Assembly: GCA_016794125.1 (NCBI GenBank)
Contig: JAEUKT010000001.1
Coordinates: 1-64,000 of the forward strand
Source: Alphaproteobacteria bacterium
GTDB lineage: Bacteria; Pseudomonadota; Alphaproteobacteria; Micavibrionales; UBA2020
Direction: 5' to 3'
Length of the DNA stretch: 64,000 nucleotides
Shown here: in pieces, positions 1 through 64,000 of the stretch
How positions within the stretch are numbered: the stretch's first letter is position 1
Layout: every line of letters begins with the position of its first letter
Position numbers and translations under genes: made by a program
The notes under the pieces: generated by a model
Databases searched by the model: none
The model's input: only the letters and a program-made list of their open reading frames with translations
What the model was told of the DNA's origin: nothing

Positions 1-71
1 GCGTTGTAATTGAAGTCGTCGCCAATCTTCCGCTTCCAAAACTCGGGATTTTTTAAAGGTTGCTCTTGCAT
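1..71 (-). CDS. Hypothetical protein, N-terminal part (cut by window start)
   Basis: An ATG at 71-69 on the minus strand is preceded by a strong GAGGGGG ribosome site and opens a frame that runs without a stop off the left edge (23 visible codons, beginning MQEQPLKNPEFWKRKIG). It lies 10 bp downstream of the stop of the next minus-strand gene, so it is probably the following gene of the same operon. The visible part is too short for any family assignment. Function unknown. Confidence 0.5.
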   Translation of the reverse strand, partial: MQEQPLKNPEFWKRKIGDDFNYN

Positions 72-81
72 GGCTGCCCCC

Positions 82-309
82 TCACGCCGCGCGTTGTTCT
101 GCGGAAAGCATCACGTCCACAAAGTTCGCGGCTCCCCCTGCTTGTTCGATAAGGGAGGCTGCAAAAGCTTCGTACATAAGAGGCGTAGCGATTGCGGGGC
201 TGGTCACTTTAAGGCTGGTCACTTCTTCCCCTTGGATACGGGAAAGAAAGCGGTTCGGCTCTGCGCTGATTTCGATGGTCAGGCCGTTCCATTTCATTTG
301 TGTTTTCAT
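82..309 (-). CDS. Hypothetical 75-aa protein
   Basis: Small acidic protein beginning MKTQMKWNGLTIEIS. I chose the ATG at 309 because AAGGA sits about eight bases upstream, whereas a longer frame to 360 has no ribosome site. The pattern of alternating hydrophobic residues in the first half followed by an Ala-rich helix suggests a small soluble alpha/beta fold, but I do not recognise a family. It sits in a row of short same-strand genes (1-71, 330-473, 548-703) typical of the regulatory or cargo end of an integrated element. No catalytic motif is visible. Confidence 0.5.
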   Translation of the reverse strand: MKTQMKWNGLTIEISAEPNRFLSRIQGEEVTSLKVTSPAIATPLMYEAFAASLIEQAGGAANFVDVMLSAEQRAA

Positions 310-329
310 TTTCTGCTTCCTTCTTGGAT

Positions 330-473
330 TTACGGGTTTCGCATGAAACCCGAACGCCAAGCGGCGAGCGCGAGCGGGGTGTACGGCGGCAAGGGCGGCG
401 CAGGCCGAGGGGTATCACCCATGCTGCACAAGCTCTTGCGCGGAAGCATGGGGATACGGCCTGCGCCGTTCAT
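330..473 (-). CDS. Possible 47-aa proline-rich microprotein
   Basis: Short minus-strand frame beginning MNGAGRIPMLPRKS, with AAGGG six bases before the ATG and about 20 bp between its stop and the next gene on the same strand. The composition (Pro, Arg, Ala) is unusual and could also be produced by chance in GC-rich DNA, so this is a tentative call supported only by the ribosome site and the spacing within a run of small co-directional genes. No family recognised. Confidence 0.3.
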   Translation of the reverse strand: MNGAGRIPMLPRKSLCSMGDTPRPAPPLPPYTPLALAAWRSGFMRNP

Positions 474-547
474 CGAAGACCCTTGCGCCGTGAGGGGTTA
501 AGACCCCTTACTTAATTTGCATCCATATTTTCTTGCGAAAGCGATTG

Positions 548-703
548 TTACCCGAATGGGCGAAGACTCCGTAGGAGGCTTCGTGAGCCTGCGAATAAAG
601 CGCGGTGCGCTGCTTGCAGCGCATTTGCCATGACTTGCGCTTGTCTGTTTTCTAAGGCGTGGCAGTCGCCTTCGGTCAAGTTAATCCGCTGGTTCTGGCT
701 CAT
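548..703 (-). CDS. Small helical protein, 51 aa
   Basis: Protein beginning MSQNQRINLTEGDCHALENR and ending in an amphipathic helix rich in Ala, Leu and Arg (ALFAGSRSLLRSLRPFG). The layout, an INLT-type strand followed by a long Ala/Arg helix, resembles short uncharacterised alphaproteobacterial proteins I have seen, but function is not known. GAGG lies about seven bases before the chosen ATG. An alternative ATG at 757 gives 18 more residues with a poorer ribosome site. It heads the group of small minus-strand genes at the window's left edge. Confidence 0.4.
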   Translation of the reverse strand: MSQNQRINLTEGDCHALENRQAQVMANALQAAHRALFAGSRSLLRSLRPFG

Positions 704-986
704 CGTCCAGCCTCGGCCTTTGAAACTGTTTGTTCCTCTTACGCTGCAACTGTCCATCGTTCCTTAGATGCGTCAAAGGGTGCTGCTCTACGCAGTTTCT
801 ATGCTCCTGCATTTCTGGCCGCTGTCGGCCTTCTTATTCTGCATCCTGGCATCTGTTCGCCTTAATGCCTGCAAACCCTGACGGTTTTCTCCACAAGGGT
901 TCCGCCAAGTGCAGGCAGGCGATACGAGCTGCTCAGTCCGCTCCATGAAGGCCGCGAGGTCGCGGTCAGAAAAACAGGAGCGAAAC

Positions 987-1184
987 ATGACGTACATCAT
1001 CACGACGCAGGAACTCGAACACCTGAGCGAAGCGGAACTGCACCAGAAGTTTCACGCGATACTGAACGATCTCGCCCGCCGCAATATGGCGGCGGCGAAT
1101 TGCCCGCTGGCGACGGTGACACTTGAAAACATCCGTCGCGCAATTCAGCGCAAACGGGCGCGCGCGCCTCGCCCGCGTTTCTAG
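987..1184 (+). CDS. Hypothetical 65-aa protein
   Basis: Small protein starting MTYIITTQELEHLSEAELHQ, with an excellent ribosome site (CAGGAG, six bases before the ATG). The predicted helices (LSEAELHQKFHAILNDLAR) and strongly basic tail (IQRKRARAPRPRF) suggest a small DNA- or RNA-associated protein, but no family is recognised. It is followed after about 10 bp by a perfect stem-loop terminator shared with the converging gene at 1228-2076. A longer frame starting at 909 is not supported by a ribosome site. Confidence 0.6.
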   Translation: MTYIITTQELEHLSEAELHQKFHAILNDLARRNMAAANCPLATVTLENIRRAIQRKRARAPRPRF

Positions 1185-1194
1185 CGCGGCAAAA

Positions 1195-1224
1195 AAAGGG
1201 GGCGCGTTATTACGCGCCCCCTTT
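1195..1224. terminator. Bidirectional rho-independent terminator
   Basis: A perfect 12-bp inverted repeat (AAAGGGGGCGCG at 1195-1206 and its complement at 1213-1224) around the 6-base loop TTATTA. The A-tract on the left and T-tract on the right make it work in both directions, closing the plus-strand gene ending at 1184 and the minus-strand gene ending at 1228. Confidence 0.85.
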
Positions 1225-1227
1225 CCA

Positions 1228-2076
1228 TTAGTCTTTAGCTAAGTCAATTTCAAATTCGTCATCGTCGTTATGTCCCTGCAATCTTGCAAGTTCTTCAACA
1301 TCTTCAGCCGTGGCAACTTTGAGACCAATTTTTTTATATATTTGGAGAATTTTGTTTTGGCGATCATTGTACTCCGTGTCATTTTCTGTCCATCTGCGGC
1401 CGCCCGTAACGCGCATAATGTGTTCCTTATTGCGCTCTCCGTGCATTTGCTTCGGGAAAAAGTCAGTAGGGTCACGCTTTTCCATTTCCTTCCCGTCAAG
1501 ACTTACGATAGGCATTGAGAAAGCCGTGTTTCCTGCACGTCGAAGCAACTTTAAATCTACAGATATAGATTTACCGTCTGCGGATTTACCTTTTCCTGTA
1601 ATAATCACCGCCTTTTCTTCTCGTATTACGTCGATGCCCTCAAGTTGCAATCCCTTGATGTTCGCATTGGTATCAAACAACGCGAAGCCAATAACATCAG
1701 AGAGTATCGTGAACATATTAGACGGCGATTGGATAAACGGTAAAACGTCATGCCAAACTTCGCCCTGAAAAAAGCGCTCACCTTGCAGATAGAAGAGTAA
1801 AGTGCTGCAAATATCCTTTGCACTAGGAAGATCAGAGGGCAACCCTTCAAGCTCCCCAAGTCTTTGGTGTACCAAATCGGCTGCGGGAGCAATCAATTCG
1901 GCTTCCGATAGACGTTTCAAGTCATACGTCGTATCGGATAACATTGCGGCTCTGCTTCCATAGCCGAAGTACGCAGCCACAATTTCATGTGCATGCGTTG
2001 CTTTAAGTTTAGCGTTGTTATTGGAGTATTTTTTACGCAGATGATCCGCGCAAGATTTAGCGATGTCTGATTGCAT
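1228..2076 (-). CDS. Hypothetical protein with plasmid/island-type N-terminal domain
   Basis: 282-aa protein. The N-terminal stretch (residues about 8-50, containing LKATHAHEIVAAYFGYGSRAAML) resembles a short helical module I associate with uncharacterised proteins on plasmids and islands, where a Lys-Leu-Lys-x-x-His-Ala-x-Glu pattern precedes Phe-Gly-Tyr. The rest has no motif I recognise. The C-terminus is acidic (NDDDEFEIDLAKD). The gene is isolated, with GGAGG before its ATG, faces the SOS cassette divergently and shares a terminator with the converging gene at 987. Function unknown. Confidence 0.6.
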   Translation of the reverse strand: MQSDIAKSCADHLRKKYSNNNAKLKATHAHEIVAAYFGYGSRAAMLSDTTYDLKRLSEAELIAPAADLVHQRLGELEGLPSDLPSAKDICSTLLFYLQGERFFQGEVWHDVLPFIQSPSNMFTILSDVIGFALFDTNANIKGLQLEGIDVIREEKAVIITGKGKSADGKSISVDLKLLRRAGNTAFSMPIVSLDGKEMEKRDPTDFFPKQMHGERNKEHIMRVTGGRRWTENDTEYNDRQNKILQIYKKIGLKVATAEDVEELARLQGHNDDDEFEIDLAKD

Positions 2077-2262
2077 GATGCAACCTCCTTTAATGTGCCA
2101 GCTAATTCCGTAGTCAAGAATGTTTAAGAACTACTAGCGCCAGCGGTTAAAGAAGGTAGCGAGTAGATACTCAGATTTTTAGTTGTCGTCTTTTCGGTCA
2201 TTCTCACCCGAGGCATCGACTCCGACTCCGAGGCTATAAGACGGGGAAATATTTTGCAAGAT

Positions 2263-2283
2263 TGTGGATAAGCCTGTGGATAC
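2263..2283 (+). promoter_or_regulatory. Pair of DnaA-box-like sites
   Basis: TGTGGATAA at 2263-2271 is the exact complement of the consensus DnaA box TTATCCACA. A second copy with one mismatch, TGTGGATAC, lies at 2275-2283 in the same orientation, 12 bp apart, about one helical turn. The pair sits in an AT-rich intergenic stretch upstream of the SOS promoter. It could be a DnaA-controlled site, part of a replication origin of a former mobile element, or coincidence. Confidence 0.4.
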
Positions 2284-2298
2284 GCTTTAAGATCGTTC

Positions 2299-2327
2299 TT
2301 GATTTCGAATCTAAGCCATTGTATTAT
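2299..2327 (+). promoter_or_regulatory. Sigma-70 promoter of the SOS cassette
   Basis: TTGATT (2299-2304) and TATTAT (2322-2327) are separated by exactly 17 bp, pointing toward the 60-aa gene at 2423. The LexA box begins 15 bp after the -10 element, so bound LexA would cover the transcription start and early transcribed region. The remainder of the 2077-2422 intergenic stretch holds the DnaA-box pair and no gene I can support. Confidence 0.6.
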
Positions 2328-2342
2328 ATATGTTTCCTATTT

Positions 2343-2357
2343 GTTCCTTGTCTGTTC
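2343..2357 (+). promoter_or_regulatory. LexA (SOS) box, alphaproteobacterial type
   Basis: GTTC at 2343-2346 and GTTC at 2354-2357 with exactly seven bases between: the direct-repeat operator GTTC-N7-GTTC bound by LexA in Alphaproteobacteria. It lies just downstream of a good sigma-70 promoter and 66 bp upstream of a gene pair containing a Y-family polymerase, the classic target of SOS control, which makes a chance match unlikely. Confidence 0.85.
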
Positions 2358-2422
2358 ATATTTTTGCTGTTAGCCTGACCTAATCCCGACCGCCTCCGGT
2401 CGCGGTTAGCAGGAGAAATTTC

Positions 2423-2605
2423 ATGGCAGAAAAAGAACTGAAAAAATCCGATGTGCGCGAATTGGAAGATGCCCTGACTGTGGCGAAAATCGCCTGTCAC
2501 CGTTTCAAAAGCAAAGTCACTTACGCTGGCAATCTCTACGATTGCGCGGAAGACGTCATTCACGCCATAGAGCAGATGACGAAAGAAACACCTAATTTGG
2601 CTTGA
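2423..2605 (+). CDS. 60-aa SOS-controlled small protein
   Basis: First gene behind the LexA box, with AGGAG before its ATG. The protein (starts MAEKELKKSDVRELEDALTV) is charged and mostly helical, with a central basic patch (HRFKSKVTYAG) and an acidic second helix (DCAEDVIHAIEQM). Its TGA overlaps the TTG start of the polymerase gene by two bases, so the two are translationally coupled. That arrangement recalls umuD-umuC, but the protein is far too short and lacks the Ser-Lys dyad of UmuD. I infer a polymerase accessory or an SOS regulator; the family is not recognised. Confidence 0.7.
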   Translation: MAEKELKKSDVRELEDALTVAKIACHRFKSKVTYAGNLYDCAEDVIHAIEQMTKETPNLA

Positions 2606-3897
2606 AGTATGCGCCTCTTTTCAACCCCTACCAGAAACCAGCAATGCGAAAACCAACCACCATTGAGACACTCTATCTCGATTTCGACGGGTTTTTCGCA
2701 TCCGTCATGCAACAGGCTATGTCGCATTTGCGCGGCAAGCCTGTGGGCGTAATCCCGTTTGATACTTCGGCGGCTAATTCCACCATCGTTATTGCCTGTT
2801 CAAAGGAAGCCAAGGCGAAGGGCTGTAAGAACGTCATGCCCGTCAGGGAGGCGCGAAACATCTGCCCTGAACTCGTCCTCGTCACCCAACGCCCCGATTT
2901 GTACCGAAGGGCACACAACGCGCTTCTAAATGAAATTTCCTGCGAAATTCCCATCGAAACCGTGAAGTCCATTGATGAACTATGCTGCAAGCTCGATAGC
3001 AGGGACATAGCCGACCCTGCAAAACTCGCGCAGCGCATCAAAGCCCGCATAAACAAAAACATAGGCGATCAGATAACTTGCTCTATTGGCTTTGCCGCTA
3101 ACCGTATGCTGGCTAAAATCGCTGGCAAAAGAAACAAACCCAACGGCGTAACTATCTGGCGGCCGGAAGACTTGCCTGAACCGTTATTCGCCCTGTCCTT
3201 CGAGGATATTCCGGGCGTGGGAAAAAGCATGACAGCGCGGCTTGAAAAAGCTGGCATCTTTACGGTGCAAGACCTTTACAACGCGCAGTCCAAGCATCTT
3301 CGCCGCCTGTGGAACAACGTGACGGGGGAGCGCATGTGGTATGCACTGCATGGCTACGAAATTCAGGCCGAGTCTACCGAACGCGGAATGTTCGGCCATG
3401 CCCGCGTTATGCCCCCTCAACACCGCACCATCGAACATGCAAAAGACTGTTCCCGCTTGCTATTGACCAAAGCGGCGTACCGTATGCGGCGCGATAAATT
3501 CTATGCAAGTTCCCTTTCGCTATGGCTGGATATGCGCGACGGTCAATGGGGTAAATGGCAGGAACTGCCTTGTGTGCAGGATGATTTGGCCTGTCTAGAA
3601 GCCCTCGGCGCTCTTTGGAAGATCGCCGTCATGACAATCTCGCCAAAGGCAGAGATTGTTCGCGTCGGCGTGACGCTGGGTGAACTTACACCCGTGACAG
3701 AGCGGCAACTTGACCTTCTCCTGAACGACGACAAACAACGCCAGAAGAGTGAGAAACTCACGCAAGCCGTAGATCACTTAAACAGTAAATTCGGCAAGCG
3801 TGTGGCAACTTTCGGGTGGTGGGTTCCCCCTCCAGGCGGTTTTGCCGGAGGCAAGATTTCCTATACCCGTATTCCTTCAGCGGAGGATTTCTGGTGA
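2602..3897 (+). CDS. Y-family (DinB/UmuC-like) translesion DNA polymerase
   Basis: 431-aa lesion-bypass polymerase. Metal-binding residues are present: the first aspartate in YLDFDGFF (D27) and the Asp-Glu pair in SIDEL (D125, E126). The steric-gate region reads GFFASV. A helix-hairpin-helix motif (IPGVGKSMTARL) marks the thumb, followed by a little-finger domain. There is no obvious beta-clamp motif that I can point to, and the C-terminus (GGKISYTRIPSAEDFW) resembles island/plasmid ImpB-type proteins rather than chromosomal DinB. Start taken as TTG overlapping the upstream TGA; ATG at 2644 is an alternative. SOS-regulated through the box at 2343. Likely raises mutagenesis or damage tolerance after DNA damage. 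Confidence 0.9.
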   Translation: MKYAPLFNPYQKPAMRKPTTIETLYLDFDGFFASVMQQAMSHLRGKPVGVIPFDTSAANSTIVIACSKEAKAKGCKNVMPVREARNICPELVLVTQRPDLYRRAHNALLNEISCEIPIETVKSIDELCCKLDSRDIADPAKLAQRIKARINKNIGDQITCSIGFAANRMLAKIAGKRNKPNGVTIWRPEDLPEPLFALSFEDIPGVGKSMTARLEKAGIFTVQDLYNAQSKHLRRLWNNVTGERMWYALHGYEIQAESTERGMFGHARVMPPQHRTIEHAKDCSRLLLTKAAYRMRRDKFYASSLSLWLDMRDGQWGKWQELPCVQDDLACLEALGALWKIAVMTISPKAEIVRVGVTLGELTPVTERQLDLLLNDDKQRQKSEKLTQAVDHLNSKFGKRVATFGWWVPPPGGFAGGKISYTRIPSAEDFW

Positions 3898-4148
3898 GCT
3901 GGAAGGATGACATGAAGTTGAGGGATTTGGACGACAGCACATTGATAGAGGCAACATGTGTGCGTTGCCTCTATATGTGGAAGCAAAGCCCCGTTCAGCT
4001 TCTTATCAAGGTCGACCATCGGGATGTTTATATGGTTGAAGTAGAAAAAAATCTTGCCTGCCCCCGCCCTAACTGTCGCCATGTTGGAACAAGGATTGCG
4101 CTTATCCGCAACCACGACACGAGCGGTTTTGTGGGTGGGATGCCGTGA
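3894..4148 (+). CDS. Small putative zinc-ribbon protein, 84 aa
   Basis: GTG start at 3894 overlaps the polymerase stop codon (GTGA) and has GGAGG seven bases upstream, so this is the third gene of the SOS operon. The protein carries a CVRC pair (first half) and a second cysteine pair in CPRPNC, spacing that suggests a zinc ribbon. The central part alternates hydrophobic residues as in a beta-sheet (VQLLIKVDHRDVYMVEV). Function unknown; linkage suggests a role with the polymerase, for instance DNA or protein binding. Confidence 0.65.
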   Translation: MSWKDDMKLRDLDDSTLIEATCVRCLYMWKQSPVQLLIKVDHRDVYMVEVEKNLACPRPNCRHVGTRIALIRNHDTSGFVGGMP

Positions 4149-4223
4149 CTTTCGACCTATATAAAATCAAATGGAACAGCTAAGATAGTCCATCAGGTTC
4201 GGGAAATTAAGAGACAAGAAATA

Positions 4224-4880
4224 ATGTGTGGCCGCTTCGCAGTAGTCAAAAAATTAGAGGAAATCGCTGCCTACTATAAGGCGCAGCTTGTCGATGGCGA
4301 CGAATGGCGCGAAAGCTACAATATCGCGCCTACGCAGTGCGTCCCTGTTCTTGTCGAAACCGACAAAGGGCGCGAATTGCGCCTGATGAAGTGGGGCTTG
4401 CTGCCGCATTGGTGCAAAGACCCGAAGAAAGCCGTGTTTAATGCGCGTAGTGAAACTATCGCTGAAAACCGTTTTTTCAGTGATAGCTTCAAAAAGCGGA
4501 GGTGCATTGTACCCGTAACCGGCTTTTACGAGTGGAAAGTAATAGATAAGCAGCGTTATCCGACTTACTTTACACCAAAGGAAGGGCTGTTTTCCTTCTG
4601 CGGTATTTGGAGCGATTGGACTTCACCTGAAGGAGAGAAGATTAATACTTTCTCGATCATCACGACAACTCCAAATGATGTTGTCGGGAAAATTCATGAC
4701 CGAATGCCAGCAGCGATTACAAGCAACATGATTGGCGCTTGGCTCGGCGCGAACACTTCAAGCGACGACCTAAAATCGTTTCTGGCTCCCTATCCTGCAA
4801 GTCAAATGATGGGCATTGAGGTTTCGCAGTATGTGAACAAATTTGCGAACCCCGGGGAAAAATGCATAGAGCCTATTTGA
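4224..4880 (+). CDS. yedK: SOS response-associated peptidase, YedK/HMCES family
   Basis: 218-aa SRAP-domain protein. After Met removal the catalytic Cys2 (MCGRF) forms a thiazolidine cross-link with abasic sites in single-stranded DNA, shielding them from breakage and from error-prone bypass. All expected residues are visible: C2, N73 and R75 (NARSETI), E103 (GFYEWK) and H158 (IHDRMPAAI). Length matches the family. It lies 75 bp behind the SOS cassette on the same strand; no GTTC-N7-GTTC box of its own is seen, so co-transcription with the polymerase is plausible. yedK next to SOS polymerases is a known genomic association. Confidence 0.95.
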   Translation: MCGRFAVVKKLEEIAAYYKAQLVDGDEWRESYNIAPTQCVPVLVETDKGRELRLMKWGLLPHWCKDPKKAVFNARSETIAENRFFSDSFKKRRCIVPVTGFYEWKVIDKQRYPTYFTPKEGLFSFCGIWSDWTSPEGEKINTFSIITTTPNDVVGKIHDRMPAAITSNMIGAWLGANTSSDDLKSFLAPYPASQMMGIEVSQYVNKFANPGEKCIEPI

Positions 4881-6713
4881 TTAGGCGATCTTTCTAGATA
4901 TTTCTCGGAACCAGTCAACAATCTCTGTATATGAATTGCGATTTTGCAATCTCGCAATAGTCATTTTTGCGGCTGCATCGTCATTCAACCAATGTTTAAG
5001 GGATCGCCTATCGAATCTTCGCTGACCTGTCAGATTGAAAATCTCAGTTTCCACATCGCAGTTGTCATCGAGAGTAAAGGCTAACGTGCCAGCATGTGCT
5101 GATAACGCTTCATTTATCGCGTCAATGTGTAGGTAGTTTTCAAGTTCGCGCTTTTGAGTCAAATAACCTCTCGACCCATCAGTACGGGCATTTACCGCGT
5201 CTTTTGCTGCCTGATACTTATAAGTGCCATCAGGTCTTTGCTGGTCTCTATCATAAATATGAATTTCAGGTATGGCGAGGTTTTTAAGATAACGTTGATT
5301 AACCCACTCTTGAAGTGTGCTTCCACCCAGAACAATAAAAGCAACTCTATGGTCATTAGCAATATCTGGAATAGTGGGGTCGGCAGCACGACACAATTTA
5401 TTAATGTGCTTCAAAAATTGAATATCATGCGGACCTTCAACGCAGACTAAGGTGCGAACCCGTTTGTCGGGGATAATGCCAAGGTCGGTAGCCACATCCT
5501 TTAAAACATCATCATCCGCCACTTTAACAATACGCTGATTAGTTGCATTGGTAGTAACATGTCTTACAGAAGCGACAGGTATCAGAGAAGCGAGTGCTGG
5601 AACGTGGGTGGTTAGCAAAACCTGGCACCCCTCAACAGAGGACAAAGTTTGCAGAGCTTCTATAATTTTCCTTTGATTATTTGGGTGTTGTGCCGTTTCA
5701 GGCTCCTCAATCGCATAAATGATATTCACCTTATGATGGGCACTTTTCAGTCTTTCTGCCTCTGCTCTAAAGAAACTAAATAAGATAAGGCGGCGAACTC
5801 CACTACCCCGCTTATTGACGGGGATATTGTCGTCGCCGCTTAAAGTGATTTTAAATAAGGTGTCCCATTTAGGGTCTGCACGAAAATTTGGAAGTAGTTG
5901 CTCCGCTAGGGTGGCATCAAAGTCAGATAATTTATCTATAGTACGATTAGCAACATCTAATGCTCGTGCTTTTACCTTGTCTTTGACAGCGGCTAACTCA
6001 TCCTGAACCTCCTCTAATGCTTGTTTAATAGCGACTTTAAGAGGGTCTTGAACTTCAAGATCTTCATCCGTGGATGGCCTATCCGCGCGAAAAAGAGCAT
6101 ATTCAGGAAGATAAGATGATAACTGTTCCCAAATAGCTTTTGCATCTTCTTTATCTAATTGAAGATCGGTTGATTGAGGATTTAAGTTAGTTTGACTTCC
6201 CCAAATGGCACGACGTAAGGCCACATTCGAGCGTGTATCAATACCCGTAGTTACTCCTAATGCATTCCCTTGAGTGCGTAACTCTGCATTTTTCTTGGCT
6301 AGAAGGTCGCTAAAACCCGTAAGAGTCGGATGATTAGCTACTGCGAATATTTTTCCCTTTTTTAGAGTAGCGTCGGAAAATTCCCAAACTTTGTGTAATT
6401 CAAGAAAGCCGTCTGCAGTTAATAAATGCTCGTCTGCGAGTGTTGTAACAGAAGTCTCATCAATAGTTAGTTGCGGCGGAAGGTCATCAAATACACAGCC
6501 AATTCGTAATTCACCAACATTACCGGCCCTCACGTTAATATCTGAATTATCAATCTTACCTAGAGGATGCTCAAAGAAAATTGCCAGAGCATCAAAAATG
6601 GAAGATTTACCAGCGTCATTTTTTCCAATGAAAGCAGTTAAAGCACCAATTGGAATACGCTGTTCGCCTTGATAGCCACGGAAATTTTTGATGATTATTT
6701 CTTTAATGAACAT
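4881..6713 (-). CDS. OLD-family ATP-dependent nuclease (AAA ATPase plus Toprim)
   Basis: 610-aa protein. N-terminal SMC/RecF-like ATPase: Walker A GKNDAGKSS (30-38), signature RGSGVRRL (302-309), Walker B IIYAIEEPE (331-339), switch histidine TTH (370). C-terminal Toprim nuclease: VEGPHD (425-430), metal-binding Asp pair in IYDRD (488, 490) and a downstream KRELENYL. Both activities therefore look intact. The best-known relative is phage P2 Old, an exclusion protein. No UvrD-type helicase partner (as in Gabija) and no reverse transcriptase are nearby, so this is a stand-alone OLD. AT-rich compared with the flanking chromosome. Probable phage-defence or DNA-maintenance role. The stop abuts yedK's stop. 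Confidence 0.9.
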   Translation of the reverse strand: MFIKEIIIKNFRGYQGEQRIPIGALTAFIGKNDAGKSSIFDALAIFFEHPLGKIDNSDINVRAGNVGELRIGCVFDDLPPQLTIDETSVTTLADEHLLTADGFLELHKVWEFSDATLKKGKIFAVANHPTLTGFSDLLAKKNAELRTQGNALGVTTGIDTRSNVALRRAIWGSQTNLNPQSTDLQLDKEDAKAIWEQLSSYLPEYALFRADRPSTDEDLEVQDPLKVAIKQALEEVQDELAAVKDKVKARALDVANRTIDKLSDFDATLAEQLLPNFRADPKWDTLFKITLSGDDNIPVNKRGSGVRRLILFSFFRAEAERLKSAHHKVNIIYAIEEPETAQHPNNQRKIIEALQTLSSVEGCQVLLTTHVPALASLIPVASVRHVTTNATNQRIVKVADDDVLKDVATDLGIIPDKRVRTLVCVEGPHDIQFLKHINKLCRAADPTIPDIANDHRVAFIVLGGSTLQEWVNQRYLKNLAIPEIHIYDRDQQRPDGTYKYQAAKDAVNARTDGSRGYLTQKRELENYLHIDAINEALSAHAGTLAFTLDDNCDVETEIFNLTGQRRFDRRSLKHWLNDDAAAKMTIARLQNRNSYTEIVDWFREISRKIA

Positions 6714-6719
6714 TTGATA

Positions 6720-6739
6720 CTCCTAAAAACACAATTAGG
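6720..6739 (-). promoter_or_regulatory. Hairpin that partly buries the OLD ribosome-binding site
   Basis: In the minus-strand transcript the sequence CCTAA (6739-6735), an 8-base loop and TTAGG (6726-6722) form a 5-bp stem. The Shine-Dalgarno AGGAG (6724-6720) begins inside the second arm. The structure could lower or regulate translation of the nuclease. Short stem, so only suggestive. Confidence 0.35.
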
Positions 6740-6821
6740 TTTTAATACATCGTGTGTAAAAAGTCTCGCATATCTACTGCACACAACAGTATGCGCTTGT
6801 TAGAAAATATATGATGAAGTA

Positions 6822-6860
6822 TTGACATAAGTTAATCGAAAGTGCTGATATAACAGCACT
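6822..6860 (+). promoter_or_regulatory. Promoter overlapped by a palindromic operator
   Basis: A perfect -35 TTGACA at 6822-6827 is followed, 18 bp on, by TGATAT (6846-6851) as a -10. The -10 lies inside a 7-bp inverted repeat, AGTGCTG (6841-6847) and CAGCACT (6854-6860) around ATATAA, the usual geometry of a repressor operator. The promoter points right, away from the OLD nuclease gene, into the hairpin-rich stretch 6861-7012, which has no supported gene on the plus strand. Confidence 0.5.
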
Positions 6861-7012
6861 GCGCTGGCTATGTCCTGTTCAGGACATTGATCGCCACCAT
6901 GACAATGTTCATCTGTCATTGCGCCCGTGAAACAGTCAGTCGTCCGACCTTTCCTGTTTCACGGTAGCATCGTATTCCGCGCCGACGTTCATCGGCGTTC
7001 TCGGTCTACGAT
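6861..7012 (+). ncRNA. Candidate structured RNA (four hairpins)
   Basis: Between OLD and the next gene lie four hairpins in 150 bases: ATGTCC/GGACAT (6870-6887), ATGACA/TGTCAT (6899-6919), a perfect 11-bp stem CCGTGAAACAG/CTGTTTCACGG (6925-6964) and GCCGA/TCGGC (6981-6996), the last enclosed by ATCGTA/TACGAT (6969-7012). Three loops contain GTTCA. No protein frame fits, and a good promoter lies directly upstream. I do not recognise a known RNA family. No U-tract terminator is evident at the 3' end. It could instead be a DNA-level protein-binding array. Confidence 0.4.
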
Positions 7013-7023
7013 TTCAGGAAGGC

Positions 7024-7761
7024 TTAATTGCAGACTTGATTGGAAATTTCAGTATCATTTTTATTGATAATTAAATTTTTGTGACACACAGGGTCTTCAC
7101 ACAGAACAAAGTCCTCTACTACATAAGAGTAATCATGATTTTTAAATGTATAATGTCCGTTACCGCCATTACCATCTGGTAAGTAATCCCCCACAAGGTT
7201 CAATTCTGGTTTTTCTGTAAGGCTGTCTCCCTTTTTCCAGACAAAGTAGCGTATTACGTCACCATGTCTTTGAACCCTAATACGTTTTGATTTCGTCTCA
7301 CAAGTGAGCAGAAGATTTGTATAACCTCTAGCTTCTGAATTGATAGACTGCCCTTCTTTTTCTTTCGCTTCCTCGAAGATTTTTTCAAACGTACTAGTGT
7401 TATATTGAATCCTATAAACCTTTGCGTCTTTAAACCAAACTAAACCATTCACTAGCTGCACACCGCGCCAGCCAATTTGTTCCGGCTTGGCGGCCAAAAC
7501 CTCATTAGTGAATTTTGCATCGAAAAACTCATCCCAGTGCGTGACAAACTCTTCGGGGGTTTTGATGGGCGTCAACGGATAGTCACGCTCTAAAGGATAG
7601 TAGATCAGATTAGCGACTGCCTTTTTATCGTCGTTTTTTAAAGCCTGTTGAAACTTAATTGCTGCGTCTTCATCGGCTTTGAACTCGACAGAAATCTGTT
7701 GAGCGAAAGCGGAGGATGTAAGAAAGAAAAATACTGAACACAGGACAAGAAAAAAGCGCAT
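7024..7761 (-). CDS. Secreted hypothetical protein, 245 aa
   Basis: Starts with a clear signal peptide (basic residue, a long Phe/Leu/Val core, then SSAFA before QQ), so it is exported. The mature part begins with a helical segment and has WRGVQLVNGLVWF, a pattern common to small periplasmic proteins of unknown function. Cysteines near the C-terminus (LCEDPVC) may form a disulfide. The frame extends upstream into tRNA-Leu, so I use the ATG at 7761, although no strong ribosome site precedes it. AT-rich like OLD, suggesting transfer. Function unknown. Confidence 0.6.
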   Translation of the reverse strand: MRFFLVLCSVFFFLTSSAFAQQISVEFKADEDAAIKFQQALKNDDKKAVANLIYYPLERDYPLTPIKTPEEFVTHWDEFFDAKFTNEVLAAKPEQIGWRGVQLVNGLVWFKDAKVYRIQYNTSTFEKIFEEAKEKEGQSINSEARGYTNLLLTCETKSKRIRVQRHGDVIRYFVWKKGDSLTEKPELNLVGDYLPDGNGGNGHYTFKNHDYSYVVEDFVLCEDPVCHKNLIINKNDTEISNQVCN

Positions 7762-7799
7762 GTAAGAACTCGCACAATACGGGTAAAGGGAGGAAAAAG

Positions 7800-7886
7800 T
7801 GGTGCCTCTGGTCGGACTCGAACCAACACGCCATTGCTGACTACGCATTTTGAGTGCGTCGCGTCTACCAATTTCGCCACAGAGGC
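7800..7886 (-). tRNA. tRNA-Leu (anticodon CAA)
   Basis: Complete 87-nt leucine tRNA with encoded CCA. Acceptor strands GCCTCTG and CAGAGGC pair perfectly. The anticodon stem ACGCA/TGCGT encloses loop CTCAAAA, giving anticodon CAA (reads UUG). There is a long variable arm and a GGTTCGAGTCC T-arm. A TATAAT box (complement of 7903-7908) lies upstream. It is the only intact member of three copies of its 5' half in this region, and forms the left boundary of the integrase array. Confidence 0.95.
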
Positions 7887-7902
7887 ACGACTGTATTTTT
7901 AT

Positions 7903-7908
7903 ATTATA
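7903..7908 (-). promoter_or_regulatory. -10 element of tRNA-Leu
   Basis: A perfect TATAAT on the minus strand, ending 16 bases before the tRNA 5' end. A clear -35 is not seen. It lies on the integrase side of the tRNA, so the promoter used by the intact tRNA may have been brought in with the element. Confidence 0.5.
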
Positions 7909-7948
7909 CGGCGGCTTGAAGCAACTATAAAAAAGCCTTTTAAAATGC

Positions 7949-9268
7949 CTATTTAGAAGGTTTTTTTGTCTTGGCTTTAGTGCCTTTCTTGTTTTCGCTC
8001 TTTGCCCTCTTCTTTTCTTTCGGTCTAGGCTTCATCACGTTCACGGCTGCGGTATCAATGGCGTTAGCCAGATGCCGCGCATAGTACTTCTCGATCATTT
8101 CGACACTAGTACGGCAGTTTTTAGCTACCTGATAAATGTCTGCCCCCTCCAGCAAGCGAAGGCAGATATAAGTGTGGCGCAAGCTGTAGCAAGTTCTCAT
8201 GTGACCATCACGGTCAAACTTCATATTTAGTTCATCCTCCCCGAGAACTTGGTTCATCATTTCGCGGGGAGTCTTACCAAAGATTTTCTGATTAGGCTGT
8301 AGTTTCTTGCGGTCGCGTATGCGTTCAAAGGGGAATACGGCTCCTGGCATTGATTTGCAGTAGCCCACGCCACGCTTTCCGCGCACTTCGATTTCAAGGA
8401 TGGTTTCTTTTGTATCAGCATCCTTGACGATTTTAACGTCGCGCAATTCAAGGCGCGCGGATTCATCAGGGCGTAAGCCTGTATTTCCCATGAACAGAAC
8501 ATAGTCATGGAAATTCTCACAAACATCTTTCCAACGAGGATTAGGCGGGTTATCGGCTCGTTCCCGCGTGTGTTCATATAACTTCTGGTATTCTTCGGGG
8601 CTAAACCATGCCCTATGCTCTATTTTGCCGGATTGCTTATAGGGAGCCGACATATCCGGCACAGCGTCAATCCAGCCCTTGCGGTTGGCTAGTTTCAGCA
8701 GTTGACGCAAGGTTACTATCTCGCCATGCAGCGTAGCGCGGGCGGGTTTCTTCGGTTTCCCGTCCTTGCCTATACGGGAGGTCTGACGGTGGGCGCGATA
8801 CTCCTGCACCATTCCGGCGGAAACGTCGGATATGGGGGTATCGCCAAAGAACGGTAATAGGTGGACTTTGATTTGGTCTTGCTTGGAGTCAACATAGGCT
8901 TCGCTGCGCTCCCCAAGGGTGATAGCTTCATACTCTTTCTTGAATATCTCCGTGACATGACGGAACGTAACCCCGTTTGAGGGTTTACGGCGGCGGCGAT
9001 CTTCGGGCTGGGTGTTGGCGGGGGAAGCTACCTCGACAAGGCCATCCAGCAGGAGGGAAGTACCACCACGACGCTTGCGGCGGGATTCAACGTATAATTC
9101 CATATACCAATCCTTCGCAAAGGCTTTGGCATGAGCGAAGTTTTCTTCTTTCGTGGATTGTCTGTGATTACGTCCGTTGAAAAAGGCGGCACAATGCCAA
9201 TACTTCGAGTTTTCACGTTTGTATATGTGAAGTCGGCCATCCATCAATTTGTAGTTTTCGGTGTCCAT
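7949..9268 (-). CDS. int: Tyrosine-type site-specific integrase 1
   Basis: 439-aa phage-type integrase. Order: N-terminal arm-binding region (LHIYKRENSKYWHC), core-binding domain, catalytic domain. Visible catalytic residues are the first Arg in NTGLRPDE, Arg in YSLRHTY, and the nucleophilic Tyr in IEKYYARH. As in many relatives with a CRTSVEMIE box, the first box-II His is replaced by Tyr. The ATG at 9268 is chosen over 9295 because GGGGGT precedes it and because it aligns with the start of integrase 2. A basic insert (about residues 60-100, RRKRRGG to EDRRRRK) and a Lys-rich tail are absent from integrase 2. The gene is 110 bp downstream of a truncated tRNA-Leu copy, its presumed attachment site. 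Confidence 0.93.
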   Translation of the reverse strand: MDTENYKLMDGRLHIYKRENSKYWHCAAFFNGRNHRQSTKEENFAHAKAFAKDWYMELYVESRRKRRGGTSLLLDGLVEVASPANTQPEDRRRRKPSNGVTFRHVTEIFKKEYEAITLGERSEAYVDSKQDQIKVHLLPFFGDTPISDVSAGMVQEYRAHRQTSRIGKDGKPKKPARATLHGEIVTLRQLLKLANRKGWIDAVPDMSAPYKQSGKIEHRAWFSPEEYQKLYEHTRERADNPPNPRWKDVCENFHDYVLFMGNTGLRPDESARLELRDVKIVKDADTKETILEIEVRGKRGVGYCKSMPGAVFPFERIRDRKKLQPNQKIFGKTPREMMNQVLGEDELNMKFDRDGHMRTCYSLRHTYICLRLLEGADIYQVAKNCRTSVEMIEKYYARHLANAIDTAAVNVMKPRPKEKKRAKSENKKGTKAKTKKPSK

Positions 9269-9373
9269 GCCTACCCCCAAAACTGTGTAAGACATGTGTA
9301 ACTTTATCTGGTAATGGATAGAATGTCAACTATTTGTTTTTACACGTGTTTTTTCTAGTTTTGGTATATATAA

Positions 9374-9417
9374 CTAGATTTTGAGTGCGGCGCGTCTACC
9401 AATTTCACCACAGGGGC
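9374..9417 (-). repeat. Truncated tRNA-Leu 5' half (hybrid attachment site)
   Basis: Reading on the minus strand, 9417 to 9379 repeats the first 39 bases of tRNA-Leu(CAA) (acceptor strand GCCCCTG, D-arm, anticodon loop CTCAAAA) with only three differences from the intact gene at 7886. The anticodon stem is broken: 5' strand CCGCA faces TCTAG. TCTAG would instead pair with the CTAGA of the outer copy at 10,792-10,796. This is what crossover inside the shared CTCAAAA core would leave. A TATATT box (complement of 9427-9432) is kept upstream. Confidence 0.8.
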
Positions 9418-9474
9418 ATGGTGCAAAATATAACCCCAACGGGCTGATTTTGCCAGCTTAAATTAATCCTTATT

Positions 9475-10656
9475 TTACTTGGGTTTCTTCGTCTTCTTTG
9501 CCCGTTTCGGCTTCTCTTTTCGGACGTTGATAGCCGAAGCGTCCAAGGTGTTCTTGATGTGCGAGGCGTAGAATTTCTCGATCATCTCGACGCTGGTGCG
9601 GCAGTTCTTGGCGACCTGATAAATGTCCGCCCCTTCCATCAGGCGCATGCAGATATAGGTGTGACGGAGGCTGTAGGCAGTGCGTCTTTGCCCGTCCCTG
9701 TCGAATTTGAGTTCAAGTTCGTCAAGAATATTGTTCAACAGTTCACGCTGGGGCTTCCCGAAAACTATTCCGTTCGGCTTTTCGGCAAGCTGCTTCCTTT
9801 TAACCGTCCGGTTAAAAGGAAGGACAGCCCCAGGCATACTTTTGCAATAGCCGACTCCTCGTTTCCCTCGGACTTCGATTACGAGGATGCGTTCGCCCGT
9901 TGCTTCGTCGGTTTCGACGGCAACGTCTCGTAATTCGAGTACAGCCGCTTCGTCCGGCCGTAGTCCTGTATTGACCATGAAAAGTATGTAGTCGTGGAAG
10001 TTTTCACATTCTTCTTTCCAACGATTATTCAGCGGCTTTGATGCACGCTCCCGCGTAGCTTCATATAATTTCTTGTATTCCTCGGGGGAAAACCAAGCGC
10101 GGTGTGCCACCTTCCCCGCCGTTTTGTAGGGCATGGACAGGTCTGGCACATGGTCTATCCATCCGTGCCGCTGCGCGGTTTTAAGGACTTGCCGGATAGC
10201 GACAATCTCTTGGTGCATGGTGCTACGCGACGGGGGCTTGCCCGTCTTGCAGTTCTTCGATCTCCATATACGGTAGTCCTGAATTGTACCTGCGGTGATT
10301 TCTGACAAATACTTCTCCCCCAGAAAGGGAAGGATGATGGCTTTCAGCTTTTGGTCGTATTGGGCAACCCATGTCTCCGACCGCTGGCCGTGGGTGATGA
10401 CGGGGTATTCATCTAGGAACTTCTCGGCTGCTGCCTGAAACGTCTTGCCGCTATTCAGGATACCAGCGCGGGCTTTGCCGCGCAGTTCCAGATACCAATC
10501 TTCTGCAAAATCCTTGGCTAGGGCGATGCTGTCGCTCTTGGTGGAGACACGCCACTGGCGACCGCCGACGGAGGCGGCACATTGCCAATAGCTGCTCCGT
10601 TCGCGTCGATACACGCTAACAAGACCGCCGAGGATTTGGTGTGTTTCTGTAACCAT
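9475..10656 (-). CDS. int: Tyrosine-type site-specific integrase 2
   Basis: 393-aa integrase clearly related to integrase 1 along its whole length (shared blocks such as HRAWFSPEEY, RGKRGVGYCKSMPGAV, GADIYQVAKNCRTSVEMIE). Catalytic residues: R233 (TGLRPDE), R331 (YSLRHTY), Y363 (KFYASH). GGAG lies five bases before the ATG. It lacks the basic insert present in integrase 1. Its gene contains a perfect 13-bp inverted repeat at 9793-9822 that the paralogue does not have. It is bounded by truncated tRNA-Leu copies on both sides. No excisionase gene is seen. Confidence 0.93.
   Translation of the reverse strand: MVTETHQILGGLVSVYRRERSSYWQCAASVGGRQWRVSTKSDSIALAKDFAEDWYLELRGKARAGILNSGKTFQAAAEKFLDEYPVITHGQRSETWVAQYDQKLKAIILPFLGEKYLSEITAGTIQDYRIWRSKNCKTGKPPSRSTMHQEIVAIRQVLKTAQRHGWIDHVPDLSMPYKTAGKVAHRAWFSPEEYKKLYEATRERASKPLNNRWKEECENFHDYILFMVNTGLRPDEAAVLELRDVAVETDEATGERILVIEVRGKRGVGYCKSMPGAVLPFNRTVKRKQLAEKPNGIVFGKPQRELLNNILDELELKFDRDGQRRTAYSLRHTYICMRLMEGADIYQVAKNCRTSVEMIEKFYASHIKNTLDASAINVRKEKPKRAKKTKKPK
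9793..9822. repeat. Perfect 13-bp inverted repeat inside integrase 2
   Basis: CTTCCTTTTAACC at 9793-9805 and its exact complement at 9810-9822, separated by the 4-base loop GTCC. It encodes part of the sequence AVLPFNRTVKRKQL between catalytic boxes. The equivalent stretch of integrase 1 has no such symmetry. Confidence 0.75.
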
Positions 10657-10780
10657 GATAACTCCACAATCAGCACGAAGGGAAAAGTGTGCTAGATGTG
10701 TGTTAGTATATCAAATCTTAGTTAATTCTTCAAACCAATTGTATTTGTTGAATAATTTTGTCAGTGAGGTAGGCATCTTT

Positions 10781-10823
10781 TAGATTTTGAGTCTAGCGCG
10801 TCTGCCAGTTCCGCCACAGGGGC
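10781..10823 (-). repeat. Truncated tRNA-Leu 5' half (outer junction, probable original locus)
   Basis: Minus-strand 10,823 to 10,781 gives GCCCCTG, a D-arm and an anticodon arm CTAGA-CTCAAAA-TCTA, after which similarity to a tRNA stops. It diverges more from the intact tRNA than the middle copy does. Because the sequence to its right is ordinary chromosome, I infer that this is the 5' half of the original host tRNA-Leu(CAA), now separated from its 3' half. A TATATT box (complement of 10,832-10,837) remains upstream. Confidence 0.75.
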
Positions 10824-10935
10824 CTCGGGTGAATATATAACGCCAATCGTGGCACATTACCAGTATTTCTGACACTCTGTGATCAAAGTTATGTCAATAT
10901 TGCATCCGTCGGGGTTCGCGTGTTAAACCAATGAC

Positions 10936-11523
10936 ATGATGCAGCAAATCAGAAATTTGTATAACTGGACGCTCCGTTTATCAGGCAGCAAACATGCGAC
11001 ACCGGCGCTTGCGACCGTGTCTTTTATTGAAAGCTCGGTTTTCCCGATCCCTCCCGATGTCATGCTGATCCCGATGTGCATCGCGCGGCGGGACAAGGCG
11101 TTTTTCTATGCAACGATCTGCACGATAGCTTCGGTCATCGGCGGGCTGTGCGGCTATGCGATCGGCTATTTTCTTTTTGAAACGCTCGGCCAGCGCATCC
11201 TTGAAATTTACGGCGCGGCGGACAAATTCGCGGATATGCAGCGCCGTTACGATGAATATGGCGGCTGGATCATCCTTGCCAAAGGCCTCACTCCCTTCCC
11301 CTTCAAGATCCTGACGATCCTGAGCGGCGTGATGAAGATGAACCTGCATATTTTTGTGCTGTCGTCGATTGCCGCGCGCGCTATGCGGTTCTATCTGGTT
11401 GCAGGACTGTTGTGGAAATTTGGCGCGCCAATTCAGGCGTTTATCGAAAAATACCTCGGCTGGGTGACGCTGGCTTTCCTTCTGGTATTGATCGGCGGCT
11501 TTGTGGCCGTCGCGTATATATAG
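10936..11523 (+). CDS. DedA/VTT-domain membrane protein, YqaA type
   Basis: 195-aa inner-membrane protein of the DedA/SNARE-associated (VTT) family, YqaA branch. Family features: ESSVFPIPPDVMLIP in the first re-entrant region, a GGLCGYAIGYFLF membrane segment, an amphipathic stretch with YDEYGGWIILAKGLTPFPFKILTILSG, and a final helix near the C-terminus. Relatives are linked to lipid scrambling or undecaprenyl-phosphate recycling and membrane homeostasis. First gene of a run ending with dsbB and coq7, only 12 bp before dsbB. Exact substrate unknown. Confidence 0.85.
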   Translation: MMQQIRNLYNWTLRLSGSKHATPALATVSFIESSVFPIPPDVMLIPMCIARRDKAFFYATICTIASVIGGLCGYAIGYFLFETLGQRILEIYGAADKFADMQRRYDEYGGWIILAKGLTPFPFKILTILSGVMKMNLHIFVLSSIAARAMRFYLVAGLLWKFGAPIQAFIEKYLGWVTLAFLLVLIGGFVAVAYI

Positions 11524-11535
11524 TAGAATGGTGAT

Positions 11536-12066
11536 ATGAAGAAATTCTGCGATTTTTTCACGAACCCTGCCCATCTGGGCCTGTTGCTGGCTTTCGCCAG
11601 CGCGGCTGCGCTCGGTTTTGCCTATACCATGCAATACGGTTTCAATCACCTGCCGTGCCACCTGTGCTATGAGCAGCGCAAGCCGTATATGGTCGCCATC
11701 GCGCTTGGGCTGTTGGCATTCGTCGCGGCCAAGAAAAAACCGCGCCTTGCCTTTCCGTTACTGTTGCTCACGGGCGTTTGCTTCCTTGTCGATATGGGCA
11801 TCGCGGGCTTCCATTTCGGCACCGAACAGAAATGGTGGCCATTGGCGGCGGGCTGCGGGGGCGAAGGCGCGATACCAGACCCGAACCTGACAATGGATGA
11901 ATTGATGGAATACTTCAAAAACCGCCCCATCGTGCGTTGCGATGTGCCGGGCTGGATATTCCTCGGCATTTCCATGACCGGATGGAATTTCCTGTATGCA
12001 AGCGGCCTTGCTGCCTTTACGTTCTTCCACGCGATCAAGGGGCGCAACCATGGCAAGAAAGCTTAA
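11536..12066 (+). CDS. dsbB: Disulfide bond formation protein B
   Basis: 176-aa membrane quinone reductase that reoxidises DsbA. Both functional cysteine pairs are present: C41-C44 (PCHLCYEQR) at the end of the first helix, and C107/C135 in the second periplasmic loop (AGCGG, VRCDVPGW). Four hydrophobic segments are visible. The 3' end overlaps coq7 by 17 bp. Coupling to a ubiquinone biosynthesis gene fits, since DsbB passes electrons to ubiquinone, though no dsbA is in the window. Confidence 0.93.
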   Translation: MKKFCDFFTNPAHLGLLLAFASAAALGFAYTMQYGFNHLPCHLCYEQRKPYMVAIALGLLAFVAAKKKPRLAFPLLLLTGVCFLVDMGIAGFHFGTEQKWWPLAAGCGGEGAIPDPNLTMDELMEYFKNRPIVRCDVPGWIFLGISMTGWNFLYASGLAAFTFFHAIKGRNHGKKA

Positions 12067-12619
12067 GCGCAGCCTGCCCGGCGACAAGCCTTCGCGCAAA
12101 CGCGAACAAGACATCGACAGCATGATCCGTGTGAACCACGCCGGCGAATACGGCGCGAAGCGGATTTATGCGGGGCAGCTGGCTGTGCTGGGGCATGACC
12201 CGCAACTGAAAAAGCTGATCGAGCATATGGCCGAGCAGGAGCAGGTTCATCTTGATTACTTCGAGAATGAAGTTATCAAGCGCGGCGTGCGCCCGACCGC
12301 GCTGCATCCGGTCTGGCATGTGGCGGGGTTCGCGCTTGGTGCCATCACCGCGCGCATCAGCCCGTCCGCCGCTATGGCATGCACGGTCGCGGTCGAAGAA
12401 GTAATTTCCGAACATTACGGCGAACAGCTGGCCGCTCTTGCGAACAAGCCGGAAGAAAAGACGCTGCGCGAAAAGATTAAAAAGTTCAAAGCCGAGGAAG
12501 AAGAACACGGGCATATCGGCCTTGAAAACGACGCCGAAAGAGCACCCGCCTATCGCCTGCTTTCCGCCGTCATCAAGCGCGGATCCAAAATCGCTATCGA
12601 AATCGCGAAACGCGTATGA
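12050..12619 (+). CDS. coq7: Demethoxyubiquinone hydroxylase Coq7
   Basis: 189-aa di-iron hydroxylase for the penultimate ubiquinone step. Ligands in the expected order: E33 (NHAGEYGA), ExxH at E64/H67 (EQVHLDYF), glutamates in VAVEEVISEH (116-121) and ExxH at the end (EEEEHGHIG). I use the ATG at 12,050 (AAGGGG upstream) rather than an upstream in-frame ATG within dsbB. It overlaps dsbB at its start and the next small gene by 4 bp (ATGA), so the group is one operon. Confidence 0.95.
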   Translation: MARKLKRSLPGDKPSRKREQDIDSMIRVNHAGEYGAKRIYAGQLAVLGHDPQLKKLIEHMAEQEQVHLDYFENEVIKRGVRPTALHPVWHVAGFALGAITARISPSAAMACTVAVEEVISEHYGEQLAALANKPEEKTLREKIKKFKAEEEEHGHIGLENDAERAPAYRLLSAVIKRGSKIAIEIAKRV

Positions 12620-13089
12620 TCCGGCAGCTTTTTGACACCTGCGGCAGCGCAGACTCATTTTGCCAGCTGGGGATCGGGCTTGGTATCTTCGCCGCATTTG
12701 TCGCATTTTGGCTGGGCATGATGTTCCTTGTTGCCGGCATGAGCGGTTGGCGTGTGCTTGCCGAAAAATACGGCCTGCCGGAGGGTGAACGGATGCCCGA
12801 AGGCACGACTTTAAAATGGCGCAGCGCCGCACTCGCGGGCAGGTTTCCCACCAGTTACAAAAACTGCCTGAATTTTACAGCGACATCATCAGGCCTCGGA
12901 ATCGCTCCCGCGCTTATCTTCAGCACAGGTCATCCTCCGCTCTTTATCCCCTGGGCGGATATCACGATGGAAGAAAAGAACGTGCTGTTCAGCAAACAGC
13001 TGAAAATGACAATCGCAGATACTGGTTACAGCTTTTCCGTCTGGGGCGAGAAAGCCTCGCATTTTATACGCTCGGCCAAACAAGCCTGA
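12616..13089 (+). CDS. Membrane-anchored hypothetical protein, 157 aa
   Basis: One strong N-terminal transmembrane helix (residues about 18-42, LGIGLGIFAAFVAFWLGMM...) followed by a soluble domain with alternating strands (LIFSTGHPPLFIPWADITMEEK). The domain pattern, ending in a PPLFIPW segment before a strand, recalls small PH-like domains, but I cannot assign it. Start overlaps the coq7 stop (ATGA). Probably an inner-membrane protein expressed with coq7. Function unknown. Confidence 0.7.
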   Translation: MIRQLFDTCGSADSFCQLGIGLGIFAAFVAFWLGMMFLVAGMSGWRVLAEKYGLPEGERMPEGTTLKWRSAALAGRFPTSYKNCLNFTATSSGLGIAPALIFSTGHPPLFIPWADITMEEKNVLFSKQLKMTIADTGYSFSVWGEKASHFIRSAKQA

Positions 13090-13107
13090 TTTTGAAAGCT
13101 CTCCGCC

Positions 13108-13683
13108 ATGCCATTGCGTTATGTTCTGATTATCCTGTTCCTGATGCTGGCTCCGGTCGTTTATTTCGTTACGCTGACAGCGCAAACCAACGTGATCGAA
13201 GAAATGATCGCGGCATCCAAACGCGATGACGCCACGACTATCGCCGCACGCGTGAACTGGCCGGCGCTGCGCAACTTCGTCAAGGATGACATCCGGCAAT
13301 CGAAAAAAGGCGGTCTCTATTTTGCGAACCTTGGTCCGTCCGAAGCGAATATCGGGCCGGTCGTCGATCATTACCTGCGCGAAGAAAATGTGGCGCTGCT
13401 GTTCTATTTTCGCGACAAGATGTTCCCCGGCACGCCGGAAGATGCCTTCATCGAAAGCACAGGATACGCAGCACCATTCGGTTTTTATGTGACACTGGCC
13501 TACCCAAAGATCGCCCCCGGAAATCCGTCCGCGGAAATGCGCAGCCTGCGCGACCGCTTGAAGGTGCGTTTTGTTTTCCGGCTGGACGGCACGACATGGC
13601 GGATCAAGGAAATGCACGTGCCGCTTTTCATGGTACCGAGCCAGCCGAACCCGCTGCCCGCTATACCGCCGAAGAAACCTTAA
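13108..13683 (+). CDS. DUF2939-like envelope protein
   Basis: 191-aa protein with an N-terminal hydrophobic anchor (residues about 4-23) and then a helix ending in the pattern IAARVNWPALRNFVKDDI, which resembles the start of the DUF2939 domain. The C-terminal half has beta-rich sequence (KVRFVFRLDGTTWRIKEMHVP). Likely periplasmic, tethered to the inner membrane. It follows the previous gene by 18 bp on the same strand. Molecular role unknown. Confidence 0.65.
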   Translation: MPLRYVLIILFLMLAPVVYFVTLTAQTNVIEEMIAASKRDDATTIAARVNWPALRNFVKDDIRQSKKGGLYFANLGPSEANIGPVVDHYLREENVALLFYFRDKMFPGTPEDAFIESTGYAAPFGFYVTLAYPKIAPGNPSAEMRSLRDRLKVRFVFRLDGTTWRIKEMHVPLFMVPSQPNPLPAIPPKKP

Positions 13684-13775
13684 TCGGCTGTTCCAGCGCA
13701 CTTATCCGTGGTTGCTTCCTGAAATGAATTCCGTTATTATTATGTAATTGTAAAATTAGACTGACTGGAAACGCC

Positions 13776-14348
13776 ATGGCCGACGACATCAAAAAACCTA
13801 AAAAAGGTCTCGCGAAATGGATCGCGGGCGGCGTGTTGACCGCCGTCGCCGCCGGCACATTTGTCGCCGTCGCCCCGAATTTCAATCACAAGCAGGAAGC
13901 AGACCAAGCCAAGCCCGTCGCGACTGTCGTGGCGGAAGGCAAAGCGGAAGAAACCATCCCGGTTGAAAACGGCCTTTATCCTGCCGTCACCAGCGACCAG
14001 AAGCTGGTCCGTATTTACATGGATCTCGATGCGCTCGAAAACGGAAAGCCCAAATCCGGCGAAATTGATGAAGCGATAAAGGCTGCCGCAACGATTTCGG
14101 TTATGCAGGTAGTCATGACAATCAACTCTAAAGACCTGCCGCAAAAAACTGATATTATTCAATCTGCCGTTAATGTATCGCTTGAACAACTCGTTATAAA
14201 GCTGGATGACGACAAACTGGGCGTACTCGCCAAACAGGGCGTCGATTTTTCAGCACCGCGCGTGACAAAGATCACGGACGCAAGCGGAGATAACACACTG
14301 TATACGGCGAAATCGACAAATCCCGCACTGAAAGCGCTCGGGCTCTAG
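13776..14348 (+). CDS. Membrane-anchored hypothetical protein, 190 aa
   Basis: Lys-rich cytoplasmic N-terminus (DDIKKPKKG), one transmembrane helix (about residues 15-33, WIAGGVLTAVAAGTFVAVA) and a periplasmic domain with no cysteine. The soluble part contains IYMDLDALENGKPKSGEIDEAI and two further strands. No family recognised. Its stop codon overlaps by 4 bp the stop of the converging HNH gene, so there is no room for a terminator between them. 92 bp separate it from the preceding gene, so it may have its own promoter. Confidence 0.65.
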   Translation: MADDIKKPKKGLAKWIAGGVLTAVAAGTFVAVAPNFNHKQEADQAKPVATVVAEGKAEETIPVENGLYPAVTSDQKLVRIYMDLDALENGKPKSGEIDEAIKAAATISVMQVVMTINSKDLPQKTDIIQSAVNVSLEQLVIKLDDDKLGVLAKQGVDFSAPRVTKITDASGDNTLYTAKSTNPALKALGL

Positions 14349-14908
14349 ATATTGTCCAGTTCCGAATCCCAATAGAGATAGTCGTTCCAGCTTTCATGCA
14401 GGAAGTTGGGCGGATATGCGCGACCATTTACCTGCAGTTCCGCATTGGTCGGCTGCACCGGCTTGGTCATCGGGAACATCCGGCATTCGGTCGGCAGGTA
14501 GTTACCCTTCAACAGGTTGCAATCCTGGCAGGCCGCGCAGATATTTTCCCATGTCGTTGTTCCGCCGCGTGATTTCGGTATCACATGGTCGAAGGTCAGT
14601 TCATGGGTGCGATGCTTGGCACCGCAGTACTGGCAGGTCCAGCGGTCACGCAGGAAGACGTTAAATCGGGTAAAGGCCGGGCGGGCTTTAGGCTGAACAT
14701 ATTCCTTCAGCGCGATAACGCTCGGGACTTTCATTTGGAAACTGGGGGACCGGATGATCGCATCGTATTCCTGCACGATGCTGACGCGGTCGAGGAACAC
14801 AGCCTTGATGGCTTCCTGCCATGACCAGAGGGAAAGAGGAAAATAACTCAAGGGACGATAGTCTGCATTGAGAACTAAAGTCGGACAGCTGTCGAGGTGA
14901 CTTTGCAC
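14345..14908 (-). CDS. HNH endonuclease
   Basis: 187-aa HNH-family nuclease of the widespread bacterial type: CQYCG and CQDCN zinc-binding cysteine pairs flank the ELTFDHVIPKSRGG catalytic block (His of the beta-beta-alpha-metal fold) and ENICAAC. The N-terminal half (LVLNADYRPLSYFPLSLWSW) is typical of chromosomal HNH proteins of unknown physiological role. GTG start at 14,908 with AGGG upstream. Gene stands alone, so the target is unknown. Confidence 0.9.
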   Translation of the reverse strand: MQSHLDSCPTLVLNADYRPLSYFPLSLWSWQEAIKAVFLDRVSIVQEYDAIIRSPSFQMKVPSVIALKEYVQPKARPAFTRFNVFLRDRWTCQYCGAKHRTHELTFDHVIPKSRGGTTTWENICAACQDCNLLKGNYLPTECRMFPMTKPVQPTNAELQVNGRAYPPNFLHESWNDYLYWDSELDNI

Positions 14909-15063
14909 CTTGGACCCTTTCTTGGTTCCGAACTCTAGCCGCCTACTGTCACCCGGATAGAGTCACTCGTTAACGAATCTCATCCTTAAACCCATTATAG
15001 CACAAAACAGGGCTAAAACGGGTCTGGGACGGAAATTCGTCAAGGATTACAAGGATCTTAAAG

Positions 15064-15753
15064 TTAAGCTTTAAGTTGCTTATTTTGTAAAATATCAGCT
15101 TTTTCAAAGTTTTCACGAATGAACTCAACACCACGGATGATGCCAAACTGGTCGATGCCATGGGCAAGGCCGGGGCGCATGACAGTTTCGATATCGTAGC
15201 CGGCAGCGGTAAAGCCTTCGTCGATTTTCGCAAGATTGTCGGGAATCACCACATCGTCGCGGTCGCCGTGGATCGCCAGAACAGGCACTTTCACGTTACC
15301 TGCAGCCTTCAGCCCTTCGGCATCGATTATCATGCCGGAATAGCCGATAACGGCAGCACAGGGCTTTTTGCGGCGCGGCATGGCATACATCGCCATCATC
15401 GCCCCCTGCGAAAAGCCTGCAACAGCCAGATGGGCATCATCCACGCCCCATTTCTGAAGTTCCTGGTCGATAAAGCCGTTCAGGATGGGCAGCACGTTCC
15501 GGGCATGTTGTTCACGCTCGATGGCGGCAGGATCAATCGCGCGGATCGGAAACCATTGGAAGCCCTGCGCATACTGGTCGCAGACCGCAGGGGCGTTGGG
15601 GGATACAAAGGCGGCATCGGGCAGCGCCTCCCGCCATTCATGGCCGATGCCGATCAGGTCATCGCCGTTGGAGCCATAACCATGCAGGAAAACAACGAGT
15701 TGCTTGGCCGTGCCGGACAGCGGGGCGATAAAGGGTCCGTTCAGTTTCTGCAT
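15064..15753 (-). CDS. Carboxylesterase/phospholipase (alpha/beta hydrolase)
   Basis: 229-aa serine hydrolase of the YpfH/phospholipase-carboxylesterase group. Oxyanion strand VVFLHGYGSNGDDL, nucleophile elbow GFSQG, acid in IHGDRDDVV, and His in GLAHGIDQFGI form the expected triad. No signal peptide, so cytoplasmic. Isolated gene on the minus strand between the HNH and HIG1 genes. Likely acts on short-chain or lysophospholipid esters; the physiological substrate is not deducible. Confidence 0.9.
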   Translation of the reverse strand: MQKLNGPFIAPLSGTAKQLVVFLHGYGSNGDDLIGIGHEWREALPDAAFVSPNAPAVCDQYAQGFQWFPIRAIDPAAIEREQHARNVLPILNGFIDQELQKWGVDDAHLAVAGFSQGAMMAMYAMPRRKKPCAAVIGYSGMIIDAEGLKAAGNVKVPVLAIHGDRDDVVIPDNLAKIDEGFTAAGYDIETVMRPGLAHGIDQFGIIRGVEFIRENFEKADILQNKQLKA

Positions 15754-15824
15754 GATTTTAACCTTTCAATCGAACAGGGTGCAGCCTATATTATGGGCGT
15801 TATCACAACAAGGATTATCCGCAT

Positions 15825-16031
15825 ATGACCGCCGCAAACCTGCTGTTTTTTATCGCCCTCGCCTGCATGCTAGCCGTTGTCGGTTCGTTCATCTGGGGTA
15901 TGGTTGCCATGACGCGCGGCAGCGAAAAGGACGCACAGACCAGCAACAAGATGATGCGCTTCCGCGTGGTATTTCAGGGGCTGGCGCTGGCCTTCCTGTT
16001 CCTGTCCTATCTTGCAAGACAGCCTCACTAA
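15825..16031 (+). CDS. HIG1-domain twin-helix membrane protein
   Basis: 68-aa protein with two transmembrane helices (about residues 5-28 and 46-65) joined by a basic loop containing NKMMRFRVVFQGLALA, the pattern of bacterial HIG1-domain proteins common in Alphaproteobacteria. Mitochondrial HIG1 proteins associate with cytochrome oxidase, so a respiratory-complex role is a reasonable inference. Ends 3 bp before the GT9 gene, hence co-transcribed. Confidence 0.8.
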   Translation: MTAANLLFFIALACMLAVVGSFIWGMVAMTRGSEKDAQTSNKMMRFRVVFQGLALAFLFLSYLARQPH

Positions 16032-16034
16032 TAT

Positions 16035-16982
16035 ATGAAAATATTGTTTATCACGGCGACGCGCATCGGTGACGCTGTCCTGTCAACAGGCGCGCTCGAT
16101 TACTTTATCCGCACCTATCCAGAAGCCGAAATCACCGTCGCCTGCGGGCCGCTGGTGGCCGGGCTGTTTGCGCCCGCGCCGCGCGTTGTGCGCGTGATTG
16201 CCCTGAAAAAGGAAAGCTGGGGCAGGCATTGGTGGAAACTTTTGTGCGAAACCATGCCGCAGGAATGGGACATTATCGTCGACCTGCGCAACAGCGCTGT
16301 TTCACGCATCCTGCGCGGCAAACAGAAATTCATCTGGCGCGGGTCGGAGAAAAAGGGACACAAGGTCGAACAGATCGCAGCCGTGATCGGCGCAACGCCC
16401 GCCCCTGCCCCGAAATTCTGGCTGGATGACGCATCCATCGCGGCGGCCGAAAAGCTTGCCCCCTCTGGCGCACCGTTTATCGCGATTGGCCCCACCGCCA
16501 ACTGGCCGGGCAAGGCGTGGCCGGCGCAGAATTTTGTGGCGCTGGTGAATGCCATGACGGCATCCGGGTCGATACTTGAAAACGCGCGTGTAGCCGTATT
16601 CGCGGCACCGGGCGAAGAAGCAGCTGCGAAACCTGTGCTGGACGCATTCCCGCCGGAGCGCCGCATCGACATGATCGCCAAGGGCTCGCCGCTGGTGGCG
16701 GGTGCCGTGATCGCGCGCGCCGAAATTTACATCGGGAATGATTCAGGGCTGACGCATATCGCAGCCGCTGTCGGAACGCCGACGCTGGCGCTGTTTGGAT
16801 ATGGCTGGCCGGAACAATACAGCCCGTGGGGAAATCACGCCGCCTATATCCGCACCCCCGAAACGCCCGAGCAATTGCTGGCGGGGCGTTCGACGGACAG
16901 CATTACATCGTCATTGATGGGTTCACTAACAGTTACGGCGGCCGTCGAGGCCGCCGTGAGACTGTGGGACAAAACCCGTTAA
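16035..16982 (+). CDS. Glycosyltransferase family 9 (LPS heptosyltransferase-like)
   Basis: 315-aa GT9 protein. N-terminal Rossmann start ILFITATRIGDAVLSTGAL, and donor-binding C-terminal half with PTANWPGKAWP and GNDSGLTHIAAAVGTPTLALFG, the ADP-heptose-binding signature. Expected role is adding heptose (or another sugar) to lipopolysaccharide core at the cytoplasmic face. Acceptor cannot be determined. Downstream of the HIG1 gene with a 3-bp gap. Confidence 0.88.
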   Translation: MKILFITATRIGDAVLSTGALDYFIRTYPEAEITVACGPLVAGLFAPAPRVVRVIALKKESWGRHWWKLLCETMPQEWDIIVDLRNSAVSRILRGKQKFIWRGSEKKGHKVEQIAAVIGATPAPAPKFWLDDASIAAAEKLAPSGAPFIAIGPTANWPGKAWPAQNFVALVNAMTASGSILENARVAVFAAPGEEAAAKPVLDAFPPERRIDMIAKGSPLVAGAVIARAEIYIGNDSGLTHIAAAVGTPTLALFGYGWPEQYSPWGNHAAYIRTPETPEQLLAGRSTDSITSSLMGSLTVTAAVEAAVRLWDKTR

Positions 16983-16988
16983 GCCAGA

Positions 16989-17522
16989 TTACTGGTTAAC
17001 TTTGTACTGACCCTTGATCGCTTCAGTTTTCTCTTGTTGTTTTTTCGCGCCTTCTTCAGCAGGAACGCCCCACTGGCGGATGGACTGCAGGTCGTTGTTG
17101 GTCTTTTTCGCCTGCTGCGCGACTTGGTAACGCACAAAGTTCACGCGTTCCCAGCCGCTGTAGCGCATGCAGCTGTCGAAATCGTGGAAGTCTTTATGCG
17201 ACACATGGTGTTCGCCGTAACGGGTGGGCGTGTCGTAATAATCGAGGTCGCCCGATGCCTTCAGCGCGCGGTGATATTCGCTATGCGTGTCGGGGGGCAG
17301 CGTTTCGCGCAGCGCGCCCAGTTCAACCAGTTCATCGACCTGGCGGACGCAGGACGCGATGTTTTCATCGAGCGTCTGTTGCGCCTTGGGGCCGGTCATC
17401 CAGAGCGCGGAGTTATCTTCCACGCGCTGCCAGTAGGCCTGCTTGGTCGGCGGGTTCCATGCGCAGCTGGACACCGCCAGAACGCCGATCGCCGCAATCA
17501 AGATATTCATTTTGGATTTCAT
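16989..17522 (-). CDS. Putative lipoprotein, 177 aa
   Basis: Signal sequence ending in a loose lipobox, VSSC (residues 17-20), followed by AWNPPTKQAYWQRV, so lipid-modified Cys20 is likely. Mature part is helical and charged, with a second cysteine pair (ASCVRQ, FDSCMRYSGW) that could form a disulfide. GGGAGC precedes the ATG at 17,522; an upstream extension to 17,657 lacks signals. Converges with the GT9 gene (6 bp apart). Family not recognised. Confidence 0.7.
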   Translation of the reverse strand: MKSKMNILIAAIGVLAVSSCAWNPPTKQAYWQRVEDNSALWMTGPKAQQTLDENIASCVRQVDELVELGALRETLPPDTHSEYHRALKASGDLDYYDTPTRYGEHHVSHKDFHDFDSCMRYSGWERVNFVRYQVAQQAKKTNNDLQSIRQWGVPAEEGAKKQQEKTEAIKGQYKVNQ

Positions 17523-17604
17523 CGAGGAAGCTCCCTGCACGACTTGAATCTCAGATTTATAAAATAGCGCGTTTTCGTTAACGAAAACAATACCCCAACC
17601 GCAG

Positions 17605-19374
17605 TTAGGGAGATTTATCAGCGGCTTCATGCCACCAGCTTTCCAGAACCATGCCATAAATCGGAGTTACGGAAGGTCTGTGGATATCTGACGTATGCGC
17701 AACCAAGTCCTTGCCGAGGAAAAACAGGGGAATCATGTAATAGCCCTGCATCAACGCCCGGTCGAGCGCATGGGCGCGCGCCACCAGCGTTTCCCGGGTT
17801 TCCGACCGCCCGATGCTGTCGGCAAGTGCATCGACCGCCTTGTTCATGATGCCTGCGTAATTGCGCGCGCCCTTGCTCTCGGCCGATTTGATGCCCCAGT
17901 AATTCACCTGCTCGTTGCCGGGCGACAATGTATTGATCCAGCGATGGCCGACGACATCGAAATCGTAATCATCAAGGCGACCGACGAATTGGGCGTTATC
18001 GACCGTGCGCACGCGCGCATCGATACCTGCTTTTTTCAGGTCGCGTGTGAATTCAAGAGCGATTTTTTCATCGGCATAATCCCCCAGCAGGATTTCAAAG
18101 CTAAGCTGTTTGCCGTTTGCATCGACCAGCTTTGCATTTTTATAAACCCAGCCGGCTTCCTTGAGCAGCGCAATCGCTTCGCGGCGCGCATCGCGGCCGT
18201 TTGTGTCATTCGGCTTATATGCTTCGCCTAAAACATCCGCCGGAAGGTCGGCTTTATATTCTTCAAGTATGCGCAATTCCTCTCCTTGGGGTTTGCCGGA
18301 TGCGGCAAGTTCGGAATTCGGGAACGCGCTTGCGATGCGCTGCATCTTGCCGAAGTAAAGCGATTTGTTGAGCCAGTCGGCATTGAACAAATATGAAAGC
18401 GCCTTGCGGACACGGATATCGGCAAAGACAGGACGGCGCGTGTTGAATATAAGCGCCTTCAGCCATTCGGGACGCTGATGGGCGATTTCTTCCTTCACCA
18501 CCCTGCCCTCGTCAAGCGCGGTGAAATCGTAACGGGTCTGCCATTTTGTCACATCAAATTCGCGTCGCAGGTTGTAATCGCCCGACTTGAACGCCTGAAT
18601 GGAAATATCGTCATCGCGGAAATATGTGTAAGTGATGGTATCGAAGTTATATTGTCCCACATTCACAGGCAAATCTTTCGCCCAATAATCCTTCACCCGT
18701 TCATAAACAATCTTGCGCCCCGGTTCGACGGACACGATCTTGTAAGGCCCGCTCCCCAGTGGCGGCTTCAGCGTAGTTTTGGTGATATCCGCCTTTTCCC
18801 AATAGGCCTTGGGCAAAACCGGCATCATGGCAAGGATCATGACGCTTTCATGGTCATAGCCGGGGCCGAATGTGAATTTGATGTCGCGCGGCGATGTAAT
18901 CTCGACTTTCGTGATCAACCCATAAACGCGGCGGCGCACGGGATGGCCGTTTTTGCGGAAATGTTCATAGCTGAATTTCACATCCTCTGCCGTCATGGGC
19001 GTACCGTCGTGGAATTTGGCTTCCTTGCGCAAGTGGAAAGCGATCCATGAACGGTCCGGCGCGACATCGATGCTTTCCGCGACAACACCGTACATCGTGA
19101 AGGGTTCGTCCCAGACGCGCTGCATCAGCTTGTCATTGACGTTTTCCAGACCCTCGGCGTTATTGCCGGTGATGATGTGGTTGTTCAGGTTGTTGAACGT
19201 GCCGCTTTTCGACAGCCGCAGGTCGCCGCCCTTGGGCGCGTCCGGATTGACGTAGGACAGGTTTTTAAAGTCCGCCGCGTATTTCGGGCTGCCATGCATG
19301 GCAATTGCATGGCTATGCTCCGCCAGCGCGGGCGACGCCGCCAGAAGCATCAGGATGAAAGCGAGGAAACGCAA
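17605..19374 (-). CDS. yejA: ABC transporter substrate-binding protein (oligopeptide type, YejA-like)
   Basis: 589-aa periplasmic solute-binding protein of the SBP family 5. Cleavable signal peptide ends PALA; then HAIAMHGSPKYAADFKNLSYVNPDAPKGGDL, which closely follows the start of YejA-type microcin C/oligopeptide binders. The start is TTG, placed directly after the kinase's TGA (TGATTG), indicating translational coupling. No permease or ATPase genes are adjacent, so it must use a transporter encoded elsewhere or act with one in trans. Length normal. Confidence 0.88.
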   Translation of the reverse strand: MRFLAFILMLLAASPALAEHSHAIAMHGSPKYAADFKNLSYVNPDAPKGGDLRLSKSGTFNNLNNHIITGNNAEGLENVNDKLMQRVWDEPFTMYGVVAESIDVAPDRSWIAFHLRKEAKFHDGTPMTAEDVKFSYEHFRKNGHPVRRRVYGLITKVEITSPRDIKFTFGPGYDHESVMILAMMPVLPKAYWEKADITKTTLKPPLGSGPYKIVSVEPGRKIVYERVKDYWAKDLPVNVGQYNFDTITYTYFRDDDISIQAFKSGDYNLRREFDVTKWQTRYDFTALDEGRVVKEEIAHQRPEWLKALIFNTRRPVFADIRVRKALSYLFNADWLNKSLYFGKMQRIASAFPNSELAASGKPQGEELRILEEYKADLPADVLGEAYKPNDTNGRDARREAIALLKEAGWVYKNAKLVDANGKQLSFEILLGDYADEKIALEFTRDLKKAGIDARVRTVDNAQFVGRLDDYDFDVVGHRWINTLSPGNEQVNYWGIKSAESKGARNYAGIMNKAVDALADSIGRSETRETLVARAHALDRALMQGYYMIPLFFLGKDLVAHTSDIHRPSVTPIYGMVLESWWHEAADKSP

Positions 19375-20370
19375 TCAGACCGCCTTTTTTTCCTGCAGCA
19401 TCGCCTTCAGGTCGCGCTGCGGGCGCGCGCCGATATGGGCGATGACTTCGGATGCCGCGATGGAGCCGATGCGGCCGCATTCGGCGAGCGGCTTGCCGCG
19501 CGTGAACCCGTACAAAAATCCTGCCGCATACATATCCCCCGCACCCGTCGTATCGACGATGCAGGCGGGCGGTTCTGCGGCGACTTCGATGACTTCCTTG
19601 TCCGTCACGATCACGGAACCCTGTGCGGAGCGCGTGATGATGGTGAGCGGGCATGCTTCGCGCGCGCGCAGGACGGCTTCGTTGAAATTCTCGGTCTGGA
19701 ACAGCTCGAAAATTTCCGCTTCGTTAGAGAACAGGATATCGGTACCGGTCGTCACGAGGTCGAGGAATTCGTCACGGTGACGCTTGACGCAGAAAGGGTC
19801 CGACAGCGTCAGCGAGACTTTCTTGCCCGCGCCGCGCGCCAGTTCGGATGCCTTGCGGAAGGTCTGCTTCGCGCGGTCACGGTCGAAAAGGTAGCCTTCC
19901 AGATAGGTCACTTGCGCGTTCTTGATCATGTTTTCGTCAAGATCGGACGGCGAGATCCAGACACATGCGCCAAGAAAAGTGCACATGGTACGCTGCGCAT
20001 CGGGGGTGATCAGGATCAGGCAACGCGCCGTGGGCGGGCCGTCTTCGAGCGCGGGGGTTTCAAACTTTACGCCATAGGCCTTGATGTCGTGGCGGAACAC
20101 GCCGCCCAGTTGGTCGTTCGCGACCTTACCGATATAGCCGGCCTTGCCGCTCATGTTGGCAAATGCGGCAACCGTATTGGCGGCAGATCCGCCCGATATC
20201 TCCATGCCGGGGCCTAGTTTGGCGTAGAGGGTTTCCGCCTGCTCCGCCTCGATCAGGGTCATGGTACCCTTGTGGATGCGGTTATTGGACAGGAATTCGT
20301 CGCCCGTGCGGGACAAAACGTCCACAATCGCGTTGCCGATGCCGACCAAGTCAAGATTGCTATCTGTCAT
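19375..20370 (-). CDS. PfkB-family kinase, adenosine kinase-like
   Basis: 331-aa ribokinase-fold sugar/nucleoside kinase. N-terminal GIGNAIVDVLSR, GGSAANTVAAFANM substrate region, and the C-terminal DTTGAGDMYAAGFLYG with the catalytic Asp. These are the features of alphaproteobacterial proteins annotated as adenosine kinase. AGAGGG precedes the ATG at 20,370. Overlaps nothing upstream, and its stop touches the start of the yejA-like gene. Substrate is inferred from family resemblance only. Confidence 0.88.
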   Translation of the reverse strand: MTDSNLDLVGIGNAIVDVLSRTGDEFLSNNRIHKGTMTLIEAEQAETLYAKLGPGMEISGGSAANTVAAFANMSGKAGYIGKVANDQLGGVFRHDIKAYGVKFETPALEDGPPTARCLILITPDAQRTMCTFLGACVWISPSDLDENMIKNAQVTYLEGYLFDRDRAKQTFRKASELARGAGKKVSLTLSDPFCVKRHRDEFLDLVTTGTDILFSNEAEIFELFQTENFNEAVLRAREACPLTIITRSAQGSVIVTDKEVIEVAAEPPACIVDTTGAGDMYAAGFLYGFTRGKPLAECGRIGSIAASEVIAHIGARPQRDLKAMLQEKKAV

Positions 20371-20400
20371 GTAACCCTCTAAAATGATATAGGTAAGAAC

Positions 20401-20985
20401 ATGGCACAAAAACGCAAAACAGACCAGACGAAAACCATTGTTGATTCCGCCCTTTTCCTTGCCGGAAAACAGGGCTGGGATGCCGTTTCGCTGGCCGATA
20501 TCGCCAAGAAAGCCAAGCTGCCGGTCAAGACGGTTTCCGCATCCTTCAAGGATGTCTGGGCCGTGATGGAACAGTCGTTGCGCAACCTAGAATCTGAAAC
20601 GGCAGCGACGGTCGAAAACCACCTGGGTGATAACTGGCGCGACAACCTGATGGAAATCCTGATGACGCGGTTCGAGCTTGCGCAACCCCATCGCGACGCC
20701 TATCTTGCCGTCGCCCCTGCCGTGATCAAGCATCCAAAACTTGTCAAACGCTTCGGCAAAAGTTTTTATCGCACCATGGAACGTATGCTCGACCTTGCAG
20801 GCGCACCCTGCAAAAAACAGCTCAGGCCGCTGGGCGTTGCCGCTTTGGCCGCGCTTTTTCTCTCGCTCGTTTATGCGTGGGAACAGGACAAAACGCCCGA
20901 CCTGTCAAAAACCATGGCCGCCATCGACAAGCGTACCGGCTTGCTGGAACAGGCTTTCGAATTCATTACTCCTGAACGCAAGTAA
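20401..20985 (+). CDS. TetR-family transcriptional regulator
   Basis: 194-aa protein with an N-terminal TetR helix-turn-helix (residues about 10-55: TIVDSALFLAGKQGWDAVSLADIAKKAKLPVKTVSASF). Ligand domain is helical. Divergent from the kinase with only 30 bp between starts, so it may control that operon. The 3' end overlaps the end of the pseudopilin gene by 20 bp. Some resemblance to Coq9-type TetR-like proteins, but too short for that family. Confidence 0.8.
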   Translation: MAQKRKTDQTKTIVDSALFLAGKQGWDAVSLADIAKKAKLPVKTVSASFKDVWAVMEQSLRNLESETAATVENHLGDNWRDNLMEILMTRFELAQPHRDAYLAVAPAVIKHPKLVKRFGKSFYRTMERMLDLAGAPCKKQLRPLGVAALAALFLSLVYAWEQDKTPDLSKTMAAIDKRTGLLEQAFEFITPERK

Positions 20986-22168
20986 ACAGCGTGGTTCGCT
21001 GCATATACTGCGTAGAGGGTGTCGCGGAAGGTTCGGTGCCCAGTGGCAGCGCGCCGTTGGCGAGAGGATCACCCACAGGAATGGTATTGCCCGCAGGATC
21101 GGTGAAGGACAGGTTCGAGCCCGCGCCGGCATAAAGCTTCGCAAAGCCGTCATCCCATTGACCGCCCTTCACAAGCTTGTAGCCGGCCTGACAGCCGCAA
21201 TCACCGCCCGCGCCTATTGTCGGCGGCAAGGCGAAACTTGCCGGTTTTTTATGCACCACATCGTTTTCATCGGTCACTTCTGACTGCAGGCATACCCCTT
21301 CCCATGCATTCGTCGTTCCAAGGCAGCCTTCTTTATCGGCCGCTTTTTCCCCGGGCGCGTAAAATTTGCGCTTGAAATTGCATGCAATAATCTTGTCGAA
21401 GATATTACCGCCGGCATCAGCGTCGTCATGTATCACGAGGTCGTCAAAGTACCATTTCCCGGCTTTGCGCGCGTACGGTGCCATCACGAAGGTGGCATCA
21501 TCATCGCAGTTTTCCGCATCGATCGTCTTCGTGCTGCAATTTTTGTGGCCGCCGGTGGCCATCCAGCCGCCCGCAGCGTCTGGCCCGTGCGACACCAGCA
21601 CCCATCTGCCGGTATCCGGTTTGTCGATGATATTTTTGCCGAACTCGTCAACCACCGTAATCGACCCCAGTGGCAGCGGATTATCGTGCATGCCTTCCGG
21701 CAGCGTCAATTTCCGCGTAACGGCATAGGTGAAAAGGTTGCCCCAGCCATCGACACCCTGCTCCGGTTCCATCCGCAGGCGACGGATGGGCAGCGCGCCG
21801 ATCCATACTTCGCTTTCTTTTCTATCTGTACTCTTGTCCTTGAACACGACAACGCCGTCAGCCGGTTTTGCGTCGGCTGCGCAAACATCGTCGTCATCCT
21901 TCACGGCTTCGGTTGCAAGCCCGCCTTTGCTGCGACGGTGCGGCTTCATATCCGCGTTTCCTTCGGGGGAATCCGGACAGGGAAGCCGCAAATTCGCGGC
22001 TGAATAGATTGTCAGCGCCGTGCGAATATCGCGCATGCGTTGGCGCGTAATATCGTATTTCTGCTTTTGCAGCATGACCGTGTAATATTGCAGGAAAGAC
22101 GCAAGCAAAAGGCCGGCGATCATCAGCACCATAGCGGTTTCTATCAATGTGAAACCGCGCGATTTCAT
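20966..22168 (-). CDS. Prepilin-like (pseudopilin) protein, 400 aa
   Basis: Type IV prepilin N-terminus at residues 5-10 (GFTLIE) followed by the hydrophobic helix TAMVLMIAGLLLASFLQYYTVML, the substrate of prepilin peptidase. The long C-terminal domain contains many paired cysteines (for example CDDDATF, CNFKRK, CLGTTNAWEGVC, GGDCGCQAG), implying an oxidised extracytoplasmic fold. Start overlaps the histidine kinase stop by 4 bp. No other pilus or type II secretion genes are in the window, so it is unusual as a lone pseudopilin in a two-component operon. Confidence 0.85.
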   Translation of the reverse strand: MKSRGFTLIETAMVLMIAGLLLASFLQYYTVMLQKQKYDITRQRMRDIRTALTIYSAANLRLPCPDSPEGNADMKPHRRSKGGLATEAVKDDDDVCAADAKPADGVVVFKDKSTDRKESEVWIGALPIRRLRMEPEQGVDGWGNLFTYAVTRKLTLPEGMHDNPLPLGSITVVDEFGKNIIDKPDTGRWVLVSHGPDAAGGWMATGGHKNCSTKTIDAENCDDDATFVMAPYARKAGKWYFDDLVIHDDADAGGNIFDKIIACNFKRKFYAPGEKAADKEGCLGTTNAWEGVCLQSEVTDENDVVHKKPASFALPPTIGAGGDCGCQAGYKLVKGGQWDDGFAKLYAGAGSNLSFTDPAGNTIPVGDPLANGALPLGTEPSATPSTQYMQRTTLFTCVQE

Positions 22169-23508
22169 AGCGGCAACCGTATCACGACGCGCAAGCCGCC
22201 GCGGTTGCTGTCTTCAAGGAATATCTCTCCGCCATGGCCATGCACGATATCCTGCGCAATCGACAAACCAAGCCCGATGCCGCCGGTTTTTTTATTGCGG
22301 GATTTTTCGACGCGGAAAAACGGGCGGAACACCTCGTCCCGCAAATCGGCAGGAATGCCTGGACCGTCGTCATCGACGACGATTTCAAACGCCTCGGACT
22401 GTTCGTAGGCGGTAATCCATACATGCTTGGCGTATTTGCAGGCATTGGATACGACGTTTGCAATCGCGCGCTCGATCGCCACGGGCCGCAAGCGGATCAT
22501 CATGCGCGTTTCGGGCAGCGTTTCGCTGACATCGCTGCCTTGCCGCTTCGCCTTGCCGACCACGCGCTCCAGCACTGTTTTAAGGTCGATCATTTCGGGC
22601 GTCTCGTCGCTTTCGCCCTTGGCGAAGGTCAGGTAACCCTCGATCATTTTTTCCATTTCGTCGATATCCTGACGCAGGTTTTCAGCTCCCTTGGTGTCTT
22701 TCGACAGCGCCAGTTCCAGCTTCATGCGCGTCAGCGGCGTGCGCAGGTCGTGCGATACGCCAGACAGCATCGCGGTACGCTGTTCCATCTGGCGTTTCAG
22801 CCGCTCCTTCATTTCCAGGAAGGCGCGCGATGCCTGCCGCACCTCATGCGCGCCGACGGGCTTGAAATCCGGTACATCCTGCCCCTTGCCGAATTTTTCG
22901 GCGGCGACAGCAAGGCGCATGATCGGGCGGATCTGGTTGCGCATAAACATCATGGAAATAACAAGCAACAGCCCCGCGCTGCCGATCAGCCAGAGGACGA
23001 AAATATAGGTTGTCGGGCTGTATATGCGACGGTCGGGGCATATGAAGTGGATGGTTTCCTTGCCGCCGATGGCGACGACGATTTCAAAGACCTTATCTTT
23101 TTCATACGGACGGATGCTGAACGGCGTATCCAGCTTCTTTTTCAGCGCGACCTGAAGCTTTTGCGCGATGCTGAACCAGGCGAACGTCTGGAACGACAGC
23201 TCGGATTTCTTGATGCTATCGGCATCCTGCTTGATCGTCACGGCAAGGTCGAGGCTGCGCGACGCCTGCTTGATAATCCGCTGTACGCTGGCGTCGGATT
23301 TGGCATCCACAATCCGCTCGGTCAGCATATCGATTTCGCCCGCCAGCGCGCCGACCAACTTGTCGCTCATCGCATCCCAATGACGGTCGAAAAAGATGAA
23401 CGCGACGATCAGCTGCAGCAGGAAAATTGGCGTCGCCAGAATGACAAGCGATCGCGCGAACAGCGTGCGGGGCAGCAGGCGTTGTTTCAGGCGCTTGAAT
23501 GCCGTCAT
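22165..23508 (-). CDS. Sensor histidine kinase, EnvZ-like
   Basis: 447-aa membrane kinase: transmembrane helix 1 (about 20-40), periplasmic sensor domain (41-167), transmembrane helix 2 (168-190), HAMP (191-243), dimerisation domain with phospho-acceptor H253 (GVSHDLRTPLTRMKLE), and HATPase with NVVSNACKY, DDGPGIP and GGIGLGLSIA. ATG at 23,508 overlaps the regulator's TGA (ATGA), which I prefer over GTG at 23,520. The sensor domain has a single cysteine (FICPD). Signal unknown. Confidence 0.92.
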   Translation of the reverse strand: MTAFKRLKQRLLPRTLFARSLVILATPIFLLQLIVAFIFFDRHWDAMSDKLVGALAGEIDMLTERIVDAKSDASVQRIIKQASRSLDLAVTIKQDADSIKKSELSFQTFAWFSIAQKLQVALKKKLDTPFSIRPYEKDKVFEIVVAIGGKETIHFICPDRRIYSPTTYIFVLWLIGSAGLLLVISMMFMRNQIRPIMRLAVAAEKFGKGQDVPDFKPVGAHEVRQASRAFLEMKERLKRQMEQRTAMLSGVSHDLRTPLTRMKLELALSKDTKGAENLRQDIDEMEKMIEGYLTFAKGESDETPEMIDLKTVLERVVGKAKRQGSDVSETLPETRMMIRLRPVAIERAIANVVSNACKYAKHVWITAYEQSEAFEIVVDDDGPGIPADLRDEVFRPFFRVEKSRNKKTGGIGLGLSIAQDIVHGHGGEIFLEDSNRGGLRVVIRLPL

Positions 23509-24224
23509 GCGTCCGTCCACAGCACATACCCCTTGCCGCGCACGGTCTGGATAAACCTTGGCAGTTTCGGGTCTTCTTCGACCTTTTTTCGCAGGCGTGT
23601 CACCTGTACGTCAATCGTGCGCTCGTTGGCGTTCATCTGGCAGAGCTCCGCCAGTTCTTCGCGGCTGACGACTTCGCCTTTTTTGCTGGCAAGCGCCTTC
23701 AGCAGCGTATGCTCGACGGATGTCAACGTGACGCGCTCCTCGCCGGCCGTCAATTCGCCGCGGTCAAGATCGAGCGTCCATTTTCCAAGGCGGATTTTTT
23801 CTTCTTTCTCGGGCGGCTTGGCGGCAATCCGGCGTAAAATCGCGGTGATGCGCAGCAGCAACTCGCGCGGCTCGAACGGCTTTGGCAGGTAATCATCGGC
23901 TCCCGCCTCGAACCCGCTGATGCGCGATTCAATTTCGCCAAGCGCGGTCAACAGCAATATCGGCGCGGCGAGCCCTTGTTTTTTCAGCGCCTTTGTCAGC
24001 GCCATGCCGTCTTCGCCCGGCATCATCACATCGCAAATGATCAGGTCATAGGCGAGGTATTTCAAAATCTCGCGTGCATCGGCGGCATCGATTGCCGTCG
24101 TCACCAGAAACCCGTGCTCCACCAGAAAGCGCTGCAGCAAATCGCGCAGGCGTTCGTCATCGTCCACGACAAGAATGTGCGGTTTTTTATCGGGGCTGAT
24201 ATCGGCGGGTTTTGTATTATTCAT
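23505..24224 (-). CDS. OmpR-family response regulator
   Basis: 239-aa regulator: receiver domain with acidic pocket VVDDDE, phospho-acceptor D65 (ICDVMMPGEDG), switch Thr (LLLTA) and conserved Lys (LPKPFEPREL), then a winged-helix DNA-binding domain (SREELAELCQM, RTIDVQVTRLRKKVE, RTVRGKGYVL). First gene of the operon regulator-kinase-pseudopilin. Close to OmpR in layout. Target genes unknown; the coupled pseudopilin gene is one candidate through autoregulation. Confidence 0.93.
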   Translation of the reverse strand: MNNTKPADISPDKKPHILVVDDDERLRDLLQRFLVEHGFLVTTAIDAADAREILKYLAYDLIICDVMMPGEDGMALTKALKKQGLAAPILLLTALGEIESRISGFEAGADDYLPKPFEPRELLLRITAILRRIAAKPPEKEEKIRLGKWTLDLDRGELTAGEERVTLTSVEHTLLKALASKKGEVVSREELAELCQMNANERTIDVQVTRLRKKVEEDPKLPRFIQTVRGKGYVLWTDA

Positions 24225-24307
24225 AACTTCATTTTAGAGTTGTATCCCGATTGCGTTTCAGGATAGGATAAGACCATCAAAATTGCACCCCCGAAAAGGA
24301 ATACGAC

Positions 24308-25216
24308 ATGGCCGGCTCCCTCATTCCCTACGACGATCGCGACGGGCAAATCTGGATGGACGGCAAGCTGGTTCCGTGGCGCGATGCAAAGGTCCATTTC
24401 CTGACCCATGCACTTCATTACGGATCGGGCGTTTTCGAAGGCGTACGCGCCTATAACGGCAATATCTTCAAGCTGACCGAACACAGCCAGCGCCTGCTCG
24501 ATGGCTGCAAGACGATGGATATGAAAATCGAATTATCGCTGGAAGAAATCAACCATGCCTGCCTTGAAACGCTCAAGGCCAGCGGATTGAAGGATGCTTA
24601 CCTGCGCCCCCTCGCCTGGCGCGGACCGGAGCAGATGGGTGTTGCGGCGCAGGCCACGAAAATCCATTTCGCCGTCGCGGCTTGGGAATGGCCTAGCTAT
24701 TTCAGCCCCGAAATGCGCGAGAAAGGCATTTCGGTCGTCACATCACGCTGGCGCCGCCCCGCGCCCGATATGGCGCCCGTTTCTGCCAAGGCATGCGGGT
24801 TGTACATGATCTGCACGCTGTCGAAACACGAAGCGGAACGCACCGGCCACAACGATGCGATGATGCATGACTATCGCGGTCAGGTCGCCGAGCTGACCGG
24901 CGCGAACCTGTTCTTCGTCTTCAACGGCGAGCTGCACACGCCGACACCCGATTGCTTCCTGAACGGCATCACGCGCCTGACGGTGATGGACATCGCCCGC
25001 AGCAAAGGCATCAAGGTTGTCGAGCGCGCGATCATGCCGGAAGAATTGAAAAAAGCCGATGAATGCTTCGCGACCGGCACCGCCGCCGAAGTCACCCCAA
25101 TCGGCAATATCGACGGCCAGATTTACAAGGTCGGCCCCGTCACCCGCCTGCTGCGCGAAGAATACGAGAAACTGGTGCGCGCTCCGGCGGATGCCCTGCA
25201 GAAGAAGGCCGGTTAA
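24308..25216 (+). CDS. ilvE: Branched-chain amino acid aminotransferase
   Basis: 302-aa class IV PLP aminotransferase catalysing the last step of Val/Leu/Ile synthesis. Visible: HALHYGSGVFEGVRAY, the PLP-lysine region PVSAKACGLY, EAERTGHNDAMMHDYRGQVAELTGANLFFV, and GTAAEVTPIG near the C-terminus, as in E. coli IlvE. AAGGA precedes the ATG. Monocistronic. Its stop overlaps the converging glycosylase gene by 4 bp. Confidence 0.93.
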   Translation: MAGSLIPYDDRDGQIWMDGKLVPWRDAKVHFLTHALHYGSGVFEGVRAYNGNIFKLTEHSQRLLDGCKTMDMKIELSLEEINHACLETLKASGLKDAYLRPLAWRGPEQMGVAAQATKIHFAVAAWEWPSYFSPEMREKGISVVTSRWRRPAPDMAPVSAKACGLYMICTLSKHEAERTGHNDAMMHDYRGQVAELTGANLFFVFNGELHTPTPDCFLNGITRLTVMDIARSKGIKVVERAIMPEELKKADECFATGTAAEVTPIGNIDGQIYKVGPVTRLLREEYEKLVRAPADALQKKAG

Positions 25217-25719
25217 ACCTTCACGGCTTTCCACGCCTTCAGCTTATCGGCAAACTTCAAGCCCGCATGTGCGGGGCTGGTCGAGGGCATGCGTTTTAAT
25301 TCCAGCCGCGCGGAAACATCATCCGGCAATGCCGGCATCGCGCGCTTCATGAATTCCCGTTCCGATTTTGCGCCGTTGAAGAAAACGCGCGTGACACCGG
25401 GATATTTTTTGAAGAACGCGGCGAAATCATTCACCTCGATCGTCGCATCATTAATGCGCGTATCAAGGCTGCCATGCCGTTCGCAGAACTTCAGCACATC
25501 CCAGAGCGCGAGACCGTTGCCCTTGATCAGATCGACACGTTGCGCATAGGTATCGACGGGCGCATCGAATAGCGCTGTCATGATCTTCCAGAACGTGTTT
25601 TGCGGATGCGCGTAATACTGCTGCTCGGACAGCGATTTGAGCCCCGGCATTGAACCGAGGATCAGCACGCGCGAATTTCTGGTCGCAATCGGCGGAAAGC
25701 TGGTCGCCTTGTGCAACAA
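25213..25719 (-). CDS. DNA-deoxyinosine/uracil glycosylase (UDG superfamily)
   Basis: 168-aa member of the uracil-DNA glycosylase superfamily. Motif 1 LILGSMPGLKSLSEQQYYAHPQNTFW and motif 2 RMPSTSPAHA match the family annotated as DNA-deoxyinosine glycosylase (family 6 UDG), which excises deaminated adenine or cytosine. Ends 3 bp before citrate synthase would begin on the other side of the operon (its start is 3 bp downstream of that gene's stop), so it is co-transcribed with prpC. Confidence 0.88.
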   Translation of the reverse strand: MLHKATSFPPIATRNSRVLILGSMPGLKSLSEQQYYAHPQNTFWKIMTALFDAPVDTYAQRVDLIKGNGLALWDVLKFCERHGSLDTRINDATIEVNDFAAFFKKYPGVTRVFFNGAKSEREFMKRAMPALPDDVSARLELKRMPSTSPAHAGLKFADKLKAWKAVKV

Positions 25720-25721
25720 CC

Positions 25722-26867
25722 TTACGCCACTTTGCGCTTGGAAATCGGCTGCACGGAGCGTTGTGGCACACCGTTATAGACCGACAGCGGGCGCATCAGC
25801 TTGTTGTCTTCCAGCTGTTCCATGATATGCGCTGTCCAGCCGGTGATGCGGCTGATCACGAAAATGGGCGTGAAGATCGGAATTTCAAAACCCATCAGGT
25901 AATATGCGGGACCGACAGGGAAATCGAGGTTCGGGTGGATGCCCTTTTTCTCGATGAAGGTCCTGGACAGGATGTCCTCGATCTCCACCCATTTCTGGCC
26001 GTTTTTAATCTTGGCCATTTCGTGGAAATAATGGGTCATATACGGCACGCGGCTGTCGCCGTTGCGATAGACGCGGTGGCCGAAACCCATGACCAGCTTC
26101 TTGTTCGCCAGCGCGTCATCGATCCATGCCTGCGCCTTCGACACTTCTCCGATATTCAGCAGCATGTGCATGACAGCTTCGTTCGCGCCGCCATGCAGCG
26201 GGCCTTTGAGCGAACCGATAGCGCCGGTAACGGCTGCGTAGATTTCCGACAGGCTCGACACGATCGTGCGGGCGGTGAAGGTAGAGGCGTTGAAGCCGTG
26301 TTCGGCATAGAAAGTCAGCGAAGCATCGAAGCAGCGCACCACTTTCGCATCCGGCACTTCGCCGAAATACATGTGGAAGAAGTTTTCCGCCATCGTCAGG
26401 TCGGATTTCGGCGCGATGGGCTGCTGGCCCTTGCGGATGCGGAAATCGGCGGCGATGATCGTCGGGATCTTCGCCATCATGCGGATCGATTTGCGCAGGT
26501 TGGCGGCTCTTGAATTATCGGCCGCTTCGGGATCTTCGACACCCAGAAAGCTGACGGCGGTGCGCAGCGTATCCATCGGGTGCGCATCCTTGCGGAATTG
26601 TTTCAGGACTTCAAGCAGCTGCTGCGAAATCGCGCGTTCGGCGCGTTCCTGCTTCTCGAATGCTTTCAACTGCTCGTCCGTCGGCAACTCGCCGTGCCAG
26701 AGCAGATAAGCCACTTCCTCGAACCGGCAATGCTCGGCCAGTTCCTGCACGGGATAGCCGAAATAGGTCAGGGTGTTGGTTTCATCGAACACTTTCGAAA
26801 CGCGCGAGGTGTCGGAATGGACGCCGGCGAGGCCTTTGGCGATCTTGATTTCGGCGGGTGCGGTCAT
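25722..26867 (-). CDS. prpC: 2-methylcitrate synthase/citrate synthase
   Basis: 381-aa citrate synthase fold enzyme. N-terminus KGLAGVHSDTSRVSKVFDETNTLTYFGYPVQEL and the short length are those of PrpC-type enzymes rather than the longer type II citrate synthases. Catalytic blocks: GPLHGGANEAV, GFGHRVYRNGDSRVP (His), and FDFPVGPAYYLMG-like region (Asp in LDFPVG). Condenses propionyl-CoA (and often acetyl-CoA) with oxaloacetate. prpB and prpD follow on the same strand within 4.5 kb, supporting the methylcitrate cycle. AAGGA before the ATG. Confidence 0.9.
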   Translation of the reverse strand: MTAPAEIKIAKGLAGVHSDTSRVSKVFDETNTLTYFGYPVQELAEHCRFEEVAYLLWHGELPTDEQLKAFEKQERAERAISQQLLEVLKQFRKDAHPMDTLRTAVSFLGVEDPEAADNSRAANLRKSIRMMAKIPTIIAADFRIRKGQQPIAPKSDLTMAENFFHMYFGEVPDAKVVRCFDASLTFYAEHGFNASTFTARTIVSSLSEIYAAVTGAIGSLKGPLHGGANEAVMHMLLNIGEVSKAQAWIDDALANKKLVMGFGHRVYRNGDSRVPYMTHYFHEMAKIKNGQKWVEIEDILSRTFIEKKGIHPNLDFPVGPAYYLMGFEIPIFTPIFVISRITGWTAHIMEQLEDNKLMRPLSVYNGVPQRSVQPISKRKVA

Positions 26868-27020
26868 TGCTTATCCTTTTGATGATGTTCTGCCCTATGA
26901 ATTAGCCCCTCGGGAGCGCGAGTTCAAGACCTAAAAACCTTAATTATTTCAATACCCTGCGCATTAAGAGAATGTTAAAGCAATCCGGTTAGAATAAAGT
27001 TACACGCGAAAGGGATATCC

Positions 27021-27173
27021 ATGGAACTCGCCGCTATCGCCATGCAACAGGTTTCATCGCAGCAGAAGGTCGCGCTTGCCGTCCTCAAGCAAAACGCACA
27101 GGCTGAAGTTGCGCTCGCGAATATGATCGCGCAATCAGCCACCACGGGCCGTAACCTCGACATCAGCGTGTAA
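27021..27173 (+). CDS. YjfB-like short peptide, 50 aa
   Basis: Short gene with a good ribosome site (AAAGGG, six bases before the ATG). The peptide (MELAAIAMQQVSSQQKVALA... ending NLDISV) has the Ala/Gln-rich amphipathic helix layout of the YjfB putative motility family (short bacterial proteins of unknown function). It is followed 3 bp later by a second peptide with a related C-terminal end (QIDINV). Divergent from prpC across a 150-bp gap. Confidence 0.6.
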   Translation: MELAAIAMQQVSSQQKVALAVLKQNAQAEVALANMIAQSATTGRNLDISV

Positions 27174-27176
27174 TTT

Positions 27177-27323
27177 ATGCAGGTATCTTCCGCATCATAC
27201 GTTGCTTCCCAGCCCCTCGCCTCTGCTACTCATGCGCCGAAGCTGGAAAAGCCGATGCAGAAGCTAGCAGATATCATCCTGGCCGATGCCGTGCGCGGCA
27301 ACCAGATCGACATTAACGTCTGA
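27177..27323 (+). CDS. Second short YjfB-like peptide, 48 aa
   Basis: Begins MQVSSASYVASQPLASATHA, 3 bp after the stop of the 50-aa gene. No strong ribosome site of its own, so translation is probably coupled. The last eight residues (GNQIDINV) parallel those of the first peptide (GRNLDISV), suggesting tandem paralogues or a shared functional tail. Ends 10 bp before the prpB stop on the other strand. Function unknown. Confidence 0.5.
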   Translation: MQVSSASYVASQPLASATHAPKLEKPMQKLADIILADAVRGNQIDINV

Positions 27324-27333
27324 TCTTTCCTGA

Positions 27334-28233
27334 TTACTTCTTGATCGTAAAATTGAAGATGTTCTGGTCGAAGGAATTGTAATCCTCGTACCGCAGCAGC
27401 GCATAAAGGTCTTTGCGGTGCTGCATGACATCCAGCAGGCTTTCCTGCGTGCCTTCTTTCTTGATCACATCCAGCCCGCGATCGATCGCCCCCATCGCAA
27501 GGCGCAGCGTGGTCACGGGATATATAACAAGGTTATAGCCCAATTTTTCCAGCTGCGCCGTCGTCAGCAGTTTCGATTTGCCGAATTCGGTCATATTGGC
27601 GAGCAGCGGCACCTTCAATGCCTTGCGCATCGCCTCGAATTCGCTTTCATCGGCCATCGCTTCGGGAAAGATCATATCTGCGCCGGCATCGACATATGCC
27701 TTGGCGCGATCGATGGCCTTTTCCAGACCTTCTGATGCGCGCGCATCGGTGCGGGCAATCAGGATAAAGTTGGGATCGCGCTTGGCTTTCGCAGCGGCTG
27801 CGATTTTTTTCACGACATCGGCGGCAGGCAGCACGGATTTGTTATCCAGATGGCCGCAACGCTTGGGGTTTTCCTGATCTTCCAGATGGCAACCGGCAAT
27901 CCCCTGCTCTTCCATCACCTGCACGGTACGCGCCGCGCTCATGGGCTCACCGAAACCGGTATCGATATCAATAATGCTGGGCAGTTCGGTCACGCGCGCG
28001 ATCTGGTGGCCGCGCCCCGCAACTTCGGAAAGCGTCGTGAGGCCGATATCGGGCAGGCCCAGATCGGCGGACAGCACCGCGCCCGAGATATAAACGCCGT
28101 CAAATCCTTTTTGCTCGATCATCATCGCCGTCAGCGGGTTCATCGCCCCCGGAAAGCGCAACAGCTTGCCGGATTTGAGGGCTTTGGCGAATTCCGCGCG
28201 TTTATCGGCGGCATGTTTTTTGGCAAAGAGCAT
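27334..28233 (-). CDS. prpB: 2-methylisocitrate lyase
   Basis: 299-aa isocitrate-lyase superfamily enzyme that splits 2-methylisocitrate into pyruvate and succinate. Active-site loop KRCGHLDNK with the catalytic Cys, plus FPGAMNPLTAMMIEQKGFDGVYISGA at the start and RTDARASEGLEKAIDRAKAY. Length fits PrpB, not the longer AceA. Same strand as prpC and prpD, but separated from each by plus-strand small genes, so it is probably transcribed separately. Confidence 0.93.
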   Translation of the reverse strand: MLFAKKHAADKRAEFAKALKSGKLLRFPGAMNPLTAMMIEQKGFDGVYISGAVLSADLGLPDIGLTTLSEVAGRGHQIARVTELPSIIDIDTGFGEPMSAARTVQVMEEQGIAGCHLEDQENPKRCGHLDNKSVLPAADVVKKIAAAAKAKRDPNFILIARTDARASEGLEKAIDRAKAYVDAGADMIFPEAMADESEFEAMRKALKVPLLANMTEFGKSKLLTTAQLEKLGYNLVIYPVTTLRLAMGAIDRGLDVIKKEGTQESLLDVMQHRKDLYALLRYEDYNSFDQNIFNFTIKK

Positions 28234-28403
28234 TTTTCAGGACCGGACTGGCTGGTTGGACATATCTATTCATTACAGGACTGCCAAAGGCGGCACAAGC
28301 ATGGGTTCAGCCGACTGATTTCAAAGAAAATTACGACGTTAACATAATATAAACCACCTGTGGTTAGAATGGGCTAAACACAAAACAACGGGGGACTTCA
28401 TCT

Positions 28404-28637
28404 ATGGCTAAATCTGTGGCTAAAAAACCGGCGGCAGCAAAGGCGATCAAAAAGGCAAGCAGCGCGCCCAAACGCAGCGCATCACGCAAGGCGCGCTCAC
28501 CTGCGAAGCTGTCCACCAGACGCCCCGCTTCTTCCCCGCGCCGCGCGCCGCAGCCGGCGGCAGATACATCGCTGCTGACGATGCTGGCGCAAATTTTCGG
28601 CATGAGCCGCGAAGCACCCCGCAAAAACGCGCGTTGA
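28404..28637 (+). CDS. Basic Lys/Ala/Pro-rich protein, 77 aa
   Basis: Very basic, low-complexity protein (starts MAKSVAKKPAAAKAIKKASS) resembling histone H1-like or nucleoid-binding tails for the first 55 residues, ending in a short hydrophobic helix (TSLLTMLAQIFGMSRE). GGGG upstream as a weak ribosome site; a strong terminator follows at 28,648. Probably binds nucleic acid; no family assignment. Confidence 0.6.
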   Translation: MAKSVAKKPAAAKAIKKASSAPKRSASRKARSPAKLSTRRPASSPRRAPQPAADTSLLTMLAQIFGMSREAPRKNAR

Positions 28638-28647
28638 TAAAGTTTAT

Positions 28648-28682
28648 AAAAAAGCGCCCTCACGTTGGTGAGGGCGCTTTTT
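28648..28682. terminator. Rho-independent terminator, bidirectional
   Basis: AAAAAAGCGCCCTCAC (from 28,648) pairs with GTGAGGGCGCTTTTT around a GTTG loop: stem of about 10 GC-rich bp with A- and T-tracts on the two sides. Serves the 77-aa gene and the converging prpD. Confidence 0.85.
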
Positions 28683-28710
28683 ATTATTGACGCGTCAGCT
28701 TGAGCGGAGC

Positions 28711-30255
28711 TTAGAACAGCCCCTTCTTGCCGACCAGCAAGTTCGCTTCCGGAATTTCGACGTTCAGGCCGAACAGATCGTCCGCCGACAGGTTCGGCAG
28801 TTTCTGGACGGTGTCGAGGAATCGTTTTTGTTCCGCAGCATCCACGATGCCTTCGGTCAGCGTCATGAACTTGCGGATGTAATCGGGACGCGTAAAGGGC
28901 TTCGCGCCGAACGGGTGCGCATTGGCGACGCCCAGTTCATCAACGATCTTCGTACCGTCATCCAGCGTGATTTCCACCTTGCCGCCGAACGCTTTCACGT
29001 TCGGATCGGGCGAATGGTAACGCGCGGTCCATTCCTTGTCCTCGACCGTACGAATCTTGTGCCACAGGGCGACGGTATCCGGGCGTTGCGCGCGGGCGGG
29101 ATCGTAGGACTTCACATGATGCCAGGTGCCGTCCTGCAGCGCGACCGCAAAGATATACATGATCGAATGGTCGAGCGTTTCGCGGCTCGCCGTCGGGTCC
29201 ATCTTCTGCGGGTCGTTCGCGCCGGTGCCAATCACATAATGGGTGTGGTGCGATGTATGGATCAGCACATCCTTCACGCGGTTCCAGTCGGTGATTTTCT
29301 TGCCCATGCGTGCGGCAAGGTCGATCAGCGCCTGGCTTTGGTATTCCGCCGAATGTTCCTTGGTGTAGGTCTCAAGGATCGCGCGTTTGGGCTGGCCTTT
29401 GCCGGGCAGCGGCACGTTGTAATTCGCATCTTTGCCATCCAGCATCCATGCGATCACGCTGTCTTCGCCTTCGTAAATCGGGCTGGGCGCGCCTTCGCCG
29501 CGCATGCAGCGGTCAACGGCCTCGACCGCCAGCTTGCCGGCATGTGCGGGCGCAAAAGCCTTCCAGCTGGAAATCTGCCCCTTGCGCGACTGACGGGTGG
29601 TGCAGGACACATGCAGCGCCTGCTGGATCGACTGGTAAATGGTGTCGGTATCAAGCCCCATCAGCGTGCCGATACCTGCGGCTGCGGCAGGCGCCAGATG
29701 CGCGATATGGTCGATCTTGTGCTTGTGCAGGCAGATCGCCTTCACAAGGTTTACATGCAGCTCATAGCCCGTCGCAAGGCCGCGCAGGAGCGCCGCGCCG
29801 TCTCTGCCGGTCTGTTGCGCCACCGCAAGGATGGCGGGAATGTTGTCGGCGGGGTGCGAATAATCAGCCGCAAGGAAAGTGTCGTGGAAATCAAGCTCGC
29901 GCACCGCCGTGCCGTTCGCCCAGGTCGCCCATTCGGCGCTGAACTGTTTTTTCGACGACACGCCGAAAATGGTCGCGCCACGCTTGCCGCTGCGGGCATG
30001 ATCGAGCGCCTGCGCGCGCGCCGTGGTAACAGGGCCGCGGTTGACAGATGCCAGCGCCACCGATGCGTTATCGATGATGCGGTTGATGATCATGTCGGTC
30101 GTATCGGCATCGACGGCAACGCTGTCGGATGCGACTTCGGCCATCTTCCACGCCAGCTGGTCTTTCTTCTGCAGCAGGTCCTTTTCAGGATGGACGCGCA
30201 CGTTGTGGTTTACCAATCCGGACTGGTCTTGCGGTTTCATTTGAGGCTGCCCCAT
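28711..30255 (-). CDS. prpD: 2-methylcitrate dehydratase
   Basis: 514-aa MmgE/PrpD-family enzyme converting 2-methylcitrate to 2-methyl-cis-aconitate. Recognisable blocks: REALDFHDTF-type segment ([27 protein letters not shown]), [27 protein letters not shown], and the C-terminal half with [30 protein letters not shown]. Length is typical. GGGAGA precedes the ATG. With prpC and prpB completes the propionate cycle except for a separate aconitase. Confidence 0.92.
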
Positions 30256-30433
30256 AAGAAATCTCCCTGTGAAAATTTGGATGTTTGTTTATAGCACCCG
30301 CGCGTTCTGGAACAAAGCATTCGAGAATGCACAATTATTCACATAATACATAGAGCTTTAGGCAATAAATTTGCCGATATACCGGACGATATTTATAATT
30401 CAAATCTCACTTATGTACTTTTTGGTATATCCG

Positions 30434-32923
30434 ATGAAAAAAATTTCCCGTGCTTACTACGCGATAGCATCTCTTGTCATTGTTATTGGAGCGATGCTGA
30501 TTATCCCTTTTACTTCCCGATCTAACCTAACGCCCGAAGATCAATACGCTGATGCCCTTAATTTCAGGCCATATGAGATTTCTCGTGAACAGATGATTTC
30601 TGATATAGAACGCGAAAAAGATAAAGTAAAAGCCAATCCGGCAGGCTTCAACCCGGCATTTTCCAGTCGTCTTGCGCTAAGTCTTGCACGCTACTACATC
30701 CACAGCGGTCAAACAATACGAGGGCTAGAGGAGATAAATGATGTGACCTTGCTCGGCCAGAACAATGATGTCATCCAGCCTTACGCGGGCTTATTGCTAC
30801 AGGAAATCGCGGCTGGCCAAAATGACAATGTGATTAGTCAACTGAAACGCCTTGACGAGGTGCGTGAAAAAATAGAGTGGATGGACGGCAACTGGCAAAA
30901 TTATATCGACAGCCAGCACCCAGAAACGGCCACCCCGAAAAAAGAAAGGCAAAAACGCTATACGGGCGAACATGACCTCTGCAAATTTGCAGCTAAAGCC
31001 TTCGCCTTGAAAAAAGATTTTGCCGCATTAGAACGGCTGTACGCGGAGACACCTTGCAAAGATATACATGACTACACCCTCCCCGCCCTGATCATCGCTG
31101 GAAAATATTCCGATGCTTATCAAAAAATCACGCAGTCACAGGCCGCAGCGCAGGAAAAGCAAAAAATAAAGAACTACGAATATGCGTCGCAATTTGACTA
31201 TTCGAGATCGGCAGGACTTCTGGATGCCTGTCTCCCCAATCTGCCCGCCGCGTCAGATGCTGCCGAAACCGAGCGCCTGCAATATGCGAAGAATCAGGCA
31301 TTAAAAGAAAAGAACGACCGCAATATTGCGATATTGGCTAAACTTCTAACTTATGCCGCGGCGCCGGACGATGCGCAAGACCTTGCCAAAGCCATCGGCG
31401 ATAGTGAATTGCGCAACGCCGCTTATATTTCGATACTCGATTACTACTACGCCAAGAACGATCGCGAAAAGGCACTTGGAATTGCGCAAGAAATGAATCT
31501 GAGCGATGCCGCCCCCTATCTCCACGACAACGGCTGGGGTTCGCCTTCACCAGAACAATGGAATAACCTTCCGACGAGAGCAGCAGCCCTATGGATCGCT
31601 CGACCAGGCCCGCTGGCATTCGAGCTTACCGATATGCTGAAAAACCCTCAGACACGTTTTACGGTGTTGCGGTTTCTTCATATGTCCCTCAAAGATAAAC
31701 CCGAAATAAAAATGACCGGCTGCGAACAGACAACCGCGAAATGCTTGATGGATAAAATGGAAGCTATTGCAAATGGGATGCAAAAACCTGATCCGCTGTT
31801 TCCCGAGGGAAAACGGCCTCATTTTTCAAGCGCGTCGCCGCACGATCAAATGTATGCTACATTGACATCCTTAGCCCTGAGCGACAAAGACACCGACTCT
31901 GCACGCAAATTTTATACGCAGATCAGCAATCCAAACGCGCATACATGCTCCTACGATATGTGCATGGCTCTTGTACCAAATATCCCACAAGAAGAAAAAC
32001 CTCTACCCGATTGCGCGATCATGCTAAAAAATTCCCCGGAATCCTTGTTTGGCCGCGATAAGTTGAAAAAATCTGCACATAGCCGAGGCTGGATCGATCA
32101 TTATTTTAGCTGCAATATGGCTCACAGCGCATTCAAATCACGTTTAGGCGCCCCATCAAGCGATGCGTTGAATTATTATTTTAGAAAAATACTAAGTGCA
32201 CTACCCAATACAATCGAAAATTTAGATACAGCACTCTCCATCGTCTCAAAACTGAATAGCGAGCGCGTTAACAGCTATTTCGAGTTGTTAAGCTGGATTA
32301 CAAAGGCGCGTAACCCCTACATGGATGGCGCGTCAGAAGATGTAATGAAACTATATATTGCGACTACAGAGGCGGTGCTGAAACATCCAAGCCTGAAAAA
32401 CAATTCCAAGTTATTGACCGAGTTACTGCTGCGCATAAAAAGCCGCAAAAATTGGAAAGGTAAGAGCCCTGCACAAATACTTTCCGATCATCCCGATGCG
32501 CGCAAGCTGCTATTATCCACAGCCAGTTACCACGGCCCCGCATGTCAATTTATGACAAACTTTCTGCCTAAACCCGGAAATTTTATCAAAGTCGTCGATG
32601 ATAACGGAAAAAACAAGTTCGCGGTCGATAATGCCTTTCGCGAATGCATTCAGCCTTTAGTCAGAAATGGCCTTTATAAAGAGGCATTATATTTGTCAGC
32701 GAATATGTTTCCCAACACATCCATGAGAGTGGTTGGGGAGCAAGCTGTGCTGGATGATCTTTTTTCCCGCGAAAATTCTTCTTTCGCCGATACCTCAAAG
32801 CAAGGGAACTTCGGCGACGAATTCCTGTTCATCAGTTCAAGCCTGCAACATCGCGACACACAGATACGTCAGAAATATACTGATCGCCTTTACGGTTGTC
32901 CGTTAGCCCCTGAAGGTAGATAA
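30434..32923 (+). CDS. Large exported protein of unknown function, 829 aa
   Basis: N-terminal signal or anchor helix (MKKISRAYYAIASLVIVIGAM...), then about 800 residues of helical sequence with recurring helix pairs reminiscent of a TPR/Sel1-like solenoid, though no repeat consensus is clear. Several close cysteine pairs (HTCSYDMC, GCEQTTAKC) suggest disulfides outside the cytoplasm. Distinctly AT-rich compared with its neighbours and unlike them in codon use, so probably acquired. TTG at 30,371 and ATG at 30,413 are alternative starts. No family recognised. Confidence 0.65.
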   Translation: MKKISRAYYAIASLVIVIGAMLIIPFTSRSNLTPEDQYADALNFRPYEISREQMISDIEREKDKVKANPAGFNPAFSSRLALSLARYYIHSGQTIRGLEEINDVTLLGQNNDVIQPYAGLLLQEIAAGQNDNVISQLKRLDEVREKIEWMDGNWQNYIDSQHPETATPKKERQKRYTGEHDLCKFAAKAFALKKDFAALERLYAETPCKDIHDYTLPALIIAGKYSDAYQKITQSQAAAQEKQKIKNYEYASQFDYSRSAGLLDACLPNLPAASDAAETERLQYAKNQALKEKNDRNIAILAKLLTYAAAPDDAQDLAKAIGDSELRNAAYISILDYYYAKNDREKALGIAQEMNLSDAAPYLHDNGWGSPSPEQWNNLPTRAAALWIARPGPLAFELTDMLKNPQTRFTVLRFLHMSLKDKPEIKMTGCEQTTAKCLMDKMEAIANGMQKPDPLFPEGKRPHFSSASPHDQMYATLTSLALSDKDTDSARKFYTQISNPNAHTCSYDMCMALVPNIPQEEKPLPDCAIMLKNSPESLFGRDKLKKSAHSRGWIDHYFSCNMAHSAFKSRLGAPSSDALNYYFRKILSALPNTIENLDTALSIVSKLNSERVNSYFELLSWITKARNPYMDGASEDVMKLYIATTEAVLKHPSLKNNSKLLTELLLRIKSRKNWKGKSPAQILSDHPDARKLLLSTASYHGPACQFMTNFLPKPGNFIKVVDDNGKNKFAVDNAFRECIQPLVRNGLYKEALYLSANMFPNTSMRVVGEQAVLDDLFSRENSSFADTSKQGNFGDEFLFISSSLQHRDTQIRQKYTDRLYGCPLAPEGR

Positions 32924-32934
32924 GCAATAAAATG

Positions 32935-32962
32935 TTGACTTTATGGCTAACTGTGCTATAGT
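32935..32962 (+). promoter_or_regulatory. Sigma-70 promoter of the ankyrin gene
   Basis: TTGACT (32,935-32,940) and TATAGT (32,957-32,962) are separated by 16 bp, 35 bp upstream of the ankyrin gene's ATG. Confidence 0.6.
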
Positions 32963-32996
32963 ACCCCACATAGAATTCAAATAAAGGAGCAAAATC

Positions 32997-33503
32997 ATGG
33001 GGATTTTTACGCCGATCTTTAAAGCGATCGACAACAACGCAGCCGCCAAAGCGGCTTTTGCTGGTGAATTTGACAAGGCTTTTGCCCTCTATGCCAAGGG
33101 TGCCGACATCAACTTCACGCGCTGGGTGGATGGCAAGGACGGCGCCGAAGGCGGCGTCGGAAATATCGGTTATGCTGCCATTTTGCGCGGCGACACGGCG
33201 ACGCTGGAAAAGGCGCTCGATCTTGGCCTGAACCCCGACCTGCATTCGGGCTATCGCAGCCCGCTGGTGGTTTTTGCAATCACGAACAAGCAGGAAGAAG
33301 CGGCCAAGCTGCTGATTTCGCGCGGCGCGGATGTTGATCAGTTCCGTTTCCAGGATTTCCTCAGCCCCCTCGCGCTTGCGCGCATCTATGGCATGCCGGA
33401 CGTGGAAAAGGCGATCGAGGAAAAACTGTCGCCCAAGCAACTGGAAGCATCGCGCGCTGCCGACCTGCCGCAAGCGCCGAAGGCGAAACCGTTCACGCCG
33501 TAA
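32997..33503 (+). CDS. Ankyrin-repeat protein, 168 aa
   Basis: Cytoplasmic protein with two to three ankyrin repeats: ALYAKGADINFTRW, GYAAILRGDTATLEKALDLGLNPDLHSGYRSPLVVFAI, and TNKQEEAAKLLISRGADVDQFRF, each with the usual helix-turn-helix and Gly-Ala-Asp turn. AAAGGAG precedes the ATG. Has its own promoter and its own terminator, so it is a single-gene unit. Binding partner unknown. Confidence 0.85.
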   Translation: MGIFTPIFKAIDNNAAAKAAFAGEFDKAFALYAKGADINFTRWVDGKDGAEGGVGNIGYAAILRGDTATLEKALDLGLNPDLHSGYRSPLVVFAITNKQEEAAKLLISRGADVDQFRFQDFLSPLALARIYGMPDVEKAIEEKLSPKQLEASRAADLPQAPKAKPFTP

Positions 33504-33522
33504 GGCTGCGTATCAACACAAC

Positions 33523-33557
33523 AAAAAACAGGGCATGTCACCATGCCCTGTTTTTTT
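33523..33557. terminator. Rho-independent terminator
   Basis: CAGGGCATG (33,529-33,537) and CATGCCCTG (33,542-33,550) around a TCAC loop, flanked by A6 on the left and T7 on the right. Ends both the ankyrin gene and the converging gene at 33,576. Confidence 0.9.
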
Positions 33558-33575
33558 ATGTCGATATAAAACCGG

Positions 33576-34607
33576 TCAGGGATTGCGTTTCGGCTCGAAA
33601 AATTTTTGTGTCTGCACCTGCATTTCCGGCGACGCATGCAGCGCCTTTGGCAGCATGTGTTCGGTGAAGAACGATGCCGCTGCATGGAAAGCACGCGCGA
33701 TCAGGCTCGGCCCTTCGGAAATGCGCTCAAAGCGCTTGGCATAGTCGTAAACCGGTTTTTGCCAGCGCTCCAGACTCGATTGCATGCCGTAACCGACCTT
33801 ATCGTTAACCAGCAGTTTCGCAACCGCCTGCTGCAGACGCTTGCGTGAATCTTTATACGCCTTGTTCTCTGAGCCGTCGTTTTTGACCTTGTTGCGTACA
33901 TCCGATACATATTGGCCTTCGTGGCGGTTCATCGTGCGCAGGCTGGACAACGCCACAAGCGCATCGACGCGCCCCGGCTGGCCGGGCTGCGACATTTGTT
34001 CCAGAACCACGCCAAGGTTGCGGTATTCATGGCGCACCCATGCGACCGGCTTGGGCTCGACGCGTTCGGCCGCAACGGTAAAATCAAGATTGAAATAATC
34101 CTTGTCGGCAACGCGCAAAATCTGGCGCGGCGATGCATAAAACGTATCGACGCCGGTTTGCGCATTCTTGGGCATCAGGCTAAGGTTATTTTCTGCTTCC
34201 TGACCGCGCTTGAATTCATCGACGATCGCCGAAAGGGTTCGCCCCCAGGGCTTTTCGCTGCCATCCGGATTCTTTACGCCGCGCACGGCGGAAGTGATAT
34301 CGACAAAAAGCTGCTGGGCGGCGGCAGGCGCATCTTTCAACGCAGCCTTGGAATGCTCGAGCATGTTTTTATGATGCCGCACGGCCTGCGCGGTGTCGCC
34401 GCGCTCGTAAGATTGCAGTCCGTTATCAAGTTCGAGCAACATCAGCGTCAGCAGGCTGCGCTGTGCCGGTGTCACATCCATGACCATGACGCTGGTGAAA
34501 AACGGTTCGAGACCTTTATATGGCGTGAATTCGGCCACCTCGATGCCTGCCGCCGGATCTTTCACCGGTTCGGGCTTGTAATCGATCGTCTGGAAGGTGG
34601 TCGCCAT
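33576..34607 (-). CDS. Hypothetical helical protein, 343 aa
   Basis: Soluble, largely helical protein with no signal peptide or membrane helix. Contains LTLMLLELDNGLQSYERGDTAQAVRHHKNML, a TPR-like helix pair, and a basic middle region (KAYKDSRKRLQQAVAKLL). The start ATG at 34,607 has GGGGAA upstream. Stands alone between intergenic gaps. I do not recognise the family. Confidence 0.6.
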   Translation of the reverse strand: MATTFQTIDYKPEPVKDPAAGIEVAEFTPYKGLEPFFTSVMVMDVTPAQRSLLTLMLLELDNGLQSYERGDTAQAVRHHKNMLEHSKAALKDAPAAAQQLFVDITSAVRGVKNPDGSEKPWGRTLSAIVDEFKRGQEAENNLSLMPKNAQTGVDTFYASPRQILRVADKDYFNLDFTVAAERVEPKPVAWVRHEYRNLGVVLEQMSQPGQPGRVDALVALSSLRTMNRHEGQYVSDVRNKVKNDGSENKAYKDSRKRLQQAVAKLLVNDKVGYGMQSSLERWQKPVYDYAKRFERISEGPSLIARAFHAAASFFTEHMLPKALHASPEMQVQTQKFFEPKRNP

Positions 34608-34726
34608 TATTTTTCCCCTCTTTTTTTATATCCCAACATGTTAACATAATATTTGAACAATAGCCAATTGAACCTGATTATTCTAATAGAAACAATCAGA
34701 TAAACGCGCCCAGATTGCGGGGATAA

Positions 34727-35629
34727 TTATTGCGAGCCGACGAGATAATCGCCATCGGCGATATCGGCAATAAGGCCCTTATGACGGGGATTCCAGCCAA
34801 GATCACGCTTTGTTTTTTCAGCTGAAACAGGGATATCCATCACGGCAAAATGCGCGAACCAGCCAAAATGCGCATCGGCCTGCTCATGCGTCAGCGGTGC
34901 AGTAGACACATTAAGTCCCTGCCCGATCGCCGCTGCGATATCACGAAACGGAATGCCTTCCTCGGCGACGGCATGATAACGCGCACCCGCCACACCTTTT
35001 TCAAGGGCAAGCGTGTAAAGGCGCGCCGCATCTTTTTTGTGGACCGCGGGCCAGCGGTTATCGCCAGCCCCCACATAAGCGGCCACACCCTTTTCACGCG
35101 CAAGACGGATCAGGCCGGGGATAAATTGATGGTCTTTTTCACCATGCACCGTTGGCGGCAAACGGATCGCACAGGCATTGATGCCCTGCGTCTCCAGCTC
35201 CCGTACCGCTGCCTCGGATGCCGCACGGGGATGCGCGGCGGCGCCAGTTAATGGCTGAGCATCTTCCGTTGCAAGATGGCCTTTTGGCAGTATGCCGACA
35301 GCGGAGGTAACGACAAAACGGCGGTCAGAGCCTGACAATGCTTCGCCAATCGCACGAATAATACGCCCGTCTGCTTCGCAGTTTTGCTTGAACCTGCTGA
35401 AATCGTGATTGAAGGCGGTATGAATCACGGCATCCGCTTTTTCAGCGCCGCGCTGCAAACTTGAAAGGTCGTCGATCGATCCGCGAAAGGCTTCCGCCCC
35501 CGCAGCCCGCACGGATTTTTCAGCGTCGTCGGAACGCACAAGACCAAGCACCTGATGCCCCGCATCCAGCAGGTCCCTCACAACTGTCGCACCGACAAAA
35601 CCGGATGCACCCGTGACAAATACGCGCAT
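34727..35629 (-). CDS. NAD(P)-dependent epimerase/reductase (atypical SDR)
   Basis: 300-aa extended/atypical short-chain dehydrogenase. Cofactor motif VFVTGASGFVGATVVRDLL at the N-terminus (TGxxGxxG) and a VIHTAFNHD segment; the usual YxxxK is not obvious, which together with the IRLPPTVHG block places it with the atypical SDR-a5-like proteins. Ends before ychF by 9 bp on the same strand, so may be its last operon member. Substrate unknown. Confidence 0.85.
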   Translation of the reverse strand: MRVFVTGASGFVGATVVRDLLDAGHQVLGLVRSDDAEKSVRAAGAEAFRGSIDDLSSLQRGAEKADAVIHTAFNHDFSRFKQNCEADGRIIRAIGEALSGSDRRFVVTSAVGILPKGHLATEDAQPLTGAAAHPRAASEAAVRELETQGINACAIRLPPTVHGEKDHQFIPGLIRLAREKGVAAYVGAGDNRWPAVHKKDAARLYTLALEKGVAGARYHAVAEEGIPFRDIAAAIGQGLNVSTAPLTHEQADAHFGWFAHFAVMDIPVSAEKTKRDLGWNPRHKGLIADIADGDYLVGSQ

Positions 35630-35638
35630 GGATCAGAC

Positions 35639-36742
35639 TTAGACGTTGAAGCGGAACAGCATGATATCGCCGTCCTTCACAAGGTATTCCTTGCCTTCCT
35701 GGCGCATCTTGCCGCCTTCTTTGGCGGCGACTTCTCCGCCAAGGGTGACAAAATCGTTGAAGTCGATGGTTTCGGCGCGGATGAAGCCGCGTTCGAAATC
35801 GGTATGGATGACGCCCGCTGCCTGCGGCGCTTTCGCGTTGCGTTTCACCGTCCACGCGCGCGCCTCTTTCGGGCCGACGGTGAAGAAGGTGATGAGGTCG
35901 AGGAGTTTATAGCCCGCGCGGATCACCCGGTTCAGGCCCGGCTCGCTCAACCCGATGGAGGACAGGAATTCCGCCTTTTCCTCGTCGGTCGACAGCTGCG
36001 CGATTTCCGCCTCGATCGCCGCGCAAATAACGACATGCTGCGCGTTTTCGGCTTTCGCCATCGCAGCCACGCGCTCGGTCATTGCGTTGCCCTTTTCTGC
36101 GTCTTTCTCCAGCACGTTGCAGATATACAAAACGGGCTTGGAGGTCAGAAGTTGCAGCTGGTGATAGAATTTATTTTCATCGTCGGTTGCCGGCACCACG
36201 ACGCGGGCGGGTTTGCCGTCGCGCAGCACATCGAGGCATTTTTCCATGATCGTGACCTGCACGATCGCGTCCTTGTCGCCGCCTTTGGCCTTTTTGCGCA
36301 GCGGCTCGATGCGTTTTTCAAGGCTCTCGAGGTCGGAAATCATCAGCTCGGTCTCGATGATTTCCTTGTCGCGGATAGGATCGACGCCTTTTTCGACATG
36401 GGTGATGTTCTCGTCTTCAAAGCAGCGCAGGACGTGAAGAATAGCATCCGTCTCGCGGATGTTGCCGAGGAACTGGTTGCCGAGCCCCTCGCCCTTCGAT
36501 GCGCCGCGCACGAGGCCGGCGATATCGACGAATTCAAGCTGCGTCGGCACGATGTTTTGCGATTTGCCGATGCGTGCTAGATCATTGAGGCGCGTATCCG
36601 GAACAGCCACGCGACCCACGTTCGGCTCGATCGTGCAAAAGGGATAGTTCGCCGCCTGCGCCGCGGCTGTTGCGGTGAGCGCGTTGAAAAGCGTCGATTT
36701 ACCCACGTTGGGCAGGCCTACGATGCCGCAATTAAATCCCAT
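35639..36742 (-). CDS. ychF: Redox-regulated ATPase YchF
   Basis: 367-aa Obg-family P-loop protein. G1 [15 protein letters not shown]3 [20 protein letters not shown] (the Leu replacing the catalytic Gln that marks ATP preference), coiled-coil region and a C-terminal TGS/DUF933 domain ([31 protein letters not shown]). Ribosome-associated, involved in stress and translation. Overlaps pth by 11 bp, the common ychF-pth pairing. Confidence 0.96.
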
Positions 36743-37370
36743 CTTTCACTTCCTTCTTGATGTCTTCTTGTTCTTTTTTAATTTTGGGTTCTTTCGGCTT
36801 TGGCGGCTCGACTTCCTGCGCCACTTTGCTCATGAAGCCCGCCGTATCGCCCTTTGCCAACCGTTCCGCATTTTCGCCGATACCCGACAGCAGCGGCACC
36901 AGCCATTTTTCATCCGCATCGCCGAAATTGCCCAGCACATATCCGCTGACCATTTCCCGCATCCCCGGATGCCCGATGCCAAGACGCACGCGCCAGTACA
37001 TCTGCCCCAGATGCTCGTCGATCGACCTCAAACCGTTATGGCCCGCCGCACCGCCGCCCTTTTTAACACGCAGCTTGCCGGGCGCAAGGTCGAGTTCGTC
37101 GTGGAACACCACAATGTCGTCCGGCAGGATCTTGTAGAACGCCGCCGCCGCCTGCACCGATTGGCCGGACACGTTCATGAACGTCTGCGGCTTCAGCAGC
37201 AGCACCTTTTCACCGCCCAGATTTCCGGACGAGACAAGGCCCTGGAATTTCTTTTCCCAGTCGGAAAATTTATGGCGCTCAACGATAACGTCGAGCGCCA
37301 TAAATCCGATATTGTGGCGGTTGAACTGATATTGCTTGCCCGGGTTGCCGAGACCGACAAAGAGCCGCAT
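36732..37370 (-). CDS. pth: Peptidyl-tRNA hydrolase
   Basis: 212-aa hydrolase releasing peptides from stalled peptidyl-tRNA. N-terminus [22 protein letters not shown] (catalytic His in RHNIGF), then [43 protein letters not shown], all family hallmarks. The C-terminus carries an extra Lys/Glu/Pro-rich tail ([21 protein letters not shown]). Between rplY and ychF in the standard order rplY-pth-ychF. Confidence 0.97.
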
Positions 37371-37392
37371 ATCAGTTCGCCTTCAAAGATCG

Positions 37393-38133
37393 TTACTTCT
37401 TGCCGCCTTTTGCGGGAGCGGCTGCAGGAGCAGCGCCCTTCGCAGCAGCAGCGGGAGCAGCGGCGCCTTTTGCAGCAGCCGGAGCAGCAGCGCCCGCAGC
37501 GGGAGCAGCAGCGCCTTCAGCCGCAGCAGCAGCAGCCGTAGCGGTTTCATCATCGGACGATTTCATCGCGGACGGAGCGACGATCGTGATGACGGTGAAA
37601 TCGCCGCTCAGGACGGGCTTCACGCCAGCCGGCAGGTTCAGCGCATCGATATGGATGGTCTGGCCGACATCGAGGCCGGTCAGGTCTGCCACGAATTCGA
37701 CGGGAATGTCGGTCGCTTTGCAATACACTTCGACTTCGTGACGGATCAGGTTGAGCACGCCGCCCTTGGTCAGGCCGGGCGATGCTTTTTCGTTGATCAC
37801 GCGCAGCGGAACGCCGACGGTGATGATCGTTTTGTCAGACACGCGCAGGAAATCGACGTGTTCGGGGCGGTCATAGACCGGCTCAAGCTGGACATCGCGC
37901 GGCAGCACGAGGTGCTTTGCGCCATCGACGTTCAGTTCGCACAGCTGCGTGAAGAAGCTTTTCTTGCCGAGGGCAAGACGCAGTTCCTTGTCGCTGACGG
38001 AAACCAAAAGGGGTTCTTTGTTGTCACCATAGATGACACCGGGGATGTTACCGGTCCGACGTACTGCACGGGCGGCCCCCTTACCGGCCTTCGCGCGTGC
38101 ATTCGCCGCGAGAGATGTTCTGTTCTGAGACAT
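37393..38133 (-). CDS. rplY: 50S ribosomal protein L25/Ctc with Ala-rich tail
   Basis: 246-aa long-form L25 (CTC type) that binds 5S rRNA. ATG at 38,133 follows AAGGA. The N-terminal L25 domain (residues about 5-95) contains RRTGNIPGVIYGDNKEP, and a second beta domain follows (VYCKATDIPVEFVADLTGLDVGQTIHI). The last 55 residues are almost only Ala, Pro, Gly and Lys. Co-directional with pth and ychF. The long tail is typical of this branch but its length is variable. Confidence 0.95.
   Translation of the reverse strand: MSQNRTSLAANARAKAGKGAARAVRRTGNIPGVIYGDNKEPLLVSVSDKELRLALGKKSFFTQLCELNVDGAKHLVLPRDVQLEPVYDRPEHVDFLRVSDKTIITVGVPLRVINEKASPGLTKGGVLNLIRHEVEVYCKATDIPVEFVADLTGLDVGQTIHIDALNLPAGVKPVLSGDFTVITIVAPSAMKSSDDETATAAAAAAEGAAAPAAGAAAPAAAKGAAAPAAAAKGAAPAAAPAKGGKK
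37398..37546 (-). repeat. Low-complexity Ala/Pro coding repeat at the L25 C-terminus
   Basis: Imperfect repeats of GCAGCGGGAGCAGC-like units encode runs of Ala with Pro, Gly and Lys spacers (AAAPAAGAAAPAAAKGAAAP). This is slippage-prone DNA that can expand or contract between strains without leaving the reading frame when the unit is a multiple of three. Confidence 0.8.
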
Positions 38134-38301
38134 AGTATATTCCTTCGTTTTTTTAAGTTGCTTTCCCGCCAGCCTCCAGGGGTGCTGATACGGGAGTGCT
38201 ATAAATACCGGAAATTGCGGGGAAATCAAGGGAATTCTGGAATTATGACATGCGTTGCCGCCATCCAGAAATCCGAATTAACCCTGAAAAAACAAACCCT
38301 T

Positions 38302-38333
38302 AGTTTTTAGTGCCTAATAAGGCACTAAAAACT
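38302..38333. terminator. Perfect 13-bp hairpin after prs
   Basis: AGTTTTTAGTGCC (38,302-38,314) and its exact complement (38,321-38,333) flank the loop TAATAA. The right arm covers the prs stop codon on the minus strand. The stem itself is AT-rich at its base and no clean T-tract follows, so it may act as a terminator or as a 3'-end RNA stabiliser. Confidence 0.6.
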
Positions 38334-39285
38334 ATCCGCTGGCGGGCACGCTGTCGAACAGGGTGGAGACCGAACGCTCCTCGCTGATGCGCAGGATCGC
38401 CTCGCCGAACAATGCCGCGATCGGCAGGTATTTGATCTTGGCGCAGCCCTTGGTTTTGTCATTCGCAGGGATACTGTCGGTCACGACCATTTCGGTCAGC
38501 GGTGATTTATTGATACGGTCCATGGCGGAGCCAGAGAATACACCGTGCGAAGCCATCGCGCGCACCGAAGATGCGCCATGATCCATCAATGATTGCGCGG
38601 CGTTGCAGATGGTGCCGGCGCTGTCGACCATATCGTCGATCAGGATGCATTCCTGCCCCTGCACATCGCCGATCACATGCATGACTTCGGAGATGCCTGC
38701 TTTTTCACGGCGCTTGTCGATGATGGCAAGGCCGGCATCAAGGCGTTTGGCAAAGGCGCGCGCGCGCACCACGCCGCCGACATCGGGCGATACGATGGTC
38801 AGTTGGTCTGATTTGCGGGTCTTGTTGATATACGGCACGAAGATCGGCGCGCTGGCGAACAGGTTATCGACGGGAATGTCGAAGAAACCCTGAATCTGGC
38901 CTGCGTGAAGGTCCATCGTCAACACGCGGTTCGCGCCCGCAGTGGTAATGAGGTTAGCAACCAGTTTCGCGGAAATGGGCGAACGCGGACCGGTCTTGCG
39001 GTCCTGCCTCGCATAGCCGAAATAAGGGATGACGGCCGTGATGCGTTTCGCCGATCCGCGGCGCAGCGCGTCCATCATGATCAGCAATTCCATCAGGTGG
39101 TCGTTCGCGGGGAAGCAGGTGGACTGGATGACGAATACATCCTCCCCCCGCACGTTGTCGAGGACTTCGAGATAGATTTCCTGATCGGCGAAGCGCTTCA
39201 CATTCGCTTCGGTCAGCGGGATGCCCAGATAGGCGGAAATCGCCTCAGCCAGGGGCTGATTGCTGCTGCAGGAAATAATTTTCAT
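38332..39285 (-). CDS. prs: Ribose-phosphate pyrophosphokinase
   Basis: 317-aa PRPP synthase, central to nucleotide, His and Trp synthesis. I start at the ATG at 39,285 ([16 protein letters not shown], as in family members), not at 39,300. Motifs: [31 protein letters not shown] (catalytic), and the PRPP-binding loop [18 protein letters not shown]. Single gene upstream of the L25 operon, with a hairpin over its stop. Confidence 0.97.
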
Positions 39286-39490
39286 ACGTTTCTCGCCCAT
39301 CTGGATTGCATGACCATGTTTTAAAACCGCGCCTATCCTAGCCTAAAGATCAAATGATTTGCACAGCGGATTGAACAAAATATGCAGCTGATTTCCATCA
39401 CGACTAAAAGGGTGCCTATATTTTTAATATAATATGGCAAACAATGTAGTTTCGGTGCCTTCTTTGCGCCTAATGAGTTGGCAACATAAA

Positions 39491-40714
39491 CTAAAGCACG
39501 AATGCTTTCTCGCCATGTTGCGAGGCGTCAAGCCCTGCTTCTTCGTCTTCGCGCGTCACGCGGATATCCATGAAAAATCCGACGACCTTCAGGACGGCAT
39601 AGGTAACGATCATCGTATAGACGACGACAGCCGCCGCACCCGCAAGGTTCGCATACAGAAGTCCATAACCACCCTCCAGCACGCCATCCGCACCGGCGGG
39701 GTTGACCGCCTTGGTCGCGAATACCGCCGTCAGTAGCGCGCCGATCGTGCCGCCCACGCCGTGACAGGCAAAGACATCGACCGTATCATCTGTTTTCAGC
39801 TTGTGCTTCACCAGACGCGCCGCACCATTGCAGCACAATGCAGCGACCGCGCCAATGATGATCGCCGCCTGCAGCGTCACGTAACCCGCAGCAGGCGTAA
39901 TGGCGACCAAGCCTGCGACCGCACCGACGGCAGCACCGACCGCCGTGGGGCGGCCTTGCGCGTACCAATCACAGAGCATCCAGATTGTCATGGCGGTTGC
40001 CGCCGCAAAGAATGTCGTACCCGCCGCCATCGCCGCCAGCGGCGTTGCGCCCAGCGCGGAACCCGCGTTAAACCCGAACCAGCCAAACCACAGGAACGCC
40101 GTGCCCAGCAGCACCAGCGGCGCGGAAAAGCCCTGGTTTTCGCTGCGCCCGAAATTCTGGCGCGGTCCAAAGGTCAGCGCGGCCACAAGCGCGGCATAGC
40201 CGGATGTCATGTGGACGACGAGGCCGCCCGCAAAATCGAGCCCGCCCATTTTCGCTATCCAGCCGCCCGGCCCCCAGACCCAATGCGCGACCGGCACATA
40301 GACCAGCAGCGACCACAGCGCCATGATGATCAGCCATGCCTTGAAACGGATACGCTCCGCCACCGCGCCGGTGATTAGCGCGGGCGTGATGATGGCAAAG
40401 GTTGCCTGAAACAGCATGAACAGCACATGCGGAATGGTCGCGCCGTAAGCGGGATTGGGTTCAGCTCCCACGCCCTTCAGCATGAAATATTCAAGGTCGC
40501 CGATGAAACCGAAGGTGTCTCCGGAAAAAACAAGGCTGTAACCGCAAACGGCCCAGAGCAGCCCCACGATGCCGATCGACACATAACTTTGGAATTTGGT
40601 TGAAACCGCATTGCGGCGCGTGACCATACCGCCGTAAAAGAATGCCACACCCGGCGTCATCAGCAATACAAGCGCCGTCGCCACCAGCATCCACGCGATA
40701 TCCGCACCAACCAT
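39491..40714 (-). CDS. amtB: Ammonium transporter
   Basis: 407-aa Amt/Mep/Rh channel with about 11 membrane helices. Typical stretches: TPGVAFFYGGMV (first helix end), TFAIITPALITGAVAERIRFKAW, DFAGGLVVHMTSGYAALVAAL (pore His region), and GVGGTIGALLTAVFA. Cytoplasmic C-tail ends EDEEAGLDASQHGEKAF. No glnK gene is adjacent, which is unusual since amtB is mostly found behind glnK. Expected to be nitrogen-controlled; no binding site identified. Confidence 0.96.
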   Translation of the reverse strand: MVGADIAWMLVATALVLLMTPGVAFFYGGMVTRRNAVSTKFQSYVSIGIVGLLWAVCGYSLVFSGDTFGFIGDLEYFMLKGVGAEPNPAYGATIPHVLFMLFQATFAIITPALITGAVAERIRFKAWLIIMALWSLLVYVPVAHWVWGPGGWIAKMGGLDFAGGLVVHMTSGYAALVAALTFGPRQNFGRSENQGFSAPLVLLGTAFLWFGWFGFNAGSALGATPLAAMAAGTTFFAAATAMTIWMLCDWYAQGRPTAVGAAVGAVAGLVAITPAAGYVTLQAAIIIGAVAALCCNGAARLVKHKLKTDDTVDVFACHGVGGTIGALLTAVFATKAVNPAGADGVLEGGYGLLYANLAGAAAVVVYTMIVTYAVLKVVGFFMDIRVTREDEEAGLDASQHGEKAFVL

Positions 40715-40788
40715 TTTTGAAGCTCCCGTTCAGAATCCGATACGGGAAACGAATGTAACGCAATATTTGCTGCAATGCAACAATTACC

Positions 40789-41556
40789 TTAACGTATCGC
40801 GATCACCGACATCTGTCGGCCGTAATCGGGTTCCTTGCGGATGCAGGAACGGCGATAGCTGAAATAAGCGTTTTCGTTGGTCAGGGTATCCTGTTTCGTG
40901 TCATGCACATCGGCAATGCCCGCCGCCTTCAGGCGGTGGATGATATACCCCGGCAGGTCGAAAATCAGATGGCCGGTTTTATCGGCGGCGCGGAAAAACT
41001 GGCTATTGCCTGTGTCCTGCTCAAGGAACGGTTTTTCAAACCCTTCGCTCACTTCGTAGGATTGCGGCCCGATGCAGGGGCCGATGGCGGCGGAGATTTC
41101 TTCTTTTTTCGCGCCAAGCGCGATCATGGCGTTGATTGTTTCCTCCATCACGCCCGAAAGCGCCCCTTTCCATCCGGCATGCGCCGCGCCCACGATGCGG
41201 GATTTTTTTGCGGCGAACAGTACAGGCGCGCAATCGGCGGTCAGCACTGCAATGCCGATGCCTTTCTGGTCGGTCACTAGCGCATCGGCGGACGGCGCCT
41301 GCTCGCGCGTCCATGCCTTCGTGACCGTAATAACCTTGTTGCTATGCACCTGCTTCAGTGTGATGACCTGATCCGCGCCAACGCCGATGGTTTCGGCGAC
41401 CTTTTCGCGGTTCAGCTTTACATGGTCGGGGTTATCCTGCGACGACCATGCGCAGTTGAGCGAGCCGTAAAGCCCGCCGCTCGCGCCGCCGACGCGCGTG
41501 AAAAACCCGTGGCTGAGCCACTTCATCTTTTCAAGATCGGTCGTCAGAAATTTCAT
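40789..41556 (-). CDS. pgeF: Purine nucleoside phosphorylase/laccase-domain protein (YfiH/PgeF)
   Basis: 255-aa member of the YfiH/LACC1 family. Metal/substrate residues lie in LTADCAPVLFA (Cys), AAHAGWKGALSG (His) and, near the N-terminus, HGFFTRVGGASGG. Relatives degrade purine nucleosides or correct muropeptide synthesis (PgeF). Starts with a 4-bp overlap on midA (ATGA), so it is the third gene of the lgt-midA-pgeF operon. Confidence 0.92.
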   Translation of the reverse strand: MKFLTTDLEKMKWLSHGFFTRVGGASGGLYGSLNCAWSSQDNPDHVKLNREKVAETIGVGADQVITLKQVHSNKVITVTKAWTREQAPSADALVTDQKGIGIAVLTADCAPVLFAAKKSRIVGAAHAGWKGALSGVMEETINAMIALGAKKEEISAAIGPCIGPQSYEVSEGFEKPFLEQDTGNSQFFRAADKTGHLIFDLPGYIIHRLKAAGIADVHDTKQDTLTNENAYFSYRRSCIRKEPDYGRQMSVIAIR

Positions 41557-42671
41557 TCTTCCTGCTCCTCCGAAAACGGATGCGGCGCATCAAAGCCGGC
41601 GGGCTTGATTGTATCGCCTTTGCGCGTCAGGCCCAATACCTTGAACAGGCTGCCCATCTCGTCCGGCGATGTCAGGCGGTGGAATGCTTTCTGGATATCG
41701 TCCAGCTGCTTCTCGCTCGCCTTCCCCTGCAAAGCCTCCGCGCGCTGCGCGATTCCGAGGTTCAGCAGGAACGCCCCCTGCTCCGCAGGTCCATGCACAT
41801 CCAGCCTCCGCGCCGCACGCTCTTTCAGACTGACAAAATCGACATGCGCGGTAATGTCGTCGCCGCCGGGATTTTCCAGCACATCGGTAAAGGCATGGCG
41901 GCGCAGCGTTTGCAGCGTGTCGCCGAAACCCAATTGGTCATAGCCGTAATCGATCAGCAGCGCCGCGCCGCCGGATTCATCCAGCAGAGTCACGATCTGG
42001 TCCATCGCGGCCAGCGAGGCTGGGCTTTTCTCGATGATCGCGGCTTCCGGCGCGGGCGGCAACGGCGGGCCTTCGTAAGGCTGCGTCATGAAGAAAAAAC
42101 TGTCCTTCATGCGGTCGAACCCGATGCAGCGTTCATGCCATTCGCCGTTTACCATGATGTATTGGTGGATGGGCAGCGCATCGAAAAATTCATTGGCAAG
42201 GATGAATGAAACGCCGGGCGGCACTTCCTCCAGTTTTTCATGCCAGACGGGATCATAGCCCTTCAAAACCTCCGCCTGATGACGGCGCAGCAGCGGGCTG
42301 TTTTCGACAAGGTGAAGCTGGAACGCGGCCTTGCAATCAGGCCATGCGGAAATAGTACGCATCACATCGGCGGCAAGCGTGCCCCTGCCCGGCCCCAGTT
42401 CGATCAGCCGTGCGAATTCGGGCTTGCCTAATTGCATCCAGCCGTCCACGACCCATGCGCCGATCATTTCGCCGAACATCTGTGAAATTTCGGGCGCGGT
42501 CGTGAAATCGCCGTCCGCGCCGAACGGATCCCGCGCGGCATAGTAATGCCCTGCCGCCACTTCCATGAATTCTGCCACGGTCACGCAGCCGTTATCCGCG
42601 ATGCGGCGGATCAGTTCCAGAAAAGCGGCGGTCGGTTCAGGCCTTGGCTGGTTCTGCATTTTTTCGCGCAT
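41553..42671 (-). CDS. MidA/NDUFAF7-family SAM-dependent methyltransferase
   Basis: 372-aa class I methyltransferase of the MidA type. Signature GDFTTAPEISQMFGEMIGAW near residue 55, SAM-binding IELGPGRGTLAADVMR, and a central LLIDYGYD. In mitochondria NDUFAF7 methylates an arginine of complex I subunit NDUFS2; the bacterial role is probably similar. Start lies inside the lgt 3' end (35-bp overlap); ATG at 42,659 is an alternative. Operon partner of lgt and pgeF, an arrangement common in Alphaproteobacteria. Confidence 0.92.
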   Translation of the reverse strand: MREKMQNQPRPEPTAAFLELIRRIADNGCVTVAEFMEVAAGHYYAARDPFGADGDFTTAPEISQMFGEMIGAWVVDGWMQLGKPEFARLIELGPGRGTLAADVMRTISAWPDCKAAFQLHLVENSPLLRRHQAEVLKGYDPVWHEKLEEVPPGVSFILANEFFDALPIHQYIMVNGEWHERCIGFDRMKDSFFFMTQPYEGPPLPPAPEAAIIEKSPASLAAMDQIVTLLDESGGAALLIDYGYDQLGFGDTLQTLRRHAFTDVLENPGGDDITAHVDFVSLKERAARRLDVHGPAEQGAFLLNLGIAQRAEALQGKASEKQLDDIQKAFHRLTSPDEMGSLFKVLGLTRKGDTIKPAGFDAPHPFSEEQEE

Positions 42672-43449
42672 ATTGAATAATCAAAAGGCCGGCAATAATC
42701 ATCGGCAGGCACAACAGCTGCCCCATCGAGAAATAGCCGAAGTAAAGACCGAGCTGCACATCCGGCTCGCGGAAATATTCCACAAAGGCGCGGCTGAGAC
42801 CGTACCCAACAAGCAGCGTGCCGAACAGAAAGCCCGGGCTGCGGCGGATTTTTGCGTTGCGCGCCATCAGAAACAGGATGCACCCCAGCAGCAGCCCCTC
42901 CAGCCCCGCTTCGTACAGCTGGCTTGGGTGGCGCGGCACATCGGGGCCGCCATGGGGAAAATACATGCACCACGGCACATTGGTCGGACGCCCGAACAAT
43001 TCACCGTTCACGAAATTCGCCAGACGGCCAAAGAACAATCCGATCGGCACAACGGTCGATATAATGTCGCCCATCGCGAAGGGATGGAATTTGTGATAGC
43101 GGGAATATCCCACAATCGCGATCACTACGCCTAGCAACCCGCCATGGAACGACATGCCGCCTTCCCAGATTTTGAAAATCTGGATCGGTTCGGCCATGAA
43201 GGCTTCAAAATTGTAAAACAGGACGTATCCGATACGGCCGCCCAGAATGACCCCCAACACCAGCCAGGGCAGGATATTGTCGATATCGAGACGGTTCGGG
43301 CGGCGGTCACGGTCCAGATCGGCCAGCCAGCTGCCGTAAATCCAGCCGCCAATGAAGCCCGTCAGATAAGCCAGCGCATACCAGCGGATATGCAGAGGCC
43401 CAAGGCTGATCGCAATGGGGTCGATATCGGGAAAGGTAAAGCAGGACAT
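42637..43449 (-). CDS. lgt: Prolipoprotein diacylglyceryl transferase
   Basis: 270-aa membrane enzyme that adds diacylglycerol to the lipobox Cys of prolipoproteins. Seven hydrophobic segments, the HGG block (SFHGGLLGVVIAI) and the catalytic-region signature GRLANFVNGELFGRPT are present. AGAGGG before the ATG. First gene of the lgt-midA-pgeF operon, divergent from ubiK. Confidence 0.97.
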   Translation of the reverse strand: MSCFTFPDIDPIAISLGPLHIRWYALAYLTGFIGGWIYGSWLADLDRDRRPNRLDIDNILPWLVLGVILGGRIGYVLFYNFEAFMAEPIQIFKIWEGGMSFHGGLLGVVIAIVGYSRYHKFHPFAMGDIISTVVPIGLFFGRLANFVNGELFGRPTNVPWCMYFPHGGPDVPRHPSQLYEAGLEGLLLGCILFLMARNAKIRRSPGFLFGTLLVGYGLSRAFVEYFREPDVQLGLYFGYFSMGQLLCLPMIIAGLLIIQYARKNAEPAKA

Positions 43450-43599
43450 TAAATTACCCTCTGCGCCTTTGTTTTGTATTAATCGTGCTCCGGCTTGTTT
43501 TATTTGGCTTTTTGTCGTCTTTTGCGCGTCCGGATGGCTGAATCAATTGCATAGACCATAAACTCCATGATAGTAAAGGGTGCAAACAGGGGCAGTATT

Positions 43600-43905
43600 A
43601 TGAGAAGTGCGCGCGACAATCTGAAGTTATTCGACGACCTCGCCAAAATGGCGACCGGTGCCTTGGGCTCGTTCGGCGATGTGCGCGAACAGGTGCGCAA
43701 GCTGGTCAAGGAACGTGTCGATCAGGCGCTGTCCAAAATGGACCTCGTCACCCGCGAAGAATTCGAACGCGTCGAAGCGATGGCCGAGCGCGCCCGCGAA
43801 CGCCAGGAAGATCTCGAAGACCGCCTGAAGGCGCTCGAAAAATCGCTAAAAACCAAAGCCGCCCCGTCACCCGCACTGAAAGCGGCAAAAGGAAGAAAAA
43901 AATGA
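43600..43905 (+). CDS. ubiK: Ubiquinone biosynthesis accessory factor UbiK (BMFP family)
   Basis: 101-aa protein of the BMFP/DUF526 family: N-terminal amphipathic helix (RSARDNLKLFDDLAKMATGALGSF) and a C-terminal coiled coil (TREEFERVEAMAERARERQEDLEDRLKALE) ending in a basic tail. In E. coli UbiK helps the Ubi complex assemble at membranes. ATG at 43,600 has AGGGG upstream. Followed with a 4-bp overlap (ATGA) by a YbjN gene. Confidence 0.88.
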   Translation: MRSARDNLKLFDDLAKMATGALGSFGDVREQVRKLVKERVDQALSKMDLVTREEFERVEAMAERARERQEDLEDRLKALEKSLKTKAAPSPALKAAKGRKK

Positions 43906-44414
43906 TCAGCTCACCCTTCGATTACGCACCGGATATCGGCGACAACAACCCGCTCGAAATGGTCGAGGAACTTTGCGAAAGCAAGGGCTGGAAATTCGTG
44001 CGCGTCGATAACGAACTGATGACGCTGACCGTGCAGGGTACGAAAGCAAAATACGAAATCTGCCTCGAATGGCAGGAAGAATTCTCCGCCGTCCTGTTCG
44101 CCTGCTCGATCCCGCTGGAAATCAAGGACGACGTTTACGATGCAGGTGCGCTGGCCATTCAGGAAATCAACGAAAACCTGTGGCTCGGCCATTTCGACCT
44201 GTCGAACAAGGGCGTGTTCCCGACCTATCGACACACACTGCTTTTCCGCATGATACCCGCCGGCCTTGCCGTCGATATCGTGCAGGACACGATCGAAATC
44301 GCGATCGCCGAATGCAACCGTTTCTACCCGACCTTCCAATTGATCCAGGCGGGTGACGCGCGCGTGCAGGACAACCTGAACGCGGCCATTTTCGAAACCG
44401 TCGGCGAAGCGTAA
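43902..44414 (+). CDS. YbjN-domain protein
   Basis: 170-aa soluble alpha/beta protein with the YbjN fold: NPLEMVEELCESKGWKFVRVDNELMTLTVQG, then ISLEWQEEFSAVLFACSIPLEIK-like strands, and a C-terminal AIAECNRFYPTFQLIQ helix. Members are thought to modulate motility, exopolysaccharide or stress pathways, but the mechanism is unknown. Coupled to ubiK by a 4-bp overlap and 5 bp upstream of proC. Confidence 0.85.
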   Translation: MISSPFDYAPDIGDNNPLEMVEELCESKGWKFVRVDNELMTLTVQGTKAKYEICLEWQEEFSAVLFACSIPLEIKDDVYDAGALAIQEINENLWLGHFDLSNKGVFPTYRHTLLFRMIPAGLAVDIVQDTIEIAIAECNRFYPTFQLIQAGDARVQDNLNAAIFETVGEA

Positions 44415-44419
44415 TCACC

Positions 44420-45220
44420 ATGCCAGCATCGAATATCCTGCTCGTCGGCTGCGGCAAGATGGGCGGCGCATTGCTTCGCCGCTGGCAGGAACTACAGCTG
44501 TATAAAGACATCCGCATCGTGGAACCGTCGCCGATCAACGTGCTGGCGGCAAAACAGGTACCCGATTTTTCCAAAATTCCCGCGACGTTCAAGCCCGGCG
44601 TCATCGTCATGGCGGTGAAACCGCAGGTGCTGCCGGATGTGACAGCGCCGTACAAGGATTACGCGGCCAAGGGCGCCTTGGTGATTTCCATCGCCGCAGG
44701 CCGTCCGGTTTCCTTTTTTGAAAAAGAGCTCGGCAAGAAAGCCGCCATCGTGCGTTCCATGCCGAACACCCCCGCCTCCATCGGCGAAGGCATTTCGGTT
44801 GCCTATGCAAACCGCAACGTCACGCGCACGCAGAAGGCGCTAGCGGCCGAACTGCTCGGCGCTGTGGGCGATGTGTTGTGGGTGGCGGATGAAAAACTGC
44901 TGAACCCCGTGACCGCGCTTTCCGGCAGCGGCCCCGCCTATGTGTTCCTGCTGATCGAGGCATTGACGAATGCCGGCAAGAAAATCGGCCTTGAAGCGAA
45001 AATGGCGGAACAGCTGGCGCGCAAGACCGTTATCGGCTCCGCCGCGCTTGCCAAAGAATCCGCCGACATCCCCGCCTCCAAACTGCGCGACAACGTGACA
45101 TCGCCGGGCGGCACGACGGCGGCGGCGCTGGATGTACTGATGAAGGACGAAGCGTTGCAAAAACTGTTCGACAAGGCGCTGCTGGCGGCCACAAAACGCG
45201 CGGAAGCGCTGTCGAAGTAA
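44420..45220 (+). CDS. proC: Pyrroline-5-carboxylate reductase
   Basis: 266-aa last enzyme of proline synthesis. NADPH-binding LLVGCGKMGGALL at the N-terminus, SMPNTPASIGEG, and the C-terminal helical block LSGSGPAYVFLLIEALTNAG with RDNVTSPGGTTAAALDVL, both conserved. Third gene of ubiK-ybjN-proC. Its stop is immediately next to the converging mucR stop. Confidence 0.97.
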   Translation: MPASNILLVGCGKMGGALLRRWQELQLYKDIRIVEPSPINVLAAKQVPDFSKIPATFKPGVIVMAVKPQVLPDVTAPYKDYAAKGALVISIAAGRPVSFFEKELGKKAAIVRSMPNTPASIGEGISVAYANRNVTRTQKALAAELLGAVGDVLWVADEKLLNPVTALSGSGPAYVFLLIEALTNAGKKIGLEAKMAEQLARKTVIGSAALAKESADIPASKLRDNVTSPGGTTAAALDVLMKDEALQKLFDKALLAATKRAEALSK

Positions 45221-45634
45221 TTATTTCCTGCCGCGGTTATTATCTGTTCCCAAACCGATTGCCTTCGCAAGACTGGAGCGTTTTTCCGCATAATTCGGCG
45301 CGACCATCGGGTAATCGTCGGGCAAATTCCATTTCGCACGGTAATCTTCGGGCGTCATGTTATAGGCGGTTTTCAAATAACGCTTGAGCATCTTCATCTT
45401 TTTGCCGTCTTCGAGGCAGACCAGATAATCGGGCATGATCGATTTCGCGACGGAAACGGCGGGTTCCAGCCCATGCGCATGGACATGCTTCACTTCGCCT
45501 TTTTGCAGCCCCTGCAATGTGTCGAAAACTTCGCGGATCAGCGCGGGCAGGTTATCGACCTTGTGATGCGCGGCATAACCCGCAACGATCTGTGATGTAT
45601 GAGCCAGCAGATCGGCTTTTGACTTGTCGTCCAT
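45221..45634 (-). CDS. MucR/Ros-family transcriptional regulator lacking zinc histidines
   Basis: 137-aa MucR-like protein, a global AT-rich-DNA binder regulating exopolysaccharide, motility and cell cycle in Alphaproteobacteria. The C-terminal DNA-binding domain is clear (LVCLEDGKKMKMLKRYLKTAYNMTPEDYRAKWNLPDDYPMVAPNYAEKRS), but the two zinc-binding histidines (usually KRHL..H) are both Tyr here (KRYLKTAY). The Cys remains. Similar zinc-free relatives are known in Mesorhizobium. Expected to be autoregulated. Confidence 0.9.
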   Translation of the reverse strand: MDDKSKADLLAHTSQIVAGYAAHHKVDNLPALIREVFDTLQGLQKGEVKHVHAHGLEPAVSVAKSIMPDYLVCLEDGKKMKMLKRYLKTAYNMTPEDYRAKWNLPDDYPMVAPNYAEKRSSLAKAIGLGTDNNRGRK

Positions 45635-45686
45635 GCAAATACTCCGTTACTTTATTGTATCATAACGAAGTAAAACTGCCAAATGG

Positions 45687-46343
45687 TCAGGATTTTGCAA
45701 TGGTGACATCGGCTTCGCGCAAATAGAACGGCACAGGATGCTCGCCCTGCCCTGTCTTTTGGAATTTCGCAGCCGCAATCCGCGCCGCATCCGCCGCCGT
45801 AGTTTTCGCGTCGTGCATCACAGCGCCCGCCAATAACGGCTGCAGTTTTTCGGCAGCATCGCCCGACAACAGATAAGGCCCCGGAACAGGCGCAAGTTTT
45901 TGCAGGAAATCTTCCGGCGACAGGTTCACGGGCGGAATAACGATATTTCCGGCCGTATCGTTTGCTTGAAAATACAGTTCCTCGCGCCAAGACTCGACAC
46001 AGATGATATTGGCATGCCCTGTACGCTGCGCCGCGAACAATTCAAATGCCGAAACGCCCATCACCGGCACTTCCGCAGCCATCGCCAGGGCGCGCATGGT
46101 GGCAAGGCCGATGCGGATGCCCGTAAAACTGCCCGGCCCCGTCACGACCGCCAGCAAATCCAGCTGTTGATAAGTCAGTTGCGCGGCATCCAGCGCCTTT
46201 TGCGCGTGCTGGAGCAGCAGGTTGCCCTGATCCCTCGTTTCGGATGTTTCATAGGCATGCACCAGCTGCCCGTCGATCACGAGGGCGAGCGTCAGCAGCG
46301 TATTCGCCGTATTGACCGCAAGGCACTTCACAGGATTTTGCAC
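45687..46343 (-). CDS. tsaB: tRNA threonylcarbamoyladenosine biosynthesis protein TsaB
   Basis: 218-aa ASKHA-fold partner of TsaD for t6A37 modification of tRNA. N-terminus CLAVNTANTLLTLALV and YQQLDLLAVVTGPGSFTGIRIGLATMRALAMAAEVPVMGVSAFELFA are the family signature. The start overlaps the nitroreductase 3' end by 16 bp, so the two are one transcription unit. TsaD and TsaE are not in the window. Confidence 0.93.
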   Translation of the reverse strand: MQNPVKCLAVNTANTLLTLALVIDGQLVHAYETSETRDQGNLLLQHAQKALDAAQLTYQQLDLLAVVTGPGSFTGIRIGLATMRALAMAAEVPVMGVSAFELFAAQRTGHANIICVESWREELYFQANDTAGNIVIPPVNLSPEDFLQKLAPVPGPYLLSGDAAEKLQPLLAGAVMHDAKTTAADAARIAAAKFQKTGQGEHPVPFYLREADVTIAKS

Positions 46344-46921
46344 GCCTCTTCAAAGGTCAGCCGCGGGTTGCGGCCGAACAGCTTGCTGTCGTCGCCATAG
46401 CCAAGCGCGCAGATGAAATTCGATTTCCATTTTCCGTCGGGAAAGAATTCCGCATCGGTTTTCGCCTTGTCAAAACCCGACATCGGCCCGCAATCGAGCC
46501 CGTGCGCGCGCGCCGCGATCATGAAATACGCGGCCTGCAGCGAACTGTTGCGGAACGCGCCGTCGAAAATCGCATCAGGGTTTCCGGCGAACCACGACCG
46601 CGCATCGGTATGCGGGAACAGCTTGGGCAGCTTTTCGTAGAATTCGTTATCCCATGCAAAAATCGCCGTCACGGGCGATGTCATGACTTTCGACACGTTG
46701 CTTTCCATCAGGAACGGCTTAAGGCGCGTTTTCGCCTCGGTCGTTTTCAAAAAGACAATACGCAAGGGGCAGGAATTCGCGCTTGTAGGCCCGAATTTCA
46801 TGTCATCGTGGATTTTTTGCAACAATTCGTCGGAAACAGGCTTGTCCAGCCAGCCATTTGCGGTGCGCGCTTTCCTGAAAATAGTATCGAAAGCCTGGTC
46901 TGTTAATGGCGTTCCGGTCAT
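46328..46921 (-). CDS. Nitroreductase-family oxidoreductase (RutE/HadB type)
   Basis: 197-aa FMN-dependent enzyme. ARTANGWLDKPVSDELLQKIHDDMKFGPTSANSCPLRIVFL and, near the end, GPMSGFDKAKTDAEFFPDGKWKSNFICALGYGD match the malonic semialdehyde reductase/RutE-like branch rather than the larger NfsA/NfsB types. ATG at 46,921 (MTGTPLTD) is chosen over 46,939. First gene of the pair with tsaB. Physiological substrate unknown. Confidence 0.85.
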   Translation of the reverse strand: MTGTPLTDQAFDTIFRKARTANGWLDKPVSDELLQKIHDDMKFGPTSANSCPLRIVFLKTTEAKTRLKPFLMESNVSKVMTSPVTAIFAWDNEFYEKLPKLFPHTDARSWFAGNPDAIFDGAFRNSSLQAAYFMIAARAHGLDCGPMSGFDKAKTDAEFFPDGKWKSNFICALGYGDDSKLFGRNPRLTFEEACKIL

Positions 46922-46959
46922 GCTAGAATTCCTTATCATCTGTTATCTTTTGGGCAAAG

Positions 46960-48111
46960 ATGCTTACTATTCAAAAACATAAATGCGGCGTTTTGTACAG
47001 CGCCATTTTGGGTTTGAGCCTTTTGCTGGGCACGCCCGCGCATGCGTCGATCGAGGCCGACCAGAGCAGCGCGGTCGTATTCGTGTATCAGCGCATCGGC
47101 GAAGACAGCATGCCACGCAGCAGCATTTCGACCGACCAGTTCCGCGCGCATATCAACGAATTGAAAGCAGGCGGATACAAGGTGCTGCCCCTGCCGAAAA
47201 TCATCGAGGCGATCCGCGCGGGCGACAGCCTGCCACAGAACACCGTCGCGATCACCTTTGACGGCGCATATACATCGACGCTGAATAACGCCCTGCCCTT
47301 GCTTAAGGAAGCAGGCCTGCCCTATACGCTGTTTTTTTCAACCGACATGGCCGACGGCGCGCCCACGCATGCAGGCTGGGACCAGTTGAAATCGCTCGGC
47401 CGCGACGGGCTTGCCAGCTTCGGCATTATGCCGTCTGGCTATGTGCACATGGTAGGGCAAACGCCGGCGCAGAACGCCGCGCTGGTGAACAAGGCCATGA
47501 CACGCTTCAAAGAAGAAATGGGCGAAGATCCTCCGTTCTTTGCATATCCGTATGGCGAATATTCGGCAGCCGTCAAAAAACTGCTGGGCGATTACGCGTT
47601 CAAGGCGGTTTTTGCGCTGCAATCCGGTGTTGTACACGGCAAATCCGACTTCCTTGCCCTGCCGCGCTTTATCATGACCGATAATTACGGCGACCTTGAC
47701 CGTTTCCGCCTGACCGCCAACGCCCTGCCCCTGCCCGTCAGCGATGTCATTCCCGAAGACATGGTGCTGAAGGATAACCCGCCGCTTGTGGGTTTTACGG
47801 TGACACCGGAACTGACGAGCCTGTCGAAGCTGTCCTGCTTCGCATCCGGCATCGGCAAGCTCGATCTTGCGCGCCCCGGCAGCGGACGCATAGAAATCCG
47901 CCTGAAAGAACCCCTGCAGGAACGCCGCACGCGCATCAACTGCACCCTGCCCGACGACACCATCATTCCCGGCCGCCCGCAAAGCTGGCGATGGTTCGGC
48001 GTTCAGCTGATCGCGCCGGATTTCGGCGACGACAGCGAAGCCGATGCCGCAACGCCCGCGCAATCCGGTGAGGAAGATTCCGATACCGACGAAAATCCCG
48101 GCGAAGAATAA
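46960..48111 (+). CDS. Polysaccharide deacetylase-like exported protein
   Basis: 383-aa protein with a signal peptide (mature start near HASIEADQSS). NodB-like domain: VFVYQRIGEDS, then VAITFDGAYTSTLNNALPLLKEAGLPYTLFFSTDM. The usual TFDD metal/catalytic pair reads TFDG here (D101 kept, second Asp replaced), and no clear His-x3-His zinc box follows, so deacetylase activity is doubtful. The C-terminal third is unlike NodB and ends in an acidic tail. Possibly a sugar-binding or inactive relative. Confidence 0.8.
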   Translation: MLTIQKHKCGVLYSAILGLSLLLGTPAHASIEADQSSAVVFVYQRIGEDSMPRSSISTDQFRAHINELKAGGYKVLPLPKIIEAIRAGDSLPQNTVAITFDGAYTSTLNNALPLLKEAGLPYTLFFSTDMADGAPTHAGWDQLKSLGRDGLASFGIMPSGYVHMVGQTPAQNAALVNKAMTRFKEEMGEDPPFFAYPYGEYSAAVKKLLGDYAFKAVFALQSGVVHGKSDFLALPRFIMTDNYGDLDRFRLTANALPLPVSDVIPEDMVLKDNPPLVGFTVTPELTSLSKLSCFASGIGKLDLARPGSGRIEIRLKEPLQERRTRINCTLPDDTIIPGRPQSWRWFGVQLIAPDFGDDSEADAATPAQSGEEDSDTDENPGEE

Positions 48112-48221
48112 TCCGCTGCCATAATCCGAAAACCGTCTTGAACCTATTGCCAAATGGTTCGTTTGGACTATTCTTAAAGCCGGAATTCGATACCTAAACT
48201 TATGTAATCAGGAGAATGCTT

Positions 48222-48851
48222 ATGTCCGACGCAAAACCCGCACAATTCGTGCTGCCCGCGCTGCCCTATGCGAAAGACGCGCTGCAGCCGCATATTTCGG
48301 CGAACACGTTCGATTATCACTACGGCAAGCATCACAAGGCGTATGTCGATAAAGCCAACGAGCTTGTCGTCGGCACCGGCCTTGAAGGCAAATCGCTGGA
48401 AGATGTCATCATCGAAGCCAAGAAAAAAGGCCTCGGCCCGCTGTTTAACAACGTGGCGCAGATTTATAACCACAACGTGTTCTGGGAGAGCATGAAGCCC
48501 AATGGCGGCGGTACCCCCACCGGCACGCTGCTGGATAAAATCAACGAAGCCTTCGGCAGCTTTGACAAGTTCAAGGAACAATTTGTGGCGGCTGGCGTCG
48601 GCCAGTTCGGTTCGGGCTGGGTCTGGCTGGTGGAATCAGGCGGCAAGCTGGAGATTGTGAAATCGGCCAACGCCGAAACCCCGCTGACCGACGGCAAGAA
48701 AATCCTGATGGTCTGCGACGTGTGGGAACACGCCTACTACCTCGACTACCAGAACCGCCGCGCGGATTTCGTGAAGGTGTTCGTCGAGAAACTGGCAAAC
48801 TGGGATTACGCAAGCGCCAACCTTGCGAAGCCCGCCGCGCCCAAACCGTAA
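48222..48851 (+). CDS. sodB: Superoxide dismutase (Fe/Mn type)
   Basis: 209-aa Fe/Mn SOD. Ligands in family context: His in YHYGKHHKAYV, His in YNHNVFWESM, Asp and His in CDVWEHAYYLDYQNRR. GSGWVWLV and the Gln/Gly context suggest the iron form. ATG at 48,222 (AGGAG seven bases upstream) is preferred over the ATG at 48,216. Own terminator follows. Cytoplasmic: no signal peptide. Confidence 0.95.
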   Translation: MSDAKPAQFVLPALPYAKDALQPHISANTFDYHYGKHHKAYVDKANELVVGTGLEGKSLEDVIIEAKKKGLGPLFNNVAQIYNHNVFWESMKPNGGGTPTGTLLDKINEAFGSFDKFKEQFVAAGVGQFGSGWVWLVESGGKLEIVKSANAETPLTDGKKILMVCDVWEHAYYLDYQNRRADFVKVFVEKLANWDYASANLAKPAAPKP

Positions 48852-48867
48852 GGTTTCGGGACACGAC

Positions 48868-48901
48868 AAAAAAAGAGCCGCAGCGATGCGGCTCTTTTTT
48901 T
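48868..48901. terminator. Rho-independent terminator
   Basis: AGAGCCGCA (48,874-48,882) and TGCGGCTCT (48,887-48,895) with a GCGA loop, A7 before and T7 after. Shared by sodB and the converging Mth938-like gene. Confidence 0.9.
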
Positions 48902-49292
48902 AACCTTTTTTATCTTCCGGCGGGCCTGCAGGGATCAATACGGCGGCGACCTGCCTGCCCTCGGTACGTAATACGTTATATGTGCGGCAGGCAGCGCCCA
49001 GCTCCATCACTTCGGCGACAACGCCGCGCGACTTCAGCGCAGTCAGCAACGCCGCATCCAGCATGGCGGATTTTGCCGCGCCGATGATCAGGTAATTGAC
49101 GTCGAAACGCTCCAGCATCGCGATATGGGGGAATTGCAGCCCGGTCACCGCTTTGACATCCAGCGGTAAAACCTCGTCGCCCGCAATTACGATCGCGCCA
49201 AAGTATTCGGCACCGTTAATGCGAAACCCGCGCGCGGTGTAGTTCTGGATGATCTTGGCCTCGGGGCCGATCAGCGGCGTGACATCAGCCAT
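48900..49292 (-). CDS. Mth938/NDUFAF3-like domain protein
   Basis: 130-aa protein of the DUF498/Mth938 family: INGAEYFGAIVIAGDEVLPLDVKAVTGLQFPHIAMLERFDVNYLIIGAAK and VVAEVMELGAACRTYNVL. The human homologue NDUFAF3 assists complex I assembly. Located directly behind secF (6-bp gap), the usual alphaproteobacterial order. Confidence 0.9.
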   Translation of the reverse strand: MADVTPLIGPEAKIIQNYTARGFRINGAEYFGAIVIAGDEVLPLDVKAVTGLQFPHIAMLERFDVNYLIIGAAKSAMLDAALLTALKSRGVVAEVMELGAACRTYNVLRTEGRQVAAVLIPAGPPEDKKG

Positions 49293-49298
49293 CGTTTA

Positions 49299-50258
49299 TC
49301 AGGCTTTTGCCAGCTTGCCGCGCTTGTCATCACCATTCGCCTTGTCCTTCTCGCCGGACTCTTCGGGGCCGCGGCGGACATTCATGTAAGTCAGCAGCGG
49401 AGCCGAGAAGAACATCGACGAATACGGGCCGAACAGGATGCCGACCAGCATGGCGTAGGTGAACCCCTTGATCGCCTCGCCGCCGAAGATGCACAGCGCA
49501 CCCATCGACATAAAGGTCGTCATTGTGGTCATCAGCGTACGGCCCAGAACGTCGTTGATCGAAATATTGACGATTTCACCCATGGGTGTACGGCGGTATT
49601 TGCGCAGCATTTCGCGAATACGGTCAAAAACTACAACGGTTTCGTTGATCGAATAACCGGCGACCAGAAGCGCGGCCGCGACGGTCGACAGGTCGAATTC
49701 GATCTGCGTGACCAGGAAGAACAGCAGCGTCGCCAGCATGTCGTGCGCCAGCGCGAAGACGGCGACCACGCCAAACTGCCATTCAAAGCGGATCCAGATA
49801 TACCCCAGAATGCCTATCATGGAATAGACGAAGGCCGTGATGCCAGCGGTGATCAACTCGCTGCCCACGTGCGGGCCGACATATTCGACGCGGCGGAATT
49901 CGGCGCCGGGCAGCAATTTCTGCACTTCGGCGTTCAGCGCCTTTTGCGTCGCGACATCGGCTTCGCGGCCGGGAATTTTTACCAGCACGGCATCCGCCCC
50001 GAATTCCTGGATCGAAGGCGTTCCGTGGCTGAGCCCATGCAGGTCAGCGCGGATTTTCTCGATCGTCATGCCGGGCGCTGGCTTTACTTCGATCAGTACA
50101 CCGCCGGTAAAGTCGATGCCAAGGTTCAGCCCCTTGGTGAACAGCAGCACGATGACCGCCACGGCCATGATCGCCGACAGCGTAAAGGTGTACAGGTGCA
50201 CACCCATGAAGTTGAAATCGGTTTTATCCTTGACGATCCGGAAACGGAAACCAGACAT
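49299..50258 (-). CDS. secF: Protein translocase subunit SecF
   Basis: 319-aa inner-membrane protein using proton motive force to pull exported proteins through SecYEG. First helix (HLYTFTLSAIMAVAVIVLLF), GIDFTGGVLIEV, then five C-terminal helices with GYSINETVVVFDRIRE and GRTLMTTMTTFMSMGALCIFGGEAI. AAGGA before the ATG at 50,258; an in-frame extension to 50,309 would invade secD. Acts with SecD and YajC encoded immediately upstream. Confidence 0.96.
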   Translation of the reverse strand: MSGFRFRIVKDKTDFNFMGVHLYTFTLSAIMAVAVIVLLFTKGLNLGIDFTGGVLIEVKPAPGMTIEKIRADLHGLSHGTPSIQEFGADAVLVKIPGREADVATQKALNAEVQKLLPGAEFRRVEYVGPHVGSELITAGITAFVYSMIGILGYIWIRFEWQFGVVAVFALAHDMLATLLFFLVTQIEFDLSTVAAALLVAGYSINETVVVFDRIREMLRKYRRTPMGEIVNISINDVLGRTLMTTMTTFMSMGALCIFGGEAIKGFTYAMLVGILFGPYSSMFFSAPLLTYMNVRRGPEESGEKDKANGDDKRGKLAKA

Positions 50259-50269
50259 GGTGAATATCC

Positions 50270-51853
50270 TTACAGGTGAAGCGTGGCGGGCTTCGTTTTG
50301 CGAAGCCATGTAATGACGATCAGGCGGGTGACCATGATCGAGGCGAACAGCGAGGTGATGATACCGATGCTCATCGCGACGGCGAAGCCCTTGACGGGGC
50401 CGGAACCGAAGGAGAACAGGATGATCGCCACGATCAGCGTCGTCAGGTTCGAGTCAAAAATGGTGCGCAGCGCCTGACGATACCCCGTATCGACCGACGA
50501 CAGCACGGAGCGGCCATGGCGGATTTCCTCGCGGATGCGTTCATACACAAGGACGTTCGCATCGACGCCGATACCCATGGTCAGGATGATCGCCGCGATA
50601 CCGGGCAGCGTCAGCGTCGCTTGCAGCATCGACAGCAGCGCAAAGATCAGCACAAGGTTGAAGCCAAGCGCAATGACAGCAAAGAAGCCAAACAGCCCGT
50701 AGGATGCCATCATAAGCAAGGCGACGGCAATAAACGCGACACCCGAAGCGATTTTGCCGGATGCGACAGAGTCGGAACCAAGGCTGGGGCCGACGCTGCG
50801 TTCTTCAACAACCGTCAGGGCGGCCGGCAGCGCGCCGGAGCGGAGCAGCAGCGCAAGGTCGGTCGCCTGTTTCACGTCGAAACCGCCGGAAATCTGGCCG
50901 TTGCCGCCGCAGATCGGCTCGCGGATAACGGGTGCGGAAATGACGGAAGGCTTACCTTCATCAAGTTCCAGCACAATCGCGAAAGGTTTGCCCACATTGG
51001 CGCGCGACACATCACAGAACTGCTTGCCGCCAAGGTTGTTAAGACGGAACGAAACGGCAGCACCCGACAGGCGGTCGATCTGCGGCTGCGCATCCACCAG
51101 CGTGTCGCCGTCGATGACGGCCTGACGCTTGACGTAGATAGACTGGCCGGGATGTTCGCTCATCGGCAGCTTCATCGAGCCTGCGCCGCCCTTGCCTGTC
51201 GTCATAGAGTCTTCATCGACAAGATGGAACGACATTTTCGCCATCACGCCCAGAAGGTCCTTGATGTGCTGGGGATCATCGACGCCGGGCAGCTGCAACA
51301 CGATGCGGTCGGAACCCTGACGCTGGATGATAGGCTCCCGCGTGCCGGTTTCATCGACGCGGCGGCGCACGATTTCGATGGACTGGTTGAGGATCTGCGA
51401 AGTCAGCTCGCGCGATGCCACTTCGTCCAGCTTGACGGTGACAAGGCCTTCGGCGGTGACGTTGACTGCCGCCAGCTGTTCCAGCCCGCGGGCAATCTTG
51501 CGCGCAGCATCGGCATCTTCCTGCGGCTTGACCAGCTTGAACGAAACGCCGTCATGACCGGATTGCAGGTCGGTGTAACCGATGTTTTCCTTGCGCAGCT
51601 GTTTGCGCGCTTCGGTTTCCATCGCCTCCATGCGTCGCGCGATAACGGGCTTCAAATCGACTTCCAGCAGCAGGTGCGAACCGCCGCGCAAGTCAAGGCC
51701 TAGGTTTACGGTTTTGGTCGGGAACCAGCTGGGCAGGTTCTTTTCCATTGCTTCCTGCTGCTCTTTCGGCAGCAAGTTTGGAACGCAATAAGCGATGCCG
51801 AGCACGCAAATCAGGATCGTCAGGACGACTTTCCATTTTTCGATATTGAGCAT
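50270..51853 (-). CDS. secD: Protein translocase subunit SecD
   Basis: 527-aa partner of SecF. NLGLDLRGGSHLLLEVD after the first helix, large periplasmic P1 domain, DLALLLRSGALPAALTVVEERSVGPSLGSDSV, and six-helix C-terminal domain with GVDANVLVYERIREE. Length normal. 11 bp from secF. Confidence 0.97.
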   Translation of the reverse strand: MLNIEKWKVVLTILICVLGIAYCVPNLLPKEQQEAMEKNLPSWFPTKTVNLGLDLRGGSHLLLEVDLKPVIARRMEAMETEARKQLRKENIGYTDLQSGHDGVSFKLVKPQEDADAARKIARGLEQLAAVNVTAEGLVTVKLDEVASRELTSQILNQSIEIVRRRVDETGTREPIIQRQGSDRIVLQLPGVDDPQHIKDLLGVMAKMSFHLVDEDSMTTGKGGAGSMKLPMSEHPGQSIYVKRQAVIDGDTLVDAQPQIDRLSGAAVSFRLNNLGGKQFCDVSRANVGKPFAIVLELDEGKPSVISAPVIREPICGGNGQISGGFDVKQATDLALLLRSGALPAALTVVEERSVGPSLGSDSVASGKIASGVAFIAVALLMMASYGLFGFFAVIALGFNLVLIFALLSMLQATLTLPGIAAIILTMGIGVDANVLVYERIREEIRHGRSVLSSVDTGYRQALRTIFDSNLTTLIVAIILFSFGSGPVKGFAVAMSIGIITSLFASIMVTRLIVITWLRKTKPATLHL

Positions 51854-51884
51854 GGATATATGACTCTCGTCAGTAAATTAAAGA

Positions 51885-52307
51885 TTAAGAAGATGCCTTT
51901 TTCGCGGCTTCTTTGGCGGCTTTCTGCGCTTCCTCGACGGCGATCTTCTGCTCTTCCGCTTTGCGGTAGCTGGACTCGCGCACGGTCATGATCGTCTGGC
52001 GAACGGCAACAGCCTCCACGCCATGACCGAGATCGATCAGGACCTCGTCGTCATTCAGGACTTTTTTGATCGTCGCGACCAGGCCGCCGCCCGTCACGAT
52101 CTTGTCGCCCTTTTGCAGGTTCTGCATCATTTTGCGATGGTCGATGATGCGCTTGTTCTGCGGGCGGATAACCATAAGATAAAAGACAAAGAAGATCAGC
52201 ACGAGCGGCATCATGGTCACAAGAATGCCGGGGCTGCCTGCCGCTGCGTCTGCGGTTCCGGTTGCAACTTCGGCGGCTTCTTCTGCCCAAGCGGGGGTGA
52301 TGAACAT
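51885..52307 (-). CDS. yajC: Preprotein translocase subunit YajC
   Basis: 140-aa single-helix protein of the SecDF complex. Membrane helix at LVTMMPLVLIFFVFYLMVIRPQNKR and KGDKIVTGGGLVATIKKV follow the family. An Ala/Glu/Lys-rich coiled C-terminal tail and an Ala-rich N-terminal extension (EEAAEVATGTADAAAGS) are longer than in E. coli. GGAGAG precedes the ATG at 52,307. Confidence 0.95.
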   Translation of the reverse strand: MFITPAWAEEAAEVATGTADAAAGSPGILVTMMPLVLIFFVFYLMVIRPQNKRIIDHRKMMQNLQKGDKIVTGGGLVATIKKVLNDDEVLIDLGHGVEAVAVRQTIMTVRESSYRKAEEQKIAVEEAQKAAKEAAKKASS

Positions 52308-52433
52308 CAATGTCTCTCCATCTTTATTGTTTACCGCTGTTATATTGCGCATTAAGCTTGAAAAAACAACAGCAAACCGTGCTTCTTCCCGTTTTCACGC
52401 ATCGCGCGAATAAAGAGATTCAAGGAATTGATA

Positions 52434-54893
52434 ATGAAAAAACTCCTGCTATTGGCAGTCGGCGGATTAGCAACGCTAATATTAATTGTTTTCATTGGTT
52501 TGTTTTTCTTTCTTAAACCAATTATTGAATCGCAGATTCACTCGAACGGATTTGAAAAAGCGATCCTCGAAAGCGCAGCGTTCAGCTTTAGCGGCACTAC
52601 TCTGAAAAATCTGAAGCTCGATGCGGACGGAAATGAAATCAAAGATGTGAAAGTTTTCGCTACGCTTGCCGATGTGCGCAAGCGCCAATTAACCAAGGTC
52701 GAGATCGAGGGAGTACGTCTCAGCTGGCCGCTATCTGCTTCGTCCTCGTCTGAATCTACGGGCCCGCTGAACCTCTATGCAAAAGAGATTGCGTTCAAAG
52801 ATACTGTCGTGACTCTCGCTACCCCGTATGGCCCCCTGCCGCTGAAACTGGAAGGCGTGGCAGTAGATAAAGGCACTCATTACAATATTGATGCCACGGT
52901 TTCAGGCGAAGCCGCATTTACCAAAATTAACGGAAAACTGCGTGTGATCATCCTCAAGGCGACACGGCGCATGAACGTGCGTTACGAAATTGGTGACGGC
53001 AGCTTTACGACCCCCGATGTTGAAATGCTGAAACTGTCCGGCTGGGCTGAGGCGGATATATCCCCCGGCCGCGCCCTGCCCGCGATTAATGCCCAGTTGG
53101 GCGTAGGAGCCATGCGCCTGTTCAAAATACCGATGGAAGGCACGACACTGCATATGTCGTCCACAAAGGACAAGACCGAGGCGCTGCTGCAAGGCAGCGT
53201 GATCAACAATTCCGGCGATATCGGCCTGAATTTTACCGTCGATCACACCGGCAAAGATATTGATAAAATGTCGCTGCGCGCCGAAGCGAAACTGCAGAAC
53301 CTCTCGGCACTCGACCTTGCCGAAATGGAGGGCCGCGGCAACCTTGTGCTGGATGTTACCGGCGAACACCTGCGCGACGGCAGCTGGACCGATGTTGCGC
53401 AATGGAAGAACCTGCAGGGCAGCGCGGGCGTCGATATGGAGAATTTATCCCTGCCCGGCCTGATGTCTGGGGCGCAGGCGCTTGGCACCGTGCAGTTGTC
53501 GCTCGATCCCACCACACAACGCCTGACCGTTTCCGCGCCGAAGGATGAACTGTCGTTTCAGGCGAAGGTCAAGGCGATCGGCAACCGCGTCGCACAATTG
53601 CGCGTGCCGCTGAACGATAACAAGCCCGCTTCGGTGATCTGGGACAATAAAATGAAAACCCTGCAGGTTAGCATGCAGGGCGCGGAAATCGCGGCACTCG
53701 ATTTCTGGGGAAAGAAAATCAATACCGACCTGACCGCACATCTGGCGGGGGTGCCGGTGCTGGAGGGCAAGCTGGATATCGGCGACCTGAGCCACAAAGC
53801 CCAGCCGCGTTACTTCGTGCCCGTGCGCGCTAATATGCAGTTTGTATCGATGAGCAGCGTCAAGGGCGGCACCGGCTACACCGGCGCGATATCGGAAAAG
53901 AACGGCTGGATTTCCGCCAAGCTGGAAGGCCGCCACGACGGCAACACGGGCAAAGGCTTTCTGTCTGTCAATATGCCGCCCACGAATTTTGCATCGGGTG
54001 TCGTTCAGGTCGCGATGGCGTTTCCGGTCACTCAGAACTATTTCACCGATGGCTTCGGCTCGGTCGGCCTTTCCGCGAATGTCACATGGAACAAAGGAAA
54101 AAATGGCTACACGACCGGCACAACCGGGCAGCTCTACCTGAAGGATTTCACCTGCAACGTCCGCGACAACGTAATTACCGGTATCAATACCGTGATGAAC
54201 CTGACAAGCCTTGCGCCGCTGACATTGCAGCAGCAGACAGTCAGCGTGGGCGGGCTGAACGTCGGGCTGCCCTTGACTAACGGCGTTGCGGTCGTCAGCC
54301 TCGATGCGAAGCAGAATTTCACCCTGCACAGCGCGGAATGGGAAGCGGTGGGTGGCAAAATCATATCCAGCCCCTTCACCATGCCGCTCGGCACGATGAA
54401 CACAGCGGTAACTTTGTCGGCTAAATCGCTTGATCTGCAGCAGTTGTTCCAGATCGCGCCGCTGGAAGGCCTGACCGCCGACGGCAAGGTGGATGGCAAC
54501 CTTCCCGTGCAGATCAACAACGGCGTTTTTTCCATCGTCAACGGCACGCTGCAAACGACCGGCACCGGAGTCATCCGCTACAACCCTCAACAACCGCCCG
54601 CATTTTTGCAAAACACGACGCAGCAGCAGATCATCGACCTGAAGGCCGCGCTGGCGCAGTTCCACTATGACTCGCTGGGGGTCACCATTAACGGCGAGAT
54701 TGGAAAATCACAGCAGGTACAGCTGCGCATCCGCGGCAAGAATCCTTTGTTCTACGCGGGAAAACCTGTAAATTTTAATTTAAATGTGGAAGGCCCCATC
54801 GAAAATATCATAAGATACAACCCGGGCAGCAACCGGATCCCCGACACGATCCGCAAGCAGCTGGAAACTTACGAGGCGAACCATGGAAAATAA
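52434..54893 (+). CDS. ydbH: YdbH-family intermembrane lipid transport protein
   Basis: 819-aa inner-membrane-anchored protein (helix at residues about 4-25) with a long beta-rich periplasmic body and the C-terminal end PGSNRIPDTIRKQLETYE typical of the YdbH/AsmA-like family. E. coli YdbH works with the outer-membrane lipoprotein YnbE as a bridge for phospholipid transport, redundantly with TamB and YhdP. ynbE and ydbL follow, the same operon order. ATG at 52,434 (AAGGA upstream); TTG at 52,428 is possible. Confidence 0.9.
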   Translation: MKKLLLLAVGGLATLILIVFIGLFFFLKPIIESQIHSNGFEKAILESAAFSFSGTTLKNLKLDADGNEIKDVKVFATLADVRKRQLTKVEIEGVRLSWPLSASSSSESTGPLNLYAKEIAFKDTVVTLATPYGPLPLKLEGVAVDKGTHYNIDATVSGEAAFTKINGKLRVIILKATRRMNVRYEIGDGSFTTPDVEMLKLSGWAEADISPGRALPAINAQLGVGAMRLFKIPMEGTTLHMSSTKDKTEALLQGSVINNSGDIGLNFTVDHTGKDIDKMSLRAEAKLQNLSALDLAEMEGRGNLVLDVTGEHLRDGSWTDVAQWKNLQGSAGVDMENLSLPGLMSGAQALGTVQLSLDPTTQRLTVSAPKDELSFQAKVKAIGNRVAQLRVPLNDNKPASVIWDNKMKTLQVSMQGAEIAALDFWGKKINTDLTAHLAGVPVLEGKLDIGDLSHKAQPRYFVPVRANMQFVSMSSVKGGTGYTGAISEKNGWISAKLEGRHDGNTGKGFLSVNMPPTNFASGVVQVAMAFPVTQNYFTDGFGSVGLSANVTWNKGKNGYTTGTTGQLYLKDFTCNVRDNVITGINTVMNLTSLAPLTLQQQTVSVGGLNVGLPLTNGVAVVSLDAKQNFTLHSAEWEAVGGKIISSPFTMPLGTMNTAVTLSAKSLDLQQLFQIAPLEGLTADGKVDGNLPVQINNGVFSIVNGTLQTTGTGVIRYNPQQPPAFLQNTTQQQIIDLKAALAQFHYDSLGVTINGEIGKSQQVQLRIRGKNPLFYAGKPVNFNLNVEGPIENIIRYNPGSNRIPDTIRKQLETYEANHGK

Positions 54894-55131
54894 AAAACTG
54901 ACACTTCTGACCGCCCTGCCCGCGCTCTGCGCCGGCCTGAGCTTCGTTGCGATGACGGCCTGCACCCCGACCGTGAAGGTCGAAGCGCCCGACAAGCCCA
55001 TCGAGATCAACATGAACATCAAGATCGAACAGGAAGTGCGCGTGAAGGTCGAAAAAGACCTTGATGCCGCCTTCGCCAACGACCCCGAACTGTTCGGCGT
55101 CGACACAAAACCCGAGGAGAAAAAACAATGA
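54883..55131 (+). CDS. ynbE: YnbE-family lipoprotein
   Basis: 82-aa outer-membrane lipoprotein partner of YdbH. Signal peptide ends in lipobox MTAC with Cys27, followed by TPTVKVEAPDKPIEINMNIKIEQEVRVKV, which matches YnbE closely. Longer acidic tail than E. coli. Overlaps ydbH by 11 bp and ydbL by 4 bp. Confidence 0.93.
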   Translation: MENKKLTLLTALPALCAGLSFVAMTACTPTVKVEAPDKPIEINMNIKIEQEVRVKVEKDLDAAFANDPELFGVDTKPEEKKQ

Positions 55132-55469
55132 TCCGCAACATCTCGAAAGTATTGATGACCTGCTGCGCGCTTGTCATGTCGGCCTCCATCGCTTTCGCGG
55201 CACTGTCGCTGCCGGCGGCGAAGGCTGACGGCCTTGTGGGCGAAAAACCCGATGGCCTGCTGGGCATCGTCACCACCGCCCCTTCGACCGAAGTGCAGGC
55301 GCTGGTCAATTCGACCAACAGCCAGCGCATGGCGAAATACAATGGCATCGCGTCGAAAAACAACACGCCCATCGACCAGATCCAGGCGCTTGCCGGCCAG
55401 AAGCTGATCGCGGCAACCGCCCCCGGCGAGTTCTTCATGAACGCATCGGGCGGCTGGCAGAAGAAATAA
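55128..55469 (+). CDS. ydbL: YdbL-family periplasmic protein (DUF1318)
   Basis: 113-aa exported protein: signal peptide to IAFAA, then helical domain with GLVGEKPDGLLGIVTTAPSTEVQALVNSTNSQRMAKYNGIASKNN, the DUF1318 pattern. Proposed to assist YdbH-YnbE assembly. Third gene of the operon with overlapping start, followed by a terminator at 55,491. Confidence 0.92.
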   Translation: MIRNISKVLMTCCALVMSASIAFAALSLPAAKADGLVGEKPDGLLGIVTTAPSTEVQALVNSTNSQRMAKYNGIASKNNTPIDQIQALAGQKLIAATAPGEFFMNASGGWQKK

Positions 55470-55490
55470 TCTTTTGCCGATTGAATAAAC

Positions 55491-55521
55491 AAACAGGCCG
55501 TGAAAACGGCCTGTTTTTTTT
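55491..55521. terminator. Rho-independent terminator
   Basis: ACAGGCCGT (55,493-55,501) and ACGGCCTGT (55,506-55,514) with a GAAA loop and a T-tract on the right. Ends the ydb operon and, converging, serB, whose stop codon it touches. Confidence 0.9.
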
Positions 55522-56419
55522 ATGCGGCGAATTCGCGCTTCGTATATCCCTGCATATACAGGATAGATGTCAGATCCGTATGCCGGATATGGAACGGGGT
55601 TGCTGCCACCACCGCGGGCTTGCCAAAATAGCCGACCCCTGCCCCTGCCGTTTGAAGCATCGGAATGTCATTCGCGCCGTCGCCCACAGCGACCGCCATG
55701 CGGGGATCGCTGCCAAGCGCGCGGCTTTCATCTTCAACAGTTTTTTTCTTGGTATTCTTATCGACGATGGGCAGCATCACTTCGCCGGTCAGCATGTCGT
55801 ATTCGATGCCAAGGCGGTTGCCGATATTTTTGTTGAAACCCAGCGTCTGCGCGACAGGATTGGTGAAAAAATCAAATCCGCCCGAAATCAGCACGCAGGA
55901 CGCGCCGAAGCGGCGCATCGTGCCGACCAGCGTTTTCGCGCCCTTGGAATAACGCACCTGCTGAAGCGTTTCCTGCAACGCTGATACCGGCATGCCACGC
56001 AGTAATGCCACGCGCATCCGCAAGGCTTCGGCGAAATCGATTTCCCCGCGCATCGCCTGCTGCGTAATCGGCGCGACCTTGTCCTTCAAACCGAAATGCG
56101 CGGCCAGCTCGTCCAGCGTTTCGCCTTCGATCATCGTCGCGTCCATATCGGCGACCAGAAGTTTCTTGCGGCGGAATTCGTCCTTCGCCTGCACGAACAC
56201 ATCGCATGCGCCGAAATCGGCAAATGCCGCGCGCAACGCCGCCGTCAGGTTGTCGTGATGTGCCGATACCGTGATGTCGATAGCGGTTGCGGGATGCAGA
56301 ATATCCAGCGACACGTTTTCGACCCCCGCCGATTTGGCAAGCGCCACGGCGCGTGTTTGCATGGCTTCATCCAGCAACCCGTCTCGCGCGGCAACGATGG
56401 TGATAACGGTATCAGGCAT
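55520..56419 (-). CDS. serB: Phosphoserine phosphatase
   Basis: 299-aa HAD-superfamily enzyme for the last step of serine synthesis. DMDATMIEGETLDELA (D91 nucleophile, D93), conserved SGGFDFFTNPVAQTLGF and GDGANDIPMLQTAGAGVGY with the Mg-binding Asp; N-terminal ACT-like region. Usual length for SerB. Located near serC and serA but converging with ydbL. Confidence 0.96.
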   Translation of the reverse strand: MPDTVITIVAARDGLLDEAMQTRAVALAKSAGVENVSLDILHPATAIDITVSAHHDNLTAALRAAFADFGACDVFVQAKDEFRRKKLLVADMDATMIEGETLDELAAHFGLKDKVAPITQQAMRGEIDFAEALRMRVALLRGMPVSALQETLQQVRYSKGAKTLVGTMRRFGASCVLISGGFDFFTNPVAQTLGFNKNIGNRLGIEYDMLTGEVMLPIVDKNTKKKTVEDESRALGSDPRMAVAVGDGANDIPMLQTAGAGVGYFGKPAVVAATPFHIRHTDLTSILYMQGYTKREFAA

Positions 56420-56555
56420 GGGAATCCCCCTTTGTTACGGCTGCATTTAAGCAAAATTCACAATTCCCCTCAAGCAGATAGGCTATACCGTTTGACGGAT
56501 GGAAAACGGTGTCGGAGAATATGCTCATAACGTTCATAACCTGTAAGGAGCCCAT

Positions 56556-57779
56556 TTGTCCGCGACGCTGTATCGTCCCCGTAACATCGCCAGCACCGTT
56601 ATACATTATAGTGCTACCGCCGCCATCGCCGGCATCTCTCTCGCCCTCGGCGGCCCTGTCTCGATCGCCGCCGCCATTATCCTCTCGGGAGGTGTGTCGT
56701 GGCTGGTCCTGAAGCAGCAAAAAGATTTTCTCGAAAACCGCCTTGTCGAACATCCCCGCGTCCACAAACATTCGCCGCATCTGGGCGAAATGGCGGATGA
56801 CCTTTATAAACGCTCCGGCCTCAAGGCTTCGGAACACCCCATCTACGATTTCCGCGCCGACCGTAAAAAGTCGGAAGACAAAGGCATTATCGGCAAGGCG
56901 CTGGAGGAAGCGTTCGAGGCGATGGGCGATACCCACAATGCCGCCGCCCTGCACCTCGGCAAGCCCGTCATCATGATTTCCGAGCCACTTTTGAAGCTAC
57001 TGGATGACAAGGAAGAAAAAGCGGTCCTGGCGCACGAATTCGCGCATGCCGCGGCGCATCACACGCGTATCGGCCTGCCGCAGAAACTGCTGGGCGGCCT
57101 TGCCGTCACGACCAACGCCATGACCATGATCGGCGCATGGTGGGCGACCGGCTGGCGGGGCATGCTGTCAGGCGCTGCCGCCTCTATCGGCACCTCGATC
57201 GCAGGTAACCTGATTGCGCGCAAAGCGACCGAAGACAGCGGCATCATGCGTACAAAAGACGACTATCTTGAACTGCCTGAACTGGCGCAGAAGAAAAAGA
57301 TCAAGGCCGTCATCAAGGGCGTTTCATCTGCTGTGAGCGTGGGCGTTCTGACACTCTTCAGCCCCGCTTACCTGACGCTATGGGTAGCCACGAAAGCGTT
57401 GAGCGCAGCGAACAAGCTCGTGACCGGCGCCTATAGCCGGAGCATGGAATATCAGGCTGACCGTGGCGCGGTTGAATTCGGCGCTGATCCACTGGCCCTC
57501 GTCACCGGTTTACGTAAAATTGAGCAGGTCGTCGAAAACAGCAAGCTGGAGGCCTTTGACGGCAAGCTGCCCGAAAAAGGCATGCTGTCGAAAGCATGGG
57601 CGGAGGCAACCGCATCCCACCCCGCAACAGAAAAGCGCGTGGCGCGCCTGATAAAACTCGCCGAAAAACAAGGTGTTGCAAAAGATGTCATCGACCGCGC
57701 CGCCTTCGGCACGGTCGAGGTTTCCAAGGAACACAACATGCCCTACAGCGTCATAAAAGAATTGGCGCACGGTATGTAA
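56556..57779 (+). CDS. M48-family metalloprotease
   Basis: 407-aa membrane protease of the HtpX/Ste24 type. Two hydrophobic helices at the N-terminus (about 12-55), zinc motif H160-E161-F-A-H164, two more membrane segments (about 205-265), and third ligand region [17 protein letters not shown] start, with AAGGAG five bases upstream. Stands alone between serB and serC. Expected to degrade misfolded membrane proteins. Confidence 0.88.
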
Positions 57780-57844
57780 ACCTTCGGGAATCCTTGCTAT
57801 ACTCACGCTTTCCCGGCAAAGACCGGACTATAGGAGAGTGTGTG

Positions 57845-59014
57845 ATGCAAAAACCGACAACGAAACCCGCCTGCCCCAATTTTTCTTCCGGACCTTGCGC
57901 GAAGCGTCCGGGCTGGACGCCCGATGTGCTGAAAGGCGCGCCGACCGGCCGTTCCCACCGCGCCTCCATCGGCGTGAAGAAACTGGCCGAAGTGATCGAG
58001 AAATCCAAGGCCATCCTTGGCATGCCGGCGGATTACCGCCTTGCGATCGTCCCCGGTTCCGACACCGGCGCGATTGAAATGGCGATGTGGTCGCTGCTGG
58101 GCGCACGCGGCGTCGATGTGCTGGGCTGGGAAGTCTTCGGCAAGATGTGGATCATCGACGTCACCAAGCAATTGAAACTTACCGATGTGCGCACTTTCGA
58201 TGCGCCCTTTGGCGGCATTCCCGACCTGTCAAAGGTCGATACCGACCGCGACGTTGTTTTCACGTGGAACGGCACGACCTCGGGCGTGAAAGTGCCGAAC
58301 GGCGACTGGATCAAATCCGACCGCAAGGGCCTGACGATCTGCGACGCAACCTCCGCCGTTTTCGCGATGGATCTGCCCTGGGATAAACTGGATGTCGTCA
58401 CATGGTCGTGGCAAAAGGTGCTGGGCGGCGAAGCCGCGCACGGCATGCTGGCATTGTCACCCCGCGCCGTGGAGCGCCTGAACAGCTACAGCCCCCCTTG
58501 GCCGATGCCCAAAATTTTCCGCCTGACCAAAGGCGGCAAGCTGGTGGAAGAACCGTTTGAAGGCAAGACGATCAACACCCCCTCCATGCTCGCCGTCGAA
58601 GACTGCATCGACGCGCTGAAATGGTCGGAAACGGTCGGCGGGCTGAAGGGCCTGATGAGCCGCACGAACGCCAACCTGAAAGCAGTCGAAGACTGGGTTG
58701 CCAAAACCGAATGGGCGGAATTCCTGCCAGAGCGCGCGGATATCCGCTCCAACACCTCGATATGCTTCAAGGTCGTCGATAGCTGGCTGACCGGCAAAGA
58801 CGAAGAAGCGCAGCGCAAGGTGATCAAATCGGTCGAAACCATGCTGGATAAAGAAGGCGTGGCCTATGAAATCGCCAACCACCGCGACGCGCCGCCGTCC
58901 TTCCGTATCTGGGGCGGCGCAACGGTCGAAACATCCGACGTCAAATCGCTGCTGGAATGGGTCAGCTGGGCCTATGACAGCGTGAAAGCGCAGGAACAGG
59001 CAAAAGCGGCCTAA
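57845..59014 (+). CDS. serC: Phosphoserine aminotransferase
   Basis: 389-aa PLP enzyme, second step of serine synthesis (also in pyridoxal synthesis). Visible: [23 protein letters not shown], the PLP-binding Lys in [15 protein letters not shown] and FTWNGTTSG, which is the signature of the alphaproteobacterial/archaeal-like SerC branch rather than that of E. coli SerC. AGGAG 9 bases before ATG. Two genes upstream of serA. Confidence 0.95.
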
Positions 59015-59098
59015 AAGCCGCCCTTCCCCCTGACCCGGCTGGTTTTCGGCGCGGTTCTGTCTGGATGGATTCCGGGGCTGAAACGATTGGGGATTTGC

Positions 59099-59983
59099 AT
59101 GGTCAGGGTATTAGGGCATCGCGGCGTACGGCAGCATAAAGGCACCGACGAAAATTCGCTGCCCGCTTTCGAGCGCGCGATGAGCGAAAGCGACGGCATC
59201 GAAACCGATGCTGTCGTGTCACGCGACAAAACCCCGTTCCTGTGCCATGAAACCCGCCAGATCACCATCCCGCGCATCTACAGCCGCGCGACTAGTGCGC
59301 TGAAGCGCCACCTGAACCGCGCCTCGGCAAAGCTGGCGCACGGCAAGCGCATCGACCAGATGCAGGCGAAAGACGTGGATTGCCTGACGCTGAAAAACGG
59401 CTCGAAACTCCCGCGCCTTTCGGAGCTGTTTGCGCTGGCGCAATTGCATCCCGGCAAAATTCTGGATATCGAGCTGAAAGGCTACGGCACCACCGCCCCC
59501 GTCATCGCCGAAATCCACAAGGCGGTTGCCGAAGGCAAGATCACCAAGGATCAGGTGATTTTAACCTCGTTCGACCACGCGGCATTGGCCGAAGCGCGCC
59601 ACATAGATCCCGACATTAAATGCGGGATGATTTTCTCCGGCCGCGACATGCGGGACAATCCAATTTACCCGTGGGAAAAAGAAAGCACCCGCGCCTATGC
59701 GCCGCTGGATGAAAAAACGCTGACAGGAAAACATGCAAAGGAAGCAAGGCCGGATTATTTCGTGATGACCGTGCGCACGCTGTCTGTCGCCAACATCGAT
59801 AAAATCCGCAAGTATTATCCGAACGCTAAAATCATGATCTGGACGACCAGGAAACCGGAGCGTGACCGCATCCTGCAAAAGCGGCTGAACGACCCGGCAA
59901 TCGTGCGGCATCTGGATACGATCATCACCGATTTTCCGGCGAAGATGACGGGAATGCTGAAGAAGCGCGGATTGCGGCCTTAA
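59099..59983 (+). CDS. Glycerophosphodiester phosphodiesterase
   Basis: 294-aa GDPD-fold enzyme that cleaves glycerophosphodiesters. Active-site residues: H7-R8 (LGHRG), E18-N19 (DENSLPAFERAM), GIETDAVVSRDKTPFLCHE (Glu, Asp and the second His), and IELKGYG later. No signal peptide, so cytoplasmic. GGGG before the ATG at 59,099; a TTG at 59,087 is less likely. Lies between serC and serA. Substrate not identified. Confidence 0.88.
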   Translation: MVRVLGHRGVRQHKGTDENSLPAFERAMSESDGIETDAVVSRDKTPFLCHETRQITIPRIYSRATSALKRHLNRASAKLAHGKRIDQMQAKDVDCLTLKNGSKLPRLSELFALAQLHPGKILDIELKGYGTTAPVIAEIHKAVAEGKITKDQVILTSFDHAALAEARHIDPDIKCGMIFSGRDMRDNPIYPWEKESTRAYAPLDEKTLTGKHAKEARPDYFVMTVRTLSVANIDKIRKYYPNAKIMIWTTRKPERDRILQKRLNDPAIVRHLDTIITDFPAKMTGMLKKRGLRP

Positions 59984-59986
59984 ATT

Positions 59987-60418
59987 TTAGCCCACAGTCT
60001 CTAATGCCTGCAGCTGGCCGGTGCGTTTCAGCACGCTGAAATCGCGCGCCTTGTCGAAGGCTTCATGGGCGATATTCGCCGATTTTTCCTGAAAGGTGCG
60101 GCTCAGGCCGTTTTTGAGGAAGTAAGCCACATCGCCTTCGAACATGGCGCGATCCATATATGTAGCCGCGCGCGGCGAGGACTTTTCCAGCTTGTCGAAA
60201 TAGTAATTGCCCGGTTCTTTTTCTTTGCCGGTCAACTGGGCATAGGCCTCGGAAAAACCGCGGCGCACCCACAATACGGCACGATACGGCTGCTCGACGA
60301 AGGCCTGGAACAGTTTTTCTTTCCAGTTCAGCTGTTTCCATTCCAGATCGTCACGGATCTTTTGGAATTCATCGGTATTGACGATTTTTTCTGCTTTTTG
60401 GTTAAATTCGGCCTGCAT
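59987..60418 (-). CDS. Hypothetical protein, 143 aa
   Basis: Soluble, charged, helical protein (MQAEFNQKAEKIVNTDEFQKI...) with several aromatic residues and no membrane or signal segment. AGGGGA lies before the ATG. It converges on the GDPD gene with 3 bp between them and is divergent from serA. No family recognised. Confidence 0.6.
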   Translation of the reverse strand: MQAEFNQKAEKIVNTDEFQKIRDDLEWKQLNWKEKLFQAFVEQPYRAVLWVRRGFSEAYAQLTGKEKEPGNYYFDKLEKSSPRAATYMDRAMFEGDVAYFLKNGLSRTFQEKSANIAHEAFDKARDFSVLKRTGQLQALETVG

Positions 60419-60589
60419 GAAATTCCCCTATCCCCGAGTCTTTTTGAAATTTGTTTTATCTACTATACGCCGATCCCATAAGTTTGCACGTAATGTTTTC
60501 ATAATAATGGTACTTAGTTACCGCAAATAACGAAATATTTTAAGTTTTTGTTAATTATAAGTCTCTGCTGCATTGCAACATTGGATTGC

Positions 60590-60618
60590 TTGCCGGTATG
60601 CGGCGGCAGGCGTATCAT
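60590..60618 (+). promoter_or_regulatory. Probable serA promoter
   Basis: TTGCCG (60,590-60,595) and TATCAT (60,613-60,618) with exactly 17 bp between, 29 bp upstream of the serA ATG. The other 170 bases of the intergenic stretch are AT-rich with no gene or strong repeat. Confidence 0.4.
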
Positions 60619-60646
60619 GTGGCTTCATATTTATAAGGACCCTGCC

Positions 60647-62230
60647 ATGACCGCAAAACCCAAAGTTCTGATCGCCGACAAAATGAGCCCCCAAGCCGAA
60701 GCCATCTTCAAATCGCGCGGTGTCGATGTGACGGTCAAGACCGACCTGAAACCGGAAGAACTGAAAGTTGAAATCGCAAACTACGACGGTCTTGCGGTCC
60801 GCTCTTCCACCAAGGTCACGGCGGATATTCTCGGCAGCGCGAAAAACCTGAAGGTTATCGGCCGCGCCGGCATCGGTGTCGATAACGTCGATGTACCTGC
60901 CGCGACGCAAACCGGCGTTGTCGTCATGAACACGCCCTTTGGCAACTCGATCACCACCGCCGAACACACCATCGCCATGCTGATGGCCCTCGCCCGCGAC
61001 ATTCCGCAGGCGAACGCATCGACCCATGCGGGCAAATGGGAAAAAACCAAATTCATGGGCCAGGAAATTTTCGGCAAGACCCTTGGCGTGATCGGCTGCG
61101 GCAACATTGGCGCCATCGTCGCCGACCGCGGCATCGGCCTGAAAATGAAGGTCATCGCGTTTGACCCCTTCCTGTCGGCTGAACGCGCTGTCGAACTGGG
61201 TGTTGAAAAGGTTGAACTGGAAGACGTGCTGACCCGCGCCGATTTCATCACCATCCACACGCCGATGACCGAAAAGACCAAGGGCATCATCAACGCAGCC
61301 GCCATCGCCAAAATGAAAAAAGGCGTGCGCCTGATCAACTGCGCGCGCGGCGGCCTGATCGTGGAAGCCGACCTGAAGGCGGCGCTGGATAGCGGCCATG
61401 TGGCCGGCGCGGCGCTGGATGTGTTCGAAACCGAACCCGCGAAAGAAAACCTGCTGTTCAACCACGCAAAAGTGATCTGCACCCCGCACCTTGGCGCATC
61501 GACCGTCGAAGCGCAGGAAAACGTGGCGCTGCAGGTAGCGGAGCAAATGTCCGACTTCCTGCTGCAGGGCGCGGTTGCGAACGCCGTTAACATGCCGTCG
61601 GTGAGCGCGGAAGACGCGCCGAAGCTGAAACCCTACATGAAACTTGCCGAGCAAATCGGCAGCTTCGCGGGCCAGATGGCGACGACAGACGCCAAAGAAA
61701 TCCAGATCGAATACGAAGGCCTCGTGGCAGGCATCAACACCCGCCCGCTGACCGCCCTCGTCCTCGCCGGTTTCCTGAAACCGTCGATGGAAGGCGTGAA
61801 CATCGTGAGCGCACCCGCGCGCGCGAAGGAACGCGGCATCACGATCGCGGAAACCAAACGCGACAAGGCGCAGAACTACCAGACCATCCTGCGCGTGACC
61901 GTGAAGGATTCGACCGGCACCACCACCATTTCCGGCACGATTTTTGACGAACGCCCGCGCGTCATCGACATCAACGGCGTGCCGACAGAAGCGTCACTGA
62001 ATTCGGAAATGCTCTATGTCCTCAACCTCGACAAGCCGGGCCTGATCGGCGCGGTCGGCACGATTTTGGGCGACAACAAGATCAACATTTCCGACTTCAA
62101 CCTTGGCCGCATCCCCGGCAAAGACCGCGCTATCGCCCTGATTTCCGTCGACGGCAACGTGCCGCAGACGATCGTCGACCAGATCAAGAAAATTGCCCAG
62201 GTCGAGCAAGCGAAAGTGCTGCGCTTTTAA
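60647..62230 (+). CDS. serA: D-3-phosphoglycerate dehydrogenase
   Basis: 527-aa long-form PGDH, first step of serine synthesis. NAD-binding GVIGCGNIGAIVADRG; catalytic Arg in NCARGGLIVE, Glu in FETEPAKE and His in CTPHLGAS; an intervening ASB domain and a C-terminal ACT domain (LNLDKPGLIGAVGTILGDNKINISDFNLGR) that usually senses serine. ATG at 60,647 follows AAGGA. Complete ser pathway is present together with serB and serC. Confidence 0.97.
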   Translation: MTAKPKVLIADKMSPQAEAIFKSRGVDVTVKTDLKPEELKVEIANYDGLAVRSSTKVTADILGSAKNLKVIGRAGIGVDNVDVPAATQTGVVVMNTPFGNSITTAEHTIAMLMALARDIPQANASTHAGKWEKTKFMGQEIFGKTLGVIGCGNIGAIVADRGIGLKMKVIAFDPFLSAERAVELGVEKVELEDVLTRADFITIHTPMTEKTKGIINAAAIAKMKKGVRLINCARGGLIVEADLKAALDSGHVAGAALDVFETEPAKENLLFNHAKVICTPHLGASTVEAQENVALQVAEQMSDFLLQGAVANAVNMPSVSAEDAPKLKPYMKLAEQIGSFAGQMATTDAKEIQIEYEGLVAGINTRPLTALVLAGFLKPSMEGVNIVSAPARAKERGITIAETKRDKAQNYQTILRVTVKDSTGTTTISGTIFDERPRVIDINGVPTEASLNSEMLYVLNLDKPGLIGAVGTILGDNKINISDFNLGRIPGKDRAIALISVDGNVPQTIVDQIKKIAQVEQAKVLRF

Positions 62231-62238
62231 CATTTAAA

Positions 62239-62257
62239 CCACCCTGCCTTCGGGTGG
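62239..62257 (+). promoter_or_regulatory. Short hairpin between serA and the next gene
   Basis: CCACCC (62,239-62,244) and GGGTGG (62,252-62,257) around a 7-base loop lie 14 bases before the ATG at 62,271 and immediately precede its GGAG ribosome site. Could attenuate transcription or limit translation. No T-tract. Confidence 0.35.
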
Positions 62258-62270
62258 GGTGGAGAATAAA

Positions 62271-62903
62271 ATGACGATCAAGGAAATCTACGCTGCCGTC
62301 GCGATCCTTCTGATGCTGTTTTCGCGCGGCATTTACTTTACGAGCATCCTCAAGGGACGCACGAAACCCCATGCGTTTTCGTGGCTGATCTGGGGCGTTA
62401 TCTCCAGCATCGGCTTCGCCGCGCAGCTTGCCGAACATGCGGGCGCGGCATCATGGGTGCGCGGTGTCGGCTGCATCACCTGCTTTGTCGTGGTCGGGCT
62501 GTGCTGGTTCAAGGGCGAGCGTGACATCCGCCGCGTCGACTGGATCACGCTGGCCGTGTCGCTGGCCGCCATTCCGCTCTGGATACTCACCAAAACGCCG
62601 ATGTGGTCGGTCATCCTTGTCTGCCTGATCGACACTTCCGGTTACCTGCCGACCCTGCGCAAAGTGTTCAACAAACCGAAGGAAGAAACGCCGTATGGCT
62701 ACATCCTGTCGTCGCTGGGCGCGTTTCTGTCTGTGCTGGCGATTGATAACTACACCATTTCTACATGGCTCTACCCTACCGTGCTGACAGCGTCGAATAT
62801 CCTGATGGCAGGATTTATTTTCCTGCGCCGCTACCAGCTGCATGTCCGCGCCAAAAAGAGCGAAGTGCTGACAGCGTCTGAAGAAGCGAGCCTGCATATA
62901 TGA
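62271..62903 (+). CDS. PQ-loop-like membrane protein, 210 aa
   Basis: Polytopic protein with about six to seven transmembrane helices. Two half-repeats are visible: FSRGIYFTSILKGRTKPHAFSWLIWG in the first half and DTSGYLPTLRKVFNKPKEETPYGYI in the second, both like the PQ-loop/SWEET pattern in which a Pro-containing helix precedes a loop with basic residues. A second copy of the gene follows (62,900). Ribosome site GGAG before the ATG at 62,271. Transport role is inferred from fold only. Confidence 0.65.
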   Translation: MTIKEIYAAVAILLMLFSRGIYFTSILKGRTKPHAFSWLIWGVISSIGFAAQLAEHAGAASWVRGVGCITCFVVVGLCWFKGERDIRRVDWITLAVSLAAIPLWILTKTPMWSVILVCLIDTSGYLPTLRKVFNKPKEETPYGYILSSLGAFLSVLAIDNYTISTWLYPTVLTASNILMAGFIFLRRYQLHVRAKKSEVLTASEEASLHI

Positions 62904-63487
62904 TGACCGAGCTGCAAATTTTCGGGGCGCTGGCGACCAGTACGGTTTTCATCTCGCGCTTCTTTTATTTTCGCAGCATCTATCGCGACGGCGCAAAGCC
63001 GCATGCCTTTTCATGGCTGATCTGGGGCTGTATCTCCGCCGTCGGCTTTGCGGCGCAGGTGGCCGAAGGGGCAGGCCCGGGCGCATGGGCGCGGGGCTTT
63101 GCCTGCGCGACTTGCTTCATCCTCGTCTTCATCGGCTGGCAGCGCGGCGACCGCAGCTATAAAACTGCCGACTGGATAACGCTTATCATATCGCTCTCCG
63201 CCATCCCGCTATGGATTGTGACCAAAACGCCGATCTGGTCGGTCATCCTTGTCTGTATCATCGACTGCGTCGGATACCTGCCCACCATCCGCAAGGCGAT
63301 AGATAAACCTTTCGAGGAACCCGCCGCCGGTTACGCATGGTTCGCGATTGGCGCGTTGCTGTCGCTGGCGGCGCTTGAACATTACACGCCATCCACATGG
63401 CTTTACCCGGTCGTCATGGTCATTTCCAACAGCGCCATGACCGGTTTCCTGCTGCTGCGCCGCCAGCAGAAAACGGCAATTGCCTGA
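62900..63487 (+). CDS. PQ-loop-like membrane protein, paralogue, 195 aa
   Basis: Same topology and clear sequence relation to the preceding protein (for example KPHAFSWLIWGCISAVGFAAQ and IPLWIVTKTPIWSVILVCIIDCVGYLPT). ATG overlaps the stop of its neighbour (ATGA), so the two are translated together and may assemble as a heterodimer, as small SemiSWEET-like proteins can. No known function. Confidence 0.65.
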   Translation: MMTELQIFGALATSTVFISRFFYFRSIYRDGAKPHAFSWLIWGCISAVGFAAQVAEGAGPGAWARGFACATCFILVFIGWQRGDRSYKTADWITLIISLSAIPLWIVTKTPIWSVILVCIIDCVGYLPTIRKAIDKPFEEPAAGYAWFAIGALLSLAALEHYTPSTWLYPVVMVISNSAMTGFLLLRRQQKTAIA

Positions 63488-63513
63488 ATCGGCGGGAATG
63501 ATATGATAAGGTC

Positions 63514-64000
63514 ATGAAACACCTGTTTTTTGCCCTTTTCGTCCTGTTTGCCCTGTCCACCCCCGCCGCCGCGATGAACGCCCAGCAGGGCGAATATTCA
63601 TCAGCGCCCTACAAGCCGCGCTTCACGCAGGAAGTGGCGAGCATCGAAGTCCTGAAAAAAGAACGCCTGATGGTGCTGTTCGATGCCGAGGGTAAGGTCA
63701 TCACAAGCTACAAAATCTCCCTCGGACGCTTCCCCGAAGGCCACAAGGAACAGGAAGGCGACGGCCGCACGCCGGAGGGCAAATACACCATCGACATGCG
63801 CAACGGCAACAGCCATTACTACCGCTCGCTCCGCATTTCCTATCCCGGCCCCGAAGACATCAAGAACGCCAGGAAAAAGGGCGTGAACCCCGGCGGCAAT
63901 ATCTTCATCCACGGCAAGCCGAACATGAAATTCTGGATGTTCTGGAAGTATAACAAATCGAAAGACTGGACCGACGGCTGCATCGCCGTCGATGACCGCG
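63514..64000 (+). CDS. L,D-transpeptidase (YkuD family), partial at window end
   Basis: Signal peptide (MKHLFFALFVLFALSTPAAA), then YkuD catalytic domain: RLMVLFDAEGKVITSYKISLGRFP, NIFIHGKPN (His) and the nucleophile region TDGCIAVDD, where the Cys is within the last visible codons. 162 codons lie inside the window and the frame remains open at 64,000. Expected to form 3-3 cross-links in peptidoglycan or attach proteins to it. ATAAGG precedes the ATG. Confidence 0.9.
   Translation, partial: MKHLFFALFVLFALSTPAAAMNAQQGEYSSAPYKPRFTQEVASIEVLKKERLMVLFDAEGKVITSYKISLGRFPEGHKEQEGDGRTPEGKYTIDMRNGNSHYYRSLRISYPGPEDIKNARKKGVNPGGNIFIHGKPNMKFWMFWKYNKSKDWTDGCIAVDDR

Follow-up and report, generated by a model that had tools for sequence, protein, structure and literature searches.

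The stretch of DNA analysed here (64,000 nucleotides, hereafter the window) opens contig C1 of a genome of 3.16 Mb and contains an array of hairpins that adjoins a gene for an OLD-family ATPase. A sequence-only reading had proposed this array as a possible new structured RNA, transcribed from its own regulated promoter on the plus strand, that might restrain or guide the OLD nuclease or sense phage. The locus raises the question of what the array is, on which strand it acts and with which genes it belongs.

A conserved and covarying four-hairpin element

The array comprises the following features:

6858–7013, minus strand: structured element with hairpins H1, H2, H3 and H4 (model R1, 153 positions; 151 bits), in which a GCGC/GCGC stem encloses H3 and H4
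6980–6997, minus strand: H1, loop GAAC, inside an outer stem 7002–7012 / 6969–6979 (ATCGTA/TACGAT)
6925–6964, minus strand: H2, 11-bp stem, with an inner hairpin at 6938–6949, loop GGAC
6899–6919, minus strand: H3, loop GAAC, 1 base shorter than in the other copies
6870–6887, minus strand: H4, loop GAAC
6842–6859, minus strand: short hairpin closing the 3' side of the element, with TTTCGATT (5 T in 8) after it

The four hairpins fold as the sequence-only reading had drawn them, including the perfect 11-bp stem, which is the outer stem of H2, and the ATCGTA/TACGAT stem around H1. Folding energy of the window element was −66.4 kcal/mol (z −5.7) on the minus strand and −58.1 kcal/mol (z −4.3) on the plus strand, and none of 200 shuffles matched it on either strand.

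Seven full copies, all folding alike, were found in five genomes of one Micavibrio-like family (the window, L002/L015/L063, L003/L020/L065, L004/L013/L067, L005/L016/L069, L006/L021/L064 and L007/L014/L066), together with two truncated copies (L008/L022/L068 and L023/L070). A DNA search of 94 genomes, comprising the window's own and its relatives, gave element matches in 5, and an order-wide model search gave 5 of 142 genomes at E ≤ 0.001. That search missed a sixth genome, G010, in which scanning of the integrase locus revealed an eighth, divergent copy (L039, 44 bits). At L024, H1 is kept 3' of a tRNA-Leu(TAG). Weaker model matches (L010, L011, L012, L017, L018, L019 and L025; 16 to 23 bits) had neither a nearby tRNA nor such a hairpin array and were dropped as chance. 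Scanning the genome contigs by pattern found no copies beyond those already known, two IUPAC patterns had 0 matches in viral contigs, and blastn of 401 bases against plasmid and phage records returned only short chance matches. At L067, an opposite-strand ORF (9733–10065) ends within the element and has a relative at L069.

Identity among the full copies ranges from 66 to 94%, and 96.2% of cells pair in their alignment. Both sides had changed in 15 of the 42 pairs, a number reached by 0 of 500 shuffles (mean 6.1), and shifting the partners 1 to 3 columns along lowered the paired cells to 25–46%. The stems thus covary in homologous loci, as a conserved structured RNA had been expected to do. 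The absence of a protein frame was likewise borne out, since single-base gaps separate the copies and no coding frame is conserved. A scan against Rfam 15 gave nothing relevant over the element, with only the tRNA reaching the gathering threshold. These results indicated that the hairpin array is genuine and forms a structured element not described before. A dispersed REP-like repeat without function would suit the one to three copies seen in some genomes, but compensatory changes, a fixed site 3' of a tRNA in all eight full or divergent copies and a single strong copy in the window genome make this explanation highly improbable.

Read on the minus strand, the seven-copy alignment holds 13 G-U cells (10 pair positions) against 2 A-C cells (1 position), a bias partly built in, since the prediction permitted G-U pairs and was made on copies related to one another. 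This asymmetry favours a minus-strand RNA or minus-strand single-stranded DNA, in which G-T pairs would fit the bias too, over a double-stranded feature, and it places the element on the strand opposite to the one first proposed. The plus-strand promoter did not hold up either: a TTGACA is present at 6822, but no hexamer pair spaced by 16–18 with 9 of 12 matches accompanies it. What had been described as a 7-bp palindromic operator is the minus-strand hairpin at 6842–6859, which with the following TTTCGATT may form a weak terminator and was not seen in the other copies of the element. On the hexamer scan, this hairpin and the G-U strand bias together, we reject the plus-strand promoter and operator.

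The GTTCA shared by three hairpin loops on the plus strand was confirmed and reads GAAC on the minus strand, the remaining loop being GGAC. Across the copies, read from the alignment and from individual loci, some by eye, GNAC occupies 30 of 35 loops (H1 8/9, H2 6/7, H3 7/9, H4 9/10); the others are GACC, AAAC, ATAC and, twice, GAGC, and the final C is kept in 35/35. L039 has different stem sequences on the same plan without H2, and its loops, read by eye, are GAAC, GGAC and GTAC. GAAC loops are not enriched outside the element in these sequences, which excludes GNAC as a loop generally favoured by these genomes. Retention of GNAC while the stems change suggests a recognised motif and points to a loop-binding partner. 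The protein-titrating RNAs of the CsrB/RsmZ type similarly repeat one loop motif over several hairpins, although that motif is GGA rather than GNAC.

Islands that carry a whole replacement tRNA

The element of the window lies within an island marked by these features:

909–1184, plus strand: ORF, conserved over about 65 aa, with counterparts in all nine other islands compared
7024–7761, minus strand: 245-aa ORF between tRNA and element, with its stop codon 11 bases before the element
7800–7886, minus strand: complete, island-borne replacement tRNA-Leu(CAA)
7903–7931, minus strand: promoter-like site TTTATA-17-TATAAT immediately before the tRNA, the best of the region (10 of 12)
7949–9295, minus strand: tyrosine integrase 1
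9378–9418, minus strand: tRNA-Leu 5' half, attachment-site remnant
9475–10656, minus strand: tyrosine integrase 2, in tandem
10784–10823, minus strand: chromosomal tRNA-Leu 5' half, the left end of the island, with the 3' half on contig C3

Neither the 245-aa ORF, whose start resembles a signal peptide by eye, nor the ORF at 909–1184 had a match in Pfam or NCBIfam. Both of the tandem integrases (7949–10656) have a tRNA-Leu 5' half ahead of them, which suggests that one insertion followed another at this tRNA.

In all seven full copies and L039, the element lies 3' of a complete tRNA-Leu(CAA), tRNA-Ser(CGA) or tRNA-Leu(TAG); a tyrosine integrase immediately precedes the tRNA, and all three share one strand. 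A tRNA 5' half lies upstream of the integrase at the seven loci of full copies, and the 3' half was located 19 to 27 kb further on in G002:C6, G012:C21 and G007:C8. When joined, the halves made up an intact tRNA (G002:C6 and G012:C21 read by ARAGORN, G007:C8 by eye), from which the complete tRNA inside the island differs in the anticodon stem. The island therefore splits the chromosomal tRNA gene in the anticodon loop and brings a whole substitute. Matching 3' halves for the window island lie on contig C3 (L124), from which we infer that C1 and C3 adjoin, and no Leu-CAA other than its tRNA was found in the window genome, in which ARAGORN read 41 of 42 tRNA matches.

Both ends were found for three islands on single contigs, the window island probably spanning two. 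Between these ends lie a relaxase (PF03432, over the cut-off) and a MobC/NikA-like protein (below the cut-off), and ArdC and ArdA occur in several islands; the window contig stops before its own relaxase, and C3 carries a relaxase near its start. With integrase, attachment halves, relaxase and accessory protein all present, these islands are integrative mobilizable elements, and they probably move through the relaxase.

As described in the accessible text of PMC4383910, islands of the Islander class share the tyrosine integrase, the anticodon-loop crossover, a displaced tRNA fragment and tandem arrays, but their attP fragment restores the tRNA gene, whereas here the chromosomal tRNA stays split in two and the island has a complete tRNA gene of its own. 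According to the portion of a review available to us (PMC8371274), intact genes are reconstituted and the bacterial ones almost always keep their promoter. The islands described here substitute for a disrupted tRNA gene instead of restoring it, and our literature searches did not find islands with a whole replacement tRNA in this exact layout. Tycheposons are possible relatives. The accessible part of their account in PMC10872708 describes no whole-tRNA replacement.

The constant presence of an integrase raises the possibility that the hairpins act as palindromic sites in double-stranded DNA, either integrase arm sites or the operators of a regulator. The nine full or truncated copies found first, and L039, all lie in islands with such an integrase. 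The crossover site is about 1.5 kb or more away, however, the compensatory changes and the replaced stem sequence of L039 fit conserved protein sites poorly, and G-U cells far outnumber A-C cells, so that we regard this explanation as very unlikely.

The partners of the element

The neighbour from which the original proposal started is the following gene:

4881–6713, minus strand: OLD-family ATPase (PF13175), with AriA as its best PADLOC profile, followed by Old and GajA

The element lies 144 bases upstream of the OLD start on the same strand, and the two point the same way rather than diverging as had been supposed. OLD was present in 1 of 9 islands. Within the order, 2 of 142 genomes carry the OLD ATPase, and only 1 has it together with the element. 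By tblastn, OLD is covered to 80% or more in 254 plasmid records, while plasmid and phage records contain no real match to the element; OLD is thus routinely found without this stretch. Elsewhere the element has other neighbours, namely an HTH gene (L063) or aquaporin-type and phosphatase-type genes (L064/L065), the latter apparently arsenate-reductase-like. Since the other islands lack OLD and it is common on plasmids without the element, we consider it variable cargo. A plus-strand RNA that restrains or guides OLD would account for their adjacency in this one island, yet the strand is reversed and each partner occurs without the other, leaving this explanation with very little probability. 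As a general toxin-antitoxin or defence pair it is refuted; a local effect on OLD expression, with the element as part of the leader, is possible.

At 2602–4148 of the window, a Y-family polymerase gene and the following 110-aa ORF have counterparts (85% and 78%, respectively) in the tRNA-Leu island of G002:C4, which the neighbouring OLD and SRAP genes do not.

The recurring partner of the element is instead the integrase with its replacement tRNA. Inside the family, 10 distinct integrase loci are directly followed by a Leu or Ser tRNA and 8 of these carry the element (L073/L035 and L037 lack it); the other 14 integrase loci have no full element, and two have a truncated one. The association with the integrase-to-tRNA layout had a Fisher p of 6e-5, with loci treated as independent and the grouping picked after looking. 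This count leaves aside four loci at contig ends (L041, L042, L047, L052), the window's integrase 2 and six distant ones (L043–L046, L053, L059), for which identity is about 30%.

Loci in which an integrase precedes a complete tRNA-Leu(CAA) or tRNA-Ser(CGA/TGA) are widespread in the order, and integrases of this family may generally replace the tRNA whole. Of 45 integrase places outside the Micavibrio-like family, 40 were examined and 18 had the integrase-to-Leu/Ser-tRNA layout (L168–L171, L173, L174, L176–L181, L183, L184, L186, L188, L189 and L204), none with the element. Since all 18 loci outside and 2 of 10 inside the family lack it, the tRNA module does not need the element, and a requirement for it in every integrase-to-tRNA island is excluded. 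The element is an addition in one family, where it is tied to the tRNA-replacing module.

These distributions also bear on a role as single-stranded DNA during relaxase transfer, for example as a lagging-strand start or a strand-specific protein site. We kept this explanation in view, given the probable relaxase-driven movement of the islands and a strand bias that agrees with it. They carry a MobA/VirD2-type relaxase and a MobC/NikA-like protein, with ArdC or ArdA in several, the minus strand folds well as DNA (z −6.1), G-T pairs would yield the same bias, and GNAC fits the d(GNAB) class of stable DNA tetraloops. Nevertheless, the element is only truncated in two islands whose relaxase and MobC frames are full length, and full copies follow the tRNA-replacing integrase (8/10 against 0/14 at the family's other integrase loci) rather than the relaxase. 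A single-stranded DNA role is thus unlikely, and we consider the element, a conserved noncoding structure of about 150 nt belonging to tRNA-replacing integrative mobilizable islands, most likely to be an RNA.

A candidate small RNA, proposed to be made with the replacement tRNA

The gap between the tRNA CCA and the element is 9 to 28 nt in L064–L067 and L069, and in L039 the element begins at the tRNA end. With a gap of at most 28 nt on the same strand in 6 of 8 copies, a promoter of the element's own is unlikely there. An ORF intervenes in the other two (window and L063), ending 11 and 7 bases before the element, respectively. A strong terminator-like hairpin follows the element in L039, so that tRNA and element appear to form one unit at that locus. 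The simplest reading is a single unit of tRNA, optional gene and element.

Building on this arrangement, we favour, at slightly less than an even chance, a model in which a minus-strand transcript would start at the promoter of the island's replacement tRNA and run through the tRNA and the optional cargo gene into the element as its 3' part. A cut behind the tRNA during 3' maturation would free the element, which would be kept as a stable small RNA, and a partner would bind its repeated GNAC loops, plausibly tuning island genes or host small RNAs. The loci with the tRNA module but no element, and the two relaxase islands that retain just a truncated copy, weigh against this model. Should transcription of the RNA begin at the tRNA promoter, a mobile element would couple its own regulation to an always-on host function. 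A more far-reaching and rather doubtful version holds that the host's only copy of the tRNA makes the island indispensable, that its constant transcription yields the four-hairpin RNA, and that the GNAC loops capture one protein or RNA deciding between staying integrated and leaving.

A precedent for part of this model may be leuZ-3'ETS of enterobacteria (E. coli/Salmonella), a spacer freed from a tRNA-Leu precursor, for which the available text of PMC5222698 describes an RNase E cut 15 nt past the mature tRNA and activity as an sRNA sponge. A position directly 3' of a tRNA, at a spacing of about 15 nt, would be comparable, but the element here is about 150 nt long with four covarying hairpins, sits on a mobile island and follows both Leu and Ser tRNAs. 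GOLLD and ROOL, presented in the accessible part of PMC12286853 as structured RNAs of unknown function on mobile DNA, often near tRNAs, resemble it in those respects; the element is far smaller, has no Rfam match and occurs on mobilizable islands rather than phages. We found no description of this RNA, or of whole-tRNA replacement with an RNA, in the literature covered, which lies mostly outside subscription papers. The element is a well-supported addition to the few structured elements known to accompany tRNA genes on mobile DNA, and its loop motif can be tested.

The same position would also be expected of a 3'-end or insulator structure of the replacement-tRNA unit that has no role in trans. 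The element follows the tRNA unit in 8/8 copies, convergent genes abut several of them, and cargo ORFs lie between tRNA and element in two islands. Most copies nevertheless have no T-run after the main structure, terminator-like sites occur at the element end or downstream in only 3 of 8, L039 has a separate terminator, and four hairpins with conserved loops are not needed for a plain terminator. We therefore judge a purely structural role improbable. At L181, a terminator-like hairpin (AAAAAACCTGAACAGGTTTTT) lies about 60 bases after a tRNA-Ser(TGA), with a CCTGAACAGG core as in H4.

Follow-up and report, generated by a model that had tools for sequence, protein, structure and literature searches.

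A nested integrative island that very probably breaks the host tRNA-Leu(CAA) gene and carries a complete replacement

The 64,000-nucleotide stretch of DNA analysed here (the window) very probably records the breaking of a host tRNA-Leu(CAA) gene by an island that carries a complete replacement tRNA, which a second integrase-tRNA unit has then broken in turn. Directly observed are the sequence anatomy, both halves of the host gene, an empty site that matches them and dozens of relatives arranged in the same way. The window would in all likelihood hold the integrase end of an integrative island of the mobilizable type, about 33.5 kb long, with the replacement tRNA presumably expressed and needed and the integrase active.

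ARAGORN identifies a single tRNA in the window, a tRNA-Leu(CAA) at 7800-7886 on the minus strand, and a repeat search gives a direct-repeat family of three copies at 7847-7887, 9378-9418 (93%) and 10784-10824 (78%). Read on the sequence, the tRNA portions of the truncated copies are 9379-9417 and 10785-10823, both stopping after CTCAAAA, in agreement with the initial annotation, which had described three related copies of tRNA-Leu(CAA), one intact and two 5' halves ending at this motif. Each of the three adjoins a tyrosine integrase, and the integrases are related, intB being 59% identical to intA. The features are as follows.

1-10784, no strand: island portion in the window, continuing on contig C3 (1-22595) (synteny with the G002 island).
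10785-10823, minus: 5' half left over from the original host tRNA-Leu(CAA), attL of element A, CTCAAAA at 10785-10791 (direct-repeat family).
10657-10784, no strand: left arm of element A, comprising the att half-site TCTAA (10780-10784) and the DNA ahead of intA (sequence comparison).
9475-10656, minus: intA, tyrosine integrase, 393 aa (PHROG phrog_1, E=5.6e-31; weak Pfam PF00589).
9379-9417, minus: orphan 5' half of the replacement tRNA-Leu(CAA) of element A, attL of element B (near identical to the G004 tRNA 5' half).
9296-9378, no strand: left arm of element B, comprising the att half-site TCTAG (9374-9378) and the DNA ahead of intB (joins the core CTCAAAA directly).
7949-9295, minus: intB, tyrosine integrase, 448 aa (PHROG phrog_1, E=2.5e-24).
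7887-7948, minus: putative promoter region of the element B replacement tRNA, TATAAT ~20 nt upstream (read from sequence).
7800-7886, minus: replacement tRNA-Leu(CAA) of element B, complete, functional-looking (ARAGORN; Rfam tRNA, 58.1 bits).

The anticodon region of the element B tRNA is ACGCA-CTCAAAA-TGCGT, and its acceptor and anticodon stems pair perfectly internally and not with the orphan host halves. The putative TATAAT ahead of it is in line with the earlier suggestion that the element supplies a new promoter, and similar boxes, TATATT/TATATA, stand ahead of both orphan halves. The 12-mer at the middle junction, CTCAAAATCTAG (9374-9385), has no other exact match in the window, and allowing one mismatch adds only the outer junction (0.2 expected). 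A search with the 5' half through the 3.16 Mb of the same genome (G000) returned three perfect matches, which are the window copies, and two weak ones (3 mismatches) from other tRNA-Leu genes. The R...(Y)xLRHT...Y residues are invariant in 7 integrase relatives.

The outermost half lies about 110 bp from a VTT/DedA gene. Relatives lacking the integrase, the comparison that the initial annotation had proposed, have an intact tRNA-Leu(CAA) next to VTT/DedA (G005, G008, G021 and G033), and the stem CTAGA of the orphan half is identical to that of the intact G005 tRNA, confirming 10785-10823 as the displaced host 5' half. The missing host 3' half is orphaned at the far end of the island (G000:C3:22596-22650; CTCAAAATCTTG...GGGGGCACCA), with TTAGA just before it. 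As the 3' flank of G005 was not found in G000, this flank could not locate the far end, which was located through the flank of G010 and a T-arm/acceptor pattern. The initial annotation had recommended looking for a lost 3' half starting with TCTAG; the pattern CTCAAAAT(C/G)TAG gave no 3' half because the host stem, in the true 3' half, is TCTTG. A second, more decayed orphan 3' half is visible at C3:24605-24660, a further event that the proposed model does not explain. The homologous island of G002 spans the positions of C1:1 and C3:1 with ~100 bp between them, which suggests that these contigs join in G000.

The empty-site relative G005 retains an intact attB, CTAGA-CTCAAAA-TCTTG, and attL of element A is CTAGA-CTCAAAA-TCTAA, with TCTAAAAGAT(A/G)CC coming after the orphan host half in G000, G004 and G002. 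At the other end attR is TTAGA-CTCAAAA-TCTTG, the same in G002, G003 and G004. The predicted attP would then be TTAGA-CTCAAAA-TCTAA (TTAGACTCAAAATCTAA), with the arms TTAGA and TCTAA as a perfect inverted repeat on either side of CTCAAAA. The recombination core is ~14 bp (TAGACTCAAAATCT), each of attL and attR has one orphan half, and no functional tRNA is rebuilt at either. With all four att junctions accounted for, integration leaves the host tRNA destroyed at either end of the island, and the junctions at CTCAAAA bear out the proposal of repeated site-specific integration in the anticodon loop.

The nesting that had been proposed is also supported, since G004 shows the state before element B, with the orphan CTAGA half, an integrase at the same site to which intA is 98.7% identical and an intact tRNA (CCGCA/TGCGG), and the orphan 5' half of the replacement tRNA of element A is attL of element B. 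The 5' half of the G004 tRNA is GCCCCTGTGGTGAAATTGGTAGACGCGCCGCACTCAAAA, to which 9379-9417 is near identical. The middle copy had been read as a recombined hybrid of two tRNAs, a reading that fails because its TCTAG is the left arm of the element B att site. TCTAG does follow the middle copy, yet it belongs to no tRNA 3' half; it continues TCTAGTTATATATACC and most plausibly marks the end of element B, whose left arm (9296-9378) is not tRNA sequence. A homologue of intB, 71% identical at the nucleotide level, is found at the same kind of junction in G007. Neither the far junction of element B nor, by BLAST, pattern or local alignment, the 3' half of the element A tRNA was found in the G000 assembly, and so the integration of element B into the anticodon loop of the element A tRNA is read from its attL. 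It is our conjecture that the other end of B and this 3' half were probably lost by deletion between homologous cargo of the two islands.

Taken as a mechanism, the tyrosine integrases would act on a short core within the tRNA-Leu(CAA) anticodon loop, and, as attP lacks the rest of the tRNA, integration would break the host gene irreparably, leaving the host 5' half at the integrase end and the 3' half at the far end. Decoding would be taken over by the replacement tRNA-Leu(CAA), which would have its own promoter and lies 40-160 bp downstream of the integrase gene. Element A would have destroyed the original host tRNA, and unit B, equipped with an integrase and a tRNA of its own, would then have entered the anticodon loop of the replacement, leaving only its 5' half.

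The same layout is seen in relatives. In G007 a 22.4-kb island is flanked by an orphan 5' half (CCTGA) and an orphan 3' half (TCAGG), and the tRNA adjoining its integrase is complete and different (CTGGA/TCCTG). G010, of the same genus, has an integrase-free site. Its 5' flank matches G007 and G012, and the counterpart of its 3' flank in G012 is found next to the orphan 3' half on another contig. In 61 of 80 named loci with integrase relatives a tRNA lies no more than 500 bp downstream of the integrase, and 55 of these 61 have an orphan 5' half, of tRNA-Leu or tRNA-Ser, just upstream. Targets include tRNA-Ser(CGA), tRNA-Ser(UGA) and tRNA-Leu(UAA) besides tRNA-Leu(CAA). The acceptor stem usually differs between orphan half and element tRNA (in sphingomonads, host GCCCCTG and element GCGGGCG), and within the 10 kb of sequence at the named loci orphan 3' halves occur at +5.8 kb (L191) and +2.0 kb (L225). 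The remaining 19 of the 80 have no tRNA within 500 bp, several being too near a contig end to tell. In tRNA-Met members of the wider family the integrase lies on the downstream side of the tRNA, and there is no orphan 5' half. Against 50,697 phage records the integrase had almost no match, with one weak partial phage match.

By the wobble rules UUG could in principle be read by tRNA-Leu(UAA) as well, which may make the CAA tRNA dispensable, and the carried tRNA might be a passenger, retained by accident or for translating island genes, while the host survives. This seems unlikely given that a complete tRNA of the target isotype is kept at a fixed place in 55 of the 61 tRNA-linked loci, that several Ser and Leu isoacceptors are targeted and that the phage analogue is tRNA-dependent by experiment (PMC10865867). 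Much less likely, and in our reading refuted, is the unusual polarity of the initial annotation, in which 1.4-kb integrase-only elements bring a 5' half and promoter and use the host 3' half. Two successive 5' halves do lie ~1.4-1.5 kb apart with only an integrase between them, and islands with 5' tDNA fragments exist (159 of 3,919 in Islander; PMC4383910). However, the host 3' half stands apart from its 5' half, 22.6 kb into contig C3, and is detached in five relatives as well (G002, G003, G004, G007 and G012), with a clean attR, the very find that had been named as telling against this polarity, and such mini-elements are thereby ruled out. Nor is an element 5' half joined to a host 3' half, as had been supposed: the 3' half beside each element 5' half matches that 5' half and not the host, both host halves are dead, and the acceptor stem of the sphingomonad element tRNA differs from the orphan half. 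Gene conversion or drift, with the element supplying only a 5' half that the host 3' half later came to match through compensatory mutation, is very improbable and is refuted where both 3' halves are present, for while the tRNA 3' halves of G012 and G010 differ by only a few bases, so that island and host 3' halves can be close, the true host 3' half is still elsewhere in G012, G007 and G000, and the one beside the element 5' half is therefore not the host's.

Breakage with an island-borne replacement leads to the question of how the replacement escapes its own integrase. None of 59 host/element pairs has the same 12-nt stem-loop in both members, and differences are denser in the stems than in the remainder of the half (0.38 versus 0.13). 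Permuting the non-intron pairs within isotypes, however, gives an expectation of only 0.9 identical pairs (P of zero = 0.36), so self-immunity by changed stems is not established. For intron cases, loop mismatch counts include intron bases and were left unused. In tRNA-Leu(UAA) elements a group I-type intron splits the anticodon loop of the carried tRNA in 14 of 14 cases, counting element tRNAs only.

Beyond the replacement tRNA the island holds a conserved RNA candidate and cargo.

7024-7761, minus: hypothetical ORF of 245 aa resembling a secreted protein, situated between tRNA and conserved RNA (ORF call; no match in Pfam, PHROG or NCBIfam).
6857-7012, minus: conserved structured RNA candidate, ~150 nt, no Rfam family (fold z = -6.93; covariation).
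4881-6713, minus: AAA_15/OLD-like ATPase, AriA-like, possible phage defence, island cargo (Pfam PF13175, E=3.7e-73; PADLOC AriA, E=3.3e-61).
4224-4880, plus: SOS-response-associated peptidase (SRAP), island cargo (Pfam PF02586, E=4.2e-66).
2602-3897, plus: Y-family DNA polymerase (ImpB/MucB type), island cargo (Pfam PF00817, E=1.2e-36), 84% identical in nucleotides to the same place in the G002 island.

In the RNA candidate 18 of 25 pairs covary in 30 sequences. In most relatives it comes immediately 3' of the element tRNA, and a Leu replacement tRNA is usually followed by it. In a survey of the class it occurs in 3 of 190 genomes, G000 among them; in G169 an integrase and tRNA-Leu(UAG) stand beside it, and in G154 a tRNA-Leu(CAA) is nearby, with no intA/intB relative found nearby. 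The islands carry RND efflux and P-type-ATPase-like genes (metal-resistance cargo), and no virion genes were recognised in the parts of the element examined. Integrative and mobilizable elements have an integrase and a relaxase but lack conjugation machinery. The G007 island may be of this kind, with an integrase, a relaxase, NikA-like protein and the antirestriction protein ArdA, whereas the G000 island has ArdC and a relaxase that has lost its N-terminal part, so that this copy may be immobile.

The closest parallel is tRNA-dependent lysogeny of actinobacteriophages such as Fionnbharth (Guerrero-Bustamante & Hatfull 2024, mBio, PMC10865867), where Gaia integrates at tRNA-Leu-CAA with an 8-bp core and has a tRNA-Leu-CAA downstream of int. 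Shared with it are a tyrosine integrase, an attB overlapping the host tRNA gene (reconstructed from the empty site), a short core, no tRNA rebuilt at attL or attR and a complete tRNA on the element. The carriers here differ in being islands with relaxase or mobilization genes and metal-resistance cargo, in the fixed place of the tRNA next to the integrase across the whole clade, and in their nested events, conserved RNA and intron-containing tRNA in UAA elements. Since, on the parts examined, the element is not a temperate phage, the islands would seem to work like tRNA-dependent lysogeny without being a member of it, with a tRNA dependence that we infer. Classical tRNA-targeting islands and ICEs (Islander; PMC4383910) likewise have a tyrosine integrase, an anticodon-loop crossover and a tRNA fragment marking the island end, but their attP holds a tRNA piece, so that integration restores the gene and one fragment remains. 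In the present islands the two host halves are both left as fragments, the intact tRNA comes entirely from the island, and none is restored from a host part and an island part. Finders that pair a tRNA with its fragment would presumably see only ~1.4 kb, under the 2-kb limit of Islander. At the tRNA-Thr locus of Caldiarchaeum subterraneum, in the available part of its description (PMC3293823), a 5' fragment, ~1.9 kb with a recombinase-like gene and an intact, intron-containing tRNA of the same isotype follow in the same order and are interpreted as disruption by a transposable element; the locus is archaeal, and that part describes no 3' orphan half or att sites.

Break-and-replace appears to be the standard layout of the whole integrase clade on bacterial islands, and the prevalence of tRNA-dependent integration outside actinobacteriophages is a question raised by the phage study that defined it (PMC10865867). 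It is possible, though we hold it only tentatively, that a cassette of integrase and replacement tRNA-Leu/Ser, often with the structured RNA, has spread by this strategy through Alphaproteobacteria and beyond, its tRNA altered by a changed anticodon stem or loop, or by a group I intron, such that it is no longer a target for the integrase of the same element. In that case host tRNA genes would be turned over, and tRNA introns disseminated, by islands, and the new RNA would be part of the machinery for integration or for tRNA expression. The structured RNA, and the intron in every UAA replacement tRNA seen, raise the questions of how the spare part is protected and why tRNA introns spread. If the layout is indeed standard, common island-finding methods would misplace or miss such islands, and islands would replace core tRNA genes with copies that can become the next target.

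Three copies of tRNA-Leu(CAA) and two related tyrosine integrases, intA and intB, are interleaved in the window, where the one intact tRNA and the two 5′ halves ending in CTCAAAA that were reported in the initial annotation are all visible. The window is positions 1-64000 of contig C1 in genome G000, which its named relatives mark as a Micavibrio-like alphaproteobacterium.

Features of the nested site in the window
7800-7886, minus strand: intact tRNA-Leu(CAA), its 5′ half ending in CTCAAAA; the only tRNA in the window
7949-9295: intB, tyrosine integrase, reading towards the tRNA
9379-9417: tRNA 5′ half ending in CTCAAAA, attributed to element A's own tRNA
9475-10656: intA, tyrosine integrase, reading towards the tRNA
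10785-10823: tRNA 5′ half ending in CTCAAAA, remainder of the original host gene

The outer 5′ half is positioned ~110 bp from a VTT/DedA gene. As an intact tRNA-Leu(CAA) is found at the same place in the integrase-free relatives G005, G008, G021 and G033, this half is what is left of the original host gene. In G005 the empty-site tRNA reads CTAGA-CTCAAAA-TCTTG. The initial proposal was that nothing but 5′ halves remains; a pattern search of the window's own genome (G000) for the T-arm and acceptor end, on the other hand, located the host 3′ half as one further tRNA copy on contig C3 (C3:22596-22650), in the context ...CCTAAGTTAGA-CTCAAAA-TCTTG...GGGGGCACCA. This sequence agrees with G005's host 3′ half and forms the same pairing with the outer 5′ half. 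From the empty site (attB, CTAGA-CTCAAAA-TCTTG) and the island ends (attL, CTAGA-CTCAAAA-TCTAA; attR, TTAGA-CTCAAAA-TCTTG, identical in G002, G003 and G004) the element site, attP, would be TTAGA-CTCAAAA-TCTAA, with perfectly inverted arms, and all four junctions fit a single integrase reaction. The homologous island of G002 spans the positions matching C1:1 and C3:1, ~100 bp apart, from which we infer that the window's contig, C1, adjoins C3, giving an island of ~33.5 kb. Another orphan tRNA-Leu 3′ half is seen 2 kb past the first (G000:C3:24605-24660, locus L154). It is more decayed, its left arm differs (ACATCA), and it would be the footprint of a further integration, either older or different. 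In G004 (C275) the same 2-kb flank comes after an element-A-type 3′ half.

The middle copy, previously taken for a recombined hybrid, is better understood by comparison with G004, where the VTT/DedA protein is 96% and intA 98.7% identical to those of the window. Here the host orphan CTAGA half is followed by intA and an intact tRNA with the stem CCGCA/TGCGG, the two strands of which fit each other rather than the host. G004 would represent the state preceding element B, which would then have cut the replacement tRNA of element A in its anticodon loop, so that 9379-9417 is the remaining A 5′ half, TCTAG an arm of element B and 7800-7886 element B's own intact tRNA. The intact tRNA next to each integrase is not a host/element hybrid. 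Neither the 3′ half of A nor the far end of B was found in the own genome assembly. As the cargo to the left follows the same order as in G002's A-type island, it would be simplest to suppose that B lost its own cargo and far end through recombination between homologous cargo.

An independent case is provided by G007, from a sibling genus, with the entire island on one contig in the order orphan 5′ half, integrase, complete tRNA, cargo and, 22.4 kb on, orphan 3′ half (TCAGG).

tRNA copies of the G007 island
C8:153049: orphan 5′ half, CCTGA
C8:154526-154612: complete tRNA with a different stem, CTGGA/TCCTG

In G012 the host halves are on two separate contigs, the 3′ half adjoining the flank that, in integrase-free G010, runs on from the tRNA without a break. 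Locus L140 (G012:C19) carries two orphan tRNA-Leu 3′ halves ~1.5 kb apart (1291-1344 and 2787-2838, minus strand) that enclose an FAD-oxidoreductase gene region.

Seven integrases were aligned, and with this alignment 80 named loci were gathered, mainly from Sphingomonadales, Caulobacterales and Micavibrionales with single records from Burkholderiales, Gammaproteobacteria, Acidobacteria, Planctomycetes and Verrucomicrobia. Of the 80, 61 have a tRNA no more than 500 bp downstream of the integrase, and in 55 of these 61 the integrase is also closely preceded by an orphan 5′ half, though related sequences are counted repeatedly so that the loci are not independent events. Two small elements, L191 and L225, have a stored flank long enough to include the orphan 3′ half. 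In the tRNA-Met members (L092, L093, L094, L096, L100, L102 and L103) the integrase is downstream of the tRNA and there is no orphan 5′ half, so the layout is not universal across the wider integrase family.

Target tRNAs
tRNA-Leu(CAA): 34 loci
tRNA-Leu(UAA) with intron: 14 loci, two labelled Ser by ARAGORN
tRNA-Ser(UGA): 7 loci
tRNA-Ser(CGA): 4 loci
tRNA-Leu(UAG): 2 loci

In all 14 tRNA-Leu(UAA) loci (L203, L204, L206, L217, L218, L219, L223, L225, L230, L241, L247, L248, L250 and L253), where the tRNA is just downstream of the integrase, an intron splits the anticodon loop of the element tRNA. Rfam confirmed a group I intron in three of five loci checked (L219, L241 and L253), the other two scoring under the gathering score. 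The loop is unbroken in the orphan host halves (13/13 seen), with the reservation that bases beyond the crossover may be element-derived. Hypothetically, with its loop split, the spare tRNA would be concealed from the integrase of the element that carries it. The CAA and Ser elements have a stem or loop unlike the host's in every host/element pair, a difference that is not significant by permutation, and self-immunity of the replacement tRNA is put forward only as a hypothesis.

The replacement tRNA is followed at once on its 3′ side by a conserved RNA structure of ~150 nt; in sphingomonads the gap is usually 6-9 nt.

Conserved RNA
Window 6857-7012, minus strand: separated from the tRNA by an intervening ORF
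L175 11475-11629
L078 8626-8778
~25 further loci

The fold of one sequence is very stable (z = −6.93), and compensatory changes occur in 18 of 25 pairs (30 sequences) against 10.5 in shuffles, a signal that is lost when the pairing partner is slid. No Rfam family matches the RNA, which was detected in 24 of 78 scanned loci (E < 1e-9); a second model brings in tRNA-Leu(UAA) and tRNA-Leu(UAG) elements. Its place beside the replacement tRNA suggests a role in tRNA maturation, transcription termination or control of integration.

The G007 island encodes a MobA/VirD2-like relaxase, a NikA-like protein and ArdA. In the G000 island, ORF reading gives ArdC and the C3 genes listed below; the AriA/OLD-like ATPase, SRAP and a Y-family polymerase are further cargo.

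Cargo of the G000 island
G000:C3:1867-3258: relaxase without its N-terminal (nuclease) part
G000:C3:5788-21677, just inside the far end: two RND heavy-metal efflux systems, outer-membrane efflux protein, P-type-ATPase-like protein
Window 4881-6713, minus strand: AriA/OLD-like AAA ATPase, possible TOPRIM-like C-terminal half; candidate phage-defence gene

With its relaxase truncated, this island may have lost the capacity to be mobilized. A search of 50,697 phage records gave a single weak, partial match to the integrase, and the description that suits the element best would be that of an IME-type island.

Integration in a tRNA through a ~10-bp core, without rebuilding the tRNA, has been shown for some mycobacteriophages, which require their own tRNA of the target isotype; Gaia uses tRNA-Leu-CAA in this way, with the phage tRNA downstream of int (Guerrero-Bustamante and Hatfull, PMC10865867). 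The islands agree with the sequence criteria of this tRNA-dependent lysogeny, but they are not phages and their dependence on the carried tRNA is putative, so that they would work like tRNA-dependent lysogeny rather than be members of it. New here are the presence on islands of a dedicated integrase clade, the fixed position of the tRNA and the nesting, in which the replacement tRNA of one element would become the target of the next.
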